NCBI GenBank assembly: GCA_001464455.1 | Contig: LNEI01000027.1 | Coordinates: 1-64,000, forward strand | Direction: 5' to 3' | Length of the DNA: 64,000 nucleotides | From: Acidobacteria bacterium Ga0077534 | GTDB taxonomy: Bacteria > Acidobacteriota > Blastocatellia > Pyrinomonadales > Pyrinomonadaceae | In this document: one piece after another, positions 1 to 64,000 of the stretch | Numbering within the stretch: position 1 is the first letter of the stretch | How the letters are laid out: every line of letters starts with the position of its first letter | Notes under the pieces: model-generated | What the model was told of the DNA's origin: nothing | What the model saw: the letters and a program-made list of their open reading frames with translations, nothing else | Databases searched by the model: none | Program-made: the position numbers and the translations under genes

Positions 1-93
1 TTCTCGAGAATGAAAAATGTCCCTCCGGCCATTCCCGCGAGTAATAACATGATAAAGCCCACCCTCGATCTCGATACGTGTTTTTCTTGGCAT
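1..93 (-). CDS. REP-associated tyrosine transposase (RAYT, Y1_Tnp/IS200-like), N-terminal part only
   Basis: Only the first 31 codons are present; the gene runs off the left edge. From the ATG at 91-93 on the minus strand the peptide begins MPRKTRIEIEGG and contains YHVITRGNGRRDIF, the typical opening of Y1-type transposases of the RAYT group (a YHV-x-RGN-x-R-x-IF pattern). Family knowledge: RAYTs are single-copy, HUH-nuclease-related domesticated transposases that act on short palindromic REP sequences. GC-rich palindromes at 8251-8315 and 40540-40596 are candidate substrates, but that link is inference. The HUH and catalytic tyrosine motifs lie outside the window, so activity cannot be judged. 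No strong ribosome-binding site is seen. Confidence 0.72.
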   Translation of the reverse strand, partial: MPRKTRIEIEGGLYHVITRGNGRRDIFHSRE

Positions 94-282
94 ATGCGGT
101 TGAGTGAGGATATGATAGAGGAAGAATGAAAGAATTGCAATATTGCATGACTGACCCTTTTTCTTGTTCTTTCAGACTTTGGGTGCGGGTGCTCTTGAAA
201 CTCCAGCACTCGCAGTTTCGGACCAGATCGCTCCATTCTATGTTTATCAATCTAGTTGTGGCCGGACGTTCTAAGGAGGCAT

Positions 283-819
283 ATGCAGCCAATTTTGATG
301 TTGTTCTTGGTGGCGTGTTGCTTTTGCACGATTGCCGGAGCCCAAGTAAAAACTTCGTCTATAAGTCCTGAGGAACTTTATCGGAAAAGTGATGCAGTTA
401 TCGTCGGGTCAGTAATATCGAGGTCGCCGGTCGTTAATAGCACCAAACTACTCACCCCTTCACCAAGATCGCAGGACTATGACCTTGGCGTTGAGTTTAT
501 ACTCGAGGCAGAAGAATGGTTGAAAGGTACCAGTTCGAGTAAAAAACTAAGGACGGTGAAGATTCTTCGTACCGGGAAGTTAGACGATCACGGTGTCTGG
601 CTCCAAAAAGGCCATCGGTATTTACTTTTCTTAAAGAAGAACTCCTTAGACCAAAGCACGTTTGCCGATGCACTGGTGGTCAAGACGACCAAGGATATTC
701 ACGCTCCCGAGAATCAATTTAGAATTGACGAGTATTTTGAGGTCGTGTCTGGTCAAAGGGGTATCGTCTTCACTGCGAAAGAAATTGCTAGGACGAAGGG
801 CTTAATAAAACGGCAATAA
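283..819 (+). CDS. secreted protein of unknown function
   Basis: 178 residues from the ATG at 283. An AAGGAGG at 273-279 lies just upstream; its spacing is short, but it favours this start over an in-frame upstream ATG at 256. The N-terminus (MQPILMLFLVACCFCTIAGAQ) is a signal peptide with likely cleavage after AGA. The mature part has a region with DAVIVGSVISRS followed by a beta-rich segment ending HRYLLFLKK. This resembles small secreted proteins that begin by describing a surface or export role, sometimes with an OB-like or TIMP-like fold, but I cannot name the family with confidence. It stands alone, followed by a hairpin at 874-915. Confidence 0.7.
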   Translation: MQPILMLFLVACCFCTIAGAQVKTSSISPEELYRKSDAVIVGSVISRSPVVNSTKLLTPSPRSQDYDLGVEFILEAEEWLKGTSSSKKLRTVKILRTGKLDDHGVWLQKGHRYLLFLKKNSLDQSTFADALVVKTTKDIHAPENQFRIDEYFEVVSGQRGIVFTAKEIARTKGLIKRQ

Positions 820-1125
820 TCAGTCTTGGAAAAGTCAGGGGGGTCATCTATGAAGTTCGCCGTTGATGTCAAGCGCACCTCGAGGGATAACACATGTTAG
901 GTGTTTTGAGGTGCGTTGAGTTTCTGACAAAAGAACAGACCGGACGCCTCCTGTTCGGTATAGATTTATTTTGAATATCCCTCCCGCCTCACCAATGCCA
1001 GCAATCGTCTATTTGTGCACGCTTTATTGCCGCTGTATTCCGAGTAGCGATCGCACTCATCGCCTATTTCATCTATGCAAATATGTTTCTGTATGATACA
1101 CTCGTCGCTCCAGAGGTAGCCTAAG
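820..1125. other. intergenic region, no convincing gene
   Basis: Apart from the hairpin at 874-915 the only signal is an open stretch ending in a TAA at 1121-1123. Read on the plus strand, its last ~33 codons are hydrophobic (VAIALIAYFIYANMF and on), but there is no upstream in-frame start codon. It may be a gene remnant or chance. Confidence 0.4.
874..915 (+). terminator. candidate hairpin downstream of the secreted-protein gene
   Basis: CGCACCTC at 874-881 pairs with GAGGTGCG at 908-915. Inside it AACAC (889-893) pairs with GTGTT (901-905). No clear T-run follows, so it may be a rho-independent-like end or only an RNA stem. Confidence 0.4.
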
Positions 1126-1536
1126 ATGAAAAGGAACTGGAAAGAGATAAAGCGTGACGGCGTTCGGGCGCAGTGGGCGGGGTTGTATGTGACGATGAAT
1201 AGTAAGGGGACGATCGTGATGAACCGCGTGGCTCATGAGCGGTTGGACGCTCCGGCGGCGTTTAAGCTGCTGTACGACCCTGGGAATAACGTGATCGGGC
1301 TAAAGCCGACCGGGCTCAAGATACGCGACGCTTACCCGGCAAACAAGTCGGGCCGCCACGGCGGCAAGAAGATCTCGGCCTATCGCCTCCTGACCGAATG
1401 CGGCCTGAAGATAGACCAAACCCTCGAATTCACCGATGCCGAGATAGACATCGACGGTGTCCTTATCCTAAATCTAAGAACCGCTAAGATATCCAACCGC
1501 GCTCTCAATCATCCCAGAAGACGATCACGTAAATAA
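1126..1536 (+). CDS. conserved hypothetical protein, paralogue of the gene at 62399
   Basis: 136 residues, no signal peptide, basic C-terminal tail (HPRRRSRK). I do not recognise a named family. It aligns by eye with the product at 62399-62845: both share a first beta segment (GTIVMNRVAHERLDAPAAF against RRILINAKLYEMIGSPTEV), then a LLYD/LLYY strand followed by IGLKP/IAIEP, a central basic segment, and a final LILNLRTA/LFLDLKRT strand. The shared order suggests one small fold, possibly a SpoVT/AbrB-like or other beta-rich nucleic-acid-binding module given the many Arg and Lys residues, but that is only a guess. It stands alone between secreted-protein genes. Confidence 0.65.
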   Translation: MKRNWKEIKRDGVRAQWAGLYVTMNSKGTIVMNRVAHERLDAPAAFKLLYDPGNNVIGLKPTGLKIRDAYPANKSGRHGGKKISAYRLLTECGLKIDQTLEFTDAEIDIDGVLILNLRTAKISNRALNHPRRRSRK

Positions 1537-1740
1537 GTAGGCCCAACGCGGCGGCATCGCTTGTTCTGGCTAAATCCCTCTTAATTTCACGATATGGGCG
1601 CGTTTGTATCCTATATCGTTTCCACAAACCACATCAGAAACTCCAAAACGCCGGTTTTACTGGACTGGAACGCGCATTGCACCTAAGCCTTGTTAGAAAA
1701 GGGAACTTGATGTCAGAAACATCTCGCAGTTGGAGGATCT

Positions 1741-3054
1741 ATGTTACTGAAAAAGATTACAAAGCTTTCGCAGGTATTGGCCTTAATGGCAATTGTTTTG
1801 GGTGTGGGTGCGTTTTATCAGGCTGAGGCAGCAGCGGCCGGAAATATGGCGGCGGCATTTGACGATGATGACGACCGAAAAAAGAATCGTGGCCAGCGTG
1901 GCGATCAGCGTGGAAACCGGGGCGGCGAACGGGGCCGTGGCCGCGACTCGCAGCGTGACAGCGATCGCGAATCGCGACGCCAGCAGATACAAAGCGACGA
2001 GAATTCGCGACGTCAGCAGCGTTCCAGTGATAACGCATCGCGGCGTCAACAGGAGTGGAGCGACCGAAACTCACGCCGCCAGCAGTGGGAAAGCGACCGC
2101 CGCTCGCGCCAGCAGCAGTGGGAAAGCGACCAGCGATCGCGACGTCAGCAATATGAAAGTGACCGCGGAAACCGCGGCCGCGATCAGAACCGTGATCGTG
2201 GCGACCGACGCCGAAACAACGATCGCCCAGTGGTCTACGTAGCACCCGGAACCATTTTTGGCCAGCGGTGGAACGGCAGGCCGATGAGCGGCTTTGACAA
2301 TAGGCGTTTGATCCGCGACCAGCAGCGTTTCATCAAGGAGCAGACGAAGGCACAGCGTCGTTATCAACAGGATCAGCGACGTGCGGCACGAACACAGTAC
2401 AACCGGTATCCGGCACCGGTGTATCAGTACGACAATAACTACTACGCAAATTATCCGGACTACAACGGCGGTTCGTCGTGGAAAAGCCAGATATTGCCGG
2501 TACTGATCGCAAACATCTTCGGCGGCAATTCTAATTCGTTCTATTCCGGCTATCCGGTCGAGCGTAATTCACGGACGAACGTCGACCCGTACAGCTATCA
2601 AGATCGCCAGCCCGCTTACGCGTATGAACCGTCGTACAACAACTATGGCTATGACGACCAGTATGCGTACAACCAGCCGGGTCTTGATGCGAGCAGCATT
2701 CTGGGATCTTTGCCTATCGCGGAGATCATCCAGCAGTACACGGGTGAGAATGAGTTTATCTCGGGATTGATCGGTAGTTTTCTGACGCAGGGCTATGATC
2801 AGGGCATCGTCGCTGGCCAGAATGCACGACAATACGGCTACTCAGAGGACCAATACAACAACCCGTACACCTATCAAAACGGCGTCTGCGACCCGTATTC
2901 GGTTAGCGTCGGGGAAAACCGAAGGTACTTGAGCGAGGGCTATGAACAAGGCTACCGCGATGCTCTCGCCGGCAACGAAAGCTACGATCAAGGAACCTCC
3001 GGCAACGCCGATTTGATAGGCGTGCTGTTAAATAGCGTGCTGTCTGGGGTTTAG
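1741..3054 (+). CDS. secreted Arg/Gln/Tyr-rich repeat protein
   Basis: 437 residues. GGAGG at 1731-1735 fixes the ATG at 1741. The signal peptide is about residues 1-31 (hydrophobic VLALMAIVLGVGAFY, cleavage near AEA). Residues ~40-75 are Asp/Arg/Gly-rich (DDDDDRKKNRGQRGDQRG). Residues ~75-145 hold about six 11-residue repeats of the form SRRQQ-x2-SD-x2, which predicts a highly charged, periodic helix or disordered rod. The C-terminal half is Tyr/Asn-rich. It contains a hydrophobic stretch (SILGSLPIAEIIQQY) and two GY-x2-G motifs (TQGYDQGIVAGQNARQYGY; EGYEQGYRDALAG). No enzyme domain is seen. A surface, matrix or envelope-associated role is plausible but unproven. Confidence 0.75.
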   Translation: MLLKKITKLSQVLALMAIVLGVGAFYQAEAAAAGNMAAAFDDDDDRKKNRGQRGDQRGNRGGERGRGRDSQRDSDRESRRQQIQSDENSRRQQRSSDNASRRQQEWSDRNSRRQQWESDRRSRQQQWESDQRSRRQQYESDRGNRGRDQNRDRGDRRRNNDRPVVYVAPGTIFGQRWNGRPMSGFDNRRLIRDQQRFIKEQTKAQRRYQQDQRRAARTQYNRYPAPVYQYDNNYYANYPDYNGGSSWKSQILPVLIANIFGGNSNSFYSGYPVERNSRTNVDPYSYQDRQPAYAYEPSYNNYGYDDQYAYNQPGLDASSILGSLPIAEIIQQYTGENEFISGLIGSFLTQGYDQGIVAGQNARQYGYSEDQYNNPYTYQNGVCDPYSVSVGENRRYLSEGYEQGYRDALAGNESYDQGTSGNADLIGVLLNSVLSGV

Positions 3055-3074
3055 TCTTACAGACACATGTCATC

Positions 3075-3288
3075 TTGTCGCCAACAGCGACGAACATTAA
3101 AGCCTAGGGTGAAGCCGCTTCGGCGAAACCCTAGGTAAATGGCATATTATCAGGCTCGCTGAAGGCGTGCGACTTGCGTGTTGTGTTCGTCGCCTACAGC
3201 GACGGATACGATTATTTGGCTAGACCTAGGGTTCCGCTCGTTTTCTCGCTACACCCTAGGCTTTAATGTTTGTCGCCGTTGGCGACAA
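3075..3288. repeat. 214-bp inverted-repeat (MITE/REP-like) element with 37-bp terminal arms
   Basis: Left arm 3075-3111 and right arm 3252-3288 are reverse complements with only two mismatches over 37 bases (key blocks TTGTCGCCAAC, AACATTAAAGCCTAGGGTG). Between them are further CCTAGGGT/ACCCTAGG palindromes (about 3103-3135 and 3226-3260) and a CGTCGCC-TACAG-CGACG stem near 3190-3205. The transcript would fold into several hairpins, which fits a bidirectional terminator between the plus-strand gene ending at 3054 and purN. The right arm is translated as the last residues of PurN. Confidence 0.75.
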
Positions 3289-3846
3289 AGAAGCGATTTT
3301 TCTTACAGCTTCTACATATACCACGTGTTCCTGCTCAAGGATCCGGGCTGACAAAGTCTCAACCGTATCGTCGTCCAGAACCTCCACCTCTCGTTGCAAG
3401 ATAACCTCGCCGTGGTCAAGCAGTTCGTCGACGTAGTGGACGGTGCAGCCGGTGACTTTGACGCCGGCTTCGTAGGCCTGCCGCTGGGCATCGAGGCCCG
3501 GGAACGCAGGGAGCAGGCTTGGGTGAACGTTGATGATCTGGTTTGGGAAAGCCTGCACAAAAGAGGGCGAAAGTAGCCGCATGTATCCGGCCAGGCAGAC
3601 AATCTCGACGCCGCGTCGGGCCAGCTCGCGAATGATCTCGGCATCGTGCTCCTCACGCGAACGCCCGTGGCGTTCGATCACCACCGTCTCGACACCTCGG
3701 TCGCGAGCTTTCACCAGCCCGCCGGCGTCGGCCTTATCGCTGATAACGACAACGACCTCAGACGCAGGTATCTCGCCGCTTTTCACAGCATCAACGAGCG
3801 CCACCATATTCGACCCGCGGCCTGAGATGAGGATGCCGATGTTCAT
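3256..3846 (-). CDS. purN: phosphoribosylglycinamide formyltransferase
   Basis: 196 residues, normal for the folate-dependent GAR transformylase of purine synthesis (GAR plus 10-formyl-THF gives FGAR). The phosphate-binding loop is SGRGSN (residues 8-13). The catalytic triad sits at the same numbers as in E. coli: N106 and H108 in INVHPSLLPAFPG, and D144 in ELLDHGEV. The start overlaps the stop of the upstream gene as ATGA (3843-3846), so translation is probably coupled. The last ten codons (LSPTATNIKA) and the stop lie inside the right arm of the inverted-repeat element at 3075-3288, so the native C-terminus has been replaced or extended by it. The catalytic core is unaffected. Confidence 0.95.
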   Translation of the reverse strand: MNIGILISGRGSNMVALVDAVKSGEIPASEVVVVISDKADAGGLVKARDRGVETVVIERHGRSREEHDAEIIRELARRGVEIVCLAGYMRLLSPSFVQAFPNQIINVHPSLLPAFPGLDAQRQAYEAGVKVTGCTVHYVDELLDHGEVILQREVEVLDDDTVETLSARILEQEHVVYVEAVRKIASLSPTATNIKA

Positions 3847-4985
3847 AGGAATTTGAGGAATTCGCCGGAGTTTACATCGTAGATGATGTCCATACTTTTC
3901 GGGTCCTGAACGTAGTTTACAAGCTGCAGTATCTCGGGCCTATCGACTTTTGACCTGCCAACCTGAAAGCCTCGGACGGTCGTCTCGGCTACAGCCCATA
4001 GTTTTGAGTCGAACTCAAAATCCACCTTGTTCTCGTTAGGGAAATTGCCCATAGGCACCGCGACTGTTATGTGCTGCGGACAGTATAGCAGGATGTATTC
4101 CTCGCCGATCTGCTCGAGAAGCGAGGCGAGCAGGATGGTCTTGTTGCTGCAGTCGCCGTTGCGGGTCATGAGCGTTTCATTCGGCCTTTTCAGGGTTTCG
4201 CGGCGGCCGACGGCTTCTGTGTAGCTGTACTCGATCTCGTTTGCGACAAAATCGACCAGCCTCTGGATGCGAGTCTCACGGTCCGGGCCTACGTCCTTTA
4301 ACAATGCATCTGTCAGTCGCTTGAGCGAGGGCTCTTCGCCCTTTGCGATCATAATGCCGTGATTAGCGAAGACGGTCATTGGCCGATTTGTTCGCTCGCC
4401 CTGCTGCGCGATCAAGCGGCCGCCGTAAACCACCGAATTGTTCATGAAGTTGTTGATCTCCTTCATGCTAAGGGAGTAATCCGTTTGGGGGTATGGAAAT
4501 GAGAGGGTCTGATTCGGGTCGAACCTTATGTTTGCGAGTTTGGTGCGGAAAAACCACTTTGCCTGGGGCGAGGCCGGGATCTTATAGTCGCCGATCCGTA
4601 ACATGCCGTCGCTTTCCTTGCCAAATTCGAGTTTTGACGGGTCGACGAAATATTTCGCCGCAAATTCAGAAAACTCGGCATCGTCCGATTCCGGATAGCT
4701 GAAAAATGCCTCGTCGTTGACCTTGATGTAGTTGTGAAGGACGCCACGGCCGAGCACTTGCTTTCTGAACTCTTCGCCCGAGAACCGCTGATAGTCGAGC
4801 AGCATCACCGTGTTGTCACGGATCTCTTTGGCAACAATGTCGTCGACCGAAGGCGGCTCCGGCTTAAAGTACTGAACCGCCCCGTAAACCGCAGACACCA
4901 AGACAACAAACGCCGCAACGCCGATCGCGACCGATTTGAAATTGATCGTGCTCTTCTCGTAAGAGCCAAAAAGATCGTCTGACAT
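3843..4985 (-). CDS. membrane-anchored transglutaminase-like protein
   Basis: 380 residues from the ATG at 4985; an in-frame TTG three codons upstream is an alternative. The N-terminal ~20 residues are cytosolic, followed by one membrane segment (VAIGVAAFVVLVSAVYGAVQ), so most of the protein is extracytoplasmic. The C-terminal half resembles transglutaminase-like cysteine peptidases: Cys in RNGDCSNKTILLASLLEQ, His in CPQHITVAVP, and an acidic residue in LWAVAETT. The family cross-links or cleaves amide bonds, but many bacterial members have unknown substrates. It overlaps purN by four bases; the functional link is unclear and may be only transcriptional. The gene at 5106 diverges from it. Confidence 0.7.
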   Translation of the reverse strand: MSDDLFGSYEKSTINFKSVAIGVAAFVVLVSAVYGAVQYFKPEPPSVDDIVAKEIRDNTVMLLDYQRFSGEEFRKQVLGRGVLHNYIKVNDEAFFSYPESDDAEFSEFAAKYFVDPSKLEFGKESDGMLRIGDYKIPASPQAKWFFRTKLANIRFDPNQTLSFPYPQTDYSLSMKEINNFMNNSVVYGGRLIAQQGERTNRPMTVFANHGIMIAKGEEPSLKRLTDALLKDVGPDRETRIQRLVDFVANEIEYSYTEAVGRRETLKRPNETLMTRNGDCSNKTILLASLLEQIGEEYILLYCPQHITVAVPMGNFPNENKVDFEFDSKLWAVAETTVRGFQVGRSKVDRPEILQLVNYVQDPKSMDIIYDVNSGEFLKFL

Positions 4986-5105
4986 ATGTACCAATAGATG
5001 CGTCGAACGCGGTTATGACTGCTTATTTTCGGCTTGGACCGAGCAAGAGACGGGTAGTACGGATTTTTTATCTTTAACGTTATTTCATATTATCGACAAA
5101 AGGAT

Positions 5106-5543
5106 ATGAGAGAGCAAAAAGCTTTAAATAGCGATGGAGACGGACGACCGATAAAGCTTGACGAGACGGCGGCTTCTAACGATCCTGACTTGCCAGCGTT
5201 TTTGGCAAGGCCGGACTGGGCTCCGGTGTATCATGGTTTTCCGATCGTACCCGAAACGCTAACAGGCGGCTGGTGCCTCGGGGCTATCACGGAATACGAA
5301 GACCCCGAAGGCTGTGACTCAGGCGACGCCTACGTCGTCGCCCCGGACGGTACCCGAGCTGGACTCGTCTGGGATGTCGGCGAAGGTAAACTCGAAGAGA
5401 TCGCTCCACCAGACGATGAACGCTGGGGCGTCTACCAAATATGGTTTAGCGAACCGATACGAACAACAGAAGACCTGATATTACAATTCCGAGAGGTTTT
5501 GCCTCAGTTACAGAAGGCTTATGAGCAAATTCGGCAATCTTGA
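5106..5543 (+). CDS. conserved hypothetical protein
   Basis: 145 residues, acidic, cytosolic, no membrane segments. AAAGGA sits immediately before the ATG. Recognisable phrases are FLARPDWAPVYHGFPIVPET, GWCLGAITEYEDPEGCDSGDAYVVAPDG and RWGVYQIWFSEPIRTTEDL. The pattern (a Trp-rich domain read as GLVWDV and YQIWF) resembles small bacterial proteins often linked to DUF families or immunity proteins, but I cannot assign one. It is transcribed alone. Confidence 0.6.
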   Translation: MREQKALNSDGDGRPIKLDETAASNDPDLPAFLARPDWAPVYHGFPIVPETLTGGWCLGAITEYEDPEGCDSGDAYVVAPDGTRAGLVWDVGEGKLEEIAPPDDERWGVYQIWFSEPIRTTEDLILQFREVLPQLQKAYEQIRQS

Positions 5544-5587
5544 GATCGTGTAGCTTTGCCGCTTGGTATATGGCTAGTCCGAAGCCC

Positions 5588-5926
5588 TCAAATCTCCTTA
5601 GCCGCAAATCCGAAATATACGAAAGGAATCAACAGTAGCCAGAAACTGAAGAAACAAAACCTCATCACTAAAGCGGATCTCACAATTCTCGGTTCATTCC
5701 TCATCCAATCTTCGGTCGAGAACGTCCAGGTTAGTAGTCGGACATTCATCTGAATCCAGCCAGAAAAATAATTCGATTCAGGAGCGTTCCAAAAGAACCC
5801 CCTTGCGCGTCCCGCACCATCCCAGATTTGACGGTAATTCTGGTACTGAAACTTGTTTATCCTGTCGTAAAAGAAGAAGCCGATCAAAAGGAAGATTGCT
5901 GCTATGCCAAATATTATGAATTCCAT
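5588..5926 (-). CDS. small two-pass membrane protein, unknown function
   Basis: 112 residues from the ATG at 5926; a GTG at 5932 directly overlaps the purM stop codon and is an alternative start. One membrane helix is at the N-terminus (FIIFGIAAIFLLIGFFFY) and one at the C-terminus (FFSFWLLLIPFVYFGF), with a ~60-residue soluble loop containing Trp-rich FFWNAPESNYFSGWIQ. It probably shares a transcript with purM. No family recognised. Confidence 0.6.
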   Translation of the reverse strand: MEFIIFGIAAIFLLIGFFFYDRINKFQYQNYRQIWDGAGRARGFFWNAPESNYFSGWIQMNVRLLTWTFSTEDWMRNEPRIVRSALVMRFCFFSFWLLLIPFVYFGFAAKEI

Positions 5927-5931
5927 CGACA

Positions 5932-6984
5932 CTATATGATCGCAACTGACTTTGATCCCTCTACTACCACCCCAATTTCAAAGGATTCGCCAAGCTGTCT
6001 TCTCACAACTCCCTTCTTTTCTTCGGAACATATCACGATCATCCCGATCCCCATATTGAACGTCCGGAACATCTCTTTTTCATCGACGTTTCCTAGCCGC
6101 TGCATTAGGCCGAAGATGGGAAGTTCGGGCCAGGTGCCTCGGTTGATTTCTACGGAGACGCCTTCGGGCAGGATGCGGGGGATGTTTTCGAGGAAGCCGC
6201 CGCCGGTGATGTGGACGAGGCCTTTGATCAGCGGAGCGCGGACACTCTTGTCCGCCTGTGAAACTTCATCAAGCAGCGGTCCGATCTGGGGCAGAAAACT
6301 CTGGTGGGTTGCAAGCAGGGCTTCGCCGACAGTGGTGCCGAGTTCGTCGATGTAGGAATCGGGTGTGTAGCCGCCGACCTCGAAAAAGAGTTTGCGGGCG
6401 AGCGAATAGCCGTTTGTTTGCAGGCCAGTCGAGGGAATGCCGAGAACGACATCGCCGGGCGTGATCGATTTGCCGTCGATGACCTTTGGTTTATCGACGA
6501 CTCCGACGATGAAACCGGCGAGGTCGTATTCGCCGTCGGCGTACATTGACGGCATCTCCGCCGTTTCGCCGCCGAGCAGGACGCAGCCATTTTCGCGGCA
6601 GGCACGCGCCATGCCTTCCACGACCGAAGCTGTGACTTCCGGTTCGAGTTTGCCGGTGGCGAAATAATCGAGGAAGAACAGCGGTCTCGCACCTTGTACC
6701 AAAATGTCATTGACGCAGTGATTTACGAGATCGGCCCCGACCGTGTTATGTATTCCCGTATCGAACGCCAGTTTCAGCTTTGTCCCGACTCCATCCGCCG
6801 ACGCCACCAATATCGGCTCCGACATATTCGGAAACGCTCCGGCAAACATCCCGCCAAAACTGCCGATCTCGGTCAGCGTGCGTTCGTTGAAAGTCGAGCG
6901 CGCGTATTCGCGGATCTTCGCCACGGCGAGATTTGCATTGTCGATAGAAACGCCTGCGTCGGCGTATGAGATCGATTGTGACAT
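5932..6984 (-). CDS. purM: phosphoribosylformylglycinamidine cyclo-ligase (AIR synthetase)
   Basis: 350 residues, normal length. It carries out the ATP-dependent ring closure of FGAM to AIR in purine synthesis, in the cytosol as a dimer. Seen motifs: SYADAGVSIDNAN at the N-terminus, the nucleotide-binding segment ASADGVGTKLKLAFDTG, VNHCVNDILVQGARPLFFLDY, and GGETAEMPSMYADGEYDLAGF. The C-terminal half has the ITGGGFLENIPRILPEG motif of the PurM/SelD fold. A SpoVT/AbrB-type gene lies just upstream and a small membrane-protein gene just downstream on the same strand. It is separated from purN by about 2 kb and two other genes, so purN and purM are not one operon here. Confidence 0.96.
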   Translation of the reverse strand: MSQSISYADAGVSIDNANLAVAKIREYARSTFNERTLTEIGSFGGMFAGAFPNMSEPILVASADGVGTKLKLAFDTGIHNTVGADLVNHCVNDILVQGARPLFFLDYFATGKLEPEVTASVVEGMARACRENGCVLLGGETAEMPSMYADGEYDLAGFIVGVVDKPKVIDGKSITPGDVVLGIPSTGLQTNGYSLARKLFFEVGGYTPDSYIDELGTTVGEALLATHQSFLPQIGPLLDEVSQADKSVRAPLIKGLVHITGGGFLENIPRILPEGVSVEINRGTWPELPIFGLMQRLGNVDEKEMFRTFNMGIGMIVICSEEKKGVVRRQLGESFEIGVVVEGSKSVAII

Positions 6985-6987
6985 CCG

Positions 6988-7182
6988 TTAGTCTTTCCTC
7001 TTAGGGTCTTGGTTTTGTTCGACTGACCTATTCTGCAAATCAAAATCCAGGAATACTTTTCCGCTCTGAATATATTGGTGAACTTTCTGTCCTGGCTTCA
7101 GTCCGAGTTGCCTTCGGATGGCGGCCGGAATTGTGATCTGCCCACCTTTTAAGATAGTTGCTTTGTACTGCTTATTTATCAT
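6988..7182 (-). CDS. SpoVT/AbrB-domain DNA-binding protein (MazE-like)
   Basis: 64 residues. The swapped-hairpin AbrB fold is visible in KATILKGGQITIPAAIRRQL followed by GLKPGQKVHQYIQSGKVFLD. Family members are either antitoxins that repress their own operon or transition-state regulators. No toxin gene is adjacent: purM begins three bases downstream, and the next gene upstream is DUF5990-like. It may thus be an orphan antitoxin or a local regulator. RBS candidate: AGGAGAG a few bases before the ATG. Confidence 0.75.
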   Translation of the reverse strand: MINKQYKATILKGGQITIPAAIRRQLGLKPGQKVHQYIQSGKVFLDFDLQNRSVEQNQDPKRKD

Positions 7183-7346
7183 TCTACTCTCCTTACGGTT
7201 CGAGTCCCGTCGGCGAAAGGAAAAATCCCAAACTCGCGTGACAAAGTATCATTAAAATCCTTCTCCGAAGATATGCCGACTTCCGCCCTATTGCCTTGCT
7301 CGGTTACGGCGATCTAGGCCGATGCGTGACAAGTATTTTTCGAAAT

Positions 7347-7769
7347 TCACGCTTTTGCCACCTTCCATTCGATGCCTTTCACGCTGGCACAAGTCGGCCC
7401 GCCGTCGCGGCCGATGCCTTCGAATTCGGTCTGCAGAACTGTGCCTGCTTTCGAAACGACGGTTTGTATCTGCTCACCCGTGATATTCATCAGCGATATC
7501 TTCGCCCGGCGGCCATACATTGAATGCTGATCCACGTACGTGCCGGAATTTACGTAGACAAACCGCGCATCTTTTGGGCCTTGGGCATACTTGCCGAGGA
7601 AGTTTGGCCTCGATTCCGTTGTGTCAACGGTTAGTTCAAAATCAAAAACCAATTGTTCGGCAGACTTCGAACTCGGCGGCAAGAGTTCGTCCTTCCCTCG
7701 CTGGACGAGCATCGATACACCGGCCAGAGGCCGCAAAACTATTATCCTGACCGGGATCTGATGCTTCAT
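7347..7769 (-). CDS. DUF5990-like protein
   Basis: 140 residues from the ATG at 7769; a TTG five codons upstream is possible. The N-terminus IPVRIIVLRPLAGVSMLVQRGKDELLPP and the later FLGKYAQGPKDARFVYVNSG resemble the DUF5990 family, small soluble bacterial proteins with no known function. The C-terminus (IGRDGGPTCASVKGIEWKV) is conserved in that family as I recall it. No signal peptide. Neighbours give no functional clue. Confidence 0.6.
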   Translation of the reverse strand: MKHQIPVRIIVLRPLAGVSMLVQRGKDELLPPSSKSAEQLVFDFELTVDTTESRPNFLGKYAQGPKDARFVYVNSGTYVDQHSMYGRRAKISLMNITGEQIQTVVSKAGTVLQTEFEGIGRDGGPTCASVKGIEWKVAKA

Positions 7770-7859
7770 TTCGCTAAAAGCCAAATTATATCGTGTTCAA
7801 GGCTGAATCTCATTGACCAAACACGCGTTTGCCGTTTAGCATTTTTATAGGAAACAAAT

Positions 7860-8243
7860 ATGAGCTTCACATTGACCGATCTCAGCAGCGAGAACTTTGA
7901 ATTCACCGCGAACGTATGGAACTGGAAAGCCGCTCTCGAGGTGATCAGGAGCCTCGACATTGTCGGCGAGGGCCAATTGCGGCAGATGAACTATAACGCG
8001 ACGGGCGTGAAGATCTCGGTTGAGGATGCACATGAGATCGGGACCCGGATCCAAAAGGAATGGCTGCCAAAGCTCGCGCCGAACAAACGGGTCTTCGGCG
8101 ATCTGAGCATAACAGACGCACCCGACGATATGACCCTGCACCGTGATGGCGACGAGCAATGGAAGAACTACAGCGCGAGTCATGATTGGTTAGCAGAGTT
8201 TGCGGAGTTTTGTTTGAAGTCGAAGGGCTTTCAGATCTTTTAA
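7860..8243 (+). CDS. hypothetical protein
   Basis: 127 residues, soluble, acidic. Trp-rich phrases NVWNWKAALEVIRSLD and QWKNYSASHDWLAEFAEFCLKSKGFQIF look conserved. A central KISVEDAHEIGTRIQKEWLPKL is helical. I do not recognise a family. It starts about 90 bases from the divergent DUF5990 gene and is followed by a strong palindrome. Confidence 0.6.
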   Translation: MSFTLTDLSSENFEFTANVWNWKAALEVIRSLDIVGEGQLRQMNYNATGVKISVEDAHEIGTRIQKEWLPKLAPNKRVFGDLSITDAPDDMTLHRDGDEQWKNYSASHDWLAEFAEFCLKSKGFQIF

Positions 8244-8250
8244 ATGCAGA

Positions 8251-8315
8251 AGCCCGCGCGTGAGCAAGGGCGAAACGTTCAAGTTGCGTGTTTCGCCCTT
8301 GCTTACGCGCGGGCT
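8251..8315. repeat. 26-bp inverted repeat (REP-like palindrome)
   Basis: Arms 8251-8276 and 8290-8315 are reverse complements with one mismatch (AGCCCGCGCGT at the base, AAGGGCGAAAC at the tip), loop 13 nt. It ends 24 bases before the next gene. A related half-site, AGAAGCCCGCACGCAGTAAG, is at about 62051-62070. It may end transcription of the gene at 7860 and could be a target of a RAYT transposase such as the one at the left edge. Confidence 0.65.
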
Positions 8316-8339
8316 TTCGCAACGATCAGTTTCCTATAG

Positions 8340-9968
8340 ATGGAAGTTTTCAACGACATCATCAGTTCCCTCGCCCCTGTCTTCAAAAACATCTGGGTTC
8401 AGATCGCCCTTTTGATCATTTTTGCAACAGGCCACGGTTATGCGGGGGCATGGCTGGCGGTGCGGATGTTGTTTCGACCTCGGCTGCCGGTCAAGCTTTT
8501 TGGCATTACCATTTTCCCTCAGGGAATGATCCCGCGTCATCGCGATCGTTTGGCGAACGCGATCGGCAAAGCGGTTGGTGAGGAGCTTGTTTCGAAAGAC
8601 ACGATCATTCAGCAGCTCACCGGAAACGATTTTCTCCGCCGCAAGATACAGAACGTCGTCGATTCGTACACGAGCGATATTCTTTCGCAGGATTATCCGT
8701 CGCTGATCGAGGCTTTGCCCAAGAATGTTCGTGAGCCGATCCTGGATGCGATCTCGGCATTGCAATTAAAGCTGGCTGAGCATATTCGTTCGGTCTTGAA
8801 GAGCGAGGAATCGCTGGAGACTATCCGTGGTTTTGTCACGCGGCGTGTCGATGACGTGCTCGGAAAACGCGTTTCCGAGGTGGTCGATGACGAGGCGTTT
8901 GCCAAGATCACAGGCTTTCTCGACGAACGGATCCGTACGGCCGTCAGGTCGAAGGGGCTTGAGACGAACGTTCGCGATTTTCTCAGCCGCCGTATCGATG
9001 ATCTGCTCAGCGCCGAAACTCCGCTCGGCAAAATGTTCACGGACGACGCGATCGATTTATTAAAGGAGAAGGCAAACGAGCAGATCGAGCCCGCGATCAG
9101 ACAGATAGCTGACATCGCCGCGGCCGAGAAGACTCGCGACCAGATCAGCTCGCTGATCAAGCGTGAGGTCCACGACTATTACGAGAATCTCTCCTTCTTT
9201 AAAAAGATATTCGTCTCACGCGAAACGCTGATCGGCGAGGTCGACGATCTCGTCAACGACAGCCTGCCGAAACGTATCGAAGAAGCTCTGAGCGGCACGT
9301 TCTTCGTCGAGGAAGCTCGCTCGTTTATCGGAACAAGCATCGACAATGCCCTCGCGAAACCGCTTCCCGTCGTGATCGGTGCGGTCGCTCCGGAACAGCT
9401 CGCTCGGTTCAAGGAGCAAGTGACAAAGGTCGCGCTCAGTCAGCTCCAGAGTGAAGAAACGATCGTCGGCATCTCAAAATATCTTCGTGAAACGCTCGAT
9501 AAACTCCGCCCTCACAGCATCGACGCGATCCTGCAGATCATCCATCCTGAGTCCGAGGAAAAGCTCAAGCGAATGCTCGCCACAGGCCTGCTCGATATCA
9601 TTTCCCGCGAAGAGACCTCAAATATCATCAACGAGATCCTCGCCCGTCAGATCGACAAATTGCTGTCTGAACCGATCGGCAAACTAGGCGACCACATCCC
9701 TGAGGCAAAGCTGCGTGAAGCAAGCACTTCGCTTACCGACGCGATCATCTCTGCCGTCCATGCAAAGCTCCCCGACGCTGTCGCGGAATTTGATGTTGCC
9801 GGAATGGTCCGCGACAAGATCCACAACTATCCTCCGGAGAAACTCGAGTCGCTGGTTATGTCTGTTGCCAAAGAACATCTGCGCACGATCGAGCTGTTTG
9901 GAGCTTTATTCGGGCTGATAATAGGAGTGGTTCAGTCTGCACTGCAATTTTTTGTTTTCGGAAACTAG
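8340..9968 (+). CDS. DUF445 family membrane protein
   Basis: 542 residues. The N-terminal membrane segment (IALLIIFATGHGYAGAWLAV) runs into RMLFRPRLPVKLFGITIFPQGMIP, the hallmark of DUF445. A long, mostly helical, charged middle (~70-510) contains repeated blocks of the type FLSRRIDDLL, DDLVNDSLPKRIEEAL and IIHPESEEKLKRML. A second membrane segment ends the protein (FGALFGLIIGVVQSALQFFVFG). The family is widespread and uncharacterised; topology suggests a membrane-anchored helical protein with both ends in the membrane. It stands alone downstream of the palindrome at 8251-8315. Confidence 0.85.
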   Translation: MEVFNDIISSLAPVFKNIWVQIALLIIFATGHGYAGAWLAVRMLFRPRLPVKLFGITIFPQGMIPRHRDRLANAIGKAVGEELVSKDTIIQQLTGNDFLRRKIQNVVDSYTSDILSQDYPSLIEALPKNVREPILDAISALQLKLAEHIRSVLKSEESLETIRGFVTRRVDDVLGKRVSEVVDDEAFAKITGFLDERIRTAVRSKGLETNVRDFLSRRIDDLLSAETPLGKMFTDDAIDLLKEKANEQIEPAIRQIADIAAAEKTRDQISSLIKREVHDYYENLSFFKKIFVSRETLIGEVDDLVNDSLPKRIEEALSGTFFVEEARSFIGTSIDNALAKPLPVVIGAVAPEQLARFKEQVTKVALSQLQSEETIVGISKYLRETLDKLRPHSIDAILQIIHPESEEKLKRMLATGLLDIISREETSNIINEILARQIDKLLSEPIGKLGDHIPEAKLREASTSLTDAIISAVHAKLPDAVAEFDVAGMVRDKIHNYPPEKLESLVMSVAKEHLRTIELFGALFGLIIGVVQSALQFFVFGN

Positions 9969-10043
9969 GATTCAGGCGAAATCAGAAACCTTTAGCGATT
10001 TTCTTCGTTTGGATTTATGATTAGTAAATCAAAAGGATCAGAT

Positions 10044-10259
10044 ATGCCTCAGATAAATAGAGAGATTCCTGAAAAGTTTATCGTTCGACAGGCAAAATTG
10101 ACGCCAATCCCGCCGCCAGATGAGAGAACGCGTCTCGGACGTACGCTTATGGATCTAGTCGCCGAGATCGACGCATCGGACGATCCGCCAATGAGTGAGG
10201 AAGATCTTGAACGCGAATTACAGATGAGACGTGGTGGATTTGTGTACGATGGCCGTTAA
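10044..10259 (+). CDS. probable antitoxin of a PIN-domain toxin-antitoxin pair
   Basis: 71 residues from the ATG at 10044, chosen because AAAAGGA (10031-10036) is seven bases upstream; an earlier ATG at 10017 lacks such a site. The sequence is short and charged, ending LERELQMRRGGFVYDGR. No classical DNA-binding fold is obvious. Its role is inferred from the overlap with the PIN gene (the toxin ATG at 10249 lies inside its last codons) and from its size. Confidence 0.6.
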   Translation: MPQINREIPEKFIVRQAKLTPIPPPDERTRLGRTLMDLVAEIDASDDPPMSEEDLERELQMRRGGFVYDGR

Positions 10260-10668
10260 TGAGTTTCGATTTATCGATGCGTCAGTGTTGTTGACAGCCA
10301 TTAGAAAGCCGACGACCGAAACGTTGGCCCGCCGAATGCGCGCTCATCAGATTCTTAACGATCGTAATTTTAAGTTTGTAGCCAGCGAATTCCTGAAATT
10401 GGAGATCATTCCGGTTGCAGCGTTCTTTTCGAAGAAGATGGAGCTTAGATTCTTCACCGAATTTTTCGATACGGTCGTCCATTGGGTTCCGCCCGAAATT
10501 TTAGTATCTCCGGCGCTCGATCTCGCGTCGCAATTTGGGCTGGGGGCTATGGATGCTCTTCATTTGTGCGCAGCAAAACACTTCGATGCTGAATTTGTTT
10601 CGGCAGAAAAACCTACCAAACCCATCTATCGCGCTTACTCAAATGCCGTATCGATTTACGGAAACTAA
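10249..10668 (+). CDS. PIN-domain protein, probable ribonuclease toxin (VapC-like)
   Basis: 139 residues from the ATG at 10249, overlapping the upstream stop codon. PIN-domain acidic residues are visible: D10 in FIDASVLL, a Glu in ASEFLKLEI, and D in GAMDALHLCAA, with a final VSAEKP in the place where an Asp or Asn is usual. PIN toxins cleave RNA (for VapC, often tRNA) with Mg or Mn held by these acids. The preceding overlapping small gene is the likely antitoxin. Only six bases separate it from the kinase-ABC fusion gene, so the two could be co-transcribed. Confidence 0.72.
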   Translation: MAVNEFRFIDASVLLTAIRKPTTETLARRMRAHQILNDRNFKFVASEFLKLEIIPVAAFFSKKMELRFFTEFFDTVVHWVPPEILVSPALDLASQFGLGAMDALHLCAAKHFDAEFVSAEKPTKPIYRAYSNAVSIYGN

Positions 10669-10674
10669 AGTTTA

Positions 10675-12666
10675 ATGACCCAGAAAGACTACAACGACGC
10701 GATCTCTAAGATCGCACAACGGGAATTCGGAGCCGCACCAAGCAGCGTCACGCGGATGACGTCCGGTATTTGCAACGATGTTTATGTAGTTTCGGTCGGT
10801 GAACGCGAATACATCTTTCGGCTCAAGGAAGAGCCTCGATACTTGCTGGGCTCGCAAAACCACATTCCGCTTTTCCGTTCAAAAGGGATCCGGGTGCCGG
10901 AAATACTCGCTTCGGATTATTCGAAGTCGTGGCTGCCCGTGGCGTTTCAGATACAAAGCAAACTGCCCGGAACCGACATTGGTGAGATAATAAATACCTT
11001 GAGTGATGAAGAGCTGACCGCTATCGGGGGCGAGGTAGCGAATGTTTTTCGTCAGCTAGCTTCGGTTCCGAACAACGGCAAATTCGGCGTACTTTGGGGT
11101 GACGACCGCGATCTGGTCGATTCGTGGTCGGCCGAGGTCGAGCGCGTCGTCCGCGTCGTAAAAGGATGGGGAACGAAGACGGGCGTGCTTGATAGGCAGT
11201 TATCGGAAGTGTTTGACCGAGTCCTTACCGAATATAGACCGTATTTCGACCGTATCAAACCATATACCTATTACGGCGATATCGCGGGGAAGAACGTTAT
11301 GGTCCACGAAGGCCGCTTTTCAGGCCTGGTCGATCTGGACGCTCTCGCTCAGGGAGATCCGCTCGAGGCGATCGGGCGGATAAAGGCCAGCTGGTTTGGT
11401 ACTCATTACGGCAAAGTCTACTCGAACGCGGTCATGGATGCACTCGGGCTGCCAGAACCGCAGCGACGCATCGTAACGATGTATGCTTTGCTTAATCGTG
11501 CCTTCTGGACGCTAGAGAACGGCGTCCAATTCAATAAGAACACTGGTGCCACAGTCGATCGAGAACGCGAAGCAAAAGACAAGCTCGCCGTAGCAGGCCT
11601 TTTTACGGAACTCTACGGCGAATCGCTCACGCCAGTGAAGGCGGAAGATCATAAACCGGAGTCTGTTAAGGAAGTTGAGCGGCCGCCGGTCGTCGCAGAA
11701 AGTGAACCTTTGGGATCGCAGCCTATATTGGAACCACCGTTAGAAAGGCCAAAACCAGCTCGGCGACGAAAGCCGGTAGAACCAGTTGTCGAAGCTCCGA
11801 CTGAGCCAGCCCCCGAACCTGAAACCTCGGCTGAGCGTCCGGATATTCTCATCGAGCAACCTACACCCGCTGCTCAGCCAGCTAATAACACCTCGTTTCC
11901 TGCGTCTTATCCGGATCCTTCACCAGCCCCGATAGCAGAGATTCGCCAGCGGCCGGACCTTTCTCACGCACGCCCGATGCTCGAGGCAAGCGGGCTGTCA
12001 AAAACCTACGTTAGCGATGGCATCGGGTTCAATGCCCTGACGAATGTCGATCTTAAGATACAGAAAGGTGATTGTGTCGCAATCGTCGGCAAATCGGGCA
12101 GCGGCAAATCGACCTTGATGCATTTGCTCGCCTGTCTGGATGGCGCAACAGAAGGTTATGTGTACGTCGATGGCGATGATACGTCGACGATGTCCGAACC
12201 GGAAAAGAATCAGTTGCGTAACGAAAAGTTCGGTTTTGTTTTTCAACAGTTTTTCCTCAACGGGCGTGACACGGTTTTCGAGAATGTCGTCCTGCCGCTT
12301 CGCATCCGCGGAGCTTCGGACTACGAAATGACGACCGAGGCGGAAGAGGCACTAGCGGCGGTCGGGTTAACCGACAAAACAGACAAGAAAGCGAAAGACC
12401 TATCGGGCGGTGAGAAACAGAGGGTCTGTATCGCCCGTGCGTTGGTCGGCAAGCCGCAGGTGATCTTCGCCGACGAGCCCACGGGCAACCTCGACTCGAA
12501 TACGGGCGGGGCGATCGAGAAAATGCTTTTCGACCTGAACCGCGATAAGGGCATTACTCTCGTCATCGTCACCCACGATGGTGACCTCGCCAGGCGGTGC
12601 GAGCGAATTATCGAGATGAAAGACGGCCGAATAGTCGGCGAGCGACCCGGGGAGGATCTTGCATAA
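10675..12666 (+). CDS. APH-like kinase fused to an ABC transporter ATPase (MacB/LolD type)
   Basis: 663 residues in three parts. Residues ~1-310 are an aminoglycoside/choline-kinase-like domain: a lysine at 51 in FRLKEE, the catalytic loop YGDIAGKN (200-207) with Asp and Asn kept but the usual His replaced by Tyr, and the metal-binding GLVDLDAL (217-224). Residues ~320-430 are a Pro/Glu-rich linker. Residues ~435-663 are an ABC ATPase with Walker A GKSGSGKST (472-480), signature LSGGEKQR (576-583), Walker B VIFADEPT (596-603) and switch histidine VTHDG. No internal ATG with a ribosome-binding site is seen at the junction, so this reads as a true fusion. The stop overlaps the permease ATG (TAATG). 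The kinase substrate is unknown; it could sense or modify a cargo of the transporter. Confidence 0.85.
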   Translation: MTQKDYNDAISKIAQREFGAAPSSVTRMTSGICNDVYVVSVGEREYIFRLKEEPRYLLGSQNHIPLFRSKGIRVPEILASDYSKSWLPVAFQIQSKLPGTDIGEIINTLSDEELTAIGGEVANVFRQLASVPNNGKFGVLWGDDRDLVDSWSAEVERVVRVVKGWGTKTGVLDRQLSEVFDRVLTEYRPYFDRIKPYTYYGDIAGKNVMVHEGRFSGLVDLDALAQGDPLEAIGRIKASWFGTHYGKVYSNAVMDALGLPEPQRRIVTMYALLNRAFWTLENGVQFNKNTGATVDREREAKDKLAVAGLFTELYGESLTPVKAEDHKPESVKEVERPPVVAESEPLGSQPILEPPLERPKPARRRKPVEPVVEAPTEPAPEPETSAERPDILIEQPTPAAQPANNTSFPASYPDPSPAPIAEIRQRPDLSHARPMLEASGLSKTYVSDGIGFNALTNVDLKIQKGDCVAIVGKSGSGKSTLMHLLACLDGATEGYVYVDGDDTSTMSEPEKNQLRNEKFGFVFQQFFLNGRDTVFENVVLPLRIRGASDYEMTTEAEEALAAVGLTDKTDKKAKDLSGGEKQRVCIARALVGKPQVIFADEPTGNLDSNTGGAIEKMLFDLNRDKGITLVIVTHDGDLARRCERIIEMKDGRIVGERPGEDLA

Positions 12667-13946
12667 TGAAATTCTTAGACCTTCTTAAGATCGCCAACGG
12701 CAACCTCTTTCGCAACAAACTGCGGACGTTTCTAACCGTCGCCGCGATATTCATCGGCTCGTTCACGCTGACGATGACCAACGGCATCGGTGATGGACTT
12801 CGCAGCTACGTCGAAACACAGGTCAAAAATATCGAGGGCGATGCCGTTCTCTTTGTTCAACGCAAGATCGAGCAACCCGAGGACGCTCCACGGCGTAATG
12901 CTCCGCGAGAATACAAGGACGAAACGGTTACGCTTCCAAATGCCGAGATAGATCCATCATCATGGCTCGTGACCCTTGAACAAATAGAAGCTGCTGCCCG
13001 AGATATTTCCGGTATCAAGTCGATAACACCGGCCTATTCCGTCGACGCCGACTATATCACGCTAGATGGTGTTAAAAAGTACGAGGCCGCTCTTGCAATG
13101 ATGTCGCAGGGCCTTCGGCAAAAGACTGAAGTAGGACAGACGATCAGTGGCGACAGCCAGATCGTCATTCCTCTCGGCCTCGCCCGCGAGCTGGATAAGG
13201 AAAACATCGCAAATCTCATCGGAAAATACGCGACCATCGGATACAAGGCGTTTGATAATACACCGCGGACCTTAAATCTGCGAATAGTTGGCGTCGCGAC
13301 AAAAGGCTTTATGACGCTCGAGAGCTCATTCGTTGATTCTCGGACCGCGTCGATGATCTACGGTGACCAGAGCGACCCGAGCAAAGCGGGAAAGTTTGGA
13401 CGATTTACGGTTCAGCTAACCTCGAACGACACGGCGATCATCGAAACGGTCAAGAATAAGTTCGTGGAAAAGGGGTTCGAGGCTTCGACGATAGCCGATC
13501 AGCAGAAGCGGACGTATGATGCGATCGGCATATTCAAAGTGGGCATGGGCCTCGTCGCATTTATCGCACTGCTCGCAGCGTCCTTCGGCATCATCAATAC
13601 GCTGGTCATCGCCGTTCTCGAACGCACGAAAGAGATCGGGCTGCAAAAGGCTCTCGGCATGGGCCGCGGGAAGATATTTGCGATATTCTCGCTCGAATCC
13701 GTTCTCATCGGTTTCTGGGGAGCTGTTCTCGGAACGGTCGCCGGTATCGTCGTAGGTTTGATCGCAAATCAGGTGCTGTTCAGTCTCTACGCCGAATCGT
13801 TTGAGGGGTATTCGCTGTTCGTCTTCACCATCCCATCGATCCTGATGGTTATGCTGCTAGTTTGCACGATCGCCTTTCTCGCGGGCGTCCTTCCCGCGAT
13901 CAGAGCAAGCCGGTTAAACCCGATCGAGTCGTTGCGGTATGAGTAG
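12666..13946 (+). CDS. MacB/FtsX-type ABC transporter permease
   Basis: 426 residues from the ATG at 12666, overlapping the stop of the kinase-ATPase gene, which implies coupled synthesis of the two subunits. Topology is typical: one N-terminal membrane segment (FLTVAAIFIGSFTLTMTNG), a large extracytoplasmic domain (~40-290), and three C-terminal segments (MGLVAFIALLAASFGIINTLVI; GFWGAVLGTVAGIVVGLI; SILMVMLLVCTIAFLAGVLPAI). ERTKEIGLQKALGMGRGKIF and ASRLNPIESLRYE are family signatures. Such permeases move substrates across or out of the inner membrane by mechanotransmission, often lipoproteins, peptides or macrolides. No MacA-like adaptor or outer-membrane channel gene is next to it. Confidence 0.88.
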   Translation: MKFLDLLKIANGNLFRNKLRTFLTVAAIFIGSFTLTMTNGIGDGLRSYVETQVKNIEGDAVLFVQRKIEQPEDAPRRNAPREYKDETVTLPNAEIDPSSWLVTLEQIEAAARDISGIKSITPAYSVDADYITLDGVKKYEAALAMMSQGLRQKTEVGQTISGDSQIVIPLGLARELDKENIANLIGKYATIGYKAFDNTPRTLNLRIVGVATKGFMTLESSFVDSRTASMIYGDQSDPSKAGKFGRFTVQLTSNDTAIIETVKNKFVEKGFEASTIADQQKRTYDAIGIFKVGMGLVAFIALLAASFGIINTLVIAVLERTKEIGLQKALGMGRGKIFAIFSLESVLIGFWGAVLGTVAGIVVGLIANQVLFSLYAESFEGYSLFVFTIPSILMVMLLVCTIAFLAGVLPAIRASRLNPIESLRYE

Positions 13947-14012
13947 TCGCAGCTCCGCGAAATAGACGCATCAGCATTTCTGCGTTAATGTACAAAGAAA
14001 TGTGAGGTGAAT

Positions 14013-14639
14013 ATGAAGCGATTTTTTCTGTCTGCATTGATCGTCCTCGTCGCGGCGTTGTCTTTTAGTGCCCAGGCCTCTCCTGATGCCGGCGAATTGA
14101 CCCGCCTGCTCAACGAATTTCTCGCCGGTGCGGGCAAGAATGACGCCGTGATCCACGACCGGTTTTGGGCCGACGACCTTATCTACACTCGTTCAGCCGG
14201 GGCACGGATCGACAAGGCTGAGCTGATGCGAGGCGTACGCTCGGCTCCCGCACCGAAAGCCGGTGATCCTGAGACCGTCTACACCGCTGAAGATATCAAG
14301 ATACAACAGTATGGGAACGCCGCAGTCGTCGCCTTTCGCCTCGTAAGCACGTCGACCAGGGCAGATGGAACCAAATCCATCGGCAATAACCTGAACACCG
14401 GCACATTCATCAAACGTGGCGGCAGATGGCAGGTCGTTGCGTGGCAATCGACGACAGTACCAAAGCCGCCTGAACCAAGGCCAACGTCCGAAACCAAGGT
14501 CGACCCAGCAAAAGCCTCCTTCAGCACGGACACTAAAAGCCCTTCCGCCAAAACTTACTTGAAAGGGCCGCGGGGTGGATGCTATTACCTGAATGCAGGC
14601 GGAAACAAAGTTTACGTCGATAAAACGCTTTGTAGTTAG
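14013..14639 (+). CDS. secreted DUF4440/SnoaL-like protein with C-terminal PBCV basic-adaptor-like tail
   Basis: 208 residues; GAGGTG just before the ATG at 14013 supports this start. A signal peptide (RFFLSALIVLVAALSFSAQA) is followed by an NTF2-like domain (~25-150) with LTRLLNEFLAGAG, HDRFWADDLIYTRSAGARI and GTFIKRGGRWQVVAWQSTTV, typical of DUF4440. A Pro/Lys-rich linker then leads to GPRGGCYYLNAGGNKVYVDK, which matches the short PBCV-specific basic adaptor domain known from chlorella viruses and some bacteria. Both cysteines of that tail are kept. The role is unknown; the fold is used both for enzymes and for ligand binding. Confidence 0.72.
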   Translation: MKRFFLSALIVLVAALSFSAQASPDAGELTRLLNEFLAGAGKNDAVIHDRFWADDLIYTRSAGARIDKAELMRGVRSAPAPKAGDPETVYTAEDIKIQQYGNAAVVAFRLVSTSTRADGTKSIGNNLNTGTFIKRGGRWQVVAWQSTTVPKPPEPRPTSETKVDPAKASFSTDTKSPSAKTYLKGPRGGCYYLNAGGNKVYVDKTLCS

Positions 14640-14839
14640 GTACCGCAATTTTTTCTGCAAGTTCTAATTATCACTTCGTTCTAACGGGCGCAGTGTTGGA
14701 TATCGAATGGCAAACCGTCTCGTCTAAAAGGTCGGTTTGCGGAAAGACGTTCGACTTTCATCCGGCTGCCAATTGACGCCCGCGAACGGCCCGTTCGCTC
14801 AATTTCTAACGATTCACGTAATCGTAAAGGAGAAAAACA

Positions 14840-15103
14840 ATGAGAAAACTAATGTTAACCACCGCCCTTGCGACTGCAACGGCGATATTCGCCGCATGCG
14901 AGAATAAGCCCGAAACGCCCAACAAACCGGCAGCTACACCGACACCTGTATCGAGCCCGGTCCCGGTAGCGTCGCCTGCGGCCTCGCCTGTGACTTCACC
15001 GACCGGAACACCGGCTAAACCCGATGCATCACCGGTCAAAAAGCTCGACAACACAAATATGAAGAAGGATCCGGCGCCAGTGGCGAATTCGTCTCCAAAG
15101 TAG
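14840..15103 (+). CDS. small Pro/Ala/Ser/Thr-rich lipoprotein
   Basis: 87 residues; AAAGGAG a few bases before the ATG. The N-terminus ends in FAAC at residues 17-20, an acceptable lipobox, so the protein is probably lipid-anchored at Cys20. The rest is low-complexity (TPTPVSSPVPVASPAASP and on) and likely disordered. Such short proteins often act as spacers or are cell-envelope components of unknown role. A terminator follows at 15131-15162. Confidence 0.65.
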   Translation: MRKLMLTTALATATAIFAACENKPETPNKPAATPTPVSSPVPVASPAASPVTSPTGTPAKPDASPVKKLDNTNMKKDPAPVANSSPK

Positions 15104-15130
15104 CAGAAAGCCATCCATGACGGTTAGAAG

Positions 15131-15162
15131 AGCAGGCTCGACAGCGGGCCTGCTATTTTTTT
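15131..15162 (+). terminator. rho-independent terminator
   Basis: AGCAGGC (15131-15137) pairs with GCCTGCT (15148-15154), followed by A and a run of seven T (15156-15162). It ends the lipoprotein transcript. Confidence 0.85.
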
Positions 15163-15227
15163 CCGAACTTTTGTCTCGCCGCGCTCGTTTGCCTTTCTGA
15201 CTAACTCGTCATCATTTGGAGGGAATT

Positions 15228-15929
15228 ATGAAAAAGATCGGATTATTATTTTTTGCGGCCGCGCTGGTCATCGGTGTCGTGGTGGCGAATATCTTTTCGT
15301 TTGGGACCCCGTCGAAAGGGCTTTTCTCATTTTCGTTTAATTTTAAGGGCGTAAAGGGTTCAGGCCAGGCTGGATCGGAGGCTCGCACCGTCACCGACTT
15401 TAAGGGCATCGATGTCGGCGGTGTTTTCAAAGTCGAAGTAACATCGCAGGCCGATTACGCCGTCGAGATCGAGGGCGACGACAATTTGCTTCAGTACGTC
15501 ACGACCGAAGTTCGCGGCGGCACGCTGCACATTAAGACCAGCCGTAAGATCAAACCGACGTCGCCGATCCGCATCCGTGTATCAGCTCCTGCTATCGACA
15601 ATCTCGATGTATCGGGAGCGGCCGAGGTAACTGTCAACAACGTTAAGAGCGAAAAACTTACGGTCGATTCATCCGGAGCTTCGAAGATCTACATCAACGG
15701 AGAGGCGGGAAAGCTGAACGCCGATGTCAGCGGTGCGACGAAGATCGACGCTGAACGATTGACCGTAGCTGACGCGAATATCGACGCAAGCGGTGCGAGC
15801 ACTGTTACGGTTAACGTAACTGGAACGCTCAACGGCGACGCTTCCGGCGCGAGTAAGATCCTCTACACCGGCACACCGACATCGGTCAAAAAGAACGCGA
15901 GCGGGGCCGGAAAGATAGCTGAGAAATAG
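15228..15929 (+). CDS. DUF2807 (head GIN domain) secreted protein
   Basis: 233 residues from the ATG at 15228, with GGAGGG at 15218-15223. The N-terminus is a signal peptide or anchor (IGLLFFAAALVIGVVVANIF). The rest is a right-handed beta-helix-like DUF2807 domain: DFKGIDVGGVFKVEVTSQAD, then repeated turns containing SGA (DVSGAAEV, DSSGASKI, DVSGATKI, DASGASTV, DASGASKI, NASGAGKI), about one per 20 residues. The family is common in Bacteroidetes and Acidobacteria as a putative adhesin; no enzyme activity is known. It converges with the NuiA-like gene, with one base between the two stops. Confidence 0.82.
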   Translation: MKKIGLLFFAAALVIGVVVANIFSFGTPSKGLFSFSFNFKGVKGSGQAGSEARTVTDFKGIDVGGVFKVEVTSQADYAVEIEGDDNLLQYVTTEVRGGTLHIKTSRKIKPTSPIRIRVSAPAIDNLDVSGAAEVTVNNVKSEKLTVDSSGASKIYINGEAGKLNADVSGATKIDAERLTVADANIDASGASTVTVNVTGTLNGDASGASKILYTGTPTSVKKNASGAGKIAEK

Positions 15930-15930
15930 T

Positions 15931-16356
15931 CTAGGTCTCGATCGACCGGGTTTCGAGTCCGATAAGCTGTCCGTCCGCCCCACGGCCGACAATTACTATC
16001 TTGATCTTGACCCGGCCTATTCGAAACACCTTTAGGTCAGTAAGCGATTCCTCGATCAGCTTTTGCAGGTCGAGGAATTTTTTCGCTCGTGCGATCTCTC
16101 GTTCACCAAACCAATCCCTTTTCCGCGTCAAACGCTCGAAGAATTTCTTGAACTCAACTTCGGATACTTCTTCTTCCTTTTCCATCTCTGCCAAAATCTT
16201 TTTCTCATCCGAAGACTCAAAAATAGTGAACGGAGCGTCTATTTCGCTGATGTAGATCAAACCCTCGGTGGCCGCTTTCAATCTCTCGGACACTGAGAGA
16301 GCGTTTTTGTCTCCTGATGCGAATTTTTTTTCATTTTTTTCGCCATTTTTTTTCAT
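15931..16356 (-). CDS. nuclease A inhibitor (NuiA)-like protein
   Basis: 141 residues with a very basic N-terminal tail (MKKNGEKNEKKFASGDKN). The body matches the NuiA family as I know it: LKAATEGLIYISEIDAPF, KKFFERLTRKRDWFGE, and LTDLKVFRIGRVKIKIVIVG ending in LETRSIET. NuiA from Anabaena binds the active site of the non-specific nuclease NucA. No NucA-like gene is nearby, so its partner is unknown. The sequence has many lysines and glutamates in a helical middle. It is transcribed away from dnaA, and its upstream region is shared with the dnaA promoter. Confidence 0.75.
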   Translation of the reverse strand: MKKNGEKNEKKFASGDKNALSVSERLKAATEGLIYISEIDAPFTIFESSDEKKILAEMEKEEEVSEVEFKKFFERLTRKRDWFGEREIARAKKFLDLQKLIEESLTDLKVFRIGRVKIKIVIVGRGADGQLIGLETRSIET

Positions 16357-16781
16357 TTTTTGATCAAATATCGAACGGATTTCTTAGTCTAACACATGCG
16401 AATTTCGGCCCGAATTGTTGCGATAAAAGGAAGTTAAATTCGTGTTAAAACTTTCAGAAAAAAGCTGTGGATATCGGTTTGCGCCGCTGTGCCTTTCGTG
16501 TTAGTCTGTTACCCGTTTCCAATTAAAAGAAACGCCGTAAGTTGTTGATAATAAAAGAGTTAATGCATTGAATTAAAGTTTATGCGCTTAGCGGTTTTAG
16601 CTGTGGATAAACTGTCAATAACTACGTCGGCTTTTCGTAACAACGGGGACGGAAACCACCAGAACAAAACGACTTTTAGTCATTCGGCGAATGAGGAAAT
16701 TTTATCGCCGGGGTCGCATTTGCGACATTGAAAATAATAACTTGGAAGGGCCATTGCTTTAAGCGCCTTCACACCATTAAA
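16357..16781. promoter_or_regulatory. dnaA upstream region with DnaA boxes
   Basis: A 425-base gap between the divergent NuiA-like gene and dnaA. It holds a perfect DnaA box TGTGGATAA at 16602-16610 and a one-mismatch box TGTGGATAT at 16466-16474, which fits autoregulation of dnaA. The stretch 16545-16600 is AT-rich. Promoter elements are not clear enough to place. Confidence 0.6.
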
Positions 16782-18185
16782 TTGAAAGATATTTCTACAA
16801 ATGTAGCTGTTTGGAATGACGTTTTGGGCATCATCGGGCCACGCCTCAGCTCCGATGTGTTTAATACCTGGTTTAAGCCGGTCGAGTGCGAACGGTTCGA
16901 CGAAGCATCCAGAAAGATAACGCTCCGGGCCGGGCAGGTGATAAAAGATTGGGTGTATATGTATTACACCGATCTGCTTATTCAGACCCTCGCTGAGCTT
17001 GGCCATGAAGGCTTTTCCATAGAGTGGACTATCGACCCCGACCAACCGGTTCCCGATTCCATGGAAGAAGAAGCTGACTTCTTCTTCTCGCCGAAACGCT
17101 CCGTGACGCCTATCGCGGCCGGCTCGTACTCACCCGCACGCATTATCGAAATAGACCCCGTCGACGACGGGTTAAATTCAAAATACACGTTTGAAAAGTT
17201 CGTCGTCGGCTCCTGCAACCAGTTCGCCCACGCCGCGGCCAAGGCAACGGCTGAGATGCCCGGCTCGACGTACAATCCTCTTTTCCTTTACGGCGGGGTA
17301 GGTTTGGGTAAAACACACCTGATGCACGCCATCGGTAACACGATTAAAACGCGAAGCCCACACATGCGTGTCGCATACGTCACGTCAGAGCGTTTTATGA
17401 ACGAACTTATCAACGCGATCAGATTTAACAAAACATCCTCGTTCCGCGACAAGTATCGGTCGATCGACGTTCTGCTTATGGACGACGTTCAGTTCATGGC
17501 AGGTAAAGAAAGGACCCAGGAAGAGTTTTTTCATACTTTCAATACGCTGCATAACGGCCAGAAGCAGATAGTCGTATCGTCCGACTGTCCGCCGCGTGAG
17601 ATACCGACGGTCGAGGAACGCCTGCACTCACGTTTCGAGTGGGGACTTATCGCCGATCTTGAACCACCCGATCTCGAAACAAAAGTTGCCATCCTTCAGA
17701 GAAAGGCCGACATGGACGGAATACAACTGGATGACGACATTGCCGTATACATTGCAAGCAAGGTCAAAAGCAATGTCCGTGAGTTAGAAGGGTCCCTGGT
17801 ACGTCTGGTCGCGATCTCGTCTATGAAGGGCGTGCCGATCTCAAAAATGCTCGCACAGGAGTCGATGAAGAGCATCCTTGCAGCTGAGCGGCCGGCAGGC
17901 TTGACGATGGACCATATCACGCGAACAGTTGCCGAGCATTTCAAGATGACGGCTGATGAGATCAAGGCCAAGAGCAATTCGCGTAGTATCGCCATGCCGC
18001 GGCAGGTCGCTATGTATCTGTGTAAAAGGCTGACGCGGCACAGCTTCCCCGAGATCGGACGAGAGTTCGGCGGGAAGCATCATACGACCGTGATGCACTC
18101 GGTCGAGAAGATCGAAAAACTGCAGAAGGAAGACCGGATTTTCCACAAGCAGATAAATGAGCTAATTGATAATCTTTGCAGCTAG
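16782..18185 (+). CDS. dnaA: chromosomal replication initiator protein DnaA
   Basis: 467 residues from a TTG at 16782 (reading MKDISTNVAVWNDVL); an in-frame TTG at 16728 would add 18 residues, and no ATG or ribosome-binding site decides between them. Domain I (VWNDVLGIIGPRLSSDVF, FNTWFKPVEC) is followed by a linker. The AAA+ domain has Walker A GGVGLGKTH and Walker B LLMDDVQFMAGKERTQEEFF with sensor and arginine-finger regions. Domain IV ends with RSIAMPRQVAMYLCKRLT and the DNA-binding signature EIGREFGGKHHTTVMHSVEK. It opens the origin, which lies in the 390 bases between this gene and dnaN. DnaA boxes upstream suggest self-control. Confidence 0.95.
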   Translation: MKDISTNVAVWNDVLGIIGPRLSSDVFNTWFKPVECERFDEASRKITLRAGQVIKDWVYMYYTDLLIQTLAELGHEGFSIEWTIDPDQPVPDSMEEEADFFFSPKRSVTPIAAGSYSPARIIEIDPVDDGLNSKYTFEKFVVGSCNQFAHAAAKATAEMPGSTYNPLFLYGGVGLGKTHLMHAIGNTIKTRSPHMRVAYVTSERFMNELINAIRFNKTSSFRDKYRSIDVLLMDDVQFMAGKERTQEEFFHTFNTLHNGQKQIVVSSDCPPREIPTVEERLHSRFEWGLIADLEPPDLETKVAILQRKADMDGIQLDDDIAVYIASKVKSNVRELEGSLVRLVAISSMKGVPISKMLAQESMKSILAAERPAGLTMDHITRTVAEHFKMTADEIKAKSNSRSIAMPRQVAMYLCKRLTRHSFPEIGREFGGKHHTTVMHSVEKIEKLQKEDRIFHKQINELIDNLCS

Positions 18186-18575
18186 TTAATGTTTTTTTAA
18201 CACGGATAAGAAAATTTTATTTCCACATCCGTTCGCGACTAATAAGTAACGTTAAACTCAATTGCTGCAATACTTTAGAATAGTGATTTCCACTTTTCCT
18301 CGGAATGTCGGAGAACCAGGTTGTGGACACTAGTGGAAAATCGATGTTAACAAGACGGTTCCACAGGCGGGTTAAGTTATCCACAGATTTTCCACAGGCG
18401 ATTGTGGATAGAAAAGTGATTGTTTTATAAGGGCTTAGGCGACTTTTTCACATATTCACAGGGGCCTAATTCTTACTACTAAGATCTATCTTAAATATTG
18501 TTTCTTATTAGTTTTAGAAAATGGCGCATAGAATCACAGATGAAATATAATTAGGCAGGAGAGTTTGAGTAAAAA
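18186..18575. other. origin of replication (oriC), DnaA-box cluster between dnaA and dnaN
   Basis: The perfect box TTATCCACA is at 18377-18385. Near-consensus boxes are TTTTCCACA (18388-18396), TGTGGATAG (18404-18412, opposite strand), TTGTGGACA (18321-18329) and GGTTCCACA (about 18358-18366). They form a cluster of about 90 bp with boxes in both orientations. AT-rich segments lie on both sides (18186-18300 and 18470-18550), either of which could be the unwinding element. Position between dnaA and dnaN supports the call; replication activity is inferred. Confidence 0.82.
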
Positions 18576-19772
18576 ATGGAATTCAAAATTAAGCAAAGCG
18601 TACTGAAGGAAGAATTGGGTTATATCCAGGGTGTCGTTGAACGAAAGACGACGATCCCGGTCCTGTCGAACATTTTGATCGAATCGCTCGGCGAGGGCGA
18701 GATACGCATCGTCGGTACGGACCTTGACTGCACGATCCGCTGCGATGCCGAGGCTGAGATCATCCAGTCGGGTGCGATCTGCATCCAGGCCCGCAAGCTG
18801 TTTGACATCGTACGGGCTCTCGAGCATGGCGATGTGCATTTCAAAAAAGAGGACAACGAGTGGGTCACAATGAAAGCCGGACGTGCCAGCTATCGCCTCG
18901 CCGGTGTGAGCCGTGACCAGTTCCCTGAGATACCGCAGTTCAAATCGACGCCGCTTCGTTTGCCGGCCGAGACGTTTGCGTACTTTATCCGCAACACGGC
19001 GTTTGCGATCACGAACGAACAGTCCCGCTTTACGCTCTCGGGTGCCAAATTCATCATCGGTGATGGCTCGGCCAAGATGGTCACGACCGATGGTCACCGT
19101 CTCGCCTATGTCGAACGTGCGATCGACGACAAAGAAGCCGTTATGGACACGCTCATCCCTAAAAAAGCCCTGCTCGAGCTCATCAAGCTTTCCCGCGGCG
19201 TAGGCGAGGTCTCGTTTGGCGAGGACCCGAACCACATCTACTTCGAAACCGAGGGTAGATTGCTGATCACGAGAAAACTGAGCGGCCAGTTCCCCAATTA
19301 CGAAATGGTCATGCCCAAGGACAATGACAAATCCGTTGTCTTCGACCTCGAAGAGATGCGAAACGCCGTCCGCCGCATGTCGCTGATCGCCGACGACCGC
19401 AACCGCTCGATCCGCCTCAACGTCCGCGAAGGCGAGATCGAAGTAACAGCTCAATCCGCCGAGGAAGGCGAAGGAACCGAGGTCGTCCAGGCCGACTACA
19501 GCGGCGAAGCCGTCCAGCTAGGCTTCAACTGGCAGTATCTGCTCGAATTCTTAACCAACGCCGCGACAGGCGATGTGTTCATGGCTGCGTCAGAAAGCGA
19601 GTCAGCCCCAGCCGGAGGAGATTCAGCCGCAGCAACCGCCCCGGCCCGCGAAGGCAAAGCTCCGCTTAGGATCACCTTTGACTTCAAAGATTCGAACGCT
19701 CAAACGCAAATGTCCATCGCCGGCGAAACGACGTATGACTATAAGTACATCGTTATGCCGTTGAGGATATGA
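18576..19772 (+). CDS. dnaN: DNA polymerase III beta subunit (sliding clamp)
   Basis: 398 residues; an AGGAGAG lies about 12 bases before the ATG. Three clamp domains of ~120-130 residues each: MEFKIKQSVLKEELGYIQGV at the start, RKTTIPVLSNILIES, the middle domain with FAITNEQSRFTLSGAKF and MVTTDGHRLAYVER, and the C-terminal YKYIVMPLRI, which ends in the usual VMP-x-R-x motif. It forms a ring dimer on DNA and tethers polymerase. A ~25-residue Ala/Glu/Ser insertion (ESESAPAGGDSAAATAPARE) sits in domain III and lengthens the protein to 398 residues from the typical ~370. It probably lies on an exposed loop. Confidence 0.96.
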   Translation: MEFKIKQSVLKEELGYIQGVVERKTTIPVLSNILIESLGEGEIRIVGTDLDCTIRCDAEAEIIQSGAICIQARKLFDIVRALEHGDVHFKKEDNEWVTMKAGRASYRLAGVSRDQFPEIPQFKSTPLRLPAETFAYFIRNTAFAITNEQSRFTLSGAKFIIGDGSAKMVTTDGHRLAYVERAIDDKEAVMDTLIPKKALLELIKLSRGVGEVSFGEDPNHIYFETEGRLLITRKLSGQFPNYEMVMPKDNDKSVVFDLEEMRNAVRRMSLIADDRNRSIRLNVREGEIEVTAQSAEEGEGTEVVQADYSGEAVQLGFNWQYLLEFLTNAATGDVFMAASESESAPAGGDSAAATAPAREGKAPLRITFDFKDSNAQTQMSIAGETTYDYKYIVMPLRI

Positions 19773-19800
19773 CGGATCGTAGGTTCAATTAGATCAAATA

Positions 19801-19832
19801 AAAAAGCCTCACTGATTGCAGCGAGGCTTTTT
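19801..19832. terminator. bidirectional rho-independent terminator
   Basis: AAAAAGCCTC (19801-19810) pairs with GAGGCTTTTT (19823-19832); loop of 12. The A-run and T-run on either side let it end both dnaN (plus) and the DUF3667 gene (minus). Confidence 0.88.
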
Positions 19833-19870
19833 GTACGACCTCAAGGCTGAGTGGCTGCAATTTCTTGCTA

Positions 19871-20692
19871 TCAAACAAGCAATGCCGCCAGCATAAATCC
19901 GCCAGCATTGATCAATATGAATAAAATAACCTCGAAAACAAACTGAGCCAGGCCTTTCAACATCGTCTTTGACCAAGCCTGTGAGTAGACGCGCCGGAGG
20001 GCAAAGATGAGGTATACAAGGGCCGCGACATAATAGAAGACGCGTGCAACTAGAAAAGTCGTGTGGCCGGTATAAGCTTCAGTAAGATAGAAAACGGCGA
20101 CCACGGATTTCGCAAGAAAATCGAAGGCGTAAAAATGAAGTGAAAATATCAGATATTCGACATAATACTTACCACTATCGCGATAGAGTAGCATCAGAAA
20201 AAGGCCTGATAGCAGCACGCTGGCGAAGCGAAAAACGGCTGAGTATTTGCCAGCTTTATCTTGTATTTTAGTGGCAAGGACTGAAGGCTCTGCTCCCTTT
20301 CGTTTCGCCAGTTCGATCATAAAGGGGCGGTTTTGATTTTCCTCGATACTGCCGCCGCCCGCCGTTGCTAGAGCCCCCCAGGCGAAAAAGAAGTAGATCG
20401 CACTTACCGTAAGATAGACCCGGATCGGGTTAATATATTGGCCCTTCTTTCCGCCCAGATAGGCCTTCGTCAAAGCACCAGGCTTGGATATTAGGTCGGC
20501 AAACGTGCGAAGGATCTTGTTCGAGTCAAGATGCGTAAATTCGTGCGCCAAATGGCCGAAGAAGTGACTCACCGCAAACTCGTGCTTGTCGATTCGCTTC
20601 TGGCCGCAATCGGGGCAGTACGGCGAATCGAAATTCGAGCCGCAATTAGGACACGACCCAGAGTCGTTAATGTTTTGAGAAGAAGAAGTCAC
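19871..20692 (-). CDS. DUF3667 zinc-ribbon membrane protein
   Basis: 273 residues. An N-terminal zinc ribbon has C14/C17 (CPNC) and C26/C29 (CPDC). It is followed by the DUF3667 signature around residues 40-100: HLDSNKILRTFADLISKPG and GKKGQYINPIRVYLTVSAIY. Four or five membrane segments follow (FFFAWGALATA, FRFASVLLSGLFLMLLY, AFDFLAKSVVAVFYL, VFYYVAALVYLIFAL, VFEVILFILINAGGFMLAAL). The function of the family is unknown. It shares the terminator with dnaN. The SnoaL-like gene lies 21 bases upstream on the same strand, so both may be transcribed together. Confidence 0.82.
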   Translation of the reverse strand: MTSSSQNINDSGSCPNCGSNFDSPYCPDCGQKRIDKHEFAVSHFFGHLAHEFTHLDSNKILRTFADLISKPGALTKAYLGGKKGQYINPIRVYLTVSAIYFFFAWGALATAGGGSIEENQNRPFMIELAKRKGAEPSVLATKIQDKAGKYSAVFRFASVLLSGLFLMLLYRDSGKYYVEYLIFSLHFYAFDFLAKSVVAVFYLTEAYTGHTTFLVARVFYYVAALVYLIFALRRVYSQAWSKTMLKGLAQFVFEVILFILINAGGFMLAALLV

Positions 20693-20713
20693 GATAGCCT
20701 CCGACGAGGTAAC

Positions 20714-21103
20714 CTATTTTATAGACGCAAGCAGCTCTGCCATTTTATTGTGGATCAAATTTATCCCTTTGAGCGGGCGGACCATTACTTTGAAATCGGT
20801 GATCTCGCCGGCGTCGTTCCAGCGGATCATATCGACGCCGTTCACTAGGATGGCGTCGATCTCGGTCTCAAACTCCAACACAGCATCGTTCTTACCGATG
20901 ACTTCGCGAACGTAGCGAAAACTCTCGTTCCCGAAAACATGCAACGCCGCCGTCAAATACATCCTCGTGATCGCCTTACCGATCTGCGGTGTGTGAACGA
21001 CTGGCGAGTGGAAAACGACATCGTCGGCAAGCAGATCCAAGAGTCCGTTCGGATCGCGAGTCCGGACGATATGATGCCAAGATTGTAGAGGGACAAAACC
21101 CAT
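20714..21103 (-). CDS. SnoaL-like (NTF2 fold) protein
   Basis: 129 residues. The sequence starts LQSWHHIVRTRDPNGLLDLL and continues DDVVFHSPVVHTPQIGKAI, LEFETEIDAILVNGVDMIRW and ITDFKVMVRPLKGIN, all typical of the SnoaL-like domain (a cone-shaped alpha+beta barrel). Related proteins are cyclases, isomerases or ligand-binding proteins; the substrate here is unknown. Eleven bases separate it from the DUF1877 gene upstream on the same strand, and the DUF3667 gene follows, suggesting one transcript. Confidence 0.75.
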   Translation of the reverse strand: MGFVPLQSWHHIVRTRDPNGLLDLLADDVVFHSPVVHTPQIGKAITRMYLTAALHVFGNESFRYVREVIGKNDAVLEFETEIDAILVNGVDMIRWNDAGEITDFKVMVRPLKGINLIHNKMAELLASIK

Positions 21104-21114
21104 CGCTTCACGTT

Positions 21115-21624
21115 CTACTGATCTGCGGAAAAAAGTATGCAGCGATCCATTAATGCGGCAGTTATATAAAGTTGCCTAACGCCCTCAAACCACTCCCAAG
21201 TGTATTCCAGATCCGCCGCCTCTAATGGAAATCCATAATCCTCGGGGTCGATCAATCTATATTTTGCGGCAAACCAGTCCAGATCAATATTGATTAATGC
21301 CTTTGAAATATCTTTCACCTGTTCGGGATTCTTAGCACTGATAATGTAATCTTGTCCGGAATAAAGTGGCTCACCACCAAGCACAGTGTGGTTTAGGGGA
21401 TATTCCCCTCCGTCCCACGTCAGTTCACCATCTGTAAGAATTCGATGCATCGCATCCCAGGCCTTGTCACTTTCGGCAAAGAGCGGGGGCGAATCTTCTC
21501 GAGCCATATATTGTTCTTCTATCACTTCTTGCAAATGCTCCAGCCTCTTCTCATCAGTGTCGAACTGGCGGAGAACCTCTATTTCTTCGTTGGACAATGC
21601 AAAATGGACTCCCAAACAACTCAT
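21115..21624 (-). CDS. DUF1877 family protein
   Basis: 169 residues, soluble, acidic. Family-like phrases: MSCLGVHFALSNEEIEVLRQ, WDAMHRILTDGEL, LNHTVLGGEPLYSGQDYIIS and TWEWFEGVRQLYITAA. DUF1877 has no established function; members are often near stress or toxin-immunity genes. RBS: AGGAGG a few bases upstream of the ATG (as tcctcctt on the plus strand near 21633). Confidence 0.8.
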   Translation of the reverse strand: MSCLGVHFALSNEEIEVLRQFDTDEKRLEHLQEVIEEQYMAREDSPPLFAESDKAWDAMHRILTDGELTWDGGEYPLNHTVLGGEPLYSGQDYIISAKNPEQVKDISKALINIDLDWFAAKYRLIDPEDYGFPLEAADLEYTWEWFEGVRQLYITAALMDRCILFSADQ

Positions 21625-21661
21625 AGTTTACCTCCTTCTTTTTACCCGGAAGACATATCCT

Positions 21662-22861
21662 CTATTCCATATTCCTCAGCCTCAATCTCAACGCCTGAAG
21701 CTTTATAAACCCTTCCGCATCGATCTGGTCGTAAGCTCCGGCGTCGTCTTCGAAGGTTACAACTCGTTCTCGATACAAAGAATTTGGCGATTTGCGCCCG
21801 AGGATGGTTACGTTGCCTTTGTAGAGTTTGACGCGGACGTCGCCGTTGACGGTTTCCTGGGTTTGGTTGACCATCGATTTTAGGATCTCGAATTCGGGAG
21901 CGAACCAGAAACCGTAGTAGATGGACTCGGCGAACTTGGTCCCGAAGGAATCTCGCAGGCGGCCGACCTCGCGGTCCATGGTGATGGATTCGAGGGCACG
22001 GTGAGCGGCTTGCAGTATCGTGACGCCGGGCGTCTCGTAAACGCCGCGTGATTTCATTCCGACGAAGCGGTTCTCGACCAGATCGACGCGGCCTATGCCG
22101 TGCTCGCCGCCGAGGTAGTTGAGCTTGGTGAGCATGTCGACCGCTCCGTATTTTTCGCCGTCGATCGCAACCGGTTCGCCTTTTTCGAACGAGATCGTTA
22201 GTTCCTGTGCTGTGTTCGATGCGTTTTCGGGCGATTTGGTCAGAAGAAAGATATTCTCCGGCGGAGCTGCCCACGGGTCTTCGAGAATGCCGCCCTCGTA
22301 GCTGATGTGCATCAGGTTGCGATCCATCGAATATGGTTTATCGGCGGTCGCGGTGACGGGGATGCCGTGTTTTGCACAATATGCGATCAGATCGGCACGG
22401 CCCTTGAATTCCCAATGTCGCCACGGAGCCACGACCTTTATGTCCGGCTGCAGCGAGTAGTATGTCAACTCAAACCGCACCTGATCGTTGCCCTTGCCGG
22501 TAGCACCGTGAGCGACGGCGTCGGCACCTTCCATCTGGGCGATCTCGATCTGGCGTTTGGCGATGACGGGACGAGCGAGCGATGTGCCGAGCAGGTAAAC
22601 GCCTTCATACAAAGCATTTGCCTTGACGGCCATCCAGACGAAATCTTTGACAAACTCTTCGCGGAGGTCCTCGACATAGAGTTTTGAGGCACCTGTTGCG
22701 AGCGCCTTTTCTTCGAGGCCTGTCATTTCCTCGCCCTGGCCGACATCGGCGCAGTAGCAGACGACTTCGCAGCCGTAGGTTTCCTTCAGCCACAAAAGCA
22801 TTGCCGACGTATCAAGCCCGCCTGAATAAGCGAGCACCACTTTGTTGATTCTTTTCTCCAT
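21662..22861 (-). CDS. argG: argininosuccinate synthase
   Basis: 399 residues, the normal length. It condenses citrulline and aspartate with ATP to argininosuccinate, in the cytosol as a tetramer. The N-type PP-loop is [20 protein letters not shown] (residues ~7-26). Other family signatures are [60 protein letters not shown] and SRGVYETPG. It is divergent from argH across only ~95 bases, so the two are likely controlled together from that gap. Confidence 0.97.
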
Positions 22862-22956
22862 AACTAATAACTTGTAACTATAAACTAACTACTGATTTGT
22901 AAAGAAATGCCTGTCTGTTCAGTTAGTAGTGGGATAGTTTTTAGTTACTAATTACG
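22862..22956. promoter_or_regulatory. shared argG/argH divergent promoter region
   Basis: A 95-base AT-rich gap with an imperfect inverted symmetry: aactaataac...aactaactactga on the left and cagttagtagt...agttactaatta on the right. It probably holds both promoters and possibly an arginine-regulator site. I could not match a known ARG box with confidence, and neither gene has a clear Shine-Dalgarno sequence. Confidence 0.4.
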
Positions 22957-24348
22957 ATGATGAAAAAAGATGGCCAGCTTTGGGGCGGGCGGTTTACCGA
23001 AAAGCCGGACGCGACGTTTGCCGAGTTTAATGACTCGTTCAGGTTTGATAAACGCCTGTTTTTTGCGGATGTTCGCGGCTGCATCGCACATGCGAACGGC
23101 TTGAGGCGAGCCGCAGTGATCAGCGAAGCGGAGGGTTCGTCAATAGTCGAAGGATTAACGCGACTAAGAGATACCGCTGTTTCGAACTCGGCTTATTTTG
23201 ATAACAGCGGTTCCGAGGATGTCCACTCGTTTATTGAAGGCAAACTGATCGACCTTATCGGCGATACCGGACGGAAGCTGCACACGGGCCGCAGCCGGAA
23301 TGATCAGGTGGCGACGGCTTTCAGGTTGTGGCTGAGGGATGAGATCGATGGTATTTCTGATCGGCTGTTGGAGGCCCAGAAGTCGTTGATCGTGCTTGCT
23401 GAGCGGCATCGCGATGGCGTTCTGCCTGGATATACACATCTACAGCGAGCACAGCCCGTGATGTTCGCACACTGGTGTCTCGCCTATTTTGAAATGCTAA
23501 GGCGCGATCGTGAACGACTAGCCGACGTACGGAAGCGTGTAAACGTTATGCCGCTCGGTTCGGCTGCCCTTGCGGGGACGAGCTATCCGATCGACCGCGA
23601 GGCTGTGGCCGCTGAGCTCGGTTTTGAATCGGTTTCGGCAAATAGCCTCGATGCTGTTTCCGATCGTGATTTTGCGGTCGAGTTCGCAGCGGCGTGCTCA
23701 CTGATCATGGCCCATCTCTCGCGGCTTGCCGAGGATCTGATAATTTACTGCTCGACGGAATTCGGTTTTGTGACCTTGTCGGACACCGTTTCGAGCGGTT
23801 CTAGCCTGATGCCGCAGAAGAAGAACCCAGACGCACTCGAGCTGCTTCGCGGCAAATCAGGCCGCGTCTTCGGGCATACGATCGGGCTCTTGACGATGAT
23901 CAAGGGCCTGCCGCTCGCTTATAACAAAGACATGCAGGAAGACAAAGAAGCTGTCTTCGACTGCGTCGATACGGTTGATATCTCACTGCGAGCAGCGGCG
24001 ATAGTGCTCGACAATACTCGGCTAAACGAAGATAGGACACTGAATGCAGCGACGAAGGGCTATCTAAATGCCACCGAACTTGCTGACTATCTCGTAAAGA
24101 AAGGAGTTCCTTTTCGCACTGGCCATGAAACAGTCGGGAAGGCCGTGTTATATGCGATCGCTCAAGGAAAAGAGCTTCATGAGCTTAGCGTCGAGGAACT
24201 AAAAGAGTTTTCGCTCGAGATCGGCGATGATGTTTCGGATGCGTTGAGCTTGAAAGCCACGCTGGGAGCAAAATCTGCAATCGGAGGCACGTCGCCCGAT
24301 AGGGTCGCAGAGGCACTGGAGCAGGCAAAAAAGTATCTTAATGGATAG
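22957..24348 (+). CDS. argH: argininosuccinate lyase
   Basis: 463 residues (start ATG at 22957, or the next codon ATG at 22960). It releases arginine and fumarate from argininosuccinate. Fumarase/aspartase superfamily signatures are seen: LWGGRFTEKPD at the start, the segment SEDVHSFIEGKLIDLIGDTG, TGRSRNDQVATAFRLWLRDE, the catalytic-loop motif GSSLMPQKKNPDALELLRGK with the catalytic Ser, and YNKDMQEDKEAVFDCVD. A thioesterase gene overlaps its 3' end by eight bases, suggesting a transcript argH-thioesterase-tilS. Confidence 0.97.
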   Translation: MMKKDGQLWGGRFTEKPDATFAEFNDSFRFDKRLFFADVRGCIAHANGLRRAAVISEAEGSSIVEGLTRLRDTAVSNSAYFDNSGSEDVHSFIEGKLIDLIGDTGRKLHTGRSRNDQVATAFRLWLRDEIDGISDRLLEAQKSLIVLAERHRDGVLPGYTHLQRAQPVMFAHWCLAYFEMLRRDRERLADVRKRVNVMPLGSAALAGTSYPIDREAVAAELGFESVSANSLDAVSDRDFAVEFAAACSLIMAHLSRLAEDLIIYCSTEFGFVTLSDTVSSGSSLMPQKKNPDALELLRGKSGRVFGHTIGLLTMIKGLPLAYNKDMQEDKEAVFDCVDTVDISLRAAAIVLDNTRLNEDRTLNAATKGYLNATELADYLVKKGVPFRTGHETVGKAVLYAIAQGKELHELSVEELKEFSLEIGDDVSDALSLKATLGAKSAIGGTSPDRVAEALEQAKKYLNG

Positions 24349-24763
24349 AGAAAAACTGCTAAAGAAGGTCGCTGATAACGAATTGATGCGGTTTCTCGGG
24401 ATCGAGATCGTCGAGGCATCGGGGGAGCGGGTTGTTCTTAAGATGGAAGTAACGCCCAAGGTTCATCAGTACGTCGGGATCATGAACGGCGGTGTTTCGC
24501 TCTACCTGGCTGAAACGGCAGCCTCGATCGGAGTCGTCGCCGGAGCTGATCTGACAAGGGTCACGCCCGTCGGTATAGAGATAAACGCAAATCATATTAG
24601 AGCTGTAAGTAAGGGAACTCTGACCGTCGAAGCCTCGCCGGTACATTCAGGTCGTTCGATGAGCGTTTGGAAAATTGATATTACCAACGAAAAGGGCAAA
24701 CTCGTCTGCACATCACGGCTGACAATGCTCATTCAAAAACACGCCGCGTATCAACCAGATTAA
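24341..24763 (+). CDS. PaaI-type hotdog thioesterase
   Basis: 140 residues. Hotdog-fold signatures: LMRFLGIEIVEASGERVVLK, then HQYVGIMNGGVSLYLAETAA (the HGG-like helix of the PaaI group, with Gly-Gly and Glu) and TPVGIEINANHIRAVSKGTL. Such enzymes hydrolyse acyl-CoA thioesters; the substrate cannot be told from sequence. It overlaps argH by eight bases and precedes tilS by two, which fits one operon. No membrane or targeting signals. Confidence 0.85.
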   Translation: MDREKLLKKVADNELMRFLGIEIVEASGERVVLKMEVTPKVHQYVGIMNGGVSLYLAETAASIGVVAGADLTRVTPVGIEINANHIRAVSKGTLTVEASPVHSGRSMSVWKIDITNEKGKLVCTSRLTMLIQKHAAYQPD

Positions 24764-24765
24764 AA

Positions 24766-25764
24766 GTGCATGATTTCGTCCGAAAACTGATCACTGAATG
24801 GCGGCGTCTCGAAATTCCTACAGAAGACGCAGCGGTCGTTGTCGCAGTTTCGGGCGGAGCGGATTCGCTCAGTCTTTTGTTGGCAATGCATCAGCTTGTT
24901 GAAGCGGGGAAGTTAAAGCTGCGACTTGTTGCGGCTCACTTTAATCACGGGCTTCGTGGTGACGAAAGCGATCGAGATGAGCATTTTGTTCGAAAATTAA
25001 CGAGCGAGCTTAACGTCGAGTTTGCTGCGGGACGCTCTAAGCCTTTTCCCATGGGGAATGTCGAGCAGAACGCTCGTAACGCACGATATGAATTTCTGAC
25101 TAACACCGCAAAGAATTTAGGAGCTTCTGTCGTTGTAACAGGCCACACGATAAACGATCAGGCTGAGACATTTCTGATCAATCTGATCCGCGGCAGCGGG
25201 CCCGACGGTTTGAGCGGTATGCGGCCCGTTAGGCAGTTGGTATCGGATGACTCGACGGTTCTACTGGTTCGTCCGCTAATGACATGGTGCAAACGCATCG
25301 AGACCGAGGGTTTTTGTCGCGACTCGGGCATCGAATATTTGCATGACACGATGAATGACGACACCGCTTACAAGCGTGTGAGGATCAGGAAGATACTGCT
25401 GCCGCTGCTCGAGGACTTTAATCCAAACATTATCGAGGTTCTAGCAAACACTTCATTTTTACTTGCGAAAACTGTATCGGCGGACGAGAAAGGAAACCGT
25501 AATGGCGCAGTAGACGAATTGAATGTTCGAGAGATCAAAGAGCTCGGGGAATCTGAGCTTTACGATGTAATACGGGACTGGCTAACGCATTTGAGAGGAA
25601 ATACGAGGCAATTAGGACTGAAACATATAAGAGGCGTTGCGCGTTTGGTATTAAGTACGAAGAGCGGCCGGACGGTCGAGATTCCGGGCGGACGCGTTTT
25701 GAAAACTGGGGGCCGGCTCCGTTATGACGATAATAAGGTTGAAAAAACGGGGTTCGACAACTAG
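24766..25764 (+). CDS. tilS: tRNA(Ile)-lysidine synthase
   Basis: 332 residues from a GTG start, two bases after the thioesterase stop. TilS makes lysidine at C34 of tRNA-Ile(CAU) so that it reads AUA. The PP-loop is SGGADS (29-34). HFNHGLRGDESDRDEHFVRK, VVTGHTINDQAETFLINLIR and GSGPDGLSGM are the conserved N-terminal-domain motifs. The C-terminal part (~240-332) is short with one TilS-C-like segment (SGRTVEIPGGRVLKTGGRLR), shorter than in E. coli TilS but usual in many phyla. ftsH follows after ~120 bases, as commonly found (tilS-hpt-ftsH, here without hpt). Confidence 0.92.
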   Translation: MHDFVRKLITEWRRLEIPTEDAAVVVAVSGGADSLSLLLAMHQLVEAGKLKLRLVAAHFNHGLRGDESDRDEHFVRKLTSELNVEFAAGRSKPFPMGNVEQNARNARYEFLTNTAKNLGASVVVTGHTINDQAETFLINLIRGSGPDGLSGMRPVRQLVSDDSTVLLVRPLMTWCKRIETEGFCRDSGIEYLHDTMNDDTAYKRVRIRKILLPLLEDFNPNIIEVLANTSFLLAKTVSADEKGNRNGAVDELNVREIKELGESELYDVIRDWLTHLRGNTRQLGLKHIRGVARLVLSTKSGRTVEIPGGRVLKTGGRLRYDDNKVEKTGFDN

Positions 25765-25885
25765 AATCGAAGGTTGGCTCTTTGATTGGGTGAGCGCGTA
25801 AATCGTTTCGGCACAACGCGCTAGAATCTACGCTCATCCAAGTCGAATGCAAACGCCCAAATAAGGGCAGATCGGAGGCTGTAAA

Positions 25886-27808
25886 TTGAGTTCTAAGGCT
25901 AAACAAGTTCTATTGTGGTTAATGATCATTTCGAGTGCTCTCGTCTTCGTCTGGTATCTCCAGACCAAGCAGACTCCGCCGCCAAAGGAGCTGCCGCTTG
26001 ACGCGGCCCTTACGCAGATCCGCAACAAGGATATTAAGCAGGCGACGATAAAACAGGATTCGCTTGAGTTAGTTAATAAGAGTGATCAGAAATTCTCGAC
26101 TAAACTCGACCTCAGCGATGCGACCCGCACCGAGATCTTTGCTGCACTGAAGGAGAGCCCGGAAACGTCTTACACGACCGAGCCTCCATCAAGCGGACTA
26201 GGCTGGCAAGTACTGATCACTCTGCTGCCGTTCATCCTGCTGATGGGATTCCTGGCCTTCACCCTCAGGCAAATGCAGGCCGGCGGGAACAAGGCTCTAA
26301 GCTTCGGCAAATCGAAAGCTAAGTTGCTCAACAACCAGCAAAAGCGAGTTACGTTCAAGGACGTAGCAGGTGTCGACGAAGCGAAGGAAGAGCTGCAGGA
26401 GATCATTGAATTTCTTAAAGATCCCCAAAAATTTCAGAAGCTCGGAGGCAAGATACCCAAGGGTGTTCTGATGGTTGGCCCTCCGGGAACCGGAAAGACG
26501 TTGCTGGCAAAAGCGATCGCGGGCGAGGCGAATGTGCCGTTTTTCTCGATATCGGGTTCTGATTTTGTCGAGATGTTTGTCGGTGTAGGTGCTTCGCGCG
26601 TACGCGACCTGTTCGAGCAGGGAAAGAAGAATGCTCCGTGCATTATCTTTATTGATGAGATCGATGCGGTCGGACGTCACCGCGGAGCTGGTCTCGGCGG
26701 CGGCCATGACGAACGTGAACAGACCTTGAACCAACTCCTCGTTGAGATGGACGGATTTGAGTCGAACGACGGAGTCATTCTTGTTGCCTCGACAAACCGC
26801 CCTGATGTTCTCGATCCGGCACTCCTTCGTCCGGGCCGTTTTGACCGCCGTGTCGTTGTGGGCCGTCCGGATGTACGGGGACGCGAGGGGATACTTAAGG
26901 TTCACACACGGAAGATCCCGCTTGATGAGAACGTTGACGTAAACGTAATTGCCCGCGGCACTCCTGGTTTTACCGGTGCTGATCTAGCGAACATCGTAAA
27001 CGAAGCCGCCCTAAATGCGGCGCGTTTCAATAAGAAGGTCGTTACGATGAACGACTTCGAGATAGCGAAAGACAAGGTCATGATGGGCGCTGAGCGTAAG
27101 AGCATGGTGATCTCAGACGAAGAAAAGCGTGTCACCGCCTATCACGAAGCCGGCCACACGCTCGTCGGCCTTAAGGTCGGCCATGTCGACCCGGTCCACA
27201 AGGTGACTATCATTCCACGTGGGATGGCTCTCGGCCTTACTATGTATCTGCCGGAGAAAGATCGCCTTTCTGCCACGAAAGAATATTTGCTCGGCAACAT
27301 CGCAATGTCGATGGGCGGGCGCATTGCCGAGGATGTCTTTATCGGCTCTATAACGACCGGTGCCTCAAACGACATCGAAAAGGCGACCGAGATCGCACGG
27401 GCGATGGTTTGCGAATACGGCATGAGCACGCTCGGGCCGCTCGCTTACGGTAAGAAGGAAGAGCAGATCTTTCTCGGGCGTGAGATATCTCAGCATCGCG
27501 ATTATTCTGAGGACACGGCGATCAAGATCGACCAGGAAGTACAGAAGATCATCAATGATCAGTACAAATTGGCCGAGGACATAATCAAGAACAATCGCGA
27601 GGCGATGATCCGTCTTGCCGAAGCTCTTCTCGAATACGAGACGCTCGATGGAGTTCAGATACGGCGTGTTGTCGCCGGTCTTCCGCTTGACGACAGTAGT
27701 CGTTCATCGGTAGATAACGACGACGCCCAGTCCGAAGAGACATCGACGAGTGCGTTTCCCAAGCCGATACTTCCGCCCATAACTGGAAACAATCCGGCGA
27801 CGGCGTGA
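25886..27808 (+). CDS. ftsH: ATP-dependent zinc metalloprotease FtsH
   Basis: 640 residues from a TTG at 25886, chosen because GGAGG lies seven bases upstream. Two membrane helices ([37 protein letters not shown]) flank a short periplasmic domain. Next is the AAA+ domain with Walker A GPPGTGKT (~residue 197), Walker [14 protein letters not shown], and second region of homology [18 protein letters not shown]. The M41 protease domain has the zinc site HEAGH in [12 protein letters not shown]. It degrades membrane and some cytosolic proteins. A perfect-stem terminator follows. Confidence 0.97.
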
Positions 27809-27832
27809 CGAAAAGGCGAAAGACAATAGGTG

Positions 27833-27869
27833 AAAGGCAAAAGAAAGACGAGGTCTTTCTTTTGCCTTT
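27833..27869 (+). terminator. rho-independent terminator after ftsH
   Basis: A perfect 17-bp stem: left arm 27833-27849, three-base loop GAG (27850-27852), right arm 27853-27869, followed by TTCC. The arms are purine-rich against pyrimidine-rich (AAAGGCAAAAGAAAGAC / GTCTTTCTTTTGCCTTT). Confidence 0.85.
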
Positions 27870-27897
27870 TTCCTTATTACGATGCGTATAGGGTTTT

Positions 27898-28737
27898 ATG
27901 AAGTTCTGGCAAACATCGCGGCGTTCGCTGTCACTTGAATACCCGCTAGTAATGGGAATTCTGAATGTAACGCCGGATAGCTTTTCGGATGGCGGCCTTT
28001 ACAGCGACATAGATCTTGCGCTCAGACGGGCCGATGAGATGATCGCCGAAGGGGTCGACATCATCGACATAGGCGGAGAATCAACTCGGCCCGGAAGCTC
28101 GCGAGTCGAAGCGGAGACTGAAATAATGCGTACGCTGCCGGTCGTTGTGGCGATCGTGAAGCGGTTCGATATTCCCATTTCAATTGACACCTCGAAAAAG
28201 CCCGTGGCGAAGACGTTGATAGATGAGGGCGCCGAGATTATCAACGATATTTCCGGGCTCCGCTGGGACCCGCATATCGCTGAAGTCGCCGCTAAAAGCG
28301 GTGCCGGGCTCGTGTTGATGCATTCGAGGGGATCATTCGAAAGCATGCACAATGAACCGCCTCTTGCCGATGCGGTGGCATCTGTCTATAGCGGTTTGCA
28401 GAGTTCGCTTGCAATAGCAAGAGACCATGGGGTGTCCGATGGGCAGATCGTGCTCGACGTGGGCATCGGATTTGGCAAGACGCCTGAGCAGAATTTAGAA
28501 CTGATCTCGAAACTTGATAGAATCAAAGGCGAACTCGCAGATTATCCGCTCCTAGTTGGTGCGTCGAGAAAGTCTTTTATTGGAAAGATCCTCGGTGGTG
28601 CTCCTCCTGAGGAACGGGTCTTCGGAAGCATTGCGGTTGCGGTTGCCGCTGTAATGAAGGGCGTTAGCATTCTTCGTGTTCACGATGTTAAGGCGACGGT
28701 CGATGCAGTCAAGATAGCGAGGGAACTTGATATTTGA
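27898..28737 (+). CDS. folP: dihydropteroate synthase
   Basis: 279 residues, normal length. It joins pABA and DHPP to dihydropteroate in folate synthesis and is the sulfonamide target. Family signatures: VMGILNVTPDSFSDGGLY at the N-terminus, IDIGGESTRPGSSRV, ISIDTSKKPVAKTLIDEG, IINDISGLRWD and LLVGASRKSFIGKIL. It is a TIM-barrel protein. Its stop overlaps the next gene's ATG (TGATG at 28735-28739). The order folP-lptE-holA reads as an operon. Confidence 0.96.
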   Translation: MKFWQTSRRSLSLEYPLVMGILNVTPDSFSDGGLYSDIDLALRRADEMIAEGVDIIDIGGESTRPGSSRVEAETEIMRTLPVVVAIVKRFDIPISIDTSKKPVAKTLIDEGAEIINDISGLRWDPHIAEVAAKSGAGLVLMHSRGSFESMHNEPPLADAVASVYSGLQSSLAIARDHGVSDGQIVLDVGIGFGKTPEQNLELISKLDRIKGELADYPLLVGASRKSFIGKILGGAPPEERVFGSIAVAVAAVMKGVSILRVHDVKATVDAVKIARELDI

Positions 28738-29288
28738 TGCGATATTTCCGATACATTTTTTTAACGGCGGTCATTTTTGCCGGTTCGGGGTTTACGGAAT
28801 GCTATAAACCGGTGACCAACTCCGGCTTGCCAAAGAATATTAAGGTCGTCGCCGTTCCTGCTTTTCAGTTTGAGGCTAAGGGCCTTCGTTACCGAGTTGA
28901 ATCCCGGTTTACTGAGGCCGTCAGCCGCGAGATCATCCGCCGCGGCAATGGTTTGAAAGTGCAGTCCTCGCGTACGGGAGCTGACGCCGTGCTTGAGGGA
29001 ACTATCCGCGACTTCAGCTTCACAGGTGTCCTGCTCGACAACAGCGGTCGTGCACGCGTTTATGAAGTGACGATCGTGGTTGCTGTGACGATCCGAGATC
29101 TCGCGGCGAACAAGATCCTCTACGACAATCAAAACTTCACCTTCCGTGATTCGTTCGAGTTTTCCTCCGACCCTCGCTCGTTCTTTAACGAAGAAGACCC
29201 GGCAGTCGAACGAATGGCACGTGCCTTCGCCGAGTCCGCGGTCTCGGCTTTTGTCAATGGTATGGGTGTGAGGGAAGATAAGAAATAG
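28737..29288 (+). CDS. lptE: LptE-like outer-membrane LPS assembly lipoprotein
   Basis: 183 residues; the ATG at 28737 overlaps the folP stop. An N-terminal hydrophobic segment (YIFLTAVIFAGSGF) ends at a cysteine (C22) preceded by F-T-E, a poor lipobox, so lipidation is likely but not certain. Core motifs NIKVVAVPAFQFEAKGLRYR, RFTEAVSREII, LEGTIRDFSFTGVLLDNSG and the final AERMARAFAESAVSAF-type segment fit the LptE/DUF799-like fold. LptE plugs the LptD barrel that inserts lipopolysaccharide. Position directly before holA is the same as in many proteobacteria, which strengthens the call. Confidence 0.72.
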   Translation: MRYFRYIFLTAVIFAGSGFTECYKPVTNSGLPKNIKVVAVPAFQFEAKGLRYRVESRFTEAVSREIIRRGNGLKVQSSRTGADAVLEGTIRDFSFTGVLLDNSGRARVYEVTIVVAVTIRDLAANKILYDNQNFTFRDSFEFSSDPRSFFNEEDPAVERMARAFAESAVSAFVNGMGVREDKK

Positions 29289-29296
29289 TCCCTGTA

Positions 29297-30340
29297 ATGG
29301 TTCTTTCTCGAACTGATCTCAAAGCACAACTTCAGCGACGCGAGATTGCGCCGGTCTATACGGTCTTTGGTCCAGAGACCTATCTTCGAGACCTTGCTGT
29401 TAAAACGATAACCGACATGTCCTTTGCCGAGGGTGATTTTCGGGATTTCAACGAGGCAGTTTTTGGTCTCGAGTCGGCCGATGACCTCCCACGTGCTTTC
29501 GCGGCGGCCGAGCAGTTGCCGATGATGTCTTCGCGGCGTGTGATCCGTGTTGAGAACGTGAGGATCTCGCAGACGGGCTTTCGCGACACGGTCAATGAAG
29601 ACCACGAGCCGCTGATCTCGGCTTATCTAGCCAATCCCTCGCCGCAAACGGTTCTCATCCTTGTTGCGGACGAGTTGAACGGCGTTCGGAAGATGGGCAA
29701 ATATCTGCGGGAAAAGACAACCGCGGTCGAGTTTGCTCCGCTTGACGACCGGCATCTTACAGAATGGGTTGGAAAGGCCTTTGCGGATGCGGGAACAACG
29801 GTCGACGATATTACGCTGCGCTTTTTTATTTCGCGTGTCGGTTCGGACGTTCGGCGTGCGGCGAATGAAGTCAAAAAACTTGCCGCAGCAGCGATGCCGA
29901 CGGCCCTCGTGACGCGAGACTTGATCGAGAAACTCGTGCCGAATTCTCGTGAAACGAGCAATTTCGACCTGACCGATCATCTCGTCGCTGGCCGGCGTCC
30001 TCAAGCTCTGGCGACGCTGAAAAAGATACTGGATGACGGTGCCGAGCCGCTCGCTCTTCTCGGTTTGATCTCTTACAACTTTCGCCGTCTGTTTATCGCA
30101 AAAGAGATGATGGACCGCTCAGCTCCGCGGCAGGAGATCGCTTCCGCTGTAAAGCTTTTTGGACGGGGCCAGGATGAATTTCTTGCGGCCGCGAGGCGCG
30201 CCGACCGGAACCGGCTCGCAAACGCTCTTCAGCTCATCGCAAAAACCGATCTCGCCATTAAAACCTCGATAGGCGGCAGCGGCCCTTCCGGTGCTCGGAT
30301 TCAAATAGAAATGCTTGTGTGCGAACTCGCCATGAATTAG
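29297..30340 (+). CDS. holA: DNA polymerase III delta subunit
   Basis: 347 residues, normal length for HolA. It belongs to the clamp-loader complex and opens the DnaN ring. N-terminal AAA-like domain without a Walker A motif: APVYTVFGPETYLRDLAVKT, EQLPMMSSRRVIRVENVRIS and FAPLDDRHLTEWVGKAFADAG. Then the typical C-terminal collar: NSRETSNFDLTDHLVAGRRP and LLGLISYNFRRLFIAKEMM. It lies eight bases after lptE. A strong stem-loop (30353-30385) lies between its stop and the convergent gene at 30418. Confidence 0.9.
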   Translation: MVLSRTDLKAQLQRREIAPVYTVFGPETYLRDLAVKTITDMSFAEGDFRDFNEAVFGLESADDLPRAFAAAEQLPMMSSRRVIRVENVRISQTGFRDTVNEDHEPLISAYLANPSPQTVLILVADELNGVRKMGKYLREKTTAVEFAPLDDRHLTEWVGKAFADAGTTVDDITLRFFISRVGSDVRRAANEVKKLAAAAMPTALVTRDLIEKLVPNSRETSNFDLTDHLVAGRRPQALATLKKILDDGAEPLALLGLISYNFRRLFIAKEMMDRSAPRQEIASAVKLFGRGQDEFLAAARRADRNRLANALQLIAKTDLAIKTSIGGSGPSGARIQIEMLVCELAMN

Positions 30341-30352
30341 GTTGAAATAATT

Positions 30353-30385
30353 GCGGCCTCGGCGTAAGGGTTACGCAAAGGCCGC
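30353..30385. terminator. nested stem-loop between convergent genes
   Basis: GCGGCCT (30353-30359) pairs with AGGCCGC (30379-30385), enclosing GCGTAA/TTACGC (30362-30367 and 30371-30376) with loop GGG. There is no T-run, so it is only a candidate terminator for holA and for the gene ending at 30418. Confidence 0.5.
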
Positions 30386-30417
30386 ACAGTCTACAGAGTT
30401 GAGCTGGTTCAAATCCT

Positions 30418-31149
30418 TTATATCGGCAGATCTCCGGTCGCGCGATTGAAATAGTTGTACAGGTCGTTATAGTCGCCGATCGCACGGTTTAGGATCAGCG
30501 GCAGCTGCGGCAGGTCCTTTGTATTGACGATAAGGTTTAGATTTCGCAGGAAGGCGTCGTGGGCGTTCATTGTCGTGCCGCTGTCTTCGAGCGAGATCAG
30601 GAAGAGGCGACGGCGTTCGGACGAGTACATCGCATTTGCTTTTTGCTGTATGACCGCTGCTCCGCCCATGTCGGCTGCAAAATCAGGTGAGAAGACGAGT
30701 ATCTCGGTCTTACCTTCCCGTAGCCGCTCATTTGCTTGGGCAGGGGTTTGAGCTACGTAGACTTTGTAACCGGCCTTAGCCATTATCTTTGCCGTCTCAT
30801 CGGCCTTTTGCTGACCAAGGCAAAGCAGGATACGCCGCGGCTTTTCAGTCTTTGTGTCGTCTTCAACCGCAGTTTTATCCGACTGCAGTGCTCCCATCAG
30901 CGAACGCAATGCTGCATTGATCTGAAAATCATGTTCCTTAGCCGCAAAATCAGTCGAGCCCTCGGCAGTAGCGGCGGCGGGTTGGTTGGCGGCTAGTTGG
31001 TCAACCGTTGAAAGCCCTTTGCCAGAAGCATCTTTCTGTACGCGAAGCAGATTTTGGCATCGCGGGCAGCGGACGGAGAAATTTCCGCTCGGGATCTTCG
31101 ATTCATCGAGCTGTAAGGAAACAGAGCAGTTGTCGCAACGGATTATCAT
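30418..31149 (-). CDS. MJ0042-type zinc-finger protein with receiver-like domain
   Basis: 243 residues from the ATG at 31149, where IIRCDNCSVSLQLDESKIP then FSVRCPRCQNLLRV begins. This is the MJ0042-type CxxC/CxxC zinc ribbon. An upstream in-frame start would add 23 low-quality residues. Residues ~110-230 look like a response-regulator-type alpha/beta domain (RRILLCLGQQKADETAKIMA, KTEILVFSPDF, RRLFLISLEDSG), but the phospho-acceptor Asp is not obvious. It is followed by pilT-type gene on the same strand upstream, so a role in motility or regulation is possible. Function unknown. Confidence 0.62.
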   Translation of the reverse strand: MIIRCDNCSVSLQLDESKIPSGNFSVRCPRCQNLLRVQKDASGKGLSTVDQLAANQPAAATAEGSTDFAAKEHDFQINAALRSLMGALQSDKTAVEDDTKTEKPRRILLCLGQQKADETAKIMAKAGYKVYVAQTPAQANERLREGKTEILVFSPDFAADMGGAAVIQQKANAMYSSERRRLFLISLEDSGTTMNAHDAFLRNLNLIVNTKDLPQLPLILNRAIGDYNDLYNYFNRATGDLPI

Positions 31150-31228
31150 TGTGGTCGGTGGCCAGTGGCCGGTTGTCAGGGTTAAAGGGTTAGGTTCAGT
31201 GTGTCGTGTTCGTCTCACCGGACCATTG

Positions 31229-32440
31229 TTACTCGATCATGCTTAAAACGGAATCCGGATTCTCAACCGGAGGAGGCGGTGCCATTGGTGCGGGCATACT
31301 GCCAGTGCTCGCGGGAGTGTGTTTCTTTACATAATCTTCGGTCGAAGATAGTCCCTTGAGGTGGAGCAGAAGGTTGTTCTGATTGGTCGCGAAAGAAAGC
31401 CCGTCCTCCATCGTAATCACCTTTTGCTCGATCAGCCTGCGGATCACGGTGTCGAAATCCTGCATTCCATCTATCTCACCATCACGTATCGCGTCGAGTA
31501 GCGACTTTCCTTCGGTCTCGCCTTTTTCAATGTACTCGCGAGTTCGCGGATTGGACTTTAGGATCTCAACAGCGGCCACACGACCGCGACCGTCGGCGGT
31601 CGGGATCAGACGCTGTGAAACTATATAGCGGAATGTTTGGGCAAGCCGGGTTCGGATTATCCTTTCTTCGTTCTTTGGATAGAGCCCGACGATACGGTCG
31701 ATGGTTTTCGATGCATCGATCGTGTGAAGCGTAGATAGGACGAGGTGGCCCGTTTCAGCGGCTTCCAGTGCGATCTCTGCAGTTTCCAGGTCGCGCATCT
31801 CACCGACAAGGATGACTTTCGGTGCCTGTCGAAGTGCGGCCCTCAGCGCCGAGGCGAAGTCCTTCGTATCGGCACCAACTTCACGTTGATTGATGGTCGA
31901 TTTCTTGTGCGTGTGGAGAAACTCGATCGGGTCTTCGATCGTCACTATGTGATAGGCCTTTGTCTCGTTAATGCGATCAATGATAGCCGCCAGCGTGGAG
32001 CTTTTTCCGGATCCGGTCGGCCCGGTCAGGAGCACAACGCCGTTCCTGATATCGGCTATTTCAGCGAGCTGTTGCGGTAGTCGAAGACCTTCAAACGTGG
32101 GTATCTCGTGCGGGATGACTCGCATCACGATCGAGTAAGAGTTTCGCTGTTGGAAAATATTTACGCGAAAACGGCATTTGCCGGGTAGTGCGTAGCTAAG
32201 GTCAGCGGTTCGGAACTTTACGAGTTGCGCCGCTGCGTCAGGATTGTCCCGCACCAGCGACATCGCGATCATCTCAGTCTGAAAAGCAGACATCTTGCCC
32301 AAACCGATCGGCGACGCCGGGTAAAGAACGCCGTTGATCTCGACCTGCGGCTTTTGTCCGCACGAGAAGTTAAGGTCGCTGACGTTCTCGGAAACGAGCA
32401 ACATCTGTTCGATGATGGGCGCTATATCAAGCAAACTCAT
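31229..32440 (-). CDS. pilT: type IV pilus retraction ATPase (PilT/PilU family)
   Basis: 403 residues from the ATG at 32440 (reading MSLLDIAPIIEQMLL), preferred because the family starts this way; an in-frame upstream start adds 27 odd residues. The PilT N-terminal domain has VSDLNFSCGQKPQVEINGVL. Then Walker A GPTGSGKSS, Asp box IEDPIEFLH, Walker B ILVGEMRDLETAEIALEAAE and His box TGHLVLSTLHTIDASKTIDR. PilT powers pilus retraction and twitching. The C-terminal part ends in a Pro-rich tail (MPAPMAPPPPVENPD). PilT and PilU are hard to tell apart from sequence alone. Confidence 0.88.
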   Translation of the reverse strand: MSLLDIAPIIEQMLLVSENVSDLNFSCGQKPQVEINGVLYPASPIGLGKMSAFQTEMIAMSLVRDNPDAAAQLVKFRTADLSYALPGKCRFRVNIFQQRNSYSIVMRVIPHEIPTFEGLRLPQQLAEIADIRNGVVLLTGPTGSGKSSTLAAIIDRINETKAYHIVTIEDPIEFLHTHKKSTINQREVGADTKDFASALRAALRQAPKVILVGEMRDLETAEIALEAAETGHLVLSTLHTIDASKTIDRIVGLYPKNEERIIRTRLAQTFRYIVSQRLIPTADGRGRVAAVEILKSNPRTREYIEKGETEGKSLLDAIRDGEIDGMQDFDTVIRRLIEQKVITMEDGLSFATNQNNLLLHLKGLSSTEDYVKKHTPASTGSMPAPMAPPPPVENPDSVLSMIE

Positions 32441-32583
32441 GGTATGGATTACTCCGAAACTGGTTCTGACAAAAAAGGGCGGGATTCTGTTGTGGGAAGC
32501 CGCGACGACCGTTACGCACAAACGGCCCTCTCAAATATTATGAGCTTACCTGCCGAGAAATGCAAGACAATTTTGTTTATATT

Positions 32584-33225
32584 TTAACAGTGTTTATTAC
32601 AGTGTGGGCCTGAGGCGAGTAGCCTAAATGAGGCGGTTATAGTCTCGGGGTCCTTCAATAGGTCGCCTATGATCGCGACAGATGTTGCCCCGGCCTCAAT
32701 AACGGAAGTATAGTTACTGCGATCGATTCCGCCGATCGCAACCAAGGGTCGTTCGTCGATCACGGTTCGAATTTCCCTAACGATCTCTAGTCCGACGATC
32801 GGATCGGGATCTTTTTTAGTTTGGGTCGAAAACACTGGTCCAATAGCGATGTAATCAAGCGGTAATGAGGATGCGGCTACGGCTTGAGGTAACGAATGAG
32901 TTGAGAACCCAATTATTGCTTTTTCGCCAAGCAGCATCCTCGCCGTCGCTACTGGCAGATCATCTTGGCCGAGATGCACGCCATCCGCACCGACCGCCAA
33001 AGCGATTTCCACACGGTCATTAACGATCACCTTAATCCCGCGAGGTTTTGCGAACTCCATTACCGCTTGGGCGGACGCGTAAAATTCACGAGGCGAGGAG
33101 TATTTGTCTCGCAGCTGGATAAAAGCCGCGCCGCCGTCAGCAAACCTTTTCACCTGTTCGAGGTGGCTGAGGCCCGAGATCGTGATGTCAGTTATCGGGT
33201 AGATCTTTGGAAGGGCGAAACTCAT
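32584..33225 (-). CDS. thiE: thiamine-phosphate synthase
   Basis: 213 residues. It couples HMP-PP and the thiazole phosphate to thiamine monophosphate in the cytosol. Motifs: YPITDITISG near the N-terminus, FIQLRDKYSSPREFY, VIVNDRVEIALAVGADGVHL with GQDDLPVATAR, IIGFSTHSLPQA and YIAIGPVFSTQTKKD. It is a TIM barrel. It lies one base after a RimI-like gene on the same strand. No TPP riboswitch is seen before it, and other thiamine genes are not in the window. Confidence 0.93.
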   Translation of the reverse strand: MSFALPKIYPITDITISGLSHLEQVKRFADGGAAFIQLRDKYSSPREFYASAQAVMEFAKPRGIKVIVNDRVEIALAVGADGVHLGQDDLPVATARMLLGEKAIIGFSTHSLPQAVAASSLPLDYIAIGPVFSTQTKKDPDPIVGLEIVREIRTVIDERPLVAIGGIDRSNYTSVIEAGATSVAIIGDLLKDPETITASFRLLASGPHCNKHC

Positions 33226-33226
33226 T

Positions 33227-33760
33227 CTAATAGAGTGATTTCATCATCAGGAAGCAGTCTTCGCCATTGGAGTAGTACTTATTTACACGCTGGACTATCG
33301 TATAGCCGCAGCGTTTATAAAGATCTTGAGCTGAACTGTTGCTGACCCGCACCTCAAGCATTATTGTGCCAACATCGCGATTTTTTAGGCCGTGTTCGAT
33401 ATGACGCATTAGGTCGATGGCGAGACCGCGGCGACGGTGCTCCGGGGCGATACCTATCGTCGTAAGATGAGCGGCGTTCTGGATCTTCAACATAACGAAC
33501 GCAAAACCGACCATTTCATCAGTCGGCGTGACGACTCGATAGCCGAGCGTGCGAGGTTCGCTCAGAAGGTAATCAAACGTGTACTTCGTGTAATTATCGC
33601 CCTTTCGGAAACAACGCAGATTTAGTCTTAAAACCTGCTTCTGGTGCTCGACCGTCAGGGGCCGGATCGAGTATGCCATTGTCGGTGCCGGAACTATTAG
33701 CTCCGGCTCGTAATACGAACCGGGAACGAAGAAATTTCGAATTGTTTCGAGAAACGCCAC
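33227..33760 (-). CDS. GNAT N-acetyltransferase (RimI-like)
   Basis: 177 residues. The N-terminal ~25 residues (MAFLETIRNFFVPGSYYEPE) precede a GNAT domain. Its acetyl-CoA-binding motif A is TTIGIAPEHRRRGLAIDLM, after FAFVMLKIQNAAHL, with a C-terminal YKRCGYTIVQRVNKYYSNGE typical of RimI-type acetyltransferases of ribosomal or other protein N-termini. The real substrate is unknown, so no gene name is given. It is followed closely by thiE. Confidence 0.82.
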   Translation of the reverse strand: MAFLETIRNFFVPGSYYEPELIVPAPTMAYSIRPLTVEHQKQVLRLNLRCFRKGDNYTKYTFDYLLSEPRTLGYRVVTPTDEMVGFAFVMLKIQNAAHLTTIGIAPEHRRRGLAIDLMRHIEHGLKNRDVGTIMLEVRVSNSSAQDLYKRCGYTIVQRVNKYYSNGEDCFLMMKSLY

Positions 33761-33799
33761 AGAATAGACCTAAAATAAACGGCAGCTTTTTGATCCGAG

Positions 33800-34831
33800 T
33801 TATACGATCAACATGCAATCGCCATAACTGTAGAATCTAAACTTGGTCGCCACCGCGTGCCGATACGCCTTCATTATAAGGTCGTGACCGCCAAATGTTG
33901 AAGTCAAAACAAGAAGCGAGCTCTGCGGCAAGTGAAAATTTGTCAGCAGACCATTGATCGCTTTGAATTTATAGCCCGGCGTGATGGTTAGTTCGGCCGC
34001 ACGCTCGCCTGGCAGAAAAGTGTCATGATGCGAAATCGAATCCTCGAGCGTGCGTGTTGTGGTTGTTCCAACGGCGATTATGCGGCGGCCATCAACCCTT
34101 GCCTGGTTAAGTTCTTCTGCGGTTTCAGTTGAGATCTTATATCGCTCCGGTGAAACCCGGTGCTCTGCCAGATCGATGGCTCGTACGGGTTCAAAGGTAC
34201 CGTAGCCGACGTGTAAGGTGATCTCAGCAATGGTGACACCGATCTCTTGAAGATGCTCGAGCATCCCTGCGTTGAAGTGCAATCCTGCGGTTGGAGCGGC
34301 GATCGCTCCGCGCTCCTTCGCGAATACAGTTTGATATCGCTCGCGGTCGCGATCGATCGACGTCGTGTCGCGCTTAATATAAGGTGGCAGTGGTGTTTTA
34401 CCGATCTCGTTCAGAACCTCATAGAACTCTCTATCGGTCTCGAATCTAACAAATACGCGGCCATCATCATTTTTTGCTATCACGCGGCAGGACAGATCGC
34501 CTGAAAAATCGATCCGTTTCCCGACCTTGAGCCTGCGAGCTGGGCGGGCGAGCACTTCCCATTCTCCGTTGCTCTGTTCAAGGACCAAAAAGATCTCGAT
34601 ATTCGCCCCCGTCTCGCTTTCGCCAAAAAGTCTTGCCGGAAAAACCTTTGTGTTGTTAAGAACGAGCACGTCGCCGCTTCGCAAGAATGACGGGAGATCA
34701 GAAAAGTTATGATCCGCGAACATACTCTGATCCCGGTTGACCGCAAGCATCCTCGAAGCCGCACGCTCGGCCAACGGCGATTGAGCGATGAGTTCATTGG
34801 GAAGTTCGAAGTCGAATTCGGATATGTGCAT
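33800..34831 (-). CDS. queA: S-adenosylmethionine:tRNA ribosyltransferase-isomerase
   Basis: 343 residues from the ATG at 34831 (MHISEFDFELP, the standard start); a TTG three codons upstream is unlikely. QueA transfers ribose from SAM to preQ1-tRNA, making epoxyqueuosine in the wobble base. Family signatures: ELIAQSPLAERAASRML, LRSGDVLVLNNTKVFPARLF, ERYQTVFAKERGAIAAPTAG and LHVGYGTFEPVRA. No other queuosine genes are in the window. It begins the minus-strand run that contains the acetyltransferase, thiE and pilT genes. Confidence 0.95.
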   Translation of the reverse strand: MHISEFDFELPNELIAQSPLAERAASRMLAVNRDQSMFADHNFSDLPSFLRSGDVLVLNNTKVFPARLFGESETGANIEIFLVLEQSNGEWEVLARPARRLKVGKRIDFSGDLSCRVIAKNDDGRVFVRFETDREFYEVLNEIGKTPLPPYIKRDTTSIDRDRERYQTVFAKERGAIAAPTAGLHFNAGMLEHLQEIGVTIAEITLHVGYGTFEPVRAIDLAEHRVSPERYKISTETAEELNQARVDGRRIIAVGTTTTRTLEDSISHHDTFLPGERAAELTITPGYKFKAINGLLTNFHLPQSSLLVLTSTFGGHDLIMKAYRHAVATKFRFYSYGDCMLIV

Positions 34832-35029
34832 GCGCCTCAAAAGAAAGACGGCATACCCGTAAGCCAGGAATGCCGTCCATATTGTAACCTCGATCCAGTT
34901 CGCATTACCGAACCAAACCGTCTAAATCGAAGAAACCTCTGTAAAATTAATTTTCATAATATCACCCCCAGTACCCATAGTATGACATACGCCAACCGAA
35001 GAAAGCCAGACAATTTTCATGCGCGGCCT
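34832..35029. other. queA upstream intergenic region
   Basis: About 200 bases before queA with no gene of its own. No promoter could be placed with confidence. It ends at the 132-bp repeat that starts at 35030. Confidence 0.4.
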
Positions 35030-35161
35030 CCACTTTCTATCCACCCTAGGTGCGAATAGTGCGATATATGCGACATATGCAAAACAATATTGACTTGCTA
35101 AATCGTTGTCAACACGCTATTTATTGGCAAATAGGGACTTAGAAAAAGGGTAGTTGGTGCC
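35030..35161. repeat. 132-bp direct repeat, left copy (possible att site)
   Basis: It matches 50652-50783 in the same orientation with no gaps; by hand count about 117 of 132 positions agree. The right copy ends in the 3' end of tRNA-Leu(CAA), and this copy keeps only the last seven bases of that tRNA (TGGTGCC on the plus strand). It lies ten bases from the stop of an IS3-type orfA remnant. Confidence 0.75.
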
Positions 35162-35171
35162 TCGTACCGGC

Positions 35172-35424
35172 TTACTCGTTCCTTCCGAATGCGACCTTTT
35201 TTAACATCTCGCATTCCAACTCAAGCTCCAGAATCCGCTTCCGGATCTGTAGCTTCTCTTGTCGGGATCGCCTGACTCATTAACCACCATCTTCTGCTTC
35301 CATCGATGCAGAACATTCTCGTTTGCCCCAGTCTCCCGCGCGATCGCCGCGATCGACTGGCCCCAATGTATTTCCGCATTACTTCTTTCTTGCCTTCCAA
35401 ATCGGATTGCTTTCTCATTCTCAA
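35172..35424 (-). pseudogene. IS3-family OrfA transposase remnant (frameshifted)
   Basis: Three pieces of one typical ~85-residue OrfA are read in different frames of the minus strand. They are MRKQSDLEGKKEVMRKYIGA (from 35424), then IAAIARETGANENVLHRW (the HTH, about 35362-35290), then LQIRKRILELELECEMLKK followed by a stop at 35172-35174. This is the leucine-zipper C-terminus of OrfA. At least two frameshifts make it non-functional. OrfB and terminal repeats are not seen, so only a decayed fragment remains. It marks past mobile-element activity at the edge of the glucan block. Confidence 0.75.
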
Positions 35425-35448
35425 ATTCTAAGAGATGTTTGAACCTCT

Positions 35449-37650
35449 CTAATTCCTCTGGGTGTACCGTTCGCGAACGATCTGTGGCGTGTCTAAATTT
35501 CTTCCTGCCTTGATGTTGGTCGCGAGGCGGATGAACTGGGCCATTGACCAAGCGAGCGGCGTTGCCGAACCGGTGCCTTCGCCGAATTTGAGGTCGGGGA
35601 CGAACTGTTTGTCGGGGGATCTTAGATCGGGTTTGTCCCAGACCTGTTCTGGGATCATCAGGCCTTCGTTCGCGAACGCGGCCATGTGCGAAAGCCGATT
35701 GCTTCCGGCCATGCATTTGTAGTCAAACCGCTCGGTCGCCTGAGCACATCCGGCAAGTTCGTATTGCCCGCGCTCACCGGAAAGCAGAACCCACAGGCGC
35801 CCTTTTCCAGTATATTTCCCATCCCAATTCCAACGCCGGCCATCGTCCATTTCGCCGTAGCCGTCGTTGTTGTAGCGGTAGAAGCCGGGGCCGTTGGGGG
35901 TTTCGACCTTGATGACCTGATCGATGACCTTGACGGATTTTGCGATCAGTGGATCGTCGGCTGGTTTTAGTCCGAGGCGGACGAGTTCGAGGAAGCCGGC
36001 ATCGACGATGTCGCGTTCGTCGAAAGAGCCCGCACCGTTATTTAGCTCGATCTTTTCGCCGGCGTCGGGTTTGCCGTTCTGGGTGATGCGCAGGTAATAG
36101 TTGCCGTCGCCGTATTTGCCGGTTTTCGTCGCGGTCCATTTTTCGATGTTTGCGTGCCATTCATCGGCAGTCGCGAGGTATTTGGCGGCTGATGCCGTAT
36201 CGCCATTTCGTTTTGCAATGTCGGCGGCGCATACCAAACCCGCGATCTCGGCGGCGATGGTCGAGGGCGAATAGCCCGATTCCTCTTCCCAACGCTCCTG
36301 CGGCGTAGCGGGGCCGTTTTTGACTATGAAATCAGCGGCTTTTTTCAGATGATCTTCGTACGTCGGCTTATCAAACCGCCCGAGCTGCCAGGCCATTATC
36401 AGCGGATACGCCACCTCGTCCATCTGCAGCGAACCCCAAAACGGCCGCCCGTCGAGCCACGAATTCTGCGGAAAACTCCCGTCCGGTTTTTGCTGAACCT
36501 TCAGCAAAAAATCCAGAGCCCGCTCAGCCGCCGCCTTGTCGCCAAGTGCCAAAAACGCGGTAAAAACCTGATAAAGATCACGCGACCAAACCAGATGATA
36601 ACCGCCGATGTTGTTCTCATTAGCGTTCTCACCCCCGCCCCACGGGACGGTCAAACTAGCAATATTCGCCCCACGAGCCGTCTTGTCCTCAAGGATCTTC
36701 AACTGCATCGCCGCCATATTGAACTGAGCCTGGTGTTTTGGATCGACTCTGGGAAGCGTTTTGACGTAATCGGCCCAGCCTTGCTCATACATTGCAAGGG
36801 ATCCTTTGAAGCTGATTCCGTCCATAGCCTGTTCCCCATCAGCCGATTTGGATCCGAACACTAAAATCGCTACAAATTGCGATGGCGCGTCGATTTTAGC
36901 TGTTTGGACCAAGTTCCCAACACCCGCCTTGATAGTCGGACTACCAATCTTTCCGAAATTCCGTAGCTGGGTAATGCCGTCCGAACCCGCGAACGAAGAA
37001 TCAATCTCTGAGATTGGGCTACTGAAGAAGAGCTTCGAGCTTACATTCGCCTTTTCATCCAGAGACGTGAGCATCGGGCTTCCCCCTAACTCGCAGGCGA
37101 TACAGTTACTTCGACGTTTCAATCCGCCTTGATCGCCCATCCCGCTATTTCCAAGCGACGGATCGTATTGAACGTAGAGATTTAAGCCCGGCTGCTTCGC
37201 CTCGAACGCGATATCAATGAAAATTGTGTCAGGGTAGGAACCGACCGTGTAAGTTTTCTTGATCTTCCATTTCCCCGACTTCGCCGTATTTACCTGCTGA
37301 AACGTAAGTGAATCGGGCCGGAGGACTTTGATCTGGTGGATCGCGTCGTCCTGCTCGGTTTCGACCTTTTTTGTCTTTGGATCGACGACTATGAACTGCA
37401 GAAGATGAACGTTCGCAACGGTTACGTCAGGATAGTAAACCTCGGTCATCACACCCTGAGCGAGCGTGAACCAGACCTTACTTTCGAGCGTAGCTGACGA
37501 ACCGACGGCCTGTTTCCCGGCCGTCGCCCACTGAGCGTCCTTCCCCGGCCCGCCGGGAGCGGTAGATTGAGCGCTCCCGTTTAACGCGAAGACGCAAAGT
37601 AGCAAAGACGCAAAGGAAAACCAGACCAACTTCGTCGTAAATACTTTCAT
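35449..37650 (-). CDS. secreted GH15 glucoamylase/glucodextranase
   Basis: 733 residues with signal peptide about 1-27 (hydrophobic FSFASLLLCVFALNG, cleavage near GSAQS). Residues ~30-290 resemble the bacterial glucodextranase N-terminal domain, followed by the (alpha/alpha)6 GH15 domain. Conserved blocks: NNIGGYHLVWSRDLYQVFTA, QERWEEESGYSPSTIAAEIA (general-acid Glu), and GEGTGSATPLAWSMAQFIRL (general-base Glu). The enzyme releases glucose from non-reducing ends of alpha-glucans outside the cytoplasm. The signal-peptide core is encoded by one arm of a cgcaaag-type inverted repeat (arms 37581-37616 and 37658-37693), and the ATG sits in the loop. It is the last gene of the block. Confidence 0.92.
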   Translation of the reverse strand: MKVFTTKLVWFSFASLLLCVFALNGSAQSTAPGGPGKDAQWATAGKQAVGSSATLESKVWFTLAQGVMTEVYYPDVTVANVHLLQFIVVDPKTKKVETEQDDAIHQIKVLRPDSLTFQQVNTAKSGKWKIKKTYTVGSYPDTIFIDIAFEAKQPGLNLYVQYDPSLGNSGMGDQGGLKRRSNCIACELGGSPMLTSLDEKANVSSKLFFSSPISEIDSSFAGSDGITQLRNFGKIGSPTIKAGVGNLVQTAKIDAPSQFVAILVFGSKSADGEQAMDGISFKGSLAMYEQGWADYVKTLPRVDPKHQAQFNMAAMQLKILEDKTARGANIASLTVPWGGGENANENNIGGYHLVWSRDLYQVFTAFLALGDKAAAERALDFLLKVQQKPDGSFPQNSWLDGRPFWGSLQMDEVAYPLIMAWQLGRFDKPTYEDHLKKAADFIVKNGPATPQERWEEESGYSPSTIAAEIAGLVCAADIAKRNGDTASAAKYLATADEWHANIEKWTATKTGKYGDGNYYLRITQNGKPDAGEKIELNNGAGSFDERDIVDAGFLELVRLGLKPADDPLIAKSVKVIDQVIKVETPNGPGFYRYNNDGYGEMDDGRRWNWDGKYTGKGRLWVLLSGERGQYELAGCAQATERFDYKCMAGSNRLSHMAAFANEGLMIPEQVWDKPDLRSPDKQFVPDLKFGEGTGSATPLAWSMAQFIRLATNIKAGRNLDTPQIVRERYTQRN

Positions 37651-37693
37651 TTTCTTACCTTTGCGTCTTTGTCTCTTCGCGACTTGGCGTTAA
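37581..37693. repeat. inverted repeat of the cgcaaag family around the GH15 start codon
   Basis: The arms are 37581-37616 and 37658-37693. After reversal they agree at about 30 of 36 positions (blocks TTAACGC, AAG, CAAAGACGCAAAGG). The loop contains the GH15 start codon and leader, and the left arm codes for the signal-peptide core. Related copies: 42455-42488, 42531-42564, 56915-56939 and 62224-62256. Confidence 0.7.
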
Positions 37694-37698
37694 AAAAA

Positions 37699-39093
37699 CT
37701 ATTTCCGTCTAAATATCCTGAATTTAAACCCATCCAGATGCAGCGTCGGCAATCCGACATTTGGTTGCGCCGCTTTCTGAGCTTTCGCATCATCGGGTGG
37801 CATGGGCTCGCCGTAGTATGGCGTGATCTCTTCGTAATTTCCCGCGGTCTCGACTGAGCCGAAGAACGGGGCGTTTGTCATATTGATGGCGACTAGCAGC
37901 TCTTCGTTTCCCGACTTGCGGGAAAATGTTAGCACGCGGTTTTCATCCGAATTTCGCAGCCACGTCAGTTCGCCCCGACGGAGGGCCATCGAGCTTTTTC
38001 GCAACGCGATCATTTCTTTGTAAAACCGCGGAAATTCGGGCCGACGGGCTTTCGTATCCCAAAAAATCGGCATTTTTTCAAAGAGCGCGGGCCAGCCCGA
38101 TTCGGTTGTGTCGCCGACCTCCATCCCGTTGAAAACCAGCGGCACGCCGTCCATTGTGAACATCAGAGCCTGAGCCGCGAGAGCACCCTTTTCGCCAAAA
38201 CGAGCTATGGCTCGACGCTCGTCGTGATTGTCAGAAAAACGCATCCGGATCGCGTTCTTCGGGAAAACGGCCCGCTGATCTTCCCAAACTTTTCGAACGG
38301 CCGACGCCGGAGCCGTGCCGTGGATCGCCTTGTCCATAGCATGGTGAAATTCCCACCCATAGTCGAGGTCAAACGCCTTGACGAGCAGATCGGGCTTTTC
38401 GGCTTCGGCGAGCCAGATGGTGTTCGGCTTGATCTTGTCGACCTCAGCCCTCGCTTCTTCCCAGAAGTCGGTCGGGATCATGAGGGCGACGTCGCAGCGA
38501 AAACCGTCGAGGTCGTAATCGCGGACCCAGCTTTTCAGGTTCTCGATCATGTATTTACGGACCGCTCGCTTCGAGTAATCCAGCCCCGCGACGTCGGCCC
38601 AGTCCGCGACCGGCGGGACGATCTCGCCTTTCTCACCTTTTTTGTAGAACTCAGGGTTCGACATGATCAGTTTGTTGTCCCACGCGGTGTGGTTCGCGAC
38701 TATGTCGATTATCACCTTCAGCCCGCGTTTGTGGGCTTCGGCGACGAGACGTTTCAGGTCGGCGGGCGTTCCGTAGTCGGGATTTACGCCGTAATAGTCC
38801 TGCACCGCGTAAGGCGAGCCGATCGTGCCTTTCTTTTTTAACTGCCCGATCGGATGCACCGGCATCAGCCATAGCACGTCAACACCGAGCGTTTTCAACC
38901 GGTCGAGGTCGGCCGTGATCGAATTAAAATCGCCCTTCTGGGAGTATGCACGCTGCCAGATCTGATAGATGACAGCGTCACGGATCCAATCCTGCGAGCT
39001 GCGTGCGGTTTCCTTAGAAACGTCACGTGATGGTTGCTGGCCAAGAACGCAGCTCGCAAGAAAGACTGTTAGTATGATCGACTTGAAATTCAT
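37699..39093 (-). CDS. exported GH13 alpha-amylase family enzyme, possible lipoprotein
   Basis: 464 residues from the ATG at 39093 (MNFKSIILTVFLASC); the upstream ORF extension lacks support. ILTVFLASC ends in a good lipobox (LASC), so it may be anchored by Cys15 rather than freely secreted. The four GH13 regions are visible: I IDIVANHTAWD, II GFRCDVAL (nucleophile Asp), III WLAEAEKPD (acid Glu), IV FSDNHDER (transition-state Asp). The C-terminal ~80 residues form the usual beta domain. It would cut internal alpha-1,4 bonds. It lies ~50 bases upstream of the GH15 gene in the same direction. Confidence 0.9.
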   Translation of the reverse strand: MNFKSIILTVFLASCVLGQQPSRDVSKETARSSQDWIRDAVIYQIWQRAYSQKGDFNSITADLDRLKTLGVDVLWLMPVHPIGQLKKKGTIGSPYAVQDYYGVNPDYGTPADLKRLVAEAHKRGLKVIIDIVANHTAWDNKLIMSNPEFYKKGEKGEIVPPVADWADVAGLDYSKRAVRKYMIENLKSWVRDYDLDGFRCDVALMIPTDFWEEARAEVDKIKPNTIWLAEAEKPDLLVKAFDLDYGWEFHHAMDKAIHGTAPASAVRKVWEDQRAVFPKNAIRMRFSDNHDERRAIARFGEKGALAAQALMFTMDGVPLVFNGMEVGDTTESGWPALFEKMPIFWDTKARRPEFPRFYKEMIALRKSSMALRRGELTWLRNSDENRVLTFSRKSGNEELLVAINMTNAPFFGSVETAGNYEEITPYYGEPMPPDDAKAQKAAQPNVGLPTLHLDGFKFRIFRRK

Positions 39094-39180
39094 AGGATCT
39101 ATTGAATTCAGTGGATAGTTGAAAGTGAAAAGTGGATAGTGCACTGTCCACTACCGACTAACCACTACCACAGTAGTTGA

Positions 39181-40509
39181 TTAATGCCCGCCGCCCGCGA
39201 CTTCGATATTCGTGGCACCTACATCTTTAACTATCAAAACGCTCACCGCCGCAACGAGCATCGATGCACCGCCGAGCATGACAGCGTTCAGCGGGTTATC
39301 GGCGAGAACAGATTTATATATCTGCGGCGTCAGGAAACTTTGGACGACCTGCGGAATGACGATAAACAAATTGAAAACGCCCATGTAAACGCCCATGCGT
39401 TCGGGCTTTATCGCACCGGCGAGGATGACGTACGGCATCGACAGGATCGAAGCCCAGGCGATCCCGACGCCGGCCATTCCGATCCAGAGGAAATAGGGAT
39501 TTCCGGCAAAGTAGGTCGAGATCAGGCCCAGTCCACCGCATGTGAGGCAAAGAATGTGGACGCCTTTGCGGCCGATCTTGTTTGCCAGCGGCGGGATCGC
39601 GAACGCGACAAGGAAGCAGACGAGATTATAAATAGCGAAACACACGCCGCCCCATTCGGTACCCTGTTTGAAGAGGTCAGATTTGTCATCGACCGAGCCA
39701 AAGACGTGTCTCGCAACCGTCAGGCCGTAGAACTGCCACATAAAAGGCAATGCAAACCACGTGAAAAACTGCACGACGGCAAGCTGTTTCATCGTAGTCG
39801 GCATGTCGCGAAAAGCTTCGCCGACCTCTTTCAGGATATTGCCGACTATGCTGCCTTGGGCGTTCTTCCTGCGAAAACTTTCGATGTCCTCTGGCGGGAA
39901 TTCGTCTGTTGTGTAGACCGTCCAAAGCACGGCGGCAAGAAAGGCGACGGCTCCTACGATGAAGGCGATCAGAGTCGAATATGGAATGCCGCTTTTCATT
40001 ACGCCCACCACGCCAAGGAACGTGAGGATGTACGGAAGAGCATTTGCCAGCGTCGAGCCGATGCCGATAAAGAAAGACTGCATGACGAAACCCAGCGTTC
40101 GCTGCTCTTCGGGCAGTTTGTCACCGACGAACGCCCGGAACGGTTCCATCGTGATGTTGATCGATGCGTCCATTATCCAAAGCAGGCTCGCGGCCATCCA
40201 CAGTGCCGAGGAATTGGGCATCAGCAGCAGACAGATACTCGCAATAACCGCACCGACCAGAAAGAACGGCCTCCGCCGGCCGAGCCGCGTCCAGGTCCGG
40301 TCGCTCATCGCCCCCACGATCGGCTGAACAAGCAAGCCAGTCAGCGGTCCGGCGAGCCAAAGATACGGCAGCGAGCTTTCGTCGGCACCGAGATATTTAT
40401 AGATCGGCGACATGTTCGCCATCTGCAATCCCCAGCCAAACTGGATGCCCAGAAAGCCGAAGCTCATGTTCCATATCTGCCAAAATGTCAGCTTTGGTTT
40501 GTTCTGCAT
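39181..40509 (-). CDS. MFS sugar transporter (SLC45-like, maltose/maltodextrin type)
   Basis: 442 residues, about 12 membrane helices. SLC45/sugar-type signatures: FWQIWNMSFGFLGIQFGWGL at the N-terminus, NMSPIYKYLGADESSLPYLW, GAMSDRTWTRLGRRRPFFLV (RGRRRP-type A-motif), and AFVGDKLPEEQRTLGFVMQS. The second half contains PLANKIGRKGVHIL. In many Bacteroidetes and Acidobacteria similar proteins sit inside amylase clusters and are thought to import maltose or maltodextrins with protons. It lies between the two exported GH13 genes, consistent with importing their products. Confidence 0.88.
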   Translation of the reverse strand: MQNKPKLTFWQIWNMSFGFLGIQFGWGLQMANMSPIYKYLGADESSLPYLWLAGPLTGLLVQPIVGAMSDRTWTRLGRRRPFFLVGAVIASICLLLMPNSSALWMAASLLWIMDASINITMEPFRAFVGDKLPEEQRTLGFVMQSFFIGIGSTLANALPYILTFLGVVGVMKSGIPYSTLIAFIVGAVAFLAAVLWTVYTTDEFPPEDIESFRRKNAQGSIVGNILKEVGEAFRDMPTTMKQLAVVQFFTWFALPFMWQFYGLTVARHVFGSVDDKSDLFKQGTEWGGVCFAIYNLVCFLVAFAIPPLANKIGRKGVHILCLTCGGLGLISTYFAGNPYFLWIGMAGVGIAWASILSMPYVILAGAIKPERMGVYMGVFNLFIVIPQVVQSFLTPQIYKSVLADNPLNAVMLGGASMLVAAVSVLIVKDVGATNIEVAGGGH

Positions 40510-40539
40510 AAAATCAGTGGTCGGTGGCCAGTGGCCAGT

Positions 40540-40596
40540 GTTCAGAGGCGGGCTTGCCCGCGGTACGCGCGAAGGCGGGCAAGCCCGCCTCTGAAC
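40540..40596. repeat. perfect 22-bp inverted repeat (REP-like)
   Basis: GTTCAGAGGCGGGCTTGCCCGC (40540-40561) pairs perfectly with 40575-40596; 13-base loop. It lies between the MFS and GH13 genes and has no T-run. It could slow or stop transcripts of the upstream gene, and it resembles REP palindromes. Confidence 0.7.
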
Positions 40597-40603
40597 GTCC
40601 CCG

Positions 40604-42583
40604 CTATTTTGTCGATAGAATAACGGACTTTCTCGCCGGTATGGTGAAATCTACGCGGCCGTCGGCGGCTACTTTTACGTCGGTGATAACCCCGAGCTTA
40701 TCGACGAGCGATGACGATCGCGGGATCTGGTTGATCATTCCGATATCAAAGCTCAGCTTTGCCGGTTTGGTGTCGTTGTTGAACGCTACGAGCACAGCCT
40801 GATTTGCGGTGACGCGGGCGTACGCTAATTGCTGCTCTTCGTCGTGCAGGTCGAGCGATTTGCCGCGTCGGAGCGGTTCGAGTTCCTGACGGAGGCGGCC
40901 GAGTTTGGCGAGGTGATCCCAAACGTCTCTCTCCGTGGCACTCCGCCCCGACGCGGCAAATTTGTCGATCCCGTCGGCGGGAAATCCGCCCGGAAAATCA
41001 CGGCGGTTGTCCGGGTCCGGCCCGCCGGGCATCGCGATCTCGTCACCGTAATAGAGCAGCGGCGTGCCGCGCGATGTCATTATCAATGTCTGGGCAAGCT
41101 TTAGCCCGTCAGTCGTCGCTCCGGGTTCGTTCATGAACCGCAGCATGTCATGCACGCCGAGAAATGTCGTCAGAACTTCGGGCCGCGGATAAAGCCAGTC
41201 GCGGGCGAATGCCTGCGAAACGGCACGGATCGATTTTCCTTGTGCGAACGCGTCGCGGATCGCGTAAAAGACGGTGAAATCGAAGAGCGTATCGATCTCA
41301 GTATCGATGCCGTCGTGGCCTTTACGGCCGGTTTGGAAATACGAAAGCAGTGCCGGATCGCCGTCGTAAAGCTCGCCGAGAATATTCAATTTTGGATACT
41401 GCCGCTTGATCGCCGAGCCCCACTTCGACCAAAAACTACGCGGTACGTGGGGCAGCGTGTCCATTCGGATCGCGTCGTAGCCGATGGTTTCGATCCACCA
41501 GATGCTGTTCTGGATCAAATAACGCTCGACCTCGATGTCGTCCTGATTGAAGTCAGGAAGGATGTCGACAAACCAGCCTTCGAGGTTTCGTTTCTGTGTT
41601 TGATACGTCGCCCGCGGATTCATCGCGGTCCATTTTTGCCAGTTGTTTGAGAGGTGTTGCTTTGCGGTTCCGTTCCACCAGGTCGGCGTCGGTGGATCTT
41701 CTGCCCAGACGTGGTATGGGCCCGTATGGTTTGCGACCTGATCCTGGATCATCTTGATGCCCATCGCACGAGCTTTATCCGTAAGCTCTTTCAGCTTTGC
41801 GATGTCACCAAAGTGCTCGTCGGTGTTGTACATATCGACGGCGCCGTAGCCGTGATAGCCGGTCGTTTTTTCGCCGTCGTAGACCTCTTTCTCGTCGAGC
41901 TTGTTGTTATTGTCGTAGATCGGCGTCGTCCAGATCGCGGTTACGCCGAGGGACTTTAGGTAGGGAAGTTTGCTGATCATCCCCTCGAGGTCGCCCCCGT
42001 GGTAGCGACGGGTTTTCGAGCGGTCGAACAGGCCTTTTGATATCGCCGGGTCGTTGTTCGACGGGTCGCCGTCGGCGAAACGGTCGGGCATGATCAGATA
42101 GATCACGTCGTCGGGCGAGTAGCCCTGGTATTTGCCCGCCGGGTTCGGACGCGTCTTTATTTCGAAGTCGAAATTGGCTCTTCCGCTTGCTCCGACGACC
42201 GTTAGTTTCTGTACGCCCGTTTTTGCTGTCCGTGCGATCTTGAGATCGAAAAACAGATAGTGGCCGTTTTCGCTGTAACGATAATTGCTCGCCGCCAGGC
42301 CGCTTGCCGCCGGAACGGTCACACGTGCTCCTTTCAGATCCTTGCCGCGAAGCATCACTCGCACCGGATCGACCGTCATACCGGTCCACCAATTCGGCGG
42401 CTCGACCTTTTCGACCGACTGGGCGAGGGTCGCGCACGTTAAGAAAAGAACCCCAACGCAAAGTCGCAAAGGGGCTAAGACGCTAAGGAATACAAACTTA
42501 GCGTTCCCTATAGCCGTCAAGAATTCTTTGCTTTGCGTCTTTGCTTCTTCGCGTCTTCGCGTTAAAAACCTATTTGCGCCCAT
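40604..42583 (-). CDS. secreted GH13 neopullulanase/cyclomaltodextrinase-like enzyme
   Basis: 659 residues. The N-terminal ~50 residues are unusual: a basic stretch (LTRRREEAKTQSKE) then a hydrophobic core (FLSVLAPLRLCVGVLFL) with cleavage near TLAQS. A TTG at about 42520 would start just before this core. Residues ~60-150 are a beta-domain as in neopullulanases. GH13 regions: I IQDQVANHTGPYHVW, II AIRMDTLPHV, III NILGELYDGD, IV FLGVHDMLR, where the usual NHD is VHD. The leader is encoded by an inverted pair of cgcaaag repeats. It overlaps the malQ stop by 14 bases. Confidence 0.9.
   Translation of the reverse strand: MGANRFLTRRREEAKTQSKEFLTAIGNAKFVFLSVLAPLRLCVGVLFLTCATLAQSVEKVEPPNWWTGMTVDPVRVMLRGKDLKGARVTVPAASGLAASNYRYSENGHYLFFDLKIARTAKTGVQKLTVVGASGRANFDFEIKTRPNPAGKYQGYSPDDVIYLIMPDRFADGDPSNNDPAISKGLFDRSKTRRYHGGDLEGMISKLPYLKSLGVTAIWTTPIYDNNNKLDEKEVYDGEKTTGYHGYGAVDMYNTDEHFGDIAKLKELTDKARAMGIKMIQDQVANHTGPYHVWAEDPPTPTWWNGTAKQHLSNNWQKWTAMNPRATYQTQKRNLEGWFVDILPDFNQDDIEVERYLIQNSIWWIETIGYDAIRMDTLPHVPRSFWSKWGSAIKRQYPKLNILGELYDGDPALLSYFQTGRKGHDGIDTEIDTLFDFTVFYAIRDAFAQGKSIRAVSQAFARDWLYPRPEVLTTFLGVHDMLRFMNEPGATTDGLKLAQTLIMTSRGTPLLYYGDEIAMPGGPDPDNRRDFPGGFPADGIDKFAASGRSATERDVWDHLAKLGRLRQELEPLRRGKSLDLHDEEQQLAYARVTANQAVLVAFNNDTKPAKLSFDIGMINQIPRSSSLVDKLGVITDVKVAADGRVDFTIPARKSVILSTK
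42455..42564. repeat. inverted pair of cgcaaag-family repeats coding the GH13 leader
   Basis: Arms 42455-42488 and 42531-42564; by hand count 26 of 33 aligned positions agree after reversal. Both arms are translated as part of the N-terminal leader of the GH13 gene that starts at 42583. Same family as 37581-37693. Confidence 0.65.
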
Positions 42584-44099
42584 AGACTTCTGTTAACTCC
42601 CTTAGTCTCAAAGTTATTTCTTCCGTCAGCGAGCCCGCGGCGAGGCGCCATTGCCAGTTGCCGCCGCTTGATGCGGGTAAATTCATTCTGCCTTCGGTGC
42701 CGATGCCCAACATATCCTGCACGGGAGCCATCGCAGTGTCTGCGATCGATGCCCAGACGGCGCGGATCATGTCCCAGTGGATCTCTTCGCCGTCGGTGTT
42801 CAAATATTTCAGGCAATATTCGCGTTCGCGGCTGATTTCCGCGTCGTCACGCGTCGAGCCGGCTCCGGCCTGCGAAAGCCACCAACCGACTGTTGTGTCG
42901 TTGTCATGTGTGCCCGTATAAGCGGCACAATTTGTAACGTAGTTGTGCGGCAGGTCGTGATTCTTCGGGTCGCCGCCAAAAGCGAACTGCAAAATGCGCA
43001 TTCCCGGGAAACCGAATCCGTCACGCAGCTCTTCGACGTCGGGCGTGATCACGCCGAGGTCTTCGGCGATAACCGGAAGTTCGCCGAGACTTTGCCGTAG
43101 AGTCGTAAAAAGCTCCTTGCCCGGCACATCGACCCAGCGGCCGTTCTCGGCCGTTTCATCGCCGCCCGGAACTTCCCACGCCGCCGTGAAGCCGCGAAAA
43201 TGGTCGACGCGCACGATGTCAACCTGTCGCAGGGTCGCGTACATCCTAGCCGCCCACCAGCGAAACCCGTCTCGCCGCATGGCCTCCCAGTCGTAGATCG
43301 GATTGCCCCAGAGCTGGCCGGTCTTCGAGAAATAATCAGGCGGAACACCCGCCACGACCGTTGCCGAGCCGTCTTTATTCAGTTTGAATTTGTCCTGATT
43401 ACACCAAACATCGCTCGAGTCGAGAGCGACGAAGATCGGGATATCGCCGATGATCTTTACGCCATTTTCGTGAGCGTATAGCTTGACGGCTTCCCATTGG
43501 CGATAGAATAGAAATTGATAAAACTTTTCGCCCTGGATCGCTTCGAAGAGCCTTTCGGATGCCTCGATCAACGTTTCACGGTCGCGGAGCTTTTGCTTTT
43601 CGGGCCATTCGTACCACGGCCGCTGGTCATTTTCCGCCTTTATCGCCCGATACATTGCGTAGTCTTCGAGCCAGAAGCCGTTCTCCTGCATAAACCGCTC
43701 GAACCGCCCGCGAAGGTCGACGCTCGTGACGTGATGGAAACCTTCGTACGCCTTCGCGAGAAGCCAATTCTTCCAAGTGTAAACACCGCCGTAATCGACC
43801 TTGTGAGCGTCAAAATCAGGAGCGTCGGCCAGGTCGTTTTTGGTGATCAGATTGTCGTCGATCAGTTTTTCGGGCGAGATCAGCAAAGTGTTTCCGGCAA
43901 ATGCCGAAAAGCACTGGTACGGCGAATCGCCATAACCCGTCGGCCCGAGCGGCAGTATTTGCCAGTAAGTCTGCCCGGCTGCCCCGAGGAAATCGACAAA
44001 ATCCATTGCCGCCGGTCCGAGATCGCCGATGCCGAAACGGCCCGGTAGCGAGGTTGGGTGAAGGATAAGGCCGGATGCTCTTTCGAGTTTTTTCGCCAT
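42570..44099 (-). CDS. malQ: 4-alpha-glucanotransferase (amylomaltase, GH77)
   Basis: 509 residues, no signal peptide, so cytosolic. It moves glucan chains between maltodextrins and frees glucose. Family signatures: ASGLILHPTSLPGRFGIGDL, WQILPLGPTGYGDSPYQCFS, GDIPIFVALDSSDVW, VRVDHFRGFTAAWEVPGGDE (catalytic Asp), IAEDLGVITPDVEEL and TGTHDNDTTVGWW. It precedes the GH13 gene with a short overlap, so the two are likely translated from one transcript. Confidence 0.96.
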   Translation of the reverse strand: MAKKLERASGLILHPTSLPGRFGIGDLGPAAMDFVDFLGAAGQTYWQILPLGPTGYGDSPYQCFSAFAGNTLLISPEKLIDDNLITKNDLADAPDFDAHKVDYGGVYTWKNWLLAKAYEGFHHVTSVDLRGRFERFMQENGFWLEDYAMYRAIKAENDQRPWYEWPEKQKLRDRETLIEASERLFEAIQGEKFYQFLFYRQWEAVKLYAHENGVKIIGDIPIFVALDSSDVWCNQDKFKLNKDGSATVVAGVPPDYFSKTGQLWGNPIYDWEAMRRDGFRWWAARMYATLRQVDIVRVDHFRGFTAAWEVPGGDETAENGRWVDVPGKELFTTLRQSLGELPVIAEDLGVITPDVEELRDGFGFPGMRILQFAFGGDPKNHDLPHNYVTNCAAYTGTHDNDTTVGWWLSQAGAGSTRDDAEISREREYCLKYLNTDGEEIHWDMIRAVWASIADTAMAPVQDMLGIGTEGRMNLPASSGGNWQWRLAAGSLTEEITLRLRELTEVYGRK

Positions 44100-44158
44100 A
44101 AATTTAGTTCAGCAACGACTTGATCGACATCTTCGCGACCTCCCCGCGTTTTGGCTCG

Positions 44159-45109
44159 TTAATAAGATGTTTTTGACTCCTTCTTGCCGAGCAGAAATAG
44201 AAATGGAACATCGAGCCGCTTCGCCCAAGCAATCTCACTGTGCTCTTCGCCCGGAAAACCGCGTGTAACCCAGTTCTTGTTCGTAAAACCGAGCGATCTC
44301 ATGATCTCGTCGACAGCTCGTTGATGAGGCGGATAGTACGAATCAAGAGTCTGGTCGCCAAGATCAAAATAAATGCGGTGCGACCTAACAAGCGGCAGAT
44401 TCTTTTTCAGGTATTCCCTGAACGCCTCGGCCGCTTCGTTTGACGATCCGCTTGCTGCATTTACAGCAATTAGCGGCCAATGCGTCGACAACGCGGCTGC
44501 CCCGCCAAATACGTCGGGATATTCACACATAGCGTAGATCGAGATCACACCGCCCATGCTCGATCCCATAGTAAAAGTGCTAGCCCGTTCCTTTCGTGTC
44601 GAGTACCTGCCGTCGACGTAGGGCTTTAGCTCCTCGACAATGAACCGCAGATAATCGTCGGACCTTGCCCGGCCCTTCAGGAACTGCCGACTGATCCTTT
44701 CTAAGCTTTCGGGCTTCAACTCCTTTAACGCCTTGGCTGCAAAATACTCTGCGTGGCGATATTCACCATTGTTCCAAATTGCGACGACGAGGGTGTCGCG
44801 AATACGGCCCTTTGCGATCAGATCTCCGACAACTTCATCGACACGCCATTCCTGCTTGTTCCAGGTCGTCGTTGCGTCAAACAACATTTGACCGTCGTGC
44901 ATGTAAACGACGGAGTACTTCTTATTATTCGTGTAGCCGTCAGGAAGCCAAATGTCTACTGTTCTCGGCTCGACATATTTCGATCCGAATTTTTCTACCC
45001 GCTCGATCTTGCCGCTTGATATCTTCGGCTGGGCACTCAGCATCCCGACGGCTGCTCCGACAACGATCAGAGCAGTTATAAAACGTAAAAAAATGCTGGT
45101 GCTGGACAT
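44159..45109 (-). CDS. secreted alpha/beta-hydrolase (esterase D/enterochelin-esterase type)
   Basis: 316 residues from the ATG at 45109; a longer start is less likely. The signal peptide is FLRFITALIVVGAAVGMLSA. The putative esterase fold shows RTVDIWLPDGYTNNKKYSVV and VVYMHDGQMLFDATTTWNKQ, nucleophile elbow FTMGSSMGGVISIYAM, and a late EEHSEIAWAKRLDVPF containing the catalytic His. In glucan clusters such esterases may act on acylated or glycogen-like substrates, but the true substrate is unknown. It lies between malQ and the receptor gene, in the same direction, with a terminator between it and the receptor. Confidence 0.82.
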   Translation of the reverse strand: MSSTSIFLRFITALIVVGAAVGMLSAQPKISSGKIERVEKFGSKYVEPRTVDIWLPDGYTNNKKYSVVYMHDGQMLFDATTTWNKQEWRVDEVVGDLIAKGRIRDTLVVAIWNNGEYRHAEYFAAKALKELKPESLERISRQFLKGRARSDDYLRFIVEELKPYVDGRYSTRKERASTFTMGSSMGGVISIYAMCEYPDVFGGAAALSTHWPLIAVNAASGSSNEAAEAFREYLKKNLPLVRSHRIYFDLGDQTLDSYYPPHQRAVDEIMRSLGFTNKNWVTRGFPGEEHSEIAWAKRLDVPFLFLLGKKESKTSY

Positions 45110-45127
45110 CGAGTTTATTGAAAAGAA

Positions 45128-45155
45128 GGGCGTGAAAACATTATGTTTCACGCCC
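45128..45155 (-). terminator. terminator after the TonB-dependent receptor gene
   Basis: On the plus strand GGGCGTGAAA (45128-45137) pairs with TTTCACGCCC (45146-45155). In the minus direction the stem is followed by TTCTTTTC. It lies between the receptor stop (45197) and the esterase start (45109), so the receptor may be partly insulated from the rest. Confidence 0.75.
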
Positions 45156-45196
45156 CCTGAAAACAACAACTAAAGGTTGCTAATTGAAGCGTTGAC

Positions 45197-48100
45197 CTAG
45201 AATTGCAGACGCGCTCCGAACTGTATCTGACGATTGGTAAAGGCATAGGTCGAACTGATAATGCCAAAACCATTTGTTGTGCTCGTGTTGTTCAGATCAG
45301 TATTCGGTGGCGTACGCTGCGGTGTATTGAACAGGTTAAAGGCCTCCGCACGGAACTGGAACTTAACGCGTTCTGTGATACCGAAGTCCTTGAGCAAGCC
45401 CATGTTCAGCTGGTAGCCGGCCGGGCCGCGCAGACCATTGCGTTCTAGATTGCCGAAGCGTCCCGTCGGTGCGTTAGTAAAGGCACTGCGGTTGAGATAA
45501 AAGTTTCCGTTGCTGGCATAAGGGTCGCCGGTTACATCTACACGAACCCCGTCCCGACGAACATCGAAGGTTTGGCCGCTCTGAGCACGGAAGATACCGT
45601 TGATCTGCCAGCCGCCGAGGATAAGATCGACCGCCTTGCTCGAATCCGCTCCATACTTACGTCCTCGTCCGAACGGGATCTCATAGACTGACTCAAGCGA
45701 GAAAACATGCGGAAAATCGAGTCGTGAGGTCGAAAACGGTTCGAGGAAGTTCAGGTTTAGGTCGGCGACGCTGTCAAAGGCTCCTTCGCCGTTGTCTTTC
45801 GTCTTGGAGTAGGTATACGCAACCCGATACTGCCAGCTGTTGGAGAACCGGCGGTTCAACTGAACCTGCAGCGAATCGTACTGCGATTTTCCGTTGTCGT
45901 CACGAACATTGACCCGGCCGCCGTTCGAGTAGCACGGTGCCGTCGTACGCCCATTAGGACACGGAACGTTCGTTCCCACCTCGCGGATGTTGCCGTTCAA
46001 GTTGTAGTACAAGCTCAGATTGCGGCCGCGCGTGCCGACATAGGCGATGCTAAGTGCCGTGTCGTCCGTCAACTGACGCTGATACTGAATATTGAACTGA
46101 TGAATGTTCGACGTTTTGTTGTCCGGCTTGATAGCCAGGACCGTGACATTCTGCGGATTGTTGAGATTAACGTCGCTGACGCTGCCGAGGGGCAGGGCCG
46201 CGGTGCAGCCGCGTGAATCGAGTGTGTTATTCGCACAACGACCCGAAAGAGTTATACGTACGCCGTCAGTGTAGTTGAACTGTGAGAAGCCGCTGTATGG
46301 CGGATTCTGCGCCAGCTGGTTGTCGATTCCGCCGCGGTCGAGGAAGTAAAACAAGCCGTAGCCGCCGCGGATAGTCGATTTGCCGTCACCGCTGAGGTCA
46401 TAGGCAAAACCGAGACGCGGGCCGAAGTTGTTTTTGTCGGTTTCGGTGAGCGCATCTTTGTTGTCCGAAGCAACTACCAGCCGTCCTGTAGCCAGATCGA
46501 AATTCGCCTGACGACCGTACATTTCAGTCGGATTGGTAAAATACTCGTAGCGGAGGCCGAGATTAAGCGTAAGTCTGCTGTTCACTCTCCAGTCGTCCTG
46601 AGCAAAGAAGCCGTTCTCCCAGTTGCGAGTTCCCACGGTTCCAAATGGTGGGCCGATCTGATAGTTACAAACAAAGCCGATAAGCAGATCAGCCTGCTCG
46701 AAACCAGTCGAAGCCGCTCCGCCGCACTGTGTGGGGTCTCCGTTTCCGATCAGGAAGAAGTAACCTTTGCCGCGATTCGGACGATAAAGAGCAACATCTC
46801 GACGGAGTATCGTACCGCCGAACTTGAACGTGTGATTTCCCGTTGTATAGCTGACGCTGTCGACGATCTGATAGGTACTCTGCGGAACGAGGTACGGCCC
46901 GAAGTCGCCGGTGTACTCGAGATCGCCGTTGTAGCCGCCGATCAGGGCACCGCCGCCGAGATTCGCGTCTCGGTTAGCGTTCGGAATTCCGAGATCTGCC
47001 GATATCTGTCGATCAAAGAACGGAGGAGTATATCCGAAGCGGATGCGATTAACCTGGATACGGAATTCGTTCACAAGCGACGAAGAAAGCACCGAGCTCA
47101 AGCCAACGACCGCGCCGCGGGTATCCGTCGGGTTAGTTCCAGAACCAAAACCGGCCGGTAGGTCAGGCAGCCGCGACGTCGTCGTCTGACGGAATTTGCC
47201 CCAGCTGTAGCGGGCGAACATCTGGTTGTTGGTGTTGATCGAAACATCACCCCGTAGGTCGAATGTATCGGTCCCGGTAACTTCGTCTCGGGTGGAAACG
47301 TAGTTTTGGCGGAAAGGATTCGGTGCAAAGTTTGGCAGCGGAAACGCCTGCAGATAGCGAAGGCCGACCGGATTAAGCCGGTTGCCCGGCAGCAGATCGA
47401 GCCGGTTGAAGGCGATGCCGTTTCCGTTCGTGCATAGGATTCCGTTGGTCGTCGTGCCGGTTACGCAGATGTTCTGCCCGGTGAGCGGATCGCGAAGCTG
47501 CTGGTTGAGAGCGGAGAAGTTTCCTGTCCTAAACCCTGCTGTCGGAACTGACGCAAAGTCCTGGCTGACCGGAAGATCCTGATTAAGGCCCTCGTAATCA
47601 GCAAAGAAAAACGCTTTATTTTTCCAGATCGGGCCGCCGAGCGTGCCGCCGAACTGGTCGCGGCGGAATGAACGTTTCGAGCTCTCGAACGTGGGCCGTG
47701 CGTCGCGGTTGTCGTTGCGGAAAAACCCGAATGCACTGCCGTTGAACTCATTTGTCCCCGATTTGATGACGGAGTTGATGATGCCGCCGCCTCCGCGGCC
47801 AAATTCAGCGGAAGCAACGCTCGTTTGCACACGGAATTCCTGGATCGCCTCAGCCGACGGAAATACGTTGATCGTGTTGACGAGCGACTCATTGTTATCG
47901 ACGCCGTCGAGAAGGAAGTTGTTTGCCTGCGTACGCTGGCCGTTGACCGAGAGTGCCGCACCGCCCGTGTTCCTGCCGCGGTAGGTTTCGGCATTACCCG
48001 AAACGCCTGAAGCAAAACCGGATGGTATGCCCTGAGTGACGCCCGGTGTAAGACGTGCAAGCTCGAGGACGTTGCGTCCATTGAGCGGCAATTCGACTGC

Positions 48101-48532
48101 CTCGCGGCCACTGACGACCTGACTTATCGCCGAGGTCGATGTGTCCACCTGCGGAATGTCGCTGGTTACCGTAACCGTTTCCGAGACTGCTCCCGCTTCG
48201 AGCGTGAAATTGAGGTCGGCGTTTTGAGCAACCTCGAGCGTGATCTCTTGCTTTAGCGTTTTAAAATTGGCTTGACCAACTTCAATGGCATAACGGCCCG
48301 GCTGAAGCGACAAGACGCTGTAGGAACCATCATCCCCGGCCACGGTTTTGACTTCGCGGCCAGTGGCAAGCGACTTGATTGTGATGGTAGCTCCGCTCAA
48401 GGCAGCACCGTTCGCATCCGATACCGAGCCCGAAATACGGGCGGTCTCGGTCTGCGCAATGCCGGCCGTGGCAAAGCAGAACAATGTGATCGCAAAGAAC
48501 GCGATCTTTTTGATTGAGCATAGTTTTTTCAT
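45197..48532 (-). CDS. TonB-dependent receptor with carboxypeptidase-regulatory-like domain (Oar-type)
   Basis: 1111 residues from the ATG at 48532, preceded by GAGGTG at a good distance. The signal peptide is KKIAFFAITLFCFATAGIAQ. Residues ~30-110 are a beta-sandwich (ISGSVSDANGAALSGATITI ... SYSVLSLQPGRYAIEVGQAN). Then comes the plug (SAISQVVSGREAVELPLNGR; YRGRNTGGAALSVNGQRTQA; NSVIKSGTNEFNGSAFGFFR) and a ~800-residue barrel ending GARLQF with the C-terminal Phe signature. Family members import or sense large substrates using TonB. Its place in an amylase block suggests glucan binding. No SusD partner gene follows. A ROK-type operator sits in its promoter. Confidence 0.92.
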   Translation of the reverse strand: MKKLCSIKKIAFFAITLFCFATAGIAQTETARISGSVSDANGAALSGATITIKSLATGREVKTVAGDDGSYSVLSLQPGRYAIEVGQANFKTLKQEITLEVAQNADLNFTLEAGAVSETVTVTSDIPQVDTSTSAISQVVSGREAVELPLNGRNVLELARLTPGVTQGIPSGFASGVSGNAETYRGRNTGGAALSVNGQRTQANNFLLDGVDNNESLVNTINVFPSAEAIQEFRVQTSVASAEFGRGGGGIINSVIKSGTNEFNGSAFGFFRNDNRDARPTFESSKRSFRRDQFGGTLGGPIWKNKAFFFADYEGLNQDLPVSQDFASVPTAGFRTGNFSALNQQLRDPLTGQNICVTGTTTNGILCTNGNGIAFNRLDLLPGNRLNPVGLRYLQAFPLPNFAPNPFRQNYVSTRDEVTGTDTFDLRGDVSINTNNQMFARYSWGKFRQTTTSRLPDLPAGFGSGTNPTDTRGAVVGLSSVLSSSLVNEFRIQVNRIRFGYTPPFFDRQISADLGIPNANRDANLGGGALIGGYNGDLEYTGDFGPYLVPQSTYQIVDSVSYTTGNHTFKFGGTILRRDVALYRPNRGKGYFFLIGNGDPTQCGGAASTGFEQADLLIGFVCNYQIGPPFGTVGTRNWENGFFAQDDWRVNSRLTLNLGLRYEYFTNPTEMYGRQANFDLATGRLVVASDNKDALTETDKNNFGPRLGFAYDLSGDGKSTIRGGYGLFYFLDRGGIDNQLAQNPPYSGFSQFNYTDGVRITLSGRCANNTLDSRGCTAALPLGSVSDVNLNNPQNVTVLAIKPDNKTSNIHQFNIQYQRQLTDDTALSIAYVGTRGRNLSLYYNLNGNIREVGTNVPCPNGRTTAPCYSNGGRVNVRDDNGKSQYDSLQVQLNRRFSNSWQYRVAYTYSKTKDNGEGAFDSVADLNLNFLEPFSTSRLDFPHVFSLESVYEIPFGRGRKYGADSSKAVDLILGGWQINGIFRAQSGQTFDVRRDGVRVDVTGDPYASNGNFYLNRSAFTNAPTGRFGNLERNGLRGPAGYQLNMGLLKDFGITERVKFQFRAEAFNLFNTPQRTPPNTDLNNTSTTNGFGIISSTYAFTNRQIQFGARLQF

Positions 48533-48642
48533 ACGACAGTTCACCTCTGGTTGTCTCGATCAGCCCGGCGAACTCGATGTCGAATAGGTCGGCCAACCGC
48601 ATTTTAATAAGTTCAGAACTCAGAAAACGATTTCGGATTTTT

Positions 48643-48693
48643 GTTTGTTGTGTAAACAAACAAAGTTTTAATACAAACGTAACTTCATGTCAA
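48643..48693 (-). promoter_or_regulatory. receptor-gene promoter with ROK-type operator
   Basis: On the minus strand TTGACA (48693-48688) and TAAAAC (48670-48665) are separated by 17 bases. GTTTGTT-N5-AACAAAC at 48643-48661 starts a few bases after the -10 box, so a bound repressor would block transcription start. The same palindrome occurs at 49964-49982. Confidence 0.72.
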
Positions 48694-48727
48694 GAAAAAA
48701 CGCAAAAAAAGCGGCAAAAACAAAAAA

Positions 48728-49918
48728 TTAATTTGCCGAAGCGAATTTTCGTGACAAAACAAGGCTGATAGACCCAAGAATTGTTGGGTTATCGCCCAAA
48801 GCGGAGGGGACGATCTTGGCGCTGTCCAGCTCGTGCCTGATACTGCGTCTGGCCAGCTCGTTTATTTCTTCACTTATCAGGTCCCAGGCCTTGACGATGC
48901 TTCCGGAAATGACGATCGTCTGCGGGCTGAAACCAATTATCAAATTGGATATTCCAATTCCGATGTATCTTGCCGTCTCGTTCAAAACGCGTGTTGCCTG
49001 GCGTTCGCCGTTTCTTGCGAGCCCTATAAAGCGGTCAATGTCGATAGTTGCGGCTCCATGTCCATTGCTCGACCCGTAACGCTGGATGATCGCCTTCTCC
49101 GAGGCGTGTGCTTCCCAGCAATCGCGACGCCCGCATGAGCAGCTGACCGGTGCATTCTCACCTACGAACATGTGCCCGAATTCGCCTGCGGCACCGCCCT
49201 CGCCTCGATAGACCTGACCGTCAACGATGATGCCTGTGCCGATACCTTCGGCGATCATAACCATTATAAAATTTCGTGTCCGCCGAATTTCCTCGGGCCC
49301 GAACCAAAGCTCGGCAAGGGCAACTGCGTTCGCGTCATTGTCAACGATCACGGGCAATCCAGTAGCGGCTGTGATGCGCTGCCCGATGTCCCAATCGGCC
49401 CACTGGAAATAAGGGATATACACCATTCGGCCTGTTTCTTGATCCGCGATACCGGGAATGCTTATCCCGACCTCGAGATTCGCGTCGGCATTCTGGTCGG
49501 CAAACTGCGTGACCTTCGCAAGGATCTGCTCGTTCATAAAGCCGAGGTCCGGCGAAGTCGGAAACACCTCGCTTTGCATGATGCTTCCGGTAAGATCGGC
49601 GAGAACGATCGTTGTCTCGCGTGGCGTGACATCGACTCCGATAACAGCCGGCGTTCCTGAACGGAGCTTTAGCAAAGTCGGCTTTCTGCCGCCCGTCGAA
49701 TCGCCCGTCCCGATCTCCTCGATCATGCCTTCCAGTGTCAGGTCATCGACGATCGCCGAAACGGTCGAACGCTGCAGCGAAGTCTCGCGGGCGATCTCGG
49801 CCCGTGAAATAGGCGACCGTGCCCGAACATAGTTCAAAACGATCTGCTTGTTTATGTCACGGATCGTGTTATGTCGCGCGATCTGGTCTTTTGCTCCATG
49901 AAGATATATCTTTTTCAT
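48728..49918 (-). CDS. ROK family transcriptional regulator
   Basis: 396 residues from the ATG at 49918 (MKKIYLHGAKDQIARHNTIR). The N-terminal winged HTH (~15-80) has NKQIVLNYVRARSPISRAEI, TSLQRSTVSAIVDDLTLEG and GRKPTLL. The ROK domain follows: IGVDVTPRETTIVLADLTG, NDANAVALAELWFGP, GIGTGIIVDGQVYRGEGGAAGEFGHM-type motif, and zinc site CSCGRRDCWE. Family members bind sugars and repress or activate sugar genes (XylR, NagC, Mlc). It lies upstream of the receptor gene. An identical operator in front of itself and of the receptor suggests autorepression and control of the block. Confidence 0.88.
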   Translation of the reverse strand: MKKIYLHGAKDQIARHNTIRDINKQIVLNYVRARSPISRAEIARETSLQRSTVSAIVDDLTLEGMIEEIGTGDSTGGRKPTLLKLRSGTPAVIGVDVTPRETTIVLADLTGSIMQSEVFPTSPDLGFMNEQILAKVTQFADQNADANLEVGISIPGIADQETGRMVYIPYFQWADWDIGQRITAATGLPVIVDNDANAVALAELWFGPEEIRRTRNFIMVMIAEGIGTGIIVDGQVYRGEGGAAGEFGHMFVGENAPVSCSCGRRDCWEAHASEKAIIQRYGSSNGHGAATIDIDRFIGLARNGERQATRVLNETARYIGIGISNLIIGFSPQTIVISGSIVKAWDLISEEINELARRSIRHELDSAKIVPSALGDNPTILGSISLVLSRKFASAN

Positions 49919-49963
49919 CGAAATTCCATCGCACTTGAGGGGTTTTGAACTAAAATACACAAA

Positions 49964-49982
49964 GTTTGTTCGAAAAACAAAC
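49964..49982. promoter_or_regulatory. ROK-type operator upstream of the regulator gene
   Basis: GTTTGTT (49964-49970), five bases, AACAAAC (49976-49982). The same 7-5-7 palindrome lies in the receptor promoter. As I recall, the XylR operator of Bacillus has the same GTTTGTT-N5-AACAAAC core. Confidence 0.72.
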
Positions 49983-50334
49983 TAAGATCTTAACTTTGGG
50001 CAGCTGATCACTTCGGGATGGGTTTTAGGGTACCTCTATTCTACAGGCCCCGGCGGCAGCGATCACGACAATACCTTGACGGTCGAGGGCGTTCCAATTC
50101 GCCTCAGCCACTATCGTCGCCGTCCTCATCTTCGAAGCAACGGGATTCTCGGCGATCGTCTTCGAAGCGATGCAGGCACTCGCAAAGAAAGGATCCTCCT
50201 GCTCTCCAGCGTGACCGGCGGCGACAAGACGGTAGAAATCCCGGCTGACAAGATCAAACCAAAAAAACCAAAACCCGTGGATAAGATGAAAGAGGTTGAC
50301 CAAGCCCCCAACATCTTTCCAAACCCTAGAGTTG

Positions 50335-50436
50335 TATCTAAATCCACTAAGAAAAGAACTTAAAGACACTTGACCTTTTCATGAATATCTAAATCCACTA
50401 AGAAAAGAACTTAAAGACACTTGACCTTTTCATGAA
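50335..50436. repeat. 51-bp perfect tandem duplication
   Basis: Copy 1 is 50335-50385 and copy 2 is 50386-50436. They are identical by reading (they start TATCTAAATCCACTAAG and end TTTTCATGAA). Non-coding. Confidence 0.85.
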
Positions 50437-50613
50437 TATGTTCATTCAACGGAGAAATCAAAAAACCTTCTTGCTAGAGCCTCGGGCGGTCTCCTAGATT
50501 TCACATCATTGCAGAACTAAGATTTCATAATCTAAACTTCGTAATTCCAGCGTCATTTGAAGCGAGATTTAGTAGGGGGCACAACTCAGTGACAGAGTTC
50601 ACGGGGGCTGCCG

Positions 50614-50641
50614 CCCTCGCTGAAAACCCCTCTTGCGAGGG
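50614..50641 (+). terminator. stem-loop near the right edge of the block
   Basis: CCCTCGC (50614-50620) pairs with GCGAGGG (50635-50641), followed by ATTTT. It is weak as a terminator, with no assigned transcript. Confidence 0.35.
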
Positions 50642-50651
50642 ATTTTACTAT

Positions 50652-50783
50652 CCACTTTCTATCCACTCTAGGTGCGAATAGTGAGATATTTGCGACATAT
50701 GCAAAACAATGTTGACTTGCGATGTCGTTGAAAACAGGCTATTTATTGGAAATAAAGGACTTAGAAAAAGGGTGGTTGGTGCC
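50652..50783. repeat. 132-bp direct repeat, right copy including the tRNA-Leu 3' end
   Basis: Matches 35030-35161 without gaps. Its last seven bases (50777-50783) are the 3' end of tRNA-Leu(CAA), including the encoded CCA. It is the intact (attL-like) side if the block is an island. Confidence 0.75.
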
Positions 50784-50863
50784 GAGGGTCGGAGTCGAAC
50801 CGACATGGGGTTGCCCCCGCCAGATTTTGAGTCTGGTGCGTATACCAATTTCGCCACCCCGGC
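50777..50863 (-). tRNA. tRNA-Leu (anticodon CAA)
   Basis: 87 bases with encoded CCA. The acceptor stem GCCGGGG pairs with CCTCGGC (one G-U pair). The anticodon stem CCAGA/TCTGG encloses loop CTCAAAA, giving anticodon CAA. There is a long variable arm (GGGG-CAA-CCCC type), as expected of tRNA-Leu, and the T-arm has GGTTCGACTCC. It reads UUG codons. Its 3' end faces the glucan block. Confidence 0.95.
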
Positions 50864-51016
50864 TAGTGGAACTTTAGATAATAAGGCGCTAGCCAGAATA
50901 GGTCAAGACCACGGTGACCTCGGGAATGCCGTTTAAAGGAGCATAGTACCAACCTAGAGTATTTAATAAGTCGAAACATGTGAGCCGAAGAGCGGTATAT
51001 CCGACAAGCTTACATA

Positions 51017-51700
51017 CTAGACTTCGATCAATATTTCGATCTGAACGCGGCGCTTGGCTTCGTCTAGGAAGCGTTCAATGCCGGCGGCGATCTTTTGGTT
51101 TGTTAGGATCGAGCGGATCTCGGGGCGTTTTTCTTCGAGTGGCGGCAGGAGGAGACCGGGTGAGCGGCGACGGAATTCGGGCGTATAGATGTCTCGATAA
51201 TAACGTGCCTCTTCGTCCGACGTAACGACGACGAATGATTCGAATCGGAACTCGATATACTTTTCGATCGCGACGCGTCTGGCGATAAGACGCTCGAAAG
51301 CTTCGTCTTTAACGGACTCAAAGCCAACCTGCTTAAGCCGCGTCTCGAATGCGGTGGCGGTCGGGAAAAACCCAAGCGTTTCATTGATCTTGGCTGCTAT
51401 CTCCTTGTCCGACGGAGCGGTACGCGGAAGGCGTTCCGCCTCAAGGGCGAAGATACGTTGATTGATCACCGTTTGGAGAGCCTGATCAAGATCTTCGGAC
51501 CGAGGGTTTTCGAGCGGAACTCCCGGTTGAAGGGCCAGTTGCCAGAGCAGGTCGGAATACGTTATCAACTGTGGCCTTCGCGTCCCGTCGCTCACGACCG
51601 CAACCGTCTTATCGACAATCACCTGTCCACGACTGACCCCCGAAAACAGGATCGTTAGAAGTGAAAGCAAAATCAAAAATTTCAGTCTATCGATTCCCAT
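51017..51700 (-). CDS. secreted SurA N-terminal-domain-like protein
   Basis: 227 residues with a signal peptide (FLILLSLLTILFSGVSRGQ). Then VDKTVAVVSDGTRRPQLITY and a helical region ALQTVINQRIFALEAERLP and SDKEIAAKINETLGFFPTAT, which recall the SurA N-terminal chaperone domain. The usual C-terminal rotamase part is absent. It probably binds unfolded envelope proteins in the periplasm, but the match is by pattern only. Transcribed toward tRNA-Leu, with ~150 bases between. Confidence 0.62.
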   Translation of the reverse strand: MGIDRLKFLILLSLLTILFSGVSRGQVIVDKTVAVVSDGTRRPQLITYSDLLWQLALQPGVPLENPRSEDLDQALQTVINQRIFALEAERLPRTAPSDKEIAAKINETLGFFPTATAFETRLKQVGFESVKDEAFERLIARRVAIEKYIEFRFESFVVVTSDEEARYYRDIYTPEFRRRSPGLLLPPLEEKRPEIRSILTNQKIAAGIERFLDEAKRRVQIEILIEV

Positions 51701-52000
51701 TATCCCTTATGCCGCCCTTTTCGCTCCGACGACCTCTCTAACGTTCAGACCTACAAACGCTCTATTTATCTAAGATTATCAACTACCTGGAACGAATTAA
51801 TCAATAATGTAGCAAAATCATCATTGAGCAATCTTATGTTTTAGCTGTACAGAAAGAATGAGCCGCTACGTTAAATACATTGACACATTGTTTAAAATTG
51901 TTTCTAATTAGGTTGGAAGTTTTCTGATTTGCTTCCCATTTCGACCAATCTCCTATCGGGCCGCACATCATTTCGATTCATCCGGCTGCGACCAAATTCA
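51701..52000. other. intergenic region between divergent genes
   Basis: About 300 AT-rich bases between the SurA-like gene and the histidine kinase gene. Promoters for both probably lie here. Nothing else is clear. Confidence 0.4.
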
Positions 52001-53632
52001 ATGCATACACCGTCGCTGTCAAAAAAAGACGCGAGCAACGCCGGCCTTGTTGCAGTTGCGGACGGGGGCTTCAGTGATCTGAAGTTCATCTCCGAGCTAG
52101 GGCGAAGTCTGCTTTTCACAGTCCATCCTAAAAAGGTTGCCAGCCGCGTTGCCGACGCGATCATTCATGGTGTAGATGTTTCGGCGTGCGTATTTGTTGC
52201 CGAGCTCGACAGCATTGGGCTAATTACATCCGAAGCTGACGAAGCCCTACTGCGACGGGAGAAATTTGAGCGGTGGCTTAGTTTCATGCCGCCGCAGGTT
52301 GGCTATACAGAGCATGAGGCATCGGAATTTATGATCGCCGGAGGCGGGCATCTGTGCGAGTATGTTTCACCGCTACACATAAATGGCGAGATGCGCGGAG
52401 CGATCGTCGTGGGATTTGCTTCGGAAGATCAGATTTCTGAGCGCACCTTGCGTTTGATCGAGGCAGCCACGCAAATGGCAGCAATGAGCGTTAATCTGTC
52501 GGCCCACTACGAACTTGCGATGCACGATTCGATAAATGAGGCCCGGCAGGAGCATCGCAAGTTTACAGAAGCCGTTCTCGACGCTCTGCCTGTATCGCTG
52601 TATGTCGTCGACCGCGACTATCGCATCGTTACCTGGAACCGTCATCGTGAGGTGGGCGATCAGGGAATACCGCGAGATATGGCGATCGGGCGTAACGTTT
52701 TCGATGTGCTTGAGAAGTACCCGCAGGGTCGCGTACGCGAGGAGTTCGAGCGGGCGTTTCGAACCGGACGTATTGAGCGGATCGAACAGCAAACGGTTGC
52801 TGATGATGGTTCTACCCGACATTGGATGGTGAGCAAGGTTCCGATGAGAAGCGAGCAAAGCGGCGACGTAACTCACGTTATAACGGTCGGGGAAGACGTA
52901 ACGATGCGCGTCGAGGCCGTCCTTGCGGTCAATCGTGCCGAGAAGCTAGCTGCTATCGGTCGCCTGGCTGCGGGCGTCGTTCACGAGATCAACAATCCTC
53001 TGGCTACGATAGCAGCCTGTGCCGAAGCTCTCGAGCAGCGGATCGACGAAGGGGCCTTTGAGATGTCGGATTCGGCCGACGATCTAACTGAATACCTCGG
53101 ACTGATCAAGAGCGAAGCCTTTCGCTGTAAAACTATCACAACTGACCTTCTAGACTTTAGCCGTATACGTGCCGGCGATCGAACCCCCGTTGATGCGGGC
53201 GACATCGTTCGCTCGGCTGCAAACCTCATCTCACACCAGAAACGCGGCGAAGGCATTGAGCAAGTGATCGAGATCGAGCCGGGCCTGCCAAACGTCTCGG
53301 CCGACGGTGGCCAGATCCAGCAGGCAATAATCGCACTTGCTACCAACGCCATCGACGCGATGCCCGGCGGCGGCGTGCTTTCATTTCGAGCCTTTTCCAA
53401 AGGCACCCGAGTCGTGATCGAGGTTGAAGATACAGGCTCCGGAATCCCGCAGGAAGACATGTCGAAGATCTTCGAGCCTTTCTTTACCACGAAAGAGGTT
53501 GGAAAAGGCACAGGCCTGGGACTCGCGGTCTGCTACGGCATTATCTCCGAACACGGCGGTCGATTGAGCGTCCGTTCATCGGTTGGGAAAGGAACCACCT
53601 TCAGCATCTTTCTCCCCGTATCCAGACGATGA
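52001..53632 (+). CDS. sensor histidine kinase (GAF-PAS-HisKA-HATPase)
   Basis: 543 residues from the ATG at 52001 (a TTG 24 codons upstream is an alternative). Approximate domains: GAF (80-190), PAS (200-310, with [20 protein letters not shown]), HisKA with phospho-accepting His in [15 protein letters not shown], and HATPase with N box [15 protein letters not shown]1 DTGSGIP, F box [20 protein letters not shown]. No membrane segments, so it is a soluble kinase sensing an intracellular signal. It is followed after ~16 bases by an NtrC-type regulator, its likely partner. Confidence 0.9.
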
Positions 53633-53648
53633 TCTCGCCTAGAATCTT

Positions 53649-55043
53649 ATGGCAAAACTTTTAGTAGTCGATGATGAAAAGAATCTGCGTCTCGTCGTGC
53701 AGAAGGAAATGGCGCGTCAGGGTCATGATGTCGAGACGGCGGATAATGGCGAGGCCGCCTGGGAGCTACTTGAGGCTCAGGACTTCGATGTAGTTCTATG
53801 TGACATCAACATGCCGCGGCTGGACGGTATGGGACTTCTTCGTCGAACTCGCGAGAGAAGCCAGAACCCGCCCGAAGTCATTATGCTAACCGGCCAGGCA
53901 ACCGTCGAGTCAGCGATCGAAGCGATGAAGCTCGGTGCATACGATTACCTGACGAAACCATATCGCATCGGCGAGCTTTCGGCCCTTGTAACGGCTGCTG
54001 CTGAGAAACAGCAATTAAAAGTTGATAATCAACGTCTGCGGGCACAGATCGCGAGAACAAGCCAGTCCTTGCCTGAGATAGTTGCCGAATCGCGACAGAT
54101 GAAGGAAGCGTTGAGACTCGTTCAGCGCGTCGCACCGTCTGACACCTCGGTGATGATAACGGGCGAAAGTGGGGTCGGTAAAGAGTTGATCGCCCAAGCG
54201 ATCCATCGGCTCAGCCGACGTGCTGATAAGCCTTTCATCGACCTTAACTGTGCTGCTCTACAGGACACACTCCTTGAAAGCGAACTCTTTGGACACGAAG
54301 CGGGTGCGTTTTCAGGCGCACGCGTGCGAAAACTCGGCCTATTTGAGATCGCTGATGGCGGTACGATCTTCCTCGACGAGGTCATGGAGATGCCGATGGC
54401 GCTTCAGTCGAAGCTGCTTCGAGCTCTCGAAACGCGTTCGTTCTTCCGCGTCGGTGGCGTGAAAAAGGTTGAAGTGGATGTTCGCCTGGTCGCGGCGACA
54501 AACCGAAACAAGGAACAATCGATCGCCGACGGCGTGTTTCGTGCGGATCTGATGTACCGGATAAACAGTTTTGAGATCGTCATACCGCCGCTTCGCGAAC
54601 GCCGTGAGGACATCGAACCGCTGGCCCGGCATCTGCTCCACAAAATGGCGGGGCCAAACGCTCCGGAGATGTCTCCCGCCGCGATCGAAGCATTGACGCT
54701 ATTTGACTGGTCAGGAAACGTCCGGCATCTTCGCAACTGTCTGGAGCGAGCGATCCTGCTTTCAGACAATAACATGATCACGCCCCGCGAACTTCCGCCT
54801 GAGATCACCAATCGGACCGAAAACCCGAGCGTTTCTGTCAGCTACGCGGCTCCGCAAAACACAACCGTCAACTCCTTTCAAAACGCTTCGTCAACTAACA
54901 ATCTTCGCGATGTCGAACGTCAACAGATAATCGGAGCCCTCGAAAAAACCGGCTGGCACCGTGGCAAAACCGCCGAACTACTCGGTATTTCACCATCGAC
55001 GCTTTATCGAAGGCTGAGGGAATACGATCTGGATGTTCGCTAG
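53649..55043 (+). CDS. NtrC-family sigma-54-dependent response regulator
   Basis: 464 residues: REC domain (1-120) with phospho-acceptor D52 in VVLCDINMP, AAA+ sigma-54 activator domain (~150-380) with Walker A GESGVGKE, and a Fis-type HTH at the C-terminus (TAELLGISPSTLYRRLREYD). The loop that contacts sigma-54 reads GAFSGA instead of the usual GAFTGA. GAFTGA-to-GAFSGA changes occur naturally and often keep some activity. It pairs with the preceding histidine kinase. It converges with the TPR gene, with no bases between the two stops. Confidence 0.93.
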   Translation: MAKLLVVDDEKNLRLVVQKEMARQGHDVETADNGEAAWELLEAQDFDVVLCDINMPRLDGMGLLRRTRERSQNPPEVIMLTGQATVESAIEAMKLGAYDYLTKPYRIGELSALVTAAAEKQQLKVDNQRLRAQIARTSQSLPEIVAESRQMKEALRLVQRVAPSDTSVMITGESGVGKELIAQAIHRLSRRADKPFIDLNCAALQDTLLESELFGHEAGAFSGARVRKLGLFEIADGGTIFLDEVMEMPMALQSKLLRALETRSFFRVGGVKKVEVDVRLVAATNRNKEQSIADGVFRADLMYRINSFEIVIPPLRERREDIEPLARHLLHKMAGPNAPEMSPAAIEALTLFDWSGNVRHLRNCLERAILLSDNNMITPRELPPEITNRTENPSVSVSYAAPQNTTVNSFQNASSTNNLRDVERQQIIGALEKTGWHRGKTAELLGISPSTLYRRLREYDLDVR

Positions 55044-56228
55044 CTATTTCTTAATGATGACATAAGTCGTTACGTACTTTCGGAGTTTCTCCCGTTGTGT
55101 GCGGACGTATTTGTAATGATCTCGAACAATGCCCTCGGTCGGAAGTGCCATCAGGATAAAGGCTTCTAGAACACCGTCTTTGTCGAGCCGTTCGATCATC
55201 TTGATCTGATCGTTCAGCGATTTCGGTTTCAGCGTTTTAGCCATTTCCACAACACTTCTAAGTGCATCTGCCTCCTCGGCGAGGCTGTGCCTGTAGGTCG
55301 ACTCCGTCGGATAGGCCTTTCGGAACTTATCCTTTTTCCAACCTTCTTTTGTGGCGCTGTAGGCGATCCAGGCCATCGAACCGTCTTCGGTTAACGGGTT
55401 TAAGTTTATCGTCGTATTCTCTTTTCCGTTTTCGTCGGTGGTTGTTTTGGGGACGTCGATCTTCGGATGGCCTAGTTGAGCGCCGGTCGCGTTCGCCCAT
55501 TGGACGATTCCGCTTATCGCCGTTCGGTTATAAGGAGCTAGTATATAAGCCTCGATGTACCTATCCTTTGCCTGATCGTATTTCTTCTGTCTCATCAACG
55601 GTGATGCCGAATATCGATGAGCCGTCTCTAAAAGCGGATCTATCGCTATCGCTTTCTGATACCACTTCTCCGCATCCTCGTATCGCTCGGTCTTAAAGTA
55701 AACATCGCCTGAGAACAATGCCGCGTAATAACATCTAGGATCTATAGCTAAGGCTTCGCCGTAGGTCTTCAGAGCATCTTCCAGTTTCCCGGTCGAAAAA
55801 TATCCCTCGGCCTTTTTCATAAGGGCGTTGGCCACCGCATTATCAGAATAATTTGCGGTACCGCTCCCGTCCTCAGGCAGGCCGTCGATCATTCCGCGTA
55901 TCGCAAGAGAATCATTTCCAAGATCAACAGAGGTAAGAAATGCCTTTCTCGCCCTGATACGAAGACCTTTCCTCTCCGCGTCCGCTTCAGTTGCCAAAGC
56001 CTGAGCCAGTAGACAAAAACCCAGATCGACCCAAACTTCGGCATCATTAGGCCGCTGTTTTGAGAGCTGTTCATAAAGCGGCAAAGCCTCGGTCAGTTTC
56101 TGCTGTTGAAACAAAGTCTTGGCCCTCGCCTTGGTTTGTTCTGCAGTTTCCTGTTGCGCGGTAACAGACAGGGCGGTCGCTAGGATCGCAAACAGAACAC
56201 AAGCCTGCCGGAAGTGATTTTTGATCAT
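55044..56228 (-). CDS. secreted TPR-repeat protein
   Basis: 394 residues from the ATG at 56228. Signal peptide FRQACVLFAILATALSVTAQ. TPR units: LFQQQKLTEALPLYEQLSKQ, EVWVDLGFCLLAQALAT, AEGYFSTGKLEDALKTYGEA, YAALFSGDVYFKTERYEDAE and TAHRYSASPLMRQKKYDQAK. The C-terminal ~150 residues have no TPR pattern. TPRs usually bind partner proteins. It ends directly against the response-regulator gene. Function unknown; periplasmic or surface location expected. Confidence 0.78.
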   Translation of the reverse strand: MIKNHFRQACVLFAILATALSVTAQQETAEQTKARAKTLFQQQKLTEALPLYEQLSKQRPNDAEVWVDLGFCLLAQALATEADAERKGLRIRARKAFLTSVDLGNDSLAIRGMIDGLPEDGSGTANYSDNAVANALMKKAEGYFSTGKLEDALKTYGEALAIDPRCYYAALFSGDVYFKTERYEDAEKWYQKAIAIDPLLETAHRYSASPLMRQKKYDQAKDRYIEAYILAPYNRTAISGIVQWANATGAQLGHPKIDVPKTTTDENGKENTTINLNPLTEDGSMAWIAYSATKEGWKKDKFRKAYPTESTYRHSLAEEADALRSVVEMAKTLKPKSLNDQIKMIERLDKDGVLEAFILMALPTEGIVRDHYKYVRTQREKLRKYVTTYVIIKK

Positions 56229-56291
56229 GGTTCGGGATCTCCTCGAAAGATTTAGAGGATTAGATGCCAGAAGTGTCAAAGAGGTTCCCGG

Positions 56292-56897
56292 TTACCCAGA
56301 ATAGAATAAATATCGCTGCTCCGAGAATGGCATCAACTCCTGTCGAAACTCCACTCGGTTCGCCTTCAACGCATCGCGAAATGCAGGACCGGAGAAGAAT
56401 AGGTACTTGCTACTTCCACACCATTTGAGCAGTTTTGGCAATTTCTCGCTAAACCCGTCGAGTGCTCGACACGATACATGGGTAACATCGGGACGCTTGA
56501 GCTCGGAAAACTGTCGGGCCACCAACTCAACACGTCCGGAGAGACCACATTGCTCGATAGCTGTGGCCAAAAACTTAGCTTTCTTTTCCTTCGACTCGAT
56601 CAGGACGGCTGACAGGTCGTCGCGAGCGATAAGACACGGAATCGCGGGCAGTCCGCCGCCGCTGCCGATGTCAGCGAAACGTGTTCCAGGCGGAAGGTGT
56701 TTCAGCATGGTCAGCGATTCGAGCACGTGGCGGGTGGCAAATTCCGCCGGCGAGCACGGGCCGACGAGATGAAGTATTGGATTGTGTTCGAGGATCAGCT
56801 CGTAGTGGTCGGCCAGTCGCTCCATCGTTGGATCAGAGAGCGTAATATCGAATTCACCTTGATGATCTATCAGGCCTTTGATTAGTTCCGATCGCAT
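56292..56897 (-). CDS. rsmG: 16S rRNA (guanine-527-N7)-methyltransferase
   Basis: 201 residues. It methylates G527 in 16S rRNA; its loss gives low-level streptomycin resistance. SAM-binding motif RFADIGSGGGLPAIPCLIA, then LSAVLIESKEKKAKFLATAI and VELVARQFSELKRPDVTHVS. FATRHVLESLTMLKHLP is typical of the N-terminal helical part. In many genomes rsmG is near the origin with mnmG and parAB; here it is ~40 kb from dnaA with no such neighbours. Confidence 0.92.
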   Translation of the reverse strand: MRSELIKGLIDHQGEFDITLSDPTMERLADHYELILEHNPILHLVGPCSPAEFATRHVLESLTMLKHLPPGTRFADIGSGGGLPAIPCLIARDDLSAVLIESKEKKAKFLATAIEQCGLSGRVELVARQFSELKRPDVTHVSCRALDGFSEKLPKLLKWCGSSKYLFFSGPAFRDALKANRVEFRQELMPFSEQRYLFYSG

Positions 56898-56914
56898 ATT
56901 CTAGTTTGAGTTTC

Positions 56915-56939
56915 ACGCAAAGCCGCAAAGAACGCAAAG
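56915..56939. repeat. single cgcaaag-family repeat unit
   Basis: A 25-base stretch reading ACGCAAAGCCGCAAAG and then AACGCAAAG, the same family as the repeats inside the amylase leaders. It lies between rsmG and a terminator-like stem. Confidence 0.55.
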
Positions 56940-56942
56940 AAA

Positions 56943-56973
56943 ATCGGGAGTCGACGTTGAACCGACTCCCGAT
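56943..56973 (-). terminator. terminator-like stem after tRNA-Leu(CAG)
   Basis: ATCGGGAGTCG (56943-56953) pairs with CGACTCCCGAT (56963-56973), with a T-rich run beyond in the minus direction (TTTTCTTTG). It lies just downstream of the tRNA. Confidence 0.7.
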
Positions 56974-56980
56974 CGATGAT

Positions 56981-57067
56981 TGGTGCGGACGAATGGAATC
57001 GAACCATCACGGCCTTGCGGCCACAGGCTTCTGAGACCTGCGCGTCTACCAGTTCCGCCACGTCCGC
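56981..57067 (-). tRNA. tRNA-Leu (anticodon CAG)
   Basis: 87 bases with encoded CCA. The acceptor stem is GCGGACG/CGTCCGC. Anticodon loop CTCAGAA within CAGGT/GCCTG gives CAG. It has a long variable arm (GTGGCCGCAAGGCCGTG) and T-arm GGTTCGATTCC. It reads CUG codons. A terminator-like stem follows. Confidence 0.95.
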
Positions 57068-57127
57068 ACGGGCGAACATTGAGGATACTAATTCATTACC
57101 GAAAACTCAAGAATCGACCGGGAATTA

Positions 57128-57628
57128 CTATATCTGCCCGATCCCGAATATGATGCCCCAAATAATGGCTGTGAAAAAGTACACGCTGAGGAGAATACAC
57201 CCGATCAGCAGAAGTATCAGGAACACGATCAAGCCGATGACGAAAACGTAATCGCCTGTCGTGCCTCTGCCTACACCCACGGCACGGGTTCGGATGAGGT
57301 CCATGTTTTGCTTATTCGCCTTCCAGACGAAATCAAAGGCATCGCCAACAAATGGTATGATCCCGACGACGTAATCAAGCCCGATATTGAACGCCATTCG
57401 AACAAGCGTTATCTTCGGCACTCCGTATCGAACACCTGCAAAGAGAATATAGAATGAGGCGAAAGAGGTAAGAGTATCGCCGACATTTGGTATAAGCCCG
57501 ATCAATGAATCCAGGCCAAACCGCCAGCCGGTGCCGGGGATCCGAAAAAGACCATCGAGATAATGAGATAGCTCATCGAGTCCTTTGTCGATCTCTACCT
57601 GTTTACTCTGACGTTCCAGCTCAGTCAC
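57128..57628 (-). CDS. DUF4112 membrane protein
   Basis: 166 residues with the DUF4112 core (LSHYLDGLFRIPGTGWRFGL, then DSLIGLIPNVGDTLTSFASF, NIGLDYVVGIIPFVGDAFDF). Two or three membrane segments in the second half (FVIGLIVFLILLLIGCILLS; VYFFTAIIWGIIFGI). The function is unknown. It is seven bases from the HEAT-cyclophilin gene on the same strand. Confidence 0.85.
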   Translation of the reverse strand: MTELERQSKQVEIDKGLDELSHYLDGLFRIPGTGWRFGLDSLIGLIPNVGDTLTSFASFYILFAGVRYGVPKITLVRMAFNIGLDYVVGIIPFVGDAFDFVWKANKQNMDLIRTRAVGVGRGTTGDYVFVIGLIVFLILLLIGCILLSVYFFTAIIWGIIFGIGQI

Positions 57629-57634
57629 TTTATT

Positions 57635-59839
57635 CTATTTCCCGATGATGGTGACCGATATGATCCGGTCACCTTTCACTATCCTATCTACGACAGACAT
57701 ATCGCGTTCGTTCACTTTTCCAAAGACCGTATAGCCGCCGTCGAGGTGCGGCTGCGGAGCGTGGTCGACGAACCACTGTGATCCGCCCGTGTCCTTACCC
57801 GAAAGTGCCATACCGACGGAGCCGCGTTCGAACTCAGCCATGTTTATCTCGCATCGGATCGACCAACCCGGCCCGCCCGATCCTGTTCCGGTCGGGTCGC
57901 CGTCCTGCATCACAAAGTTGCCGACCACACGATGAACCTCGGCTCCGTTGAAATATCGCGAACGGGCCAGCTTGATAAAGTTATCGACCGTCAGCGGAGC
58001 ATCGCCGCCGTTAAGCGAGATGGTGAAAACACCCTTTGAGGTACGAAAGATAGCCTTTGCAGATCCGTTTGTCCGCAATAAGGCACGACGGTAATCAGCC
58101 TCGGTATTTAGGACCTGACCGAGCCGCGTCCCCGCGATCTGCGAATACGCAAGTACCTGATCCTTCTTTTTCGAACGAGCATCCTCGAGTGAAGACTCGA
58201 TACCCGGAAAATCTTTTCGCAGTTGAGGATCGGAAAGTAGCTGGAACGCTCGCTTTCTGACCAGATAATTTGGCGAATCCAAAGCGGCGAGCAAAACTCC
58301 GGCCGATTCCTTCTTATTCAGGCGGTTTAATGCACCGATGATAGCAAGTTGAGCATCATCCGACTTCCTGTCGGTCACCTGTGAGCGTGCGAACGCCTTT
58401 TTCAATGCGTCGACATTTTCCTGCGAGGAAGGCTGGGCGGCGATCAATCCTGCGGCGGTCGTTCGGACATTGACATCTTCATTTGTGAGCAGGCCGCGAA
58501 GTATCTCATTAAGATTGTTAGGTTTAAGGGCAGCATTTGCGCGTTGAAGGGCAGGAATCGCCTTCAGCATCTCAGTCTGATACGCTGCCTTGGCGCCCGT
58601 CCCCATTCCATTGATGAACTTTGTCAAAGCCTCACCGGTTCGCTGCTTTAGCGCAGCATCGGATGAGGCGGCTACGGCGCTCAGGCCCTGGGCGTAGGCG
58701 TCAGCTACGCGCCAATCGGCGTAGCCGTTGTTCTTCACATTGAATTCGGCTGCGTAGCCCGCGGGAGCGACTGTTGCAAGAGCGATCTCGGTCTCGCCCG
58801 AACGATATCGGTCAAGCTCGCGAAGGGCTTCAAGAAAACTGATCACATTCTCATTAAACGAATTCGGAGCAAGCCTCGCTAGAGCGGTTGCGATCTCGAG
58901 CAGCTCTGTCTTTTCGGCCGGATTCACAGCCCGCAACTTTTTCGCCAACGCGATCAGGTTATTTCCGTGATCGACAAGAGGCTTCAGAGCCTTTGCTTCC
59001 CGCAAGGCTGCGAGCGATCGAATCGCTGAGATACGCACGCGGCCATCATCCCCGTTCACAGCCGCGTCGAGCAACAGGTCGAGAGCTTCTTTATCCTCGG
59101 CCGCACCTAGGGCCCGGGCCGCATTTGCTCTCGCATTGACATCCGGATCGCGCCGTAGCATCGATCGCAGATCAGCATTGGCAGCTTTTGAGCGAACTCG
59201 AGCCAGCATATTTCCCGCATCAGTTCGAACCCGTCCATCCGGATGAGTGAGAAATTTTGCGACAGCAATGTCGCCCTCGGCCGGTCGCACACGCAGGGCG
59301 GCTGTAATGGCCATTAGGGTCACATCGCGGTTGCCGCTGCTACCCTTTGCAGACTGATCGCGAAGGGTCTTGACGATGGCCTCACCGAGCGTTTTAGACT
59401 GCGGGGCAGTCGCGTTTGCGGCAGCTATCTTGCCAGCAGCTTCGACGGCACGGGCCCGGAGAGCGTTATCCGCATTGCCATCTGAAAGCGCCCGCAGCAG
59501 AGCTTCAGCGGCACTAATGTTCTCGATCTCGCCCAGCGCAAAGGCGGCCATAACTCTGACCGCGGGCTCAGAATCACTAAGCAGACTGGCGAGCGGGCCG
59601 ATGGCCTTCGCATCGCCAATGCGCCCGGCAGCCAAAGCGGCGCGGTAACGCGTCGCCGCATTCACGTTCTGCAATAACTCAATAGCTGGTTTTACATCCC
59701 GCGCGTCCTCAGCTTTAGCTAGCCTGACGATCAGATCGTCGGGAACAACGTACGAGCCTACCTTCGTGGATGTTAAACGCTGTGCTATTGCGGAGGTTAC
59801 GCAAAGAGCCAGAACTATCGACGTAATGAGTGCTTTCAT
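57635..59839 (-). CDS. secreted HEAT-repeat protein with C-terminal cyclophilin domain
   Basis: 734 residues. Signal peptide ALITSIVLALCVTSAIAQ. Residues ~40-560 are HEAT repeats of ~30 residues (for example RYRAALAAGRIGDAKAIGPL, RVMAAFALGEIENISAAEAL, NARANAARALGAAEDKEALD, RVRISAIRSLAALREAKALK). The last ~150 residues are a cyclophilin-type peptidyl-prolyl isomerase: RTSKGVFTISLNGGDAPLTV, FNGAEVHRVVGNFVMQDGDP, GMALSGKDTGGSQWFVDHAP and GGYTVFGKV. Catalytic-type Arg (HRV), Gln (FVMQDG) and QWF are kept. HEAT platform plus isomerase suggests an envelope-folding factor. It is followed by DUF4112. Confidence 0.88.
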   Translation of the reverse strand: MKALITSIVLALCVTSAIAQRLTSTKVGSYVVPDDLIVRLAKAEDARDVKPAIELLQNVNAATRYRAALAAGRIGDAKAIGPLASLLSDSEPAVRVMAAFALGEIENISAAEALLRALSDGNADNALRARAVEAAGKIAAANATAPQSKTLGEAIVKTLRDQSAKGSSGNRDVTLMAITAALRVRPAEGDIAVAKFLTHPDGRVRTDAGNMLARVRSKAANADLRSMLRRDPDVNARANAARALGAAEDKEALDLLLDAAVNGDDGRVRISAIRSLAALREAKALKPLVDHGNNLIALAKKLRAVNPAEKTELLEIATALARLAPNSFNENVISFLEALRELDRYRSGETEIALATVAPAGYAAEFNVKNNGYADWRVADAYAQGLSAVAASSDAALKQRTGEALTKFINGMGTGAKAAYQTEMLKAIPALQRANAALKPNNLNEILRGLLTNEDVNVRTTAAGLIAAQPSSQENVDALKKAFARSQVTDRKSDDAQLAIIGALNRLNKKESAGVLLAALDSPNYLVRKRAFQLLSDPQLRKDFPGIESSLEDARSKKKDQVLAYSQIAGTRLGQVLNTEADYRRALLRTNGSAKAIFRTSKGVFTISLNGGDAPLTVDNFIKLARSRYFNGAEVHRVVGNFVMQDGDPTGTGSGGPGWSIRCEINMAEFERGSVGMALSGKDTGGSQWFVDHAPQPHLDGGYTVFGKVNERDMSVVDRIVKGDRIISVTIIGK

Positions 59840-59842
59840 AAT

Positions 59843-60268
59843 TTACTGAATCTCTATGACCTCGAAGCTTGTCGTGATCTCCGCTGTCGGTTGAACCGTT
59901 GCTGCGACCGAACAGTACTTGGTATCGGACAGCTCTATCGCATCCGCCACGGCTTTTTCGGAAACGTTGCGTCCGTGCACGATATGGTGGATGCGGAAAG
60001 AGATGAACTTACGCGGATGGTCCTCGGCGCGGGTGCCCTCTATCTCGACTCGATAGTCCGTTACATCCTGGCGTTTCTTCTCAAGGATCGATTGAACATC
60101 TATCGCGGTGCACCCCGCGACCGAGACGAGAAGCAACTCGACCGGAGTCGGAGCATTTTTCCTATCTCCTTTAGAATCCATCATTTGAGCATGCCCGCTG
60201 GGCGGTACGCCAATGAAATATCCGTCCCCGCCGTAACTCACTGTCGCTTTGTAATTTCCGTCTGCCAT
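59843..60268 (-). CDS. OsmC-family protein
   Basis: 141 residues from the ATG at 60268, preceded by AAGGAG (on the minus strand). MADGNYKATVSYGGDGYFIG, PVELLLVSVAGCTAIDVQSI (the peroxidase-type conserved Cys is in SVAGCT), FRIHHIVHGRNVSEKAVADA and TKYCSVAATV (second Cys, in KYCS) fit OsmC/Ohr, which reduce organic hydroperoxides. Both cysteines are present, so it is likely active. It diverges from the glycine-zipper gene. Confidence 0.88.
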   Translation of the reverse strand: MADGNYKATVSYGGDGYFIGVPPSGHAQMMDSKGDRKNAPTPVELLLVSVAGCTAIDVQSILEKKRQDVTDYRVEIEGTRAEDHPRKFISFRIHHIVHGRNVSEKAVADAIELSDTKYCSVAATVQPTAEITTSFEVIEIQ

Positions 60269-60407
60269 AATATCTCCTTGGGTTTTTACAGATTCTAGCA
60301 CACGGGTCGCAGCCGATGCCGGATGTCGAGAACAACCCATGGCATAAAAAATGCTTCCTATCCGCATGGGAAGGTTCGCGCGTGTTTCGACACCGCAATT
60401 AGGAAAA

Positions 60408-62027
60408 ATGAAAAGACTAAAAAGTACATTTTCAGTTTCGGCGATCTTGTTTTCGATACTTCTGGGATCCGCGGCTTTTGCTTCGGCGCAAACGCGGAAC
60501 GATCGTGATATTCGTGATGCTGTTCGCAGCCTGTTCTCGAAGATCGAAGATTTTGAGACAAATCTTCGCTACCAGATGCAGAGCAGTTCGTCGGGTACGG
60601 CTGATCTGTCGCGGGTATCGACGGATGTGCGTGAGCTTAGGAATAGCATTCAGCAGTTTCAGGATTTTTACGACCGGAAGCGTGAAAATCGTGACGACGT
60701 TAATACGATAATCACAGCTGCAAAACGCATCGACATTTTCCTGCAGTCGAACCCGCAGAATCGGCAGGTTGAGGATGATTGGAATGGCGTGAAGCGTCAG
60801 ATCGAACGTCTCGGCAATAACTACGGCATCACAACTAAGTGGGACAGCGGCAACACGATGCAAAGTGCCCCACCGACCTCCGGGGGCAAGCCGAGGCCGC
60901 CGGTAATGACCGTGGGGCTATCGGGGACGTACGAGCTCGACACCGCTCGCAGCGAGAATGTCGACGAGGTGGTCGCTGACGCCCGCGTGAGCTCTGCAGA
61001 GCGTGCGGCGGATCTTCGCTCTAAGCTCGCACCGCCGCAGCAGATCGCTATCGACATCCGCGGCAATCAGGTCACGCTCGCGACAACGGATGCCGAACCG
61101 CTTACGTTCACGGCAGATGGCCGCGAGAAGGCGGAGCAGATGAATGGCCAGAACGTGCGCGTCAGAGCGACGCTGACCGGTGACAAACTCGTGATCACGA
61201 GCCTCGGCGGCGAGACTGATTATACGATCACGTTCGTCTCCGAAACGGGCGGAAAGGGATTGAAAGTTTCGCGACGCATCACGACCGGTTACCTTAGCGA
61301 GACCGTGTTTTCCGAAAGCGTTTATAACAAAACGGATGCCGTCGCCGGGCTTGGGATAAAGGCAGGCGGTACGGTTTCGGACGCCGACGGAGCTTATTCC
61401 GACAACGATTCATCGACCGGCGTTTCGAATGGCGGTACCGGCGCAACCACGACGGGCCGCACAAACGTTCCCTCGGCGGTTACAACGCGTCCCGGCAACT
61501 ACACCGTTCCAAACGGAACGACGATCACGGGCCTGCTAGAGAATGAGCTGAACACAAAGGTCTCGCAGAACAACGACCGCTTTCGTATGACCGTGCAGTC
61601 GCCCGACGAGTTTCGCGGAGCGATCGTCGAGGGTTACGTGACGGGCATTAATCGTTCGGGCACTGTTACCGGCGACCCGAAAATGGTGCTCAATTTCGAG
61701 AAGATCACGCTCAGAAACGGTGATGTCTTCGATTTTGCCGGCAATCTGCAGTCGGTACAGGCATTAAACGGCAAAAATGTGTCCGTCGACAACGAAGGCA
61801 CCCTAAAAGGTGAAAGCCAAACCCGCCAAACGGCCAAACGCGGCGGCATCGGGGCGGGGATCGGTGCGGTCATCGGAGCCATTGCCGGCGGAGGCAAAGG
61901 AGCCGTCCTCGGAGCTATCATCGGCGGCGGCGGCGGAGCCGGTACAGTCGCGATCCAGGGCAAAACCGACATCCAACTCCAACAAGGCTCGACGATAACG
62001 GTCGTTTCCTCATCGCCCATGCGCTAG
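60408..62027 (+). CDS. secreted protein with C-terminal glycine-zipper
   Basis: 539 residues from the ATG at 60408, with AGGAAA just before. Signal peptide STFSVSAILFSILLGSAAFA. The middle is beta-rich (for example GLSGTYELDTARSENVDEVV, NQVTLATTDAEPLTFTADGR, DKLVITSLGGETDYTITFVS) with a Gly/Thr-rich stretch (STGVSNGGTGATTTGRTNVP). The C-terminus is a glycine zipper (GGIGAGIGAVIGAIAGGGKG, AVLGAIIGGGGGAG) typical of membrane-inserting segments. No enzyme motif. Envelope role is suggested, function unknown. It diverges from OsmC. Confidence 0.72.
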   Translation: MKRLKSTFSVSAILFSILLGSAAFASAQTRNDRDIRDAVRSLFSKIEDFETNLRYQMQSSSSGTADLSRVSTDVRELRNSIQQFQDFYDRKRENRDDVNTIITAAKRIDIFLQSNPQNRQVEDDWNGVKRQIERLGNNYGITTKWDSGNTMQSAPPTSGGKPRPPVMTVGLSGTYELDTARSENVDEVVADARVSSAERAADLRSKLAPPQQIAIDIRGNQVTLATTDAEPLTFTADGREKAEQMNGQNVRVRATLTGDKLVITSLGGETDYTITFVSETGGKGLKVSRRITTGYLSETVFSESVYNKTDAVAGLGIKAGGTVSDADGAYSDNDSSTGVSNGGTGATTTGRTNVPSAVTTRPGNYTVPNGTTITGLLENELNTKVSQNNDRFRMTVQSPDEFRGAIVEGYVTGINRSGTVTGDPKMVLNFEKITLRNGDVFDFAGNLQSVQALNGKNVSVDNEGTLKGESQTRQTAKRGGIGAGIGAVIGAIAGGGKGAVLGAIIGGGGGAGTVAIQGKTDIQLQQGSTITVVSSSPMR

Positions 62028-62095
62028 CAGACAGTCTGCAGACAGTCTGCAGAAGCCCGCACGCAGTAAGGGCTCCTGAACAATCGTAAGAAGCA

Positions 62096-62133
62096 AAAAG
62101 CCCGACGCAAAACACAAAATGCGTCGGGCTTTT
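62096..62133 (+). terminator. rho-independent terminator after the glycine-zipper gene
   Basis: AAAAGCCCGACGCA (62096-62109) pairs with TGCGTCGGGCTTTT (62120-62133), 10-base loop. It also reads as a terminator on the minus strand. Confidence 0.85.
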
Positions 62134-62398
62134 CGTCTCATTCCATTCGAGATCTGTATCAGATCGACACAACTTGTGCCCCAGACAGCACCCGCCGCAC
62201 CCTCAGTCACGATATTTCTTTCCCTTAGCGCCTTTTCTTTGCGAACTTTGCGTTAAATAGATCACGCTTGCAAGGCTTCACGGCCAAGAAGGACCTTTCA
62301 GACCGCTTCCAATAAACATTCAAACTGATCACTACCGTCGCATTTGACACGTTACGCAACATTATGCTATCTATGAAACATAGCCGCAATACTGGCAG
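62134..62398. other. intergenic region with one cgcaaag-family repeat
   Basis: About 265 bases. A reversed cgcaaag-type unit is at 62224-62256 (CTTTGCG...ACTTTGCGTTAA). Upstream of the terminator (62030-62066) there are two direct copies of GCAGACAGTCT and a half-site of the palindrome at 8251. No gene is seen. Confidence 0.5.
62224..62256. repeat. cgcaaag-family repeat unit (reverse orientation)
   Basis: CTTAGCGCC...CTTTGCG and ACTTTGCGTTAA, matching the arm consensus seen in the amylase leaders in reverse. Confidence 0.5.
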
Positions 62399-62845
62399 AT
62401 GATAATGGAAACCACATCCCGACTCAGGTTCCCGCTCGACAGCAACTGGGAACGCCACCACGGCGGCCCTGACCGGCCTCCGCGCCATCGCATCCACGCG
62501 ACCATCGGCCCCAAACGCCGCATCCTGATAAACGCCAAACTGTACGAAATGATCGGCTCGCCCACCGAGGTCCTGCTCTACTACAACCGCAAATCCTCAA
62601 AGATCGCCATCGAACCAGTCGCACCCGGAGCCACCGGAGCCTTTCCCGTGATCTGCCGCCGCGGCAGCTACGAGATCCCCGCCGCCTCATTCTGCCGCAC
62701 CCACCAGATCAAAGTCCGCGCCACCCACAAATTCCAAAACCCCCGCGTCACCCCCGACCACCGCCTCTTCCTCGACCTAAAACGCACAACGCCCGTTACG
62801 AGACGGCGGCATCGGATGACAGCCAGCGCAGAGCAACCCGAATAG
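62399..62845 (+). CDS. conserved hypothetical protein, paralogue of the gene at 1126
   Basis: 148 residues (ATG at 62399, or the ATG at 62405). It shares its strand order with the product at 1126-1536: RRILINAKLYEMIGSPTEV, LLYYNRKSSKIAIEPVAPG, CRRGSYEIPAASFCRTHQIK, and LFLDLKRTT. It is rich in Arg and His (RHGG, RPPRHRIH), and the C-terminal tail is basic. Two such genes in 64 kb suggest a multi-copy family in this genome. Function unknown. Codon use looks like the neighbours. Confidence 0.62.
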   Translation: MIMETTSRLRFPLDSNWERHHGGPDRPPRHRIHATIGPKRRILINAKLYEMIGSPTEVLLYYNRKSSKIAIEPVAPGATGAFPVICRRGSYEIPAASFCRTHQIKVRATHKFQNPRVTPDHRLFLDLKRTTPVTRRRHRMTASAEQPE

Positions 62846-62917
62846 GTCAGAGCCGATATTGAGCGGCCCGCCAGATCTAAATGCATCAGATCTTGATTTC
62901 TGCTATAACTTTTTGAG

Positions 62918-64000
62918 ATGAAGATCAGCTCGAAAACTCCCCAAGAGTCGCTAGACAAACAGTTGCTGCGCTTTCGGCCCAGAGAAGCGGATTTTGAACT
63001 GTTCAGGGTCGGCCTTACGGAACTCTTGTCCAAGATCGACGAGGCGGCACGCGAGGACAATCAGGAGATCCACGTCCAAAACTTCCTGCGCGATTCTTTT
63101 TACAAGGGTAAGAATGAGGTTAATAAAAAAGATCGCATCGATCTCGCGATCCATCTGACAGCCGACAAATCATCGCCGGTCGGCGTCATTATAGAATCAA
63201 AACGCCCGGGCAACCGATCTGAGATGCTGTCGGTGGCTAACCCGAACACAAAGGCCCTGCACGAACTAGTGCTCTATTTCATGCGGGAACGGATCGATGA
63301 GAAGAATGACGACCTGAAGTATCTCATCGCGACCAATATCAATGAATGGTTCATCTTTTCCGCCCAGGATTTTGAAAAGCTGTTTTATGAGAACACGAAG
63401 TTCCGGCGCGAATATGAGGCATGGCGCGACAAACTAAAGGTAAGTACGAATACCGATCATTTCTACAACGAGATCGTTAAGCCCTTCATTGCCGGGAGCG
63501 AGGCAGAGCTGAACTGCACACACTTTGACCTGCGCGACTGGGCGACGAGCGGAGCGCTGGAGGGCCAGTCTAAAAAGCTGATCGCACTTTACAAGCTGCT
63601 TTCGCCACATCATCTGCTCAGGACGAAGTTTCAGGATGACAGCAACACGCTGAACAGCAGGTTTTACGCCGAGCTGCTGCACATCATCGGGCTTGAGGAG
63701 TATAAGGAAAAGAGCAAGACCCTGATCCGTAAAAAAACGACCGACAACTCGGGGTCGCTGATGGAGATGGCGGTCACGAAGCTTGAGTCGAAGGACGTTT
63801 TGCCGAGGGTCGACGACCCGTCTCAGTATGGCGAAACACGCGAGCAGCGTTACGAGGCTATAGCACTGGAGCTGTGCATCACGTGGATCAACCGTATCCT
63901 ATTTCTAAAACTGCTCGAGGCTCAGCTCGTCGGCTATCACGAGGGCGATCGGGCATACAGATTTTTAAATCTCGCGATGGTGCGGGATTTTGATGATCTG
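62918..64000 (+). CDS. type IIG-like restriction-modification enzyme, N-terminal part
   Basis: 361 codons are open from the ATG at 62918 to the window edge; the gene continues beyond. The N-terminal region (~1-170) looks like the nuclease end of Eco57I/type IIG enzymes: KDRIDLAIHLTADKSSPVG then VIIESKRPG, a plausible PD-(D/E)XK site (Asp at D-L-A-I, and E-S-K), followed by LYFMRERIDEKNDDLKYLIA and TNINEWFIFSAQDFEKLFYE. Residues ~250-361 (FYAELLHIIGLEEY; EQRYEAIALELCITWINRIL) resemble the helical linker before the methyltransferase domain, which is not yet reached. Its neighbour upstream is unrelated. Confidence 0.75.
   Translation, partial: MKISSKTPQESLDKQLLRFRPREADFELFRVGLTELLSKIDEAAREDNQEIHVQNFLRDSFYKGKNEVNKKDRIDLAIHLTADKSSPVGVIIESKRPGNRSEMLSVANPNTKALHELVLYFMRERIDEKNDDLKYLIATNINEWFIFSAQDFEKLFYENTKFRREYEAWRDKLKVSTNTDHFYNEIVKPFIAGSEAELNCTHFDLRDWATSGALEGQSKKLIALYKLLSPHHLLRTKFQDDSNTLNSRFYAELLHIIGLEEYKEKSKTLIRKKTTDNSGSLMEMAVTKLESKDVLPRVDDPSQYGETREQRYEAIALELCITWINRILFLKLLEAQLVGYHEGDRAYRFLNLAMVRDFDDL

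Follow-up and report, generated by a model that had tools for sequence, protein, structure and literature searches.

The closest described precedent for a leader encoded by a dispersed repeat is a single locus in Yersinia, where the RU-2 MITE lies in YPO1552 (Delihas 2007, PMC2759123; PMC2229807). In the available part of that account RU-2 concerns one main locus, one element family and a conserved sequence of 168 bp (PMC2759123), whereas the hairpins described here belong to several families, occur at several exported gene families, are associated with GxxExxY genes and combine unit-periodic arms with loops that are not conserved. Rickettsia palindromic elements (RPEs) are likewise palindromic repeats in frame within protein genes; as far as the accessible text of the source goes they occur in many kinds of proteins, whereas for the hairpins here the signal peptide is a frequent coding place (PMC2229807). 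REP elements share with the hairpins the form of short dispersed palindromes, a mostly intergenic location and a spread for which a separate protein is presumed necessary, but in the sections of the source at hand they are 20–40 bp long, carry GTAG or CGTC tags and are paired with RAYT genes, the hairpins here being longer and two-armed (PMC3733652). PARCELs are also dyad-symmetric coding repeats, often in membrane proteins and lipoproteins; in the portion of the source consulted they form tandem amphipathic protein domains and are not described as forming a signal peptide (PMC2996958).

The DNA analysed here, a stretch of 64,000 nucleotides referred to as the window, corresponds to C27:1-64000 of the source genome (G000; 4.2 Mb in 32 contigs). 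A sequence-only reading of the window had proposed that the signal peptides of two amylases are encoded by a dispersed repeat and had known of no description of this. The Yersinia locus is a precedent at one site; the observation itself is right, and its extent is larger than first claimed.

Hairpins at the starts of two amylase genes

The starts of the GH15 and GH13 genes are each associated with an inverted pair of arms (Table 1), at coordinates that had originally been given correctly to within a few bases. Both leaders are repeat-coded, as had been read: codons 12–23 of GH15 and codons 32–43 of GH13 lie inside the pyrimidine arms. We regard it as very probable that the leaders are translated repeat sequence.

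Table 1. Coordinates of the repeat-associated features in the window and of the GxxExxY element elsewhere in the source genome
Feature	Position	Strand	Basis
GH15 enzyme, Glucodextran_N + Glyco_hydro_15, 733 aa, exported type	35449..37650	-	domain matches
GH15 hairpin, pyrimidine arm; h-region, encodes SFASLLLCVFAL	37580..37619	-	sequence
GH15 hairpin, loop containing start codon 37650-37648	37620..37654	-	sequence
GH15 hairpin, purine arm, upstream of start codon	37655..37694	-	sequence
GH13 enzyme, Cyc-maltodext_N + Alpha-amylase, ORF of 659 aa	40604..42583	-	domain matches
GH13 hairpin, pyrimidine arm; part of h-region, encodes FLSVLAPLRLCV	42455..42490	-	sequence
GH13 hairpin, loop with in-frame TTG (42520-42518), possible start	42491..42527	-	sequence
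GH13 hairpin, purine arm; basic stretch TRRREEAKTQ if ATG 42583 used	42528..42563	-	sequence
Lone copy of units, type B remnant, between ORFs	56915..56939	+	sequence
Lone arm ending GCGTTAA, between ORFs	62224..62256	-	sequence
GxxExxY gene (at C6:82351) in hairpin loop, same-family arms	L036, G000 C6:82292-82765		sequence + profile match

The GH15 start codon falls between the two arms, again as originally noted, and the AAGG of the preceding purine arm is located 8 nt upstream of the ATG, where it would provide a ribosome-binding stretch. Judged from sequence only, the predicted GH15 leader, M-K...K...SFASLLLCVFALNGSAQ, has a basic n-region, a hydrophobic h-region and a cleavage region. The nearest named relatives of the enzyme, among 48 that served solely to name the group, are from MAGs titled Pyrinomonadaceae or Acidobacteria, with an identity of at most 71%. 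For GH13 either the ATG at 42583 or the TTG in the loop may be the start; were the former used, the purine arm would form a basic N-terminus. This ORF opens at ATG 42583-42581, overlapping the stop codon of malQ, and the hairpin starts directly after that stop codon (window 42570-42583). The inverted-repeat score is 23.0 at GH15 and 16.0 at GH13, and as RNA both regions fold far better than their shuffles (z of -6.59 and -4.60, respectively). No Rfam match was found within positions 37000-43000 of the window.

The repeat family in the source genome

The repeat is dispersed, as had been claimed, with CGCAAAGNCGCAAAG (up to one mismatch) found at 59 places in the 4.2-Mb genome compared with 7 for the reversed pattern. 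Two layouts were distinguished by eye. In type A each arm consists of about four 8-bp units, the outer edges are TTTAACGC and GCGTTAAA, and the loop spans some 20–100 bp; type B has short arms in the reversed arrangement, with the pyrimidine arm first, and is mostly intergenic. Examples of type B are seen at C20:2480-2546, C15:50644-50692 and C13:34257-34307. The loop sequence is unconserved, differing from copy to copy. The two single units that had been listed from the window also exist and lie between listed ORFs (Table 1).

Ten clear two-arm pairs of type A are present in G000 and 51 in the genus sample described below, with a MITE-like layout of inverted repeats around a short non-coding interior at dispersed sites. 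Three of the ten cover the starts of exported-type genes, namely GH15, GH13 and a 549-codon lipoprotein-type ORF at C20:26418, and the remaining seven are not leaders. The leader of the 549-codon protein, MLAQNFQRKDAKSQSRKGKQRRSFFGIFFATLLLCVFALNSSSC, is almost wholly hairpin, and a lipoprotein signal (...RKGKQRRSFFGIFFATLLLCVFALNSSSC) is predicted in it from the sequence. A PF00144-type hydrolase (C13:40800-42281) provides a degenerate fourth case. When block shuffles were made over all the upstream regions tested, 1 of 351 reached an inverted-repeat score of 13.0; the upstream regions of orthologues without the repeat score about 7–11.

Why the arms read as signal peptides

The pyrimidine strand had been said to code for hydrophobic residues, and in the 8- and 10-bp units tested it is indeed hydrophobic and stop-free in all three frames, while one of the two 9-bp units tested (ACAGGATGA) is non-hydrophobic in one frame. 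The purine strand of CGCAAAGA and CGCAGAGA is basic with no stops, that of CACAGAGA has no stops and a near neutral charge, and that of the 10-bp units contains stops. Owing to the palindromic pairing of the arms, a neighbouring gene always encounters, on its coding strand, the purine arm and then the pyrimidine arm, in whichever orientation the element lies. The third unit of the type A copies in G000 is without CG, so that one frame loses an arginine codon, and the frame freed of arginine, FA(S/T/A)LLLCVFALN, is the one in which the arms at GH15, the lipoprotein, L235, L293 and L296 are read.

Orthologues across the genus

Four exported proteins (GH15, GH13, the lipoprotein and the hydrolase) were compared with their orthologues across 41 genomes of the genus, with the cytosolic malQ as a control. 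A match to GH15, in some cases of partial length, was found in 21 of the 41. Among the GH15 orthologues the cleavage region is alike and the leader sequence is not kept: L080 has a hairpin of the CCACAGATAAACACGGATA family, L076 one of the CCGCAGAGACACGGAG family and L079 a ACAGGATGAAT hairpin upstream of the h-region, only weak repeats are seen in L073 and L077, and L072, L081 and L094 have ordinary export-type leaders with no repeat. The orthologues of the lipoprotein, GH13 and the hydrolase give the same picture of differing hairpin families at one spot, and the hydrolases L318, L320 and L329 have export-type leaders without a repeat. At L092 (G008 C272) a G+C-rich hairpin of another kind, of the GGCGGGCTTTGCCCGCC type, lies just upstream of the GH15 signal peptide.

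Orthologues without the repeat do have an export-type leader, which goes half way towards what the sequence-only reading had named as evidence against itself, but the leader sequences themselves differ and only the cleavage region is alike. Since these repeat-free orthologues have export-type leaders, the repeat would have replaced a signal rather than created export. The proposal of the sequence-only reading that an insertion can make an export signal at once is supported only in part, to the extent that existing signals appear replaced by repeat; a non-systematic look met no cytosolic family that had turned exported.

Under a strict rule (score of at least 13, end of the right arm within 60 bp upstream of the conserved start, and frame open), the repeat was counted in 3/14 distinct rows for GH15, 3/13 for GH13, 9/29 for the lipoprotein, 18/30 for the hydrolase and 1/29 for malQ. 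This amounts to 33/86 exported rows against 1/29 (p = 1.4e-4), malQ being an imperfect control with little room for an N-terminal arm because its conserved part begins at codon 6. The sole malQ case, L342, is a 13-bp hairpin upstream of the ATG. Relaxing the rule to a score of 12 and a distance of 80 bp gave 41/86 against 1/29 (p = 4.6e-6), with five of the 41 arms (L079, L092, L156, L159 and L161) entering the leader yet being non-hydrophobic. When the translation of the arm had in addition to be hydrophobic (KD mean of at least 0.8, a limit chosen by the analyst at the time of that count) the figures were 36/86 and 0/29 (p = 3.7e-6). When an inverted repeat at any point within 240 bp upstream was counted, the contrast was weaker (39/88 exported rows against 5/29 for malQ, p = 0.014), which argues that the position of the arm is what matters. 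The 88 exported rows correspond to 86 distinct ones, as L082/L093 and L084/L094 are the same genes twice, both non-hits; L083 and L354, which have no N-terminus, and L199, which has a run of N, were left out.

On the hydrolase tree the presence or absence of a repeat takes 2 changes compared with 12 for the repeat family, and on the lipoprotein tree 6 compared with 11, with states that are the analyst's own labels and modest branch support. L331 and L338 on the former and L193, L196 and L197 on the latter are unlabelled. The starred branches alone force 1–3 changes per repeat family, with 2 in each of two families and 1 in another.

A survey of the elements and their neighbours

The pattern AACGCARAGACGCNRAG gave 136 hits in 21 of the 41 genomes. 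The 120 hits outside G000 fell into 102 clusters, of which 100 were examined, yielding 103 elements; 51 of these are of type A with a score of at least 13. Thirteen of the 51 are leaders. Six belong to PF00144 hydrolases (three by Pfam, the rest by orthologue search or sequence), two (L296 and L306) to orthologues of the 549-codon protein and one (L295) to a lipoprotein-like ORF with no Pfam match, the others being those of M14, M16, amidohydrolase and PIG-L enzymes.

With the G000 elements added and the neighbours classified by hand, the arm forms the N-terminus at 16/18 exported compared with 0/27 other neighbours (p = 2.4e-10), or, counted by gene family, at 9/11 compared with 0/20 (p = 2.7e-6); these p-values are indicative because five families (M14, M16, amidohydrolase, PIG-L and L295) were taken as exported by leader and cleavage motif alone. 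Nor are the element and orthologue counts independent, since at least seven leader loci belong to both. At the cytosolic and membrane neighbours counted, which include SufB, a release factor, biotin carboxylase, adenylate kinase, CPSase and Nramp, the arm ends 2–17 codons before the next ATG. The two exported exceptions, a gamma-glutamyltranspeptidase (L221) and the gene at C27:158694, each have their own signal after the arm. The enrichment at starts of exported genes that the sequence-only reading had put forward as a check is seen for elements that enter a start; it does not extend to the repeat as a whole, most copies in G000 (all except three of the clear pairs and the degenerate one) not being leaders.

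Pfam covered 40 of the 84 ORFs beside elements; for the seven neighbours in G000 and for L270+ and L306+ the classification was made by eye instead. Excluded from the element table were L210+, L213+, L220-, L221+, L234+, L236+, L259+, L267-, L286+ and L304-, together with shorter ORFs and five internal insertions. Five of the 51 type A elements (L248, L264, L275, L299 and L300, CGCAGAG family) are in frame inside coding sequences, giving, as in RPEs, an in-frame palindrome within a conserved protein, and acceptance of the hairpin is therefore not confined to leaders. Their hosts are terminase-like, an ABC ATPase and a CoaBC-type DFP domain, with one unassigned ORF common to L248 and L299; the hosts of L264, L275 and L300 have Pfam matches. 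Across the phylum, a scan with one strict pattern of the 10-bp family found 9 places in 6/297 genomes, not enough to build another sample centred on elements.

GxxExxY genes within inverted repeats

One hairpin in G000 has a GxxExxY gene in its loop (Table 1), which matches TIGR04256 at 129 bits (cut-off 35) and PF13366 at 121 bits (cut-off 22). PF13366 matches occur in 38 of the 41 genus genomes and in 59 of 149 in a phylum sample; G038 has 8 hits to the pattern yet no PF13366 match. The gene lies between inverted repeats at 28 of 31 genus loci, made up of the G000 gene and 30 from among the best matches, whereas 3 of 31 reach the score when flanks are mismatched as a comparison, and nearly all the enclosing repeats in the genus are of the same unit-like words. 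At further loci in the phylum 21 of 25 genes are enclosed by inverted repeats, against 5 of 25 for mismatched flanks; two of the 21 (L414 and L418) have the pyrimidine arm first. Across Acidobacteriota the inverted unit-periodic repeats around GxxExxY genes are of many families (L036 and L369-L423).

A D...ExK arrangement is kept in the protein (D68 at 56/56 loci, E78 at 55/56 and K80 at 56/56) which, going by the name of the family, may be a PD-(D/E)xK-type active site. The G000 protein, the one searched, gave no PADLOC, PHROG or PDB sequence match, and no account of hairpins flanking GxxExxY genes was found in a literature searched mostly outside subscription journals. By this association GxxExxY would be the best lead to a mobiliser, and the chances that it does mobilise the hairpins appear about even.

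G000 also has ten PF01797 (RAYT-type) matches. Periodic repeats enclose none of the eight RAYT-type loci examined, on which basis mobilisation by RAYT proteins was rejected; four of the eight have other, mostly G+C-rich, inverted repeats. At L438 (C27:250937-251218) a Y1-transposase match is flanked by inverted repeats that extend for some 130 bp at least and do not resemble the periodic hairpins.

A model for the origin of the leaders and its alternatives

The genomes compared are mostly MAGs by title, and in their sequences one can read repeat-coded leaders, the recurrence of these over gene and hairpin families and the inverted repeats around GxxExxY genes. On balance it would seem likely that the hairpins are mobile and GxxExxY-associated, with short copies that serve as cassettes for start and export and supplant each other at the same site. 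They would be dispersed mobile elements consisting of two inverted arms of 8- to 10-bp purine-rich units and an unconserved loop, the probable parents being the copies whose loop carries a GxxExxY gene, and the short copies being probably non-autonomous. At a gene start, the purine arm would supply the ribosome-binding stretch and, in 8-bp families, also the basic n-region, and the pyrimidine arm would supply the hydrophobic h-region.

Signal peptides are loosely specified, and random sequences were reportedly found by Kaiser and colleagues in 1987 to be often able to serve as export signals. As signal peptides tolerate many basic-then-hydrophobic sequences, insertions at gene starts would survive mainly if the product is exported. 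A gene would then come to depend on its hairpin leader, and elements arriving later would insert into the existing one or take its place, leaving the site filled but by another family. What we infer from these patterns is that the hairpins move, that GxxExxY mobilises them, that the products are exported and processed, and that in-place replacement is the mechanism. A wider form of the model can be put forward tentatively, as possible though still doubtful: that the GxxExxY hairpins are a separate mobile class, driven by a small PD-(D/E)XK nuclease and having unit-periodic arms where other elements have fixed ends, that their palindrome and strand bias make them orientation-independent, nearly frame-independent start-plus-signal-peptide cassettes, and that competing families repeatedly rewrote the export signals of secreted enzymes in whole lineages.

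The most serious alternative is pure tolerance, where neutral palindromes are left unpurged wherever the signal peptide is tolerant of sequence and the hairpin confers nothing more. It would fit with most copies being intergenic, with arms that stop short of the ATG at the cytosolic neighbours counted and with the in-frame hairpins inside five other proteins. The hydrolase spot, on the other hand, keeps a repeat while its family changes, which is easier to understand if the gene needs the repeat, although tolerance combined with recurrent insertion could yield the same pattern; we consider tolerance alone rather unlikely. A REP-type identity with movement by RAYT (Y1) transposases, the GxxExxY genes being passengers or having landed in hairpins, is very improbable. 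REPs are likewise palindromic and, in the part of the source available, sometimes intragenic (PMC3733652), and RAYT-type genes are present in G000, but it is the GxxExxY genes, at most of the genus and phylum loci examined, that the repeats enclose, and none of the eight RAYT-type loci examined.

If the arms arose at their present sites through slippage, with one arm copied into an inverted partner by template switching and no insertion, this would account for their short tandem units and for loops that are unconserved between copies, unlike the interior of ordinary MITEs. The same words are nevertheless found at dispersed places with fixed outer edges, and the same sort of repeat encloses a conserved gene elsewhere, making this origin highly improbable. 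Composition alone would have a purine-rich ribosome-binding stretch and a pyrimidine-rich signal peptide complementary by chance. The arms do have such a strand bias, but the low scores of repeat-free orthologues and the identity of the words in leader arms and intergenic copies speak against chance, which was rejected on the shuffles and must be regarded as extremely improbable.

If the cassette model applies, new signal peptides have a visible source in mobile hairpins whose strands read as basic and hydrophobic peptides, the turnover of signal peptides becomes traceable gene by gene, and the widespread but little-studied GxxExxY family gains a testable role. Annotators should be aware that an N-terminus like RKDAKTQ...LCVFASLR can be translated repeat, in which case it is probably genuine if the product is exported and probably spurious if it is cytosolic. 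Nested hairpins, with one family within the loop of another, are present at C24:30967 in G000 and at L208 and hint at the way one family supersedes another. Immediately ahead of the leader of the 549-codon gene, a stretch resembling TTAGCACAGAA is found repeatedly in L179-L198, whether or not a repeat is present, and if this is a promoter the hairpin would sit at the very start of the mRNA.
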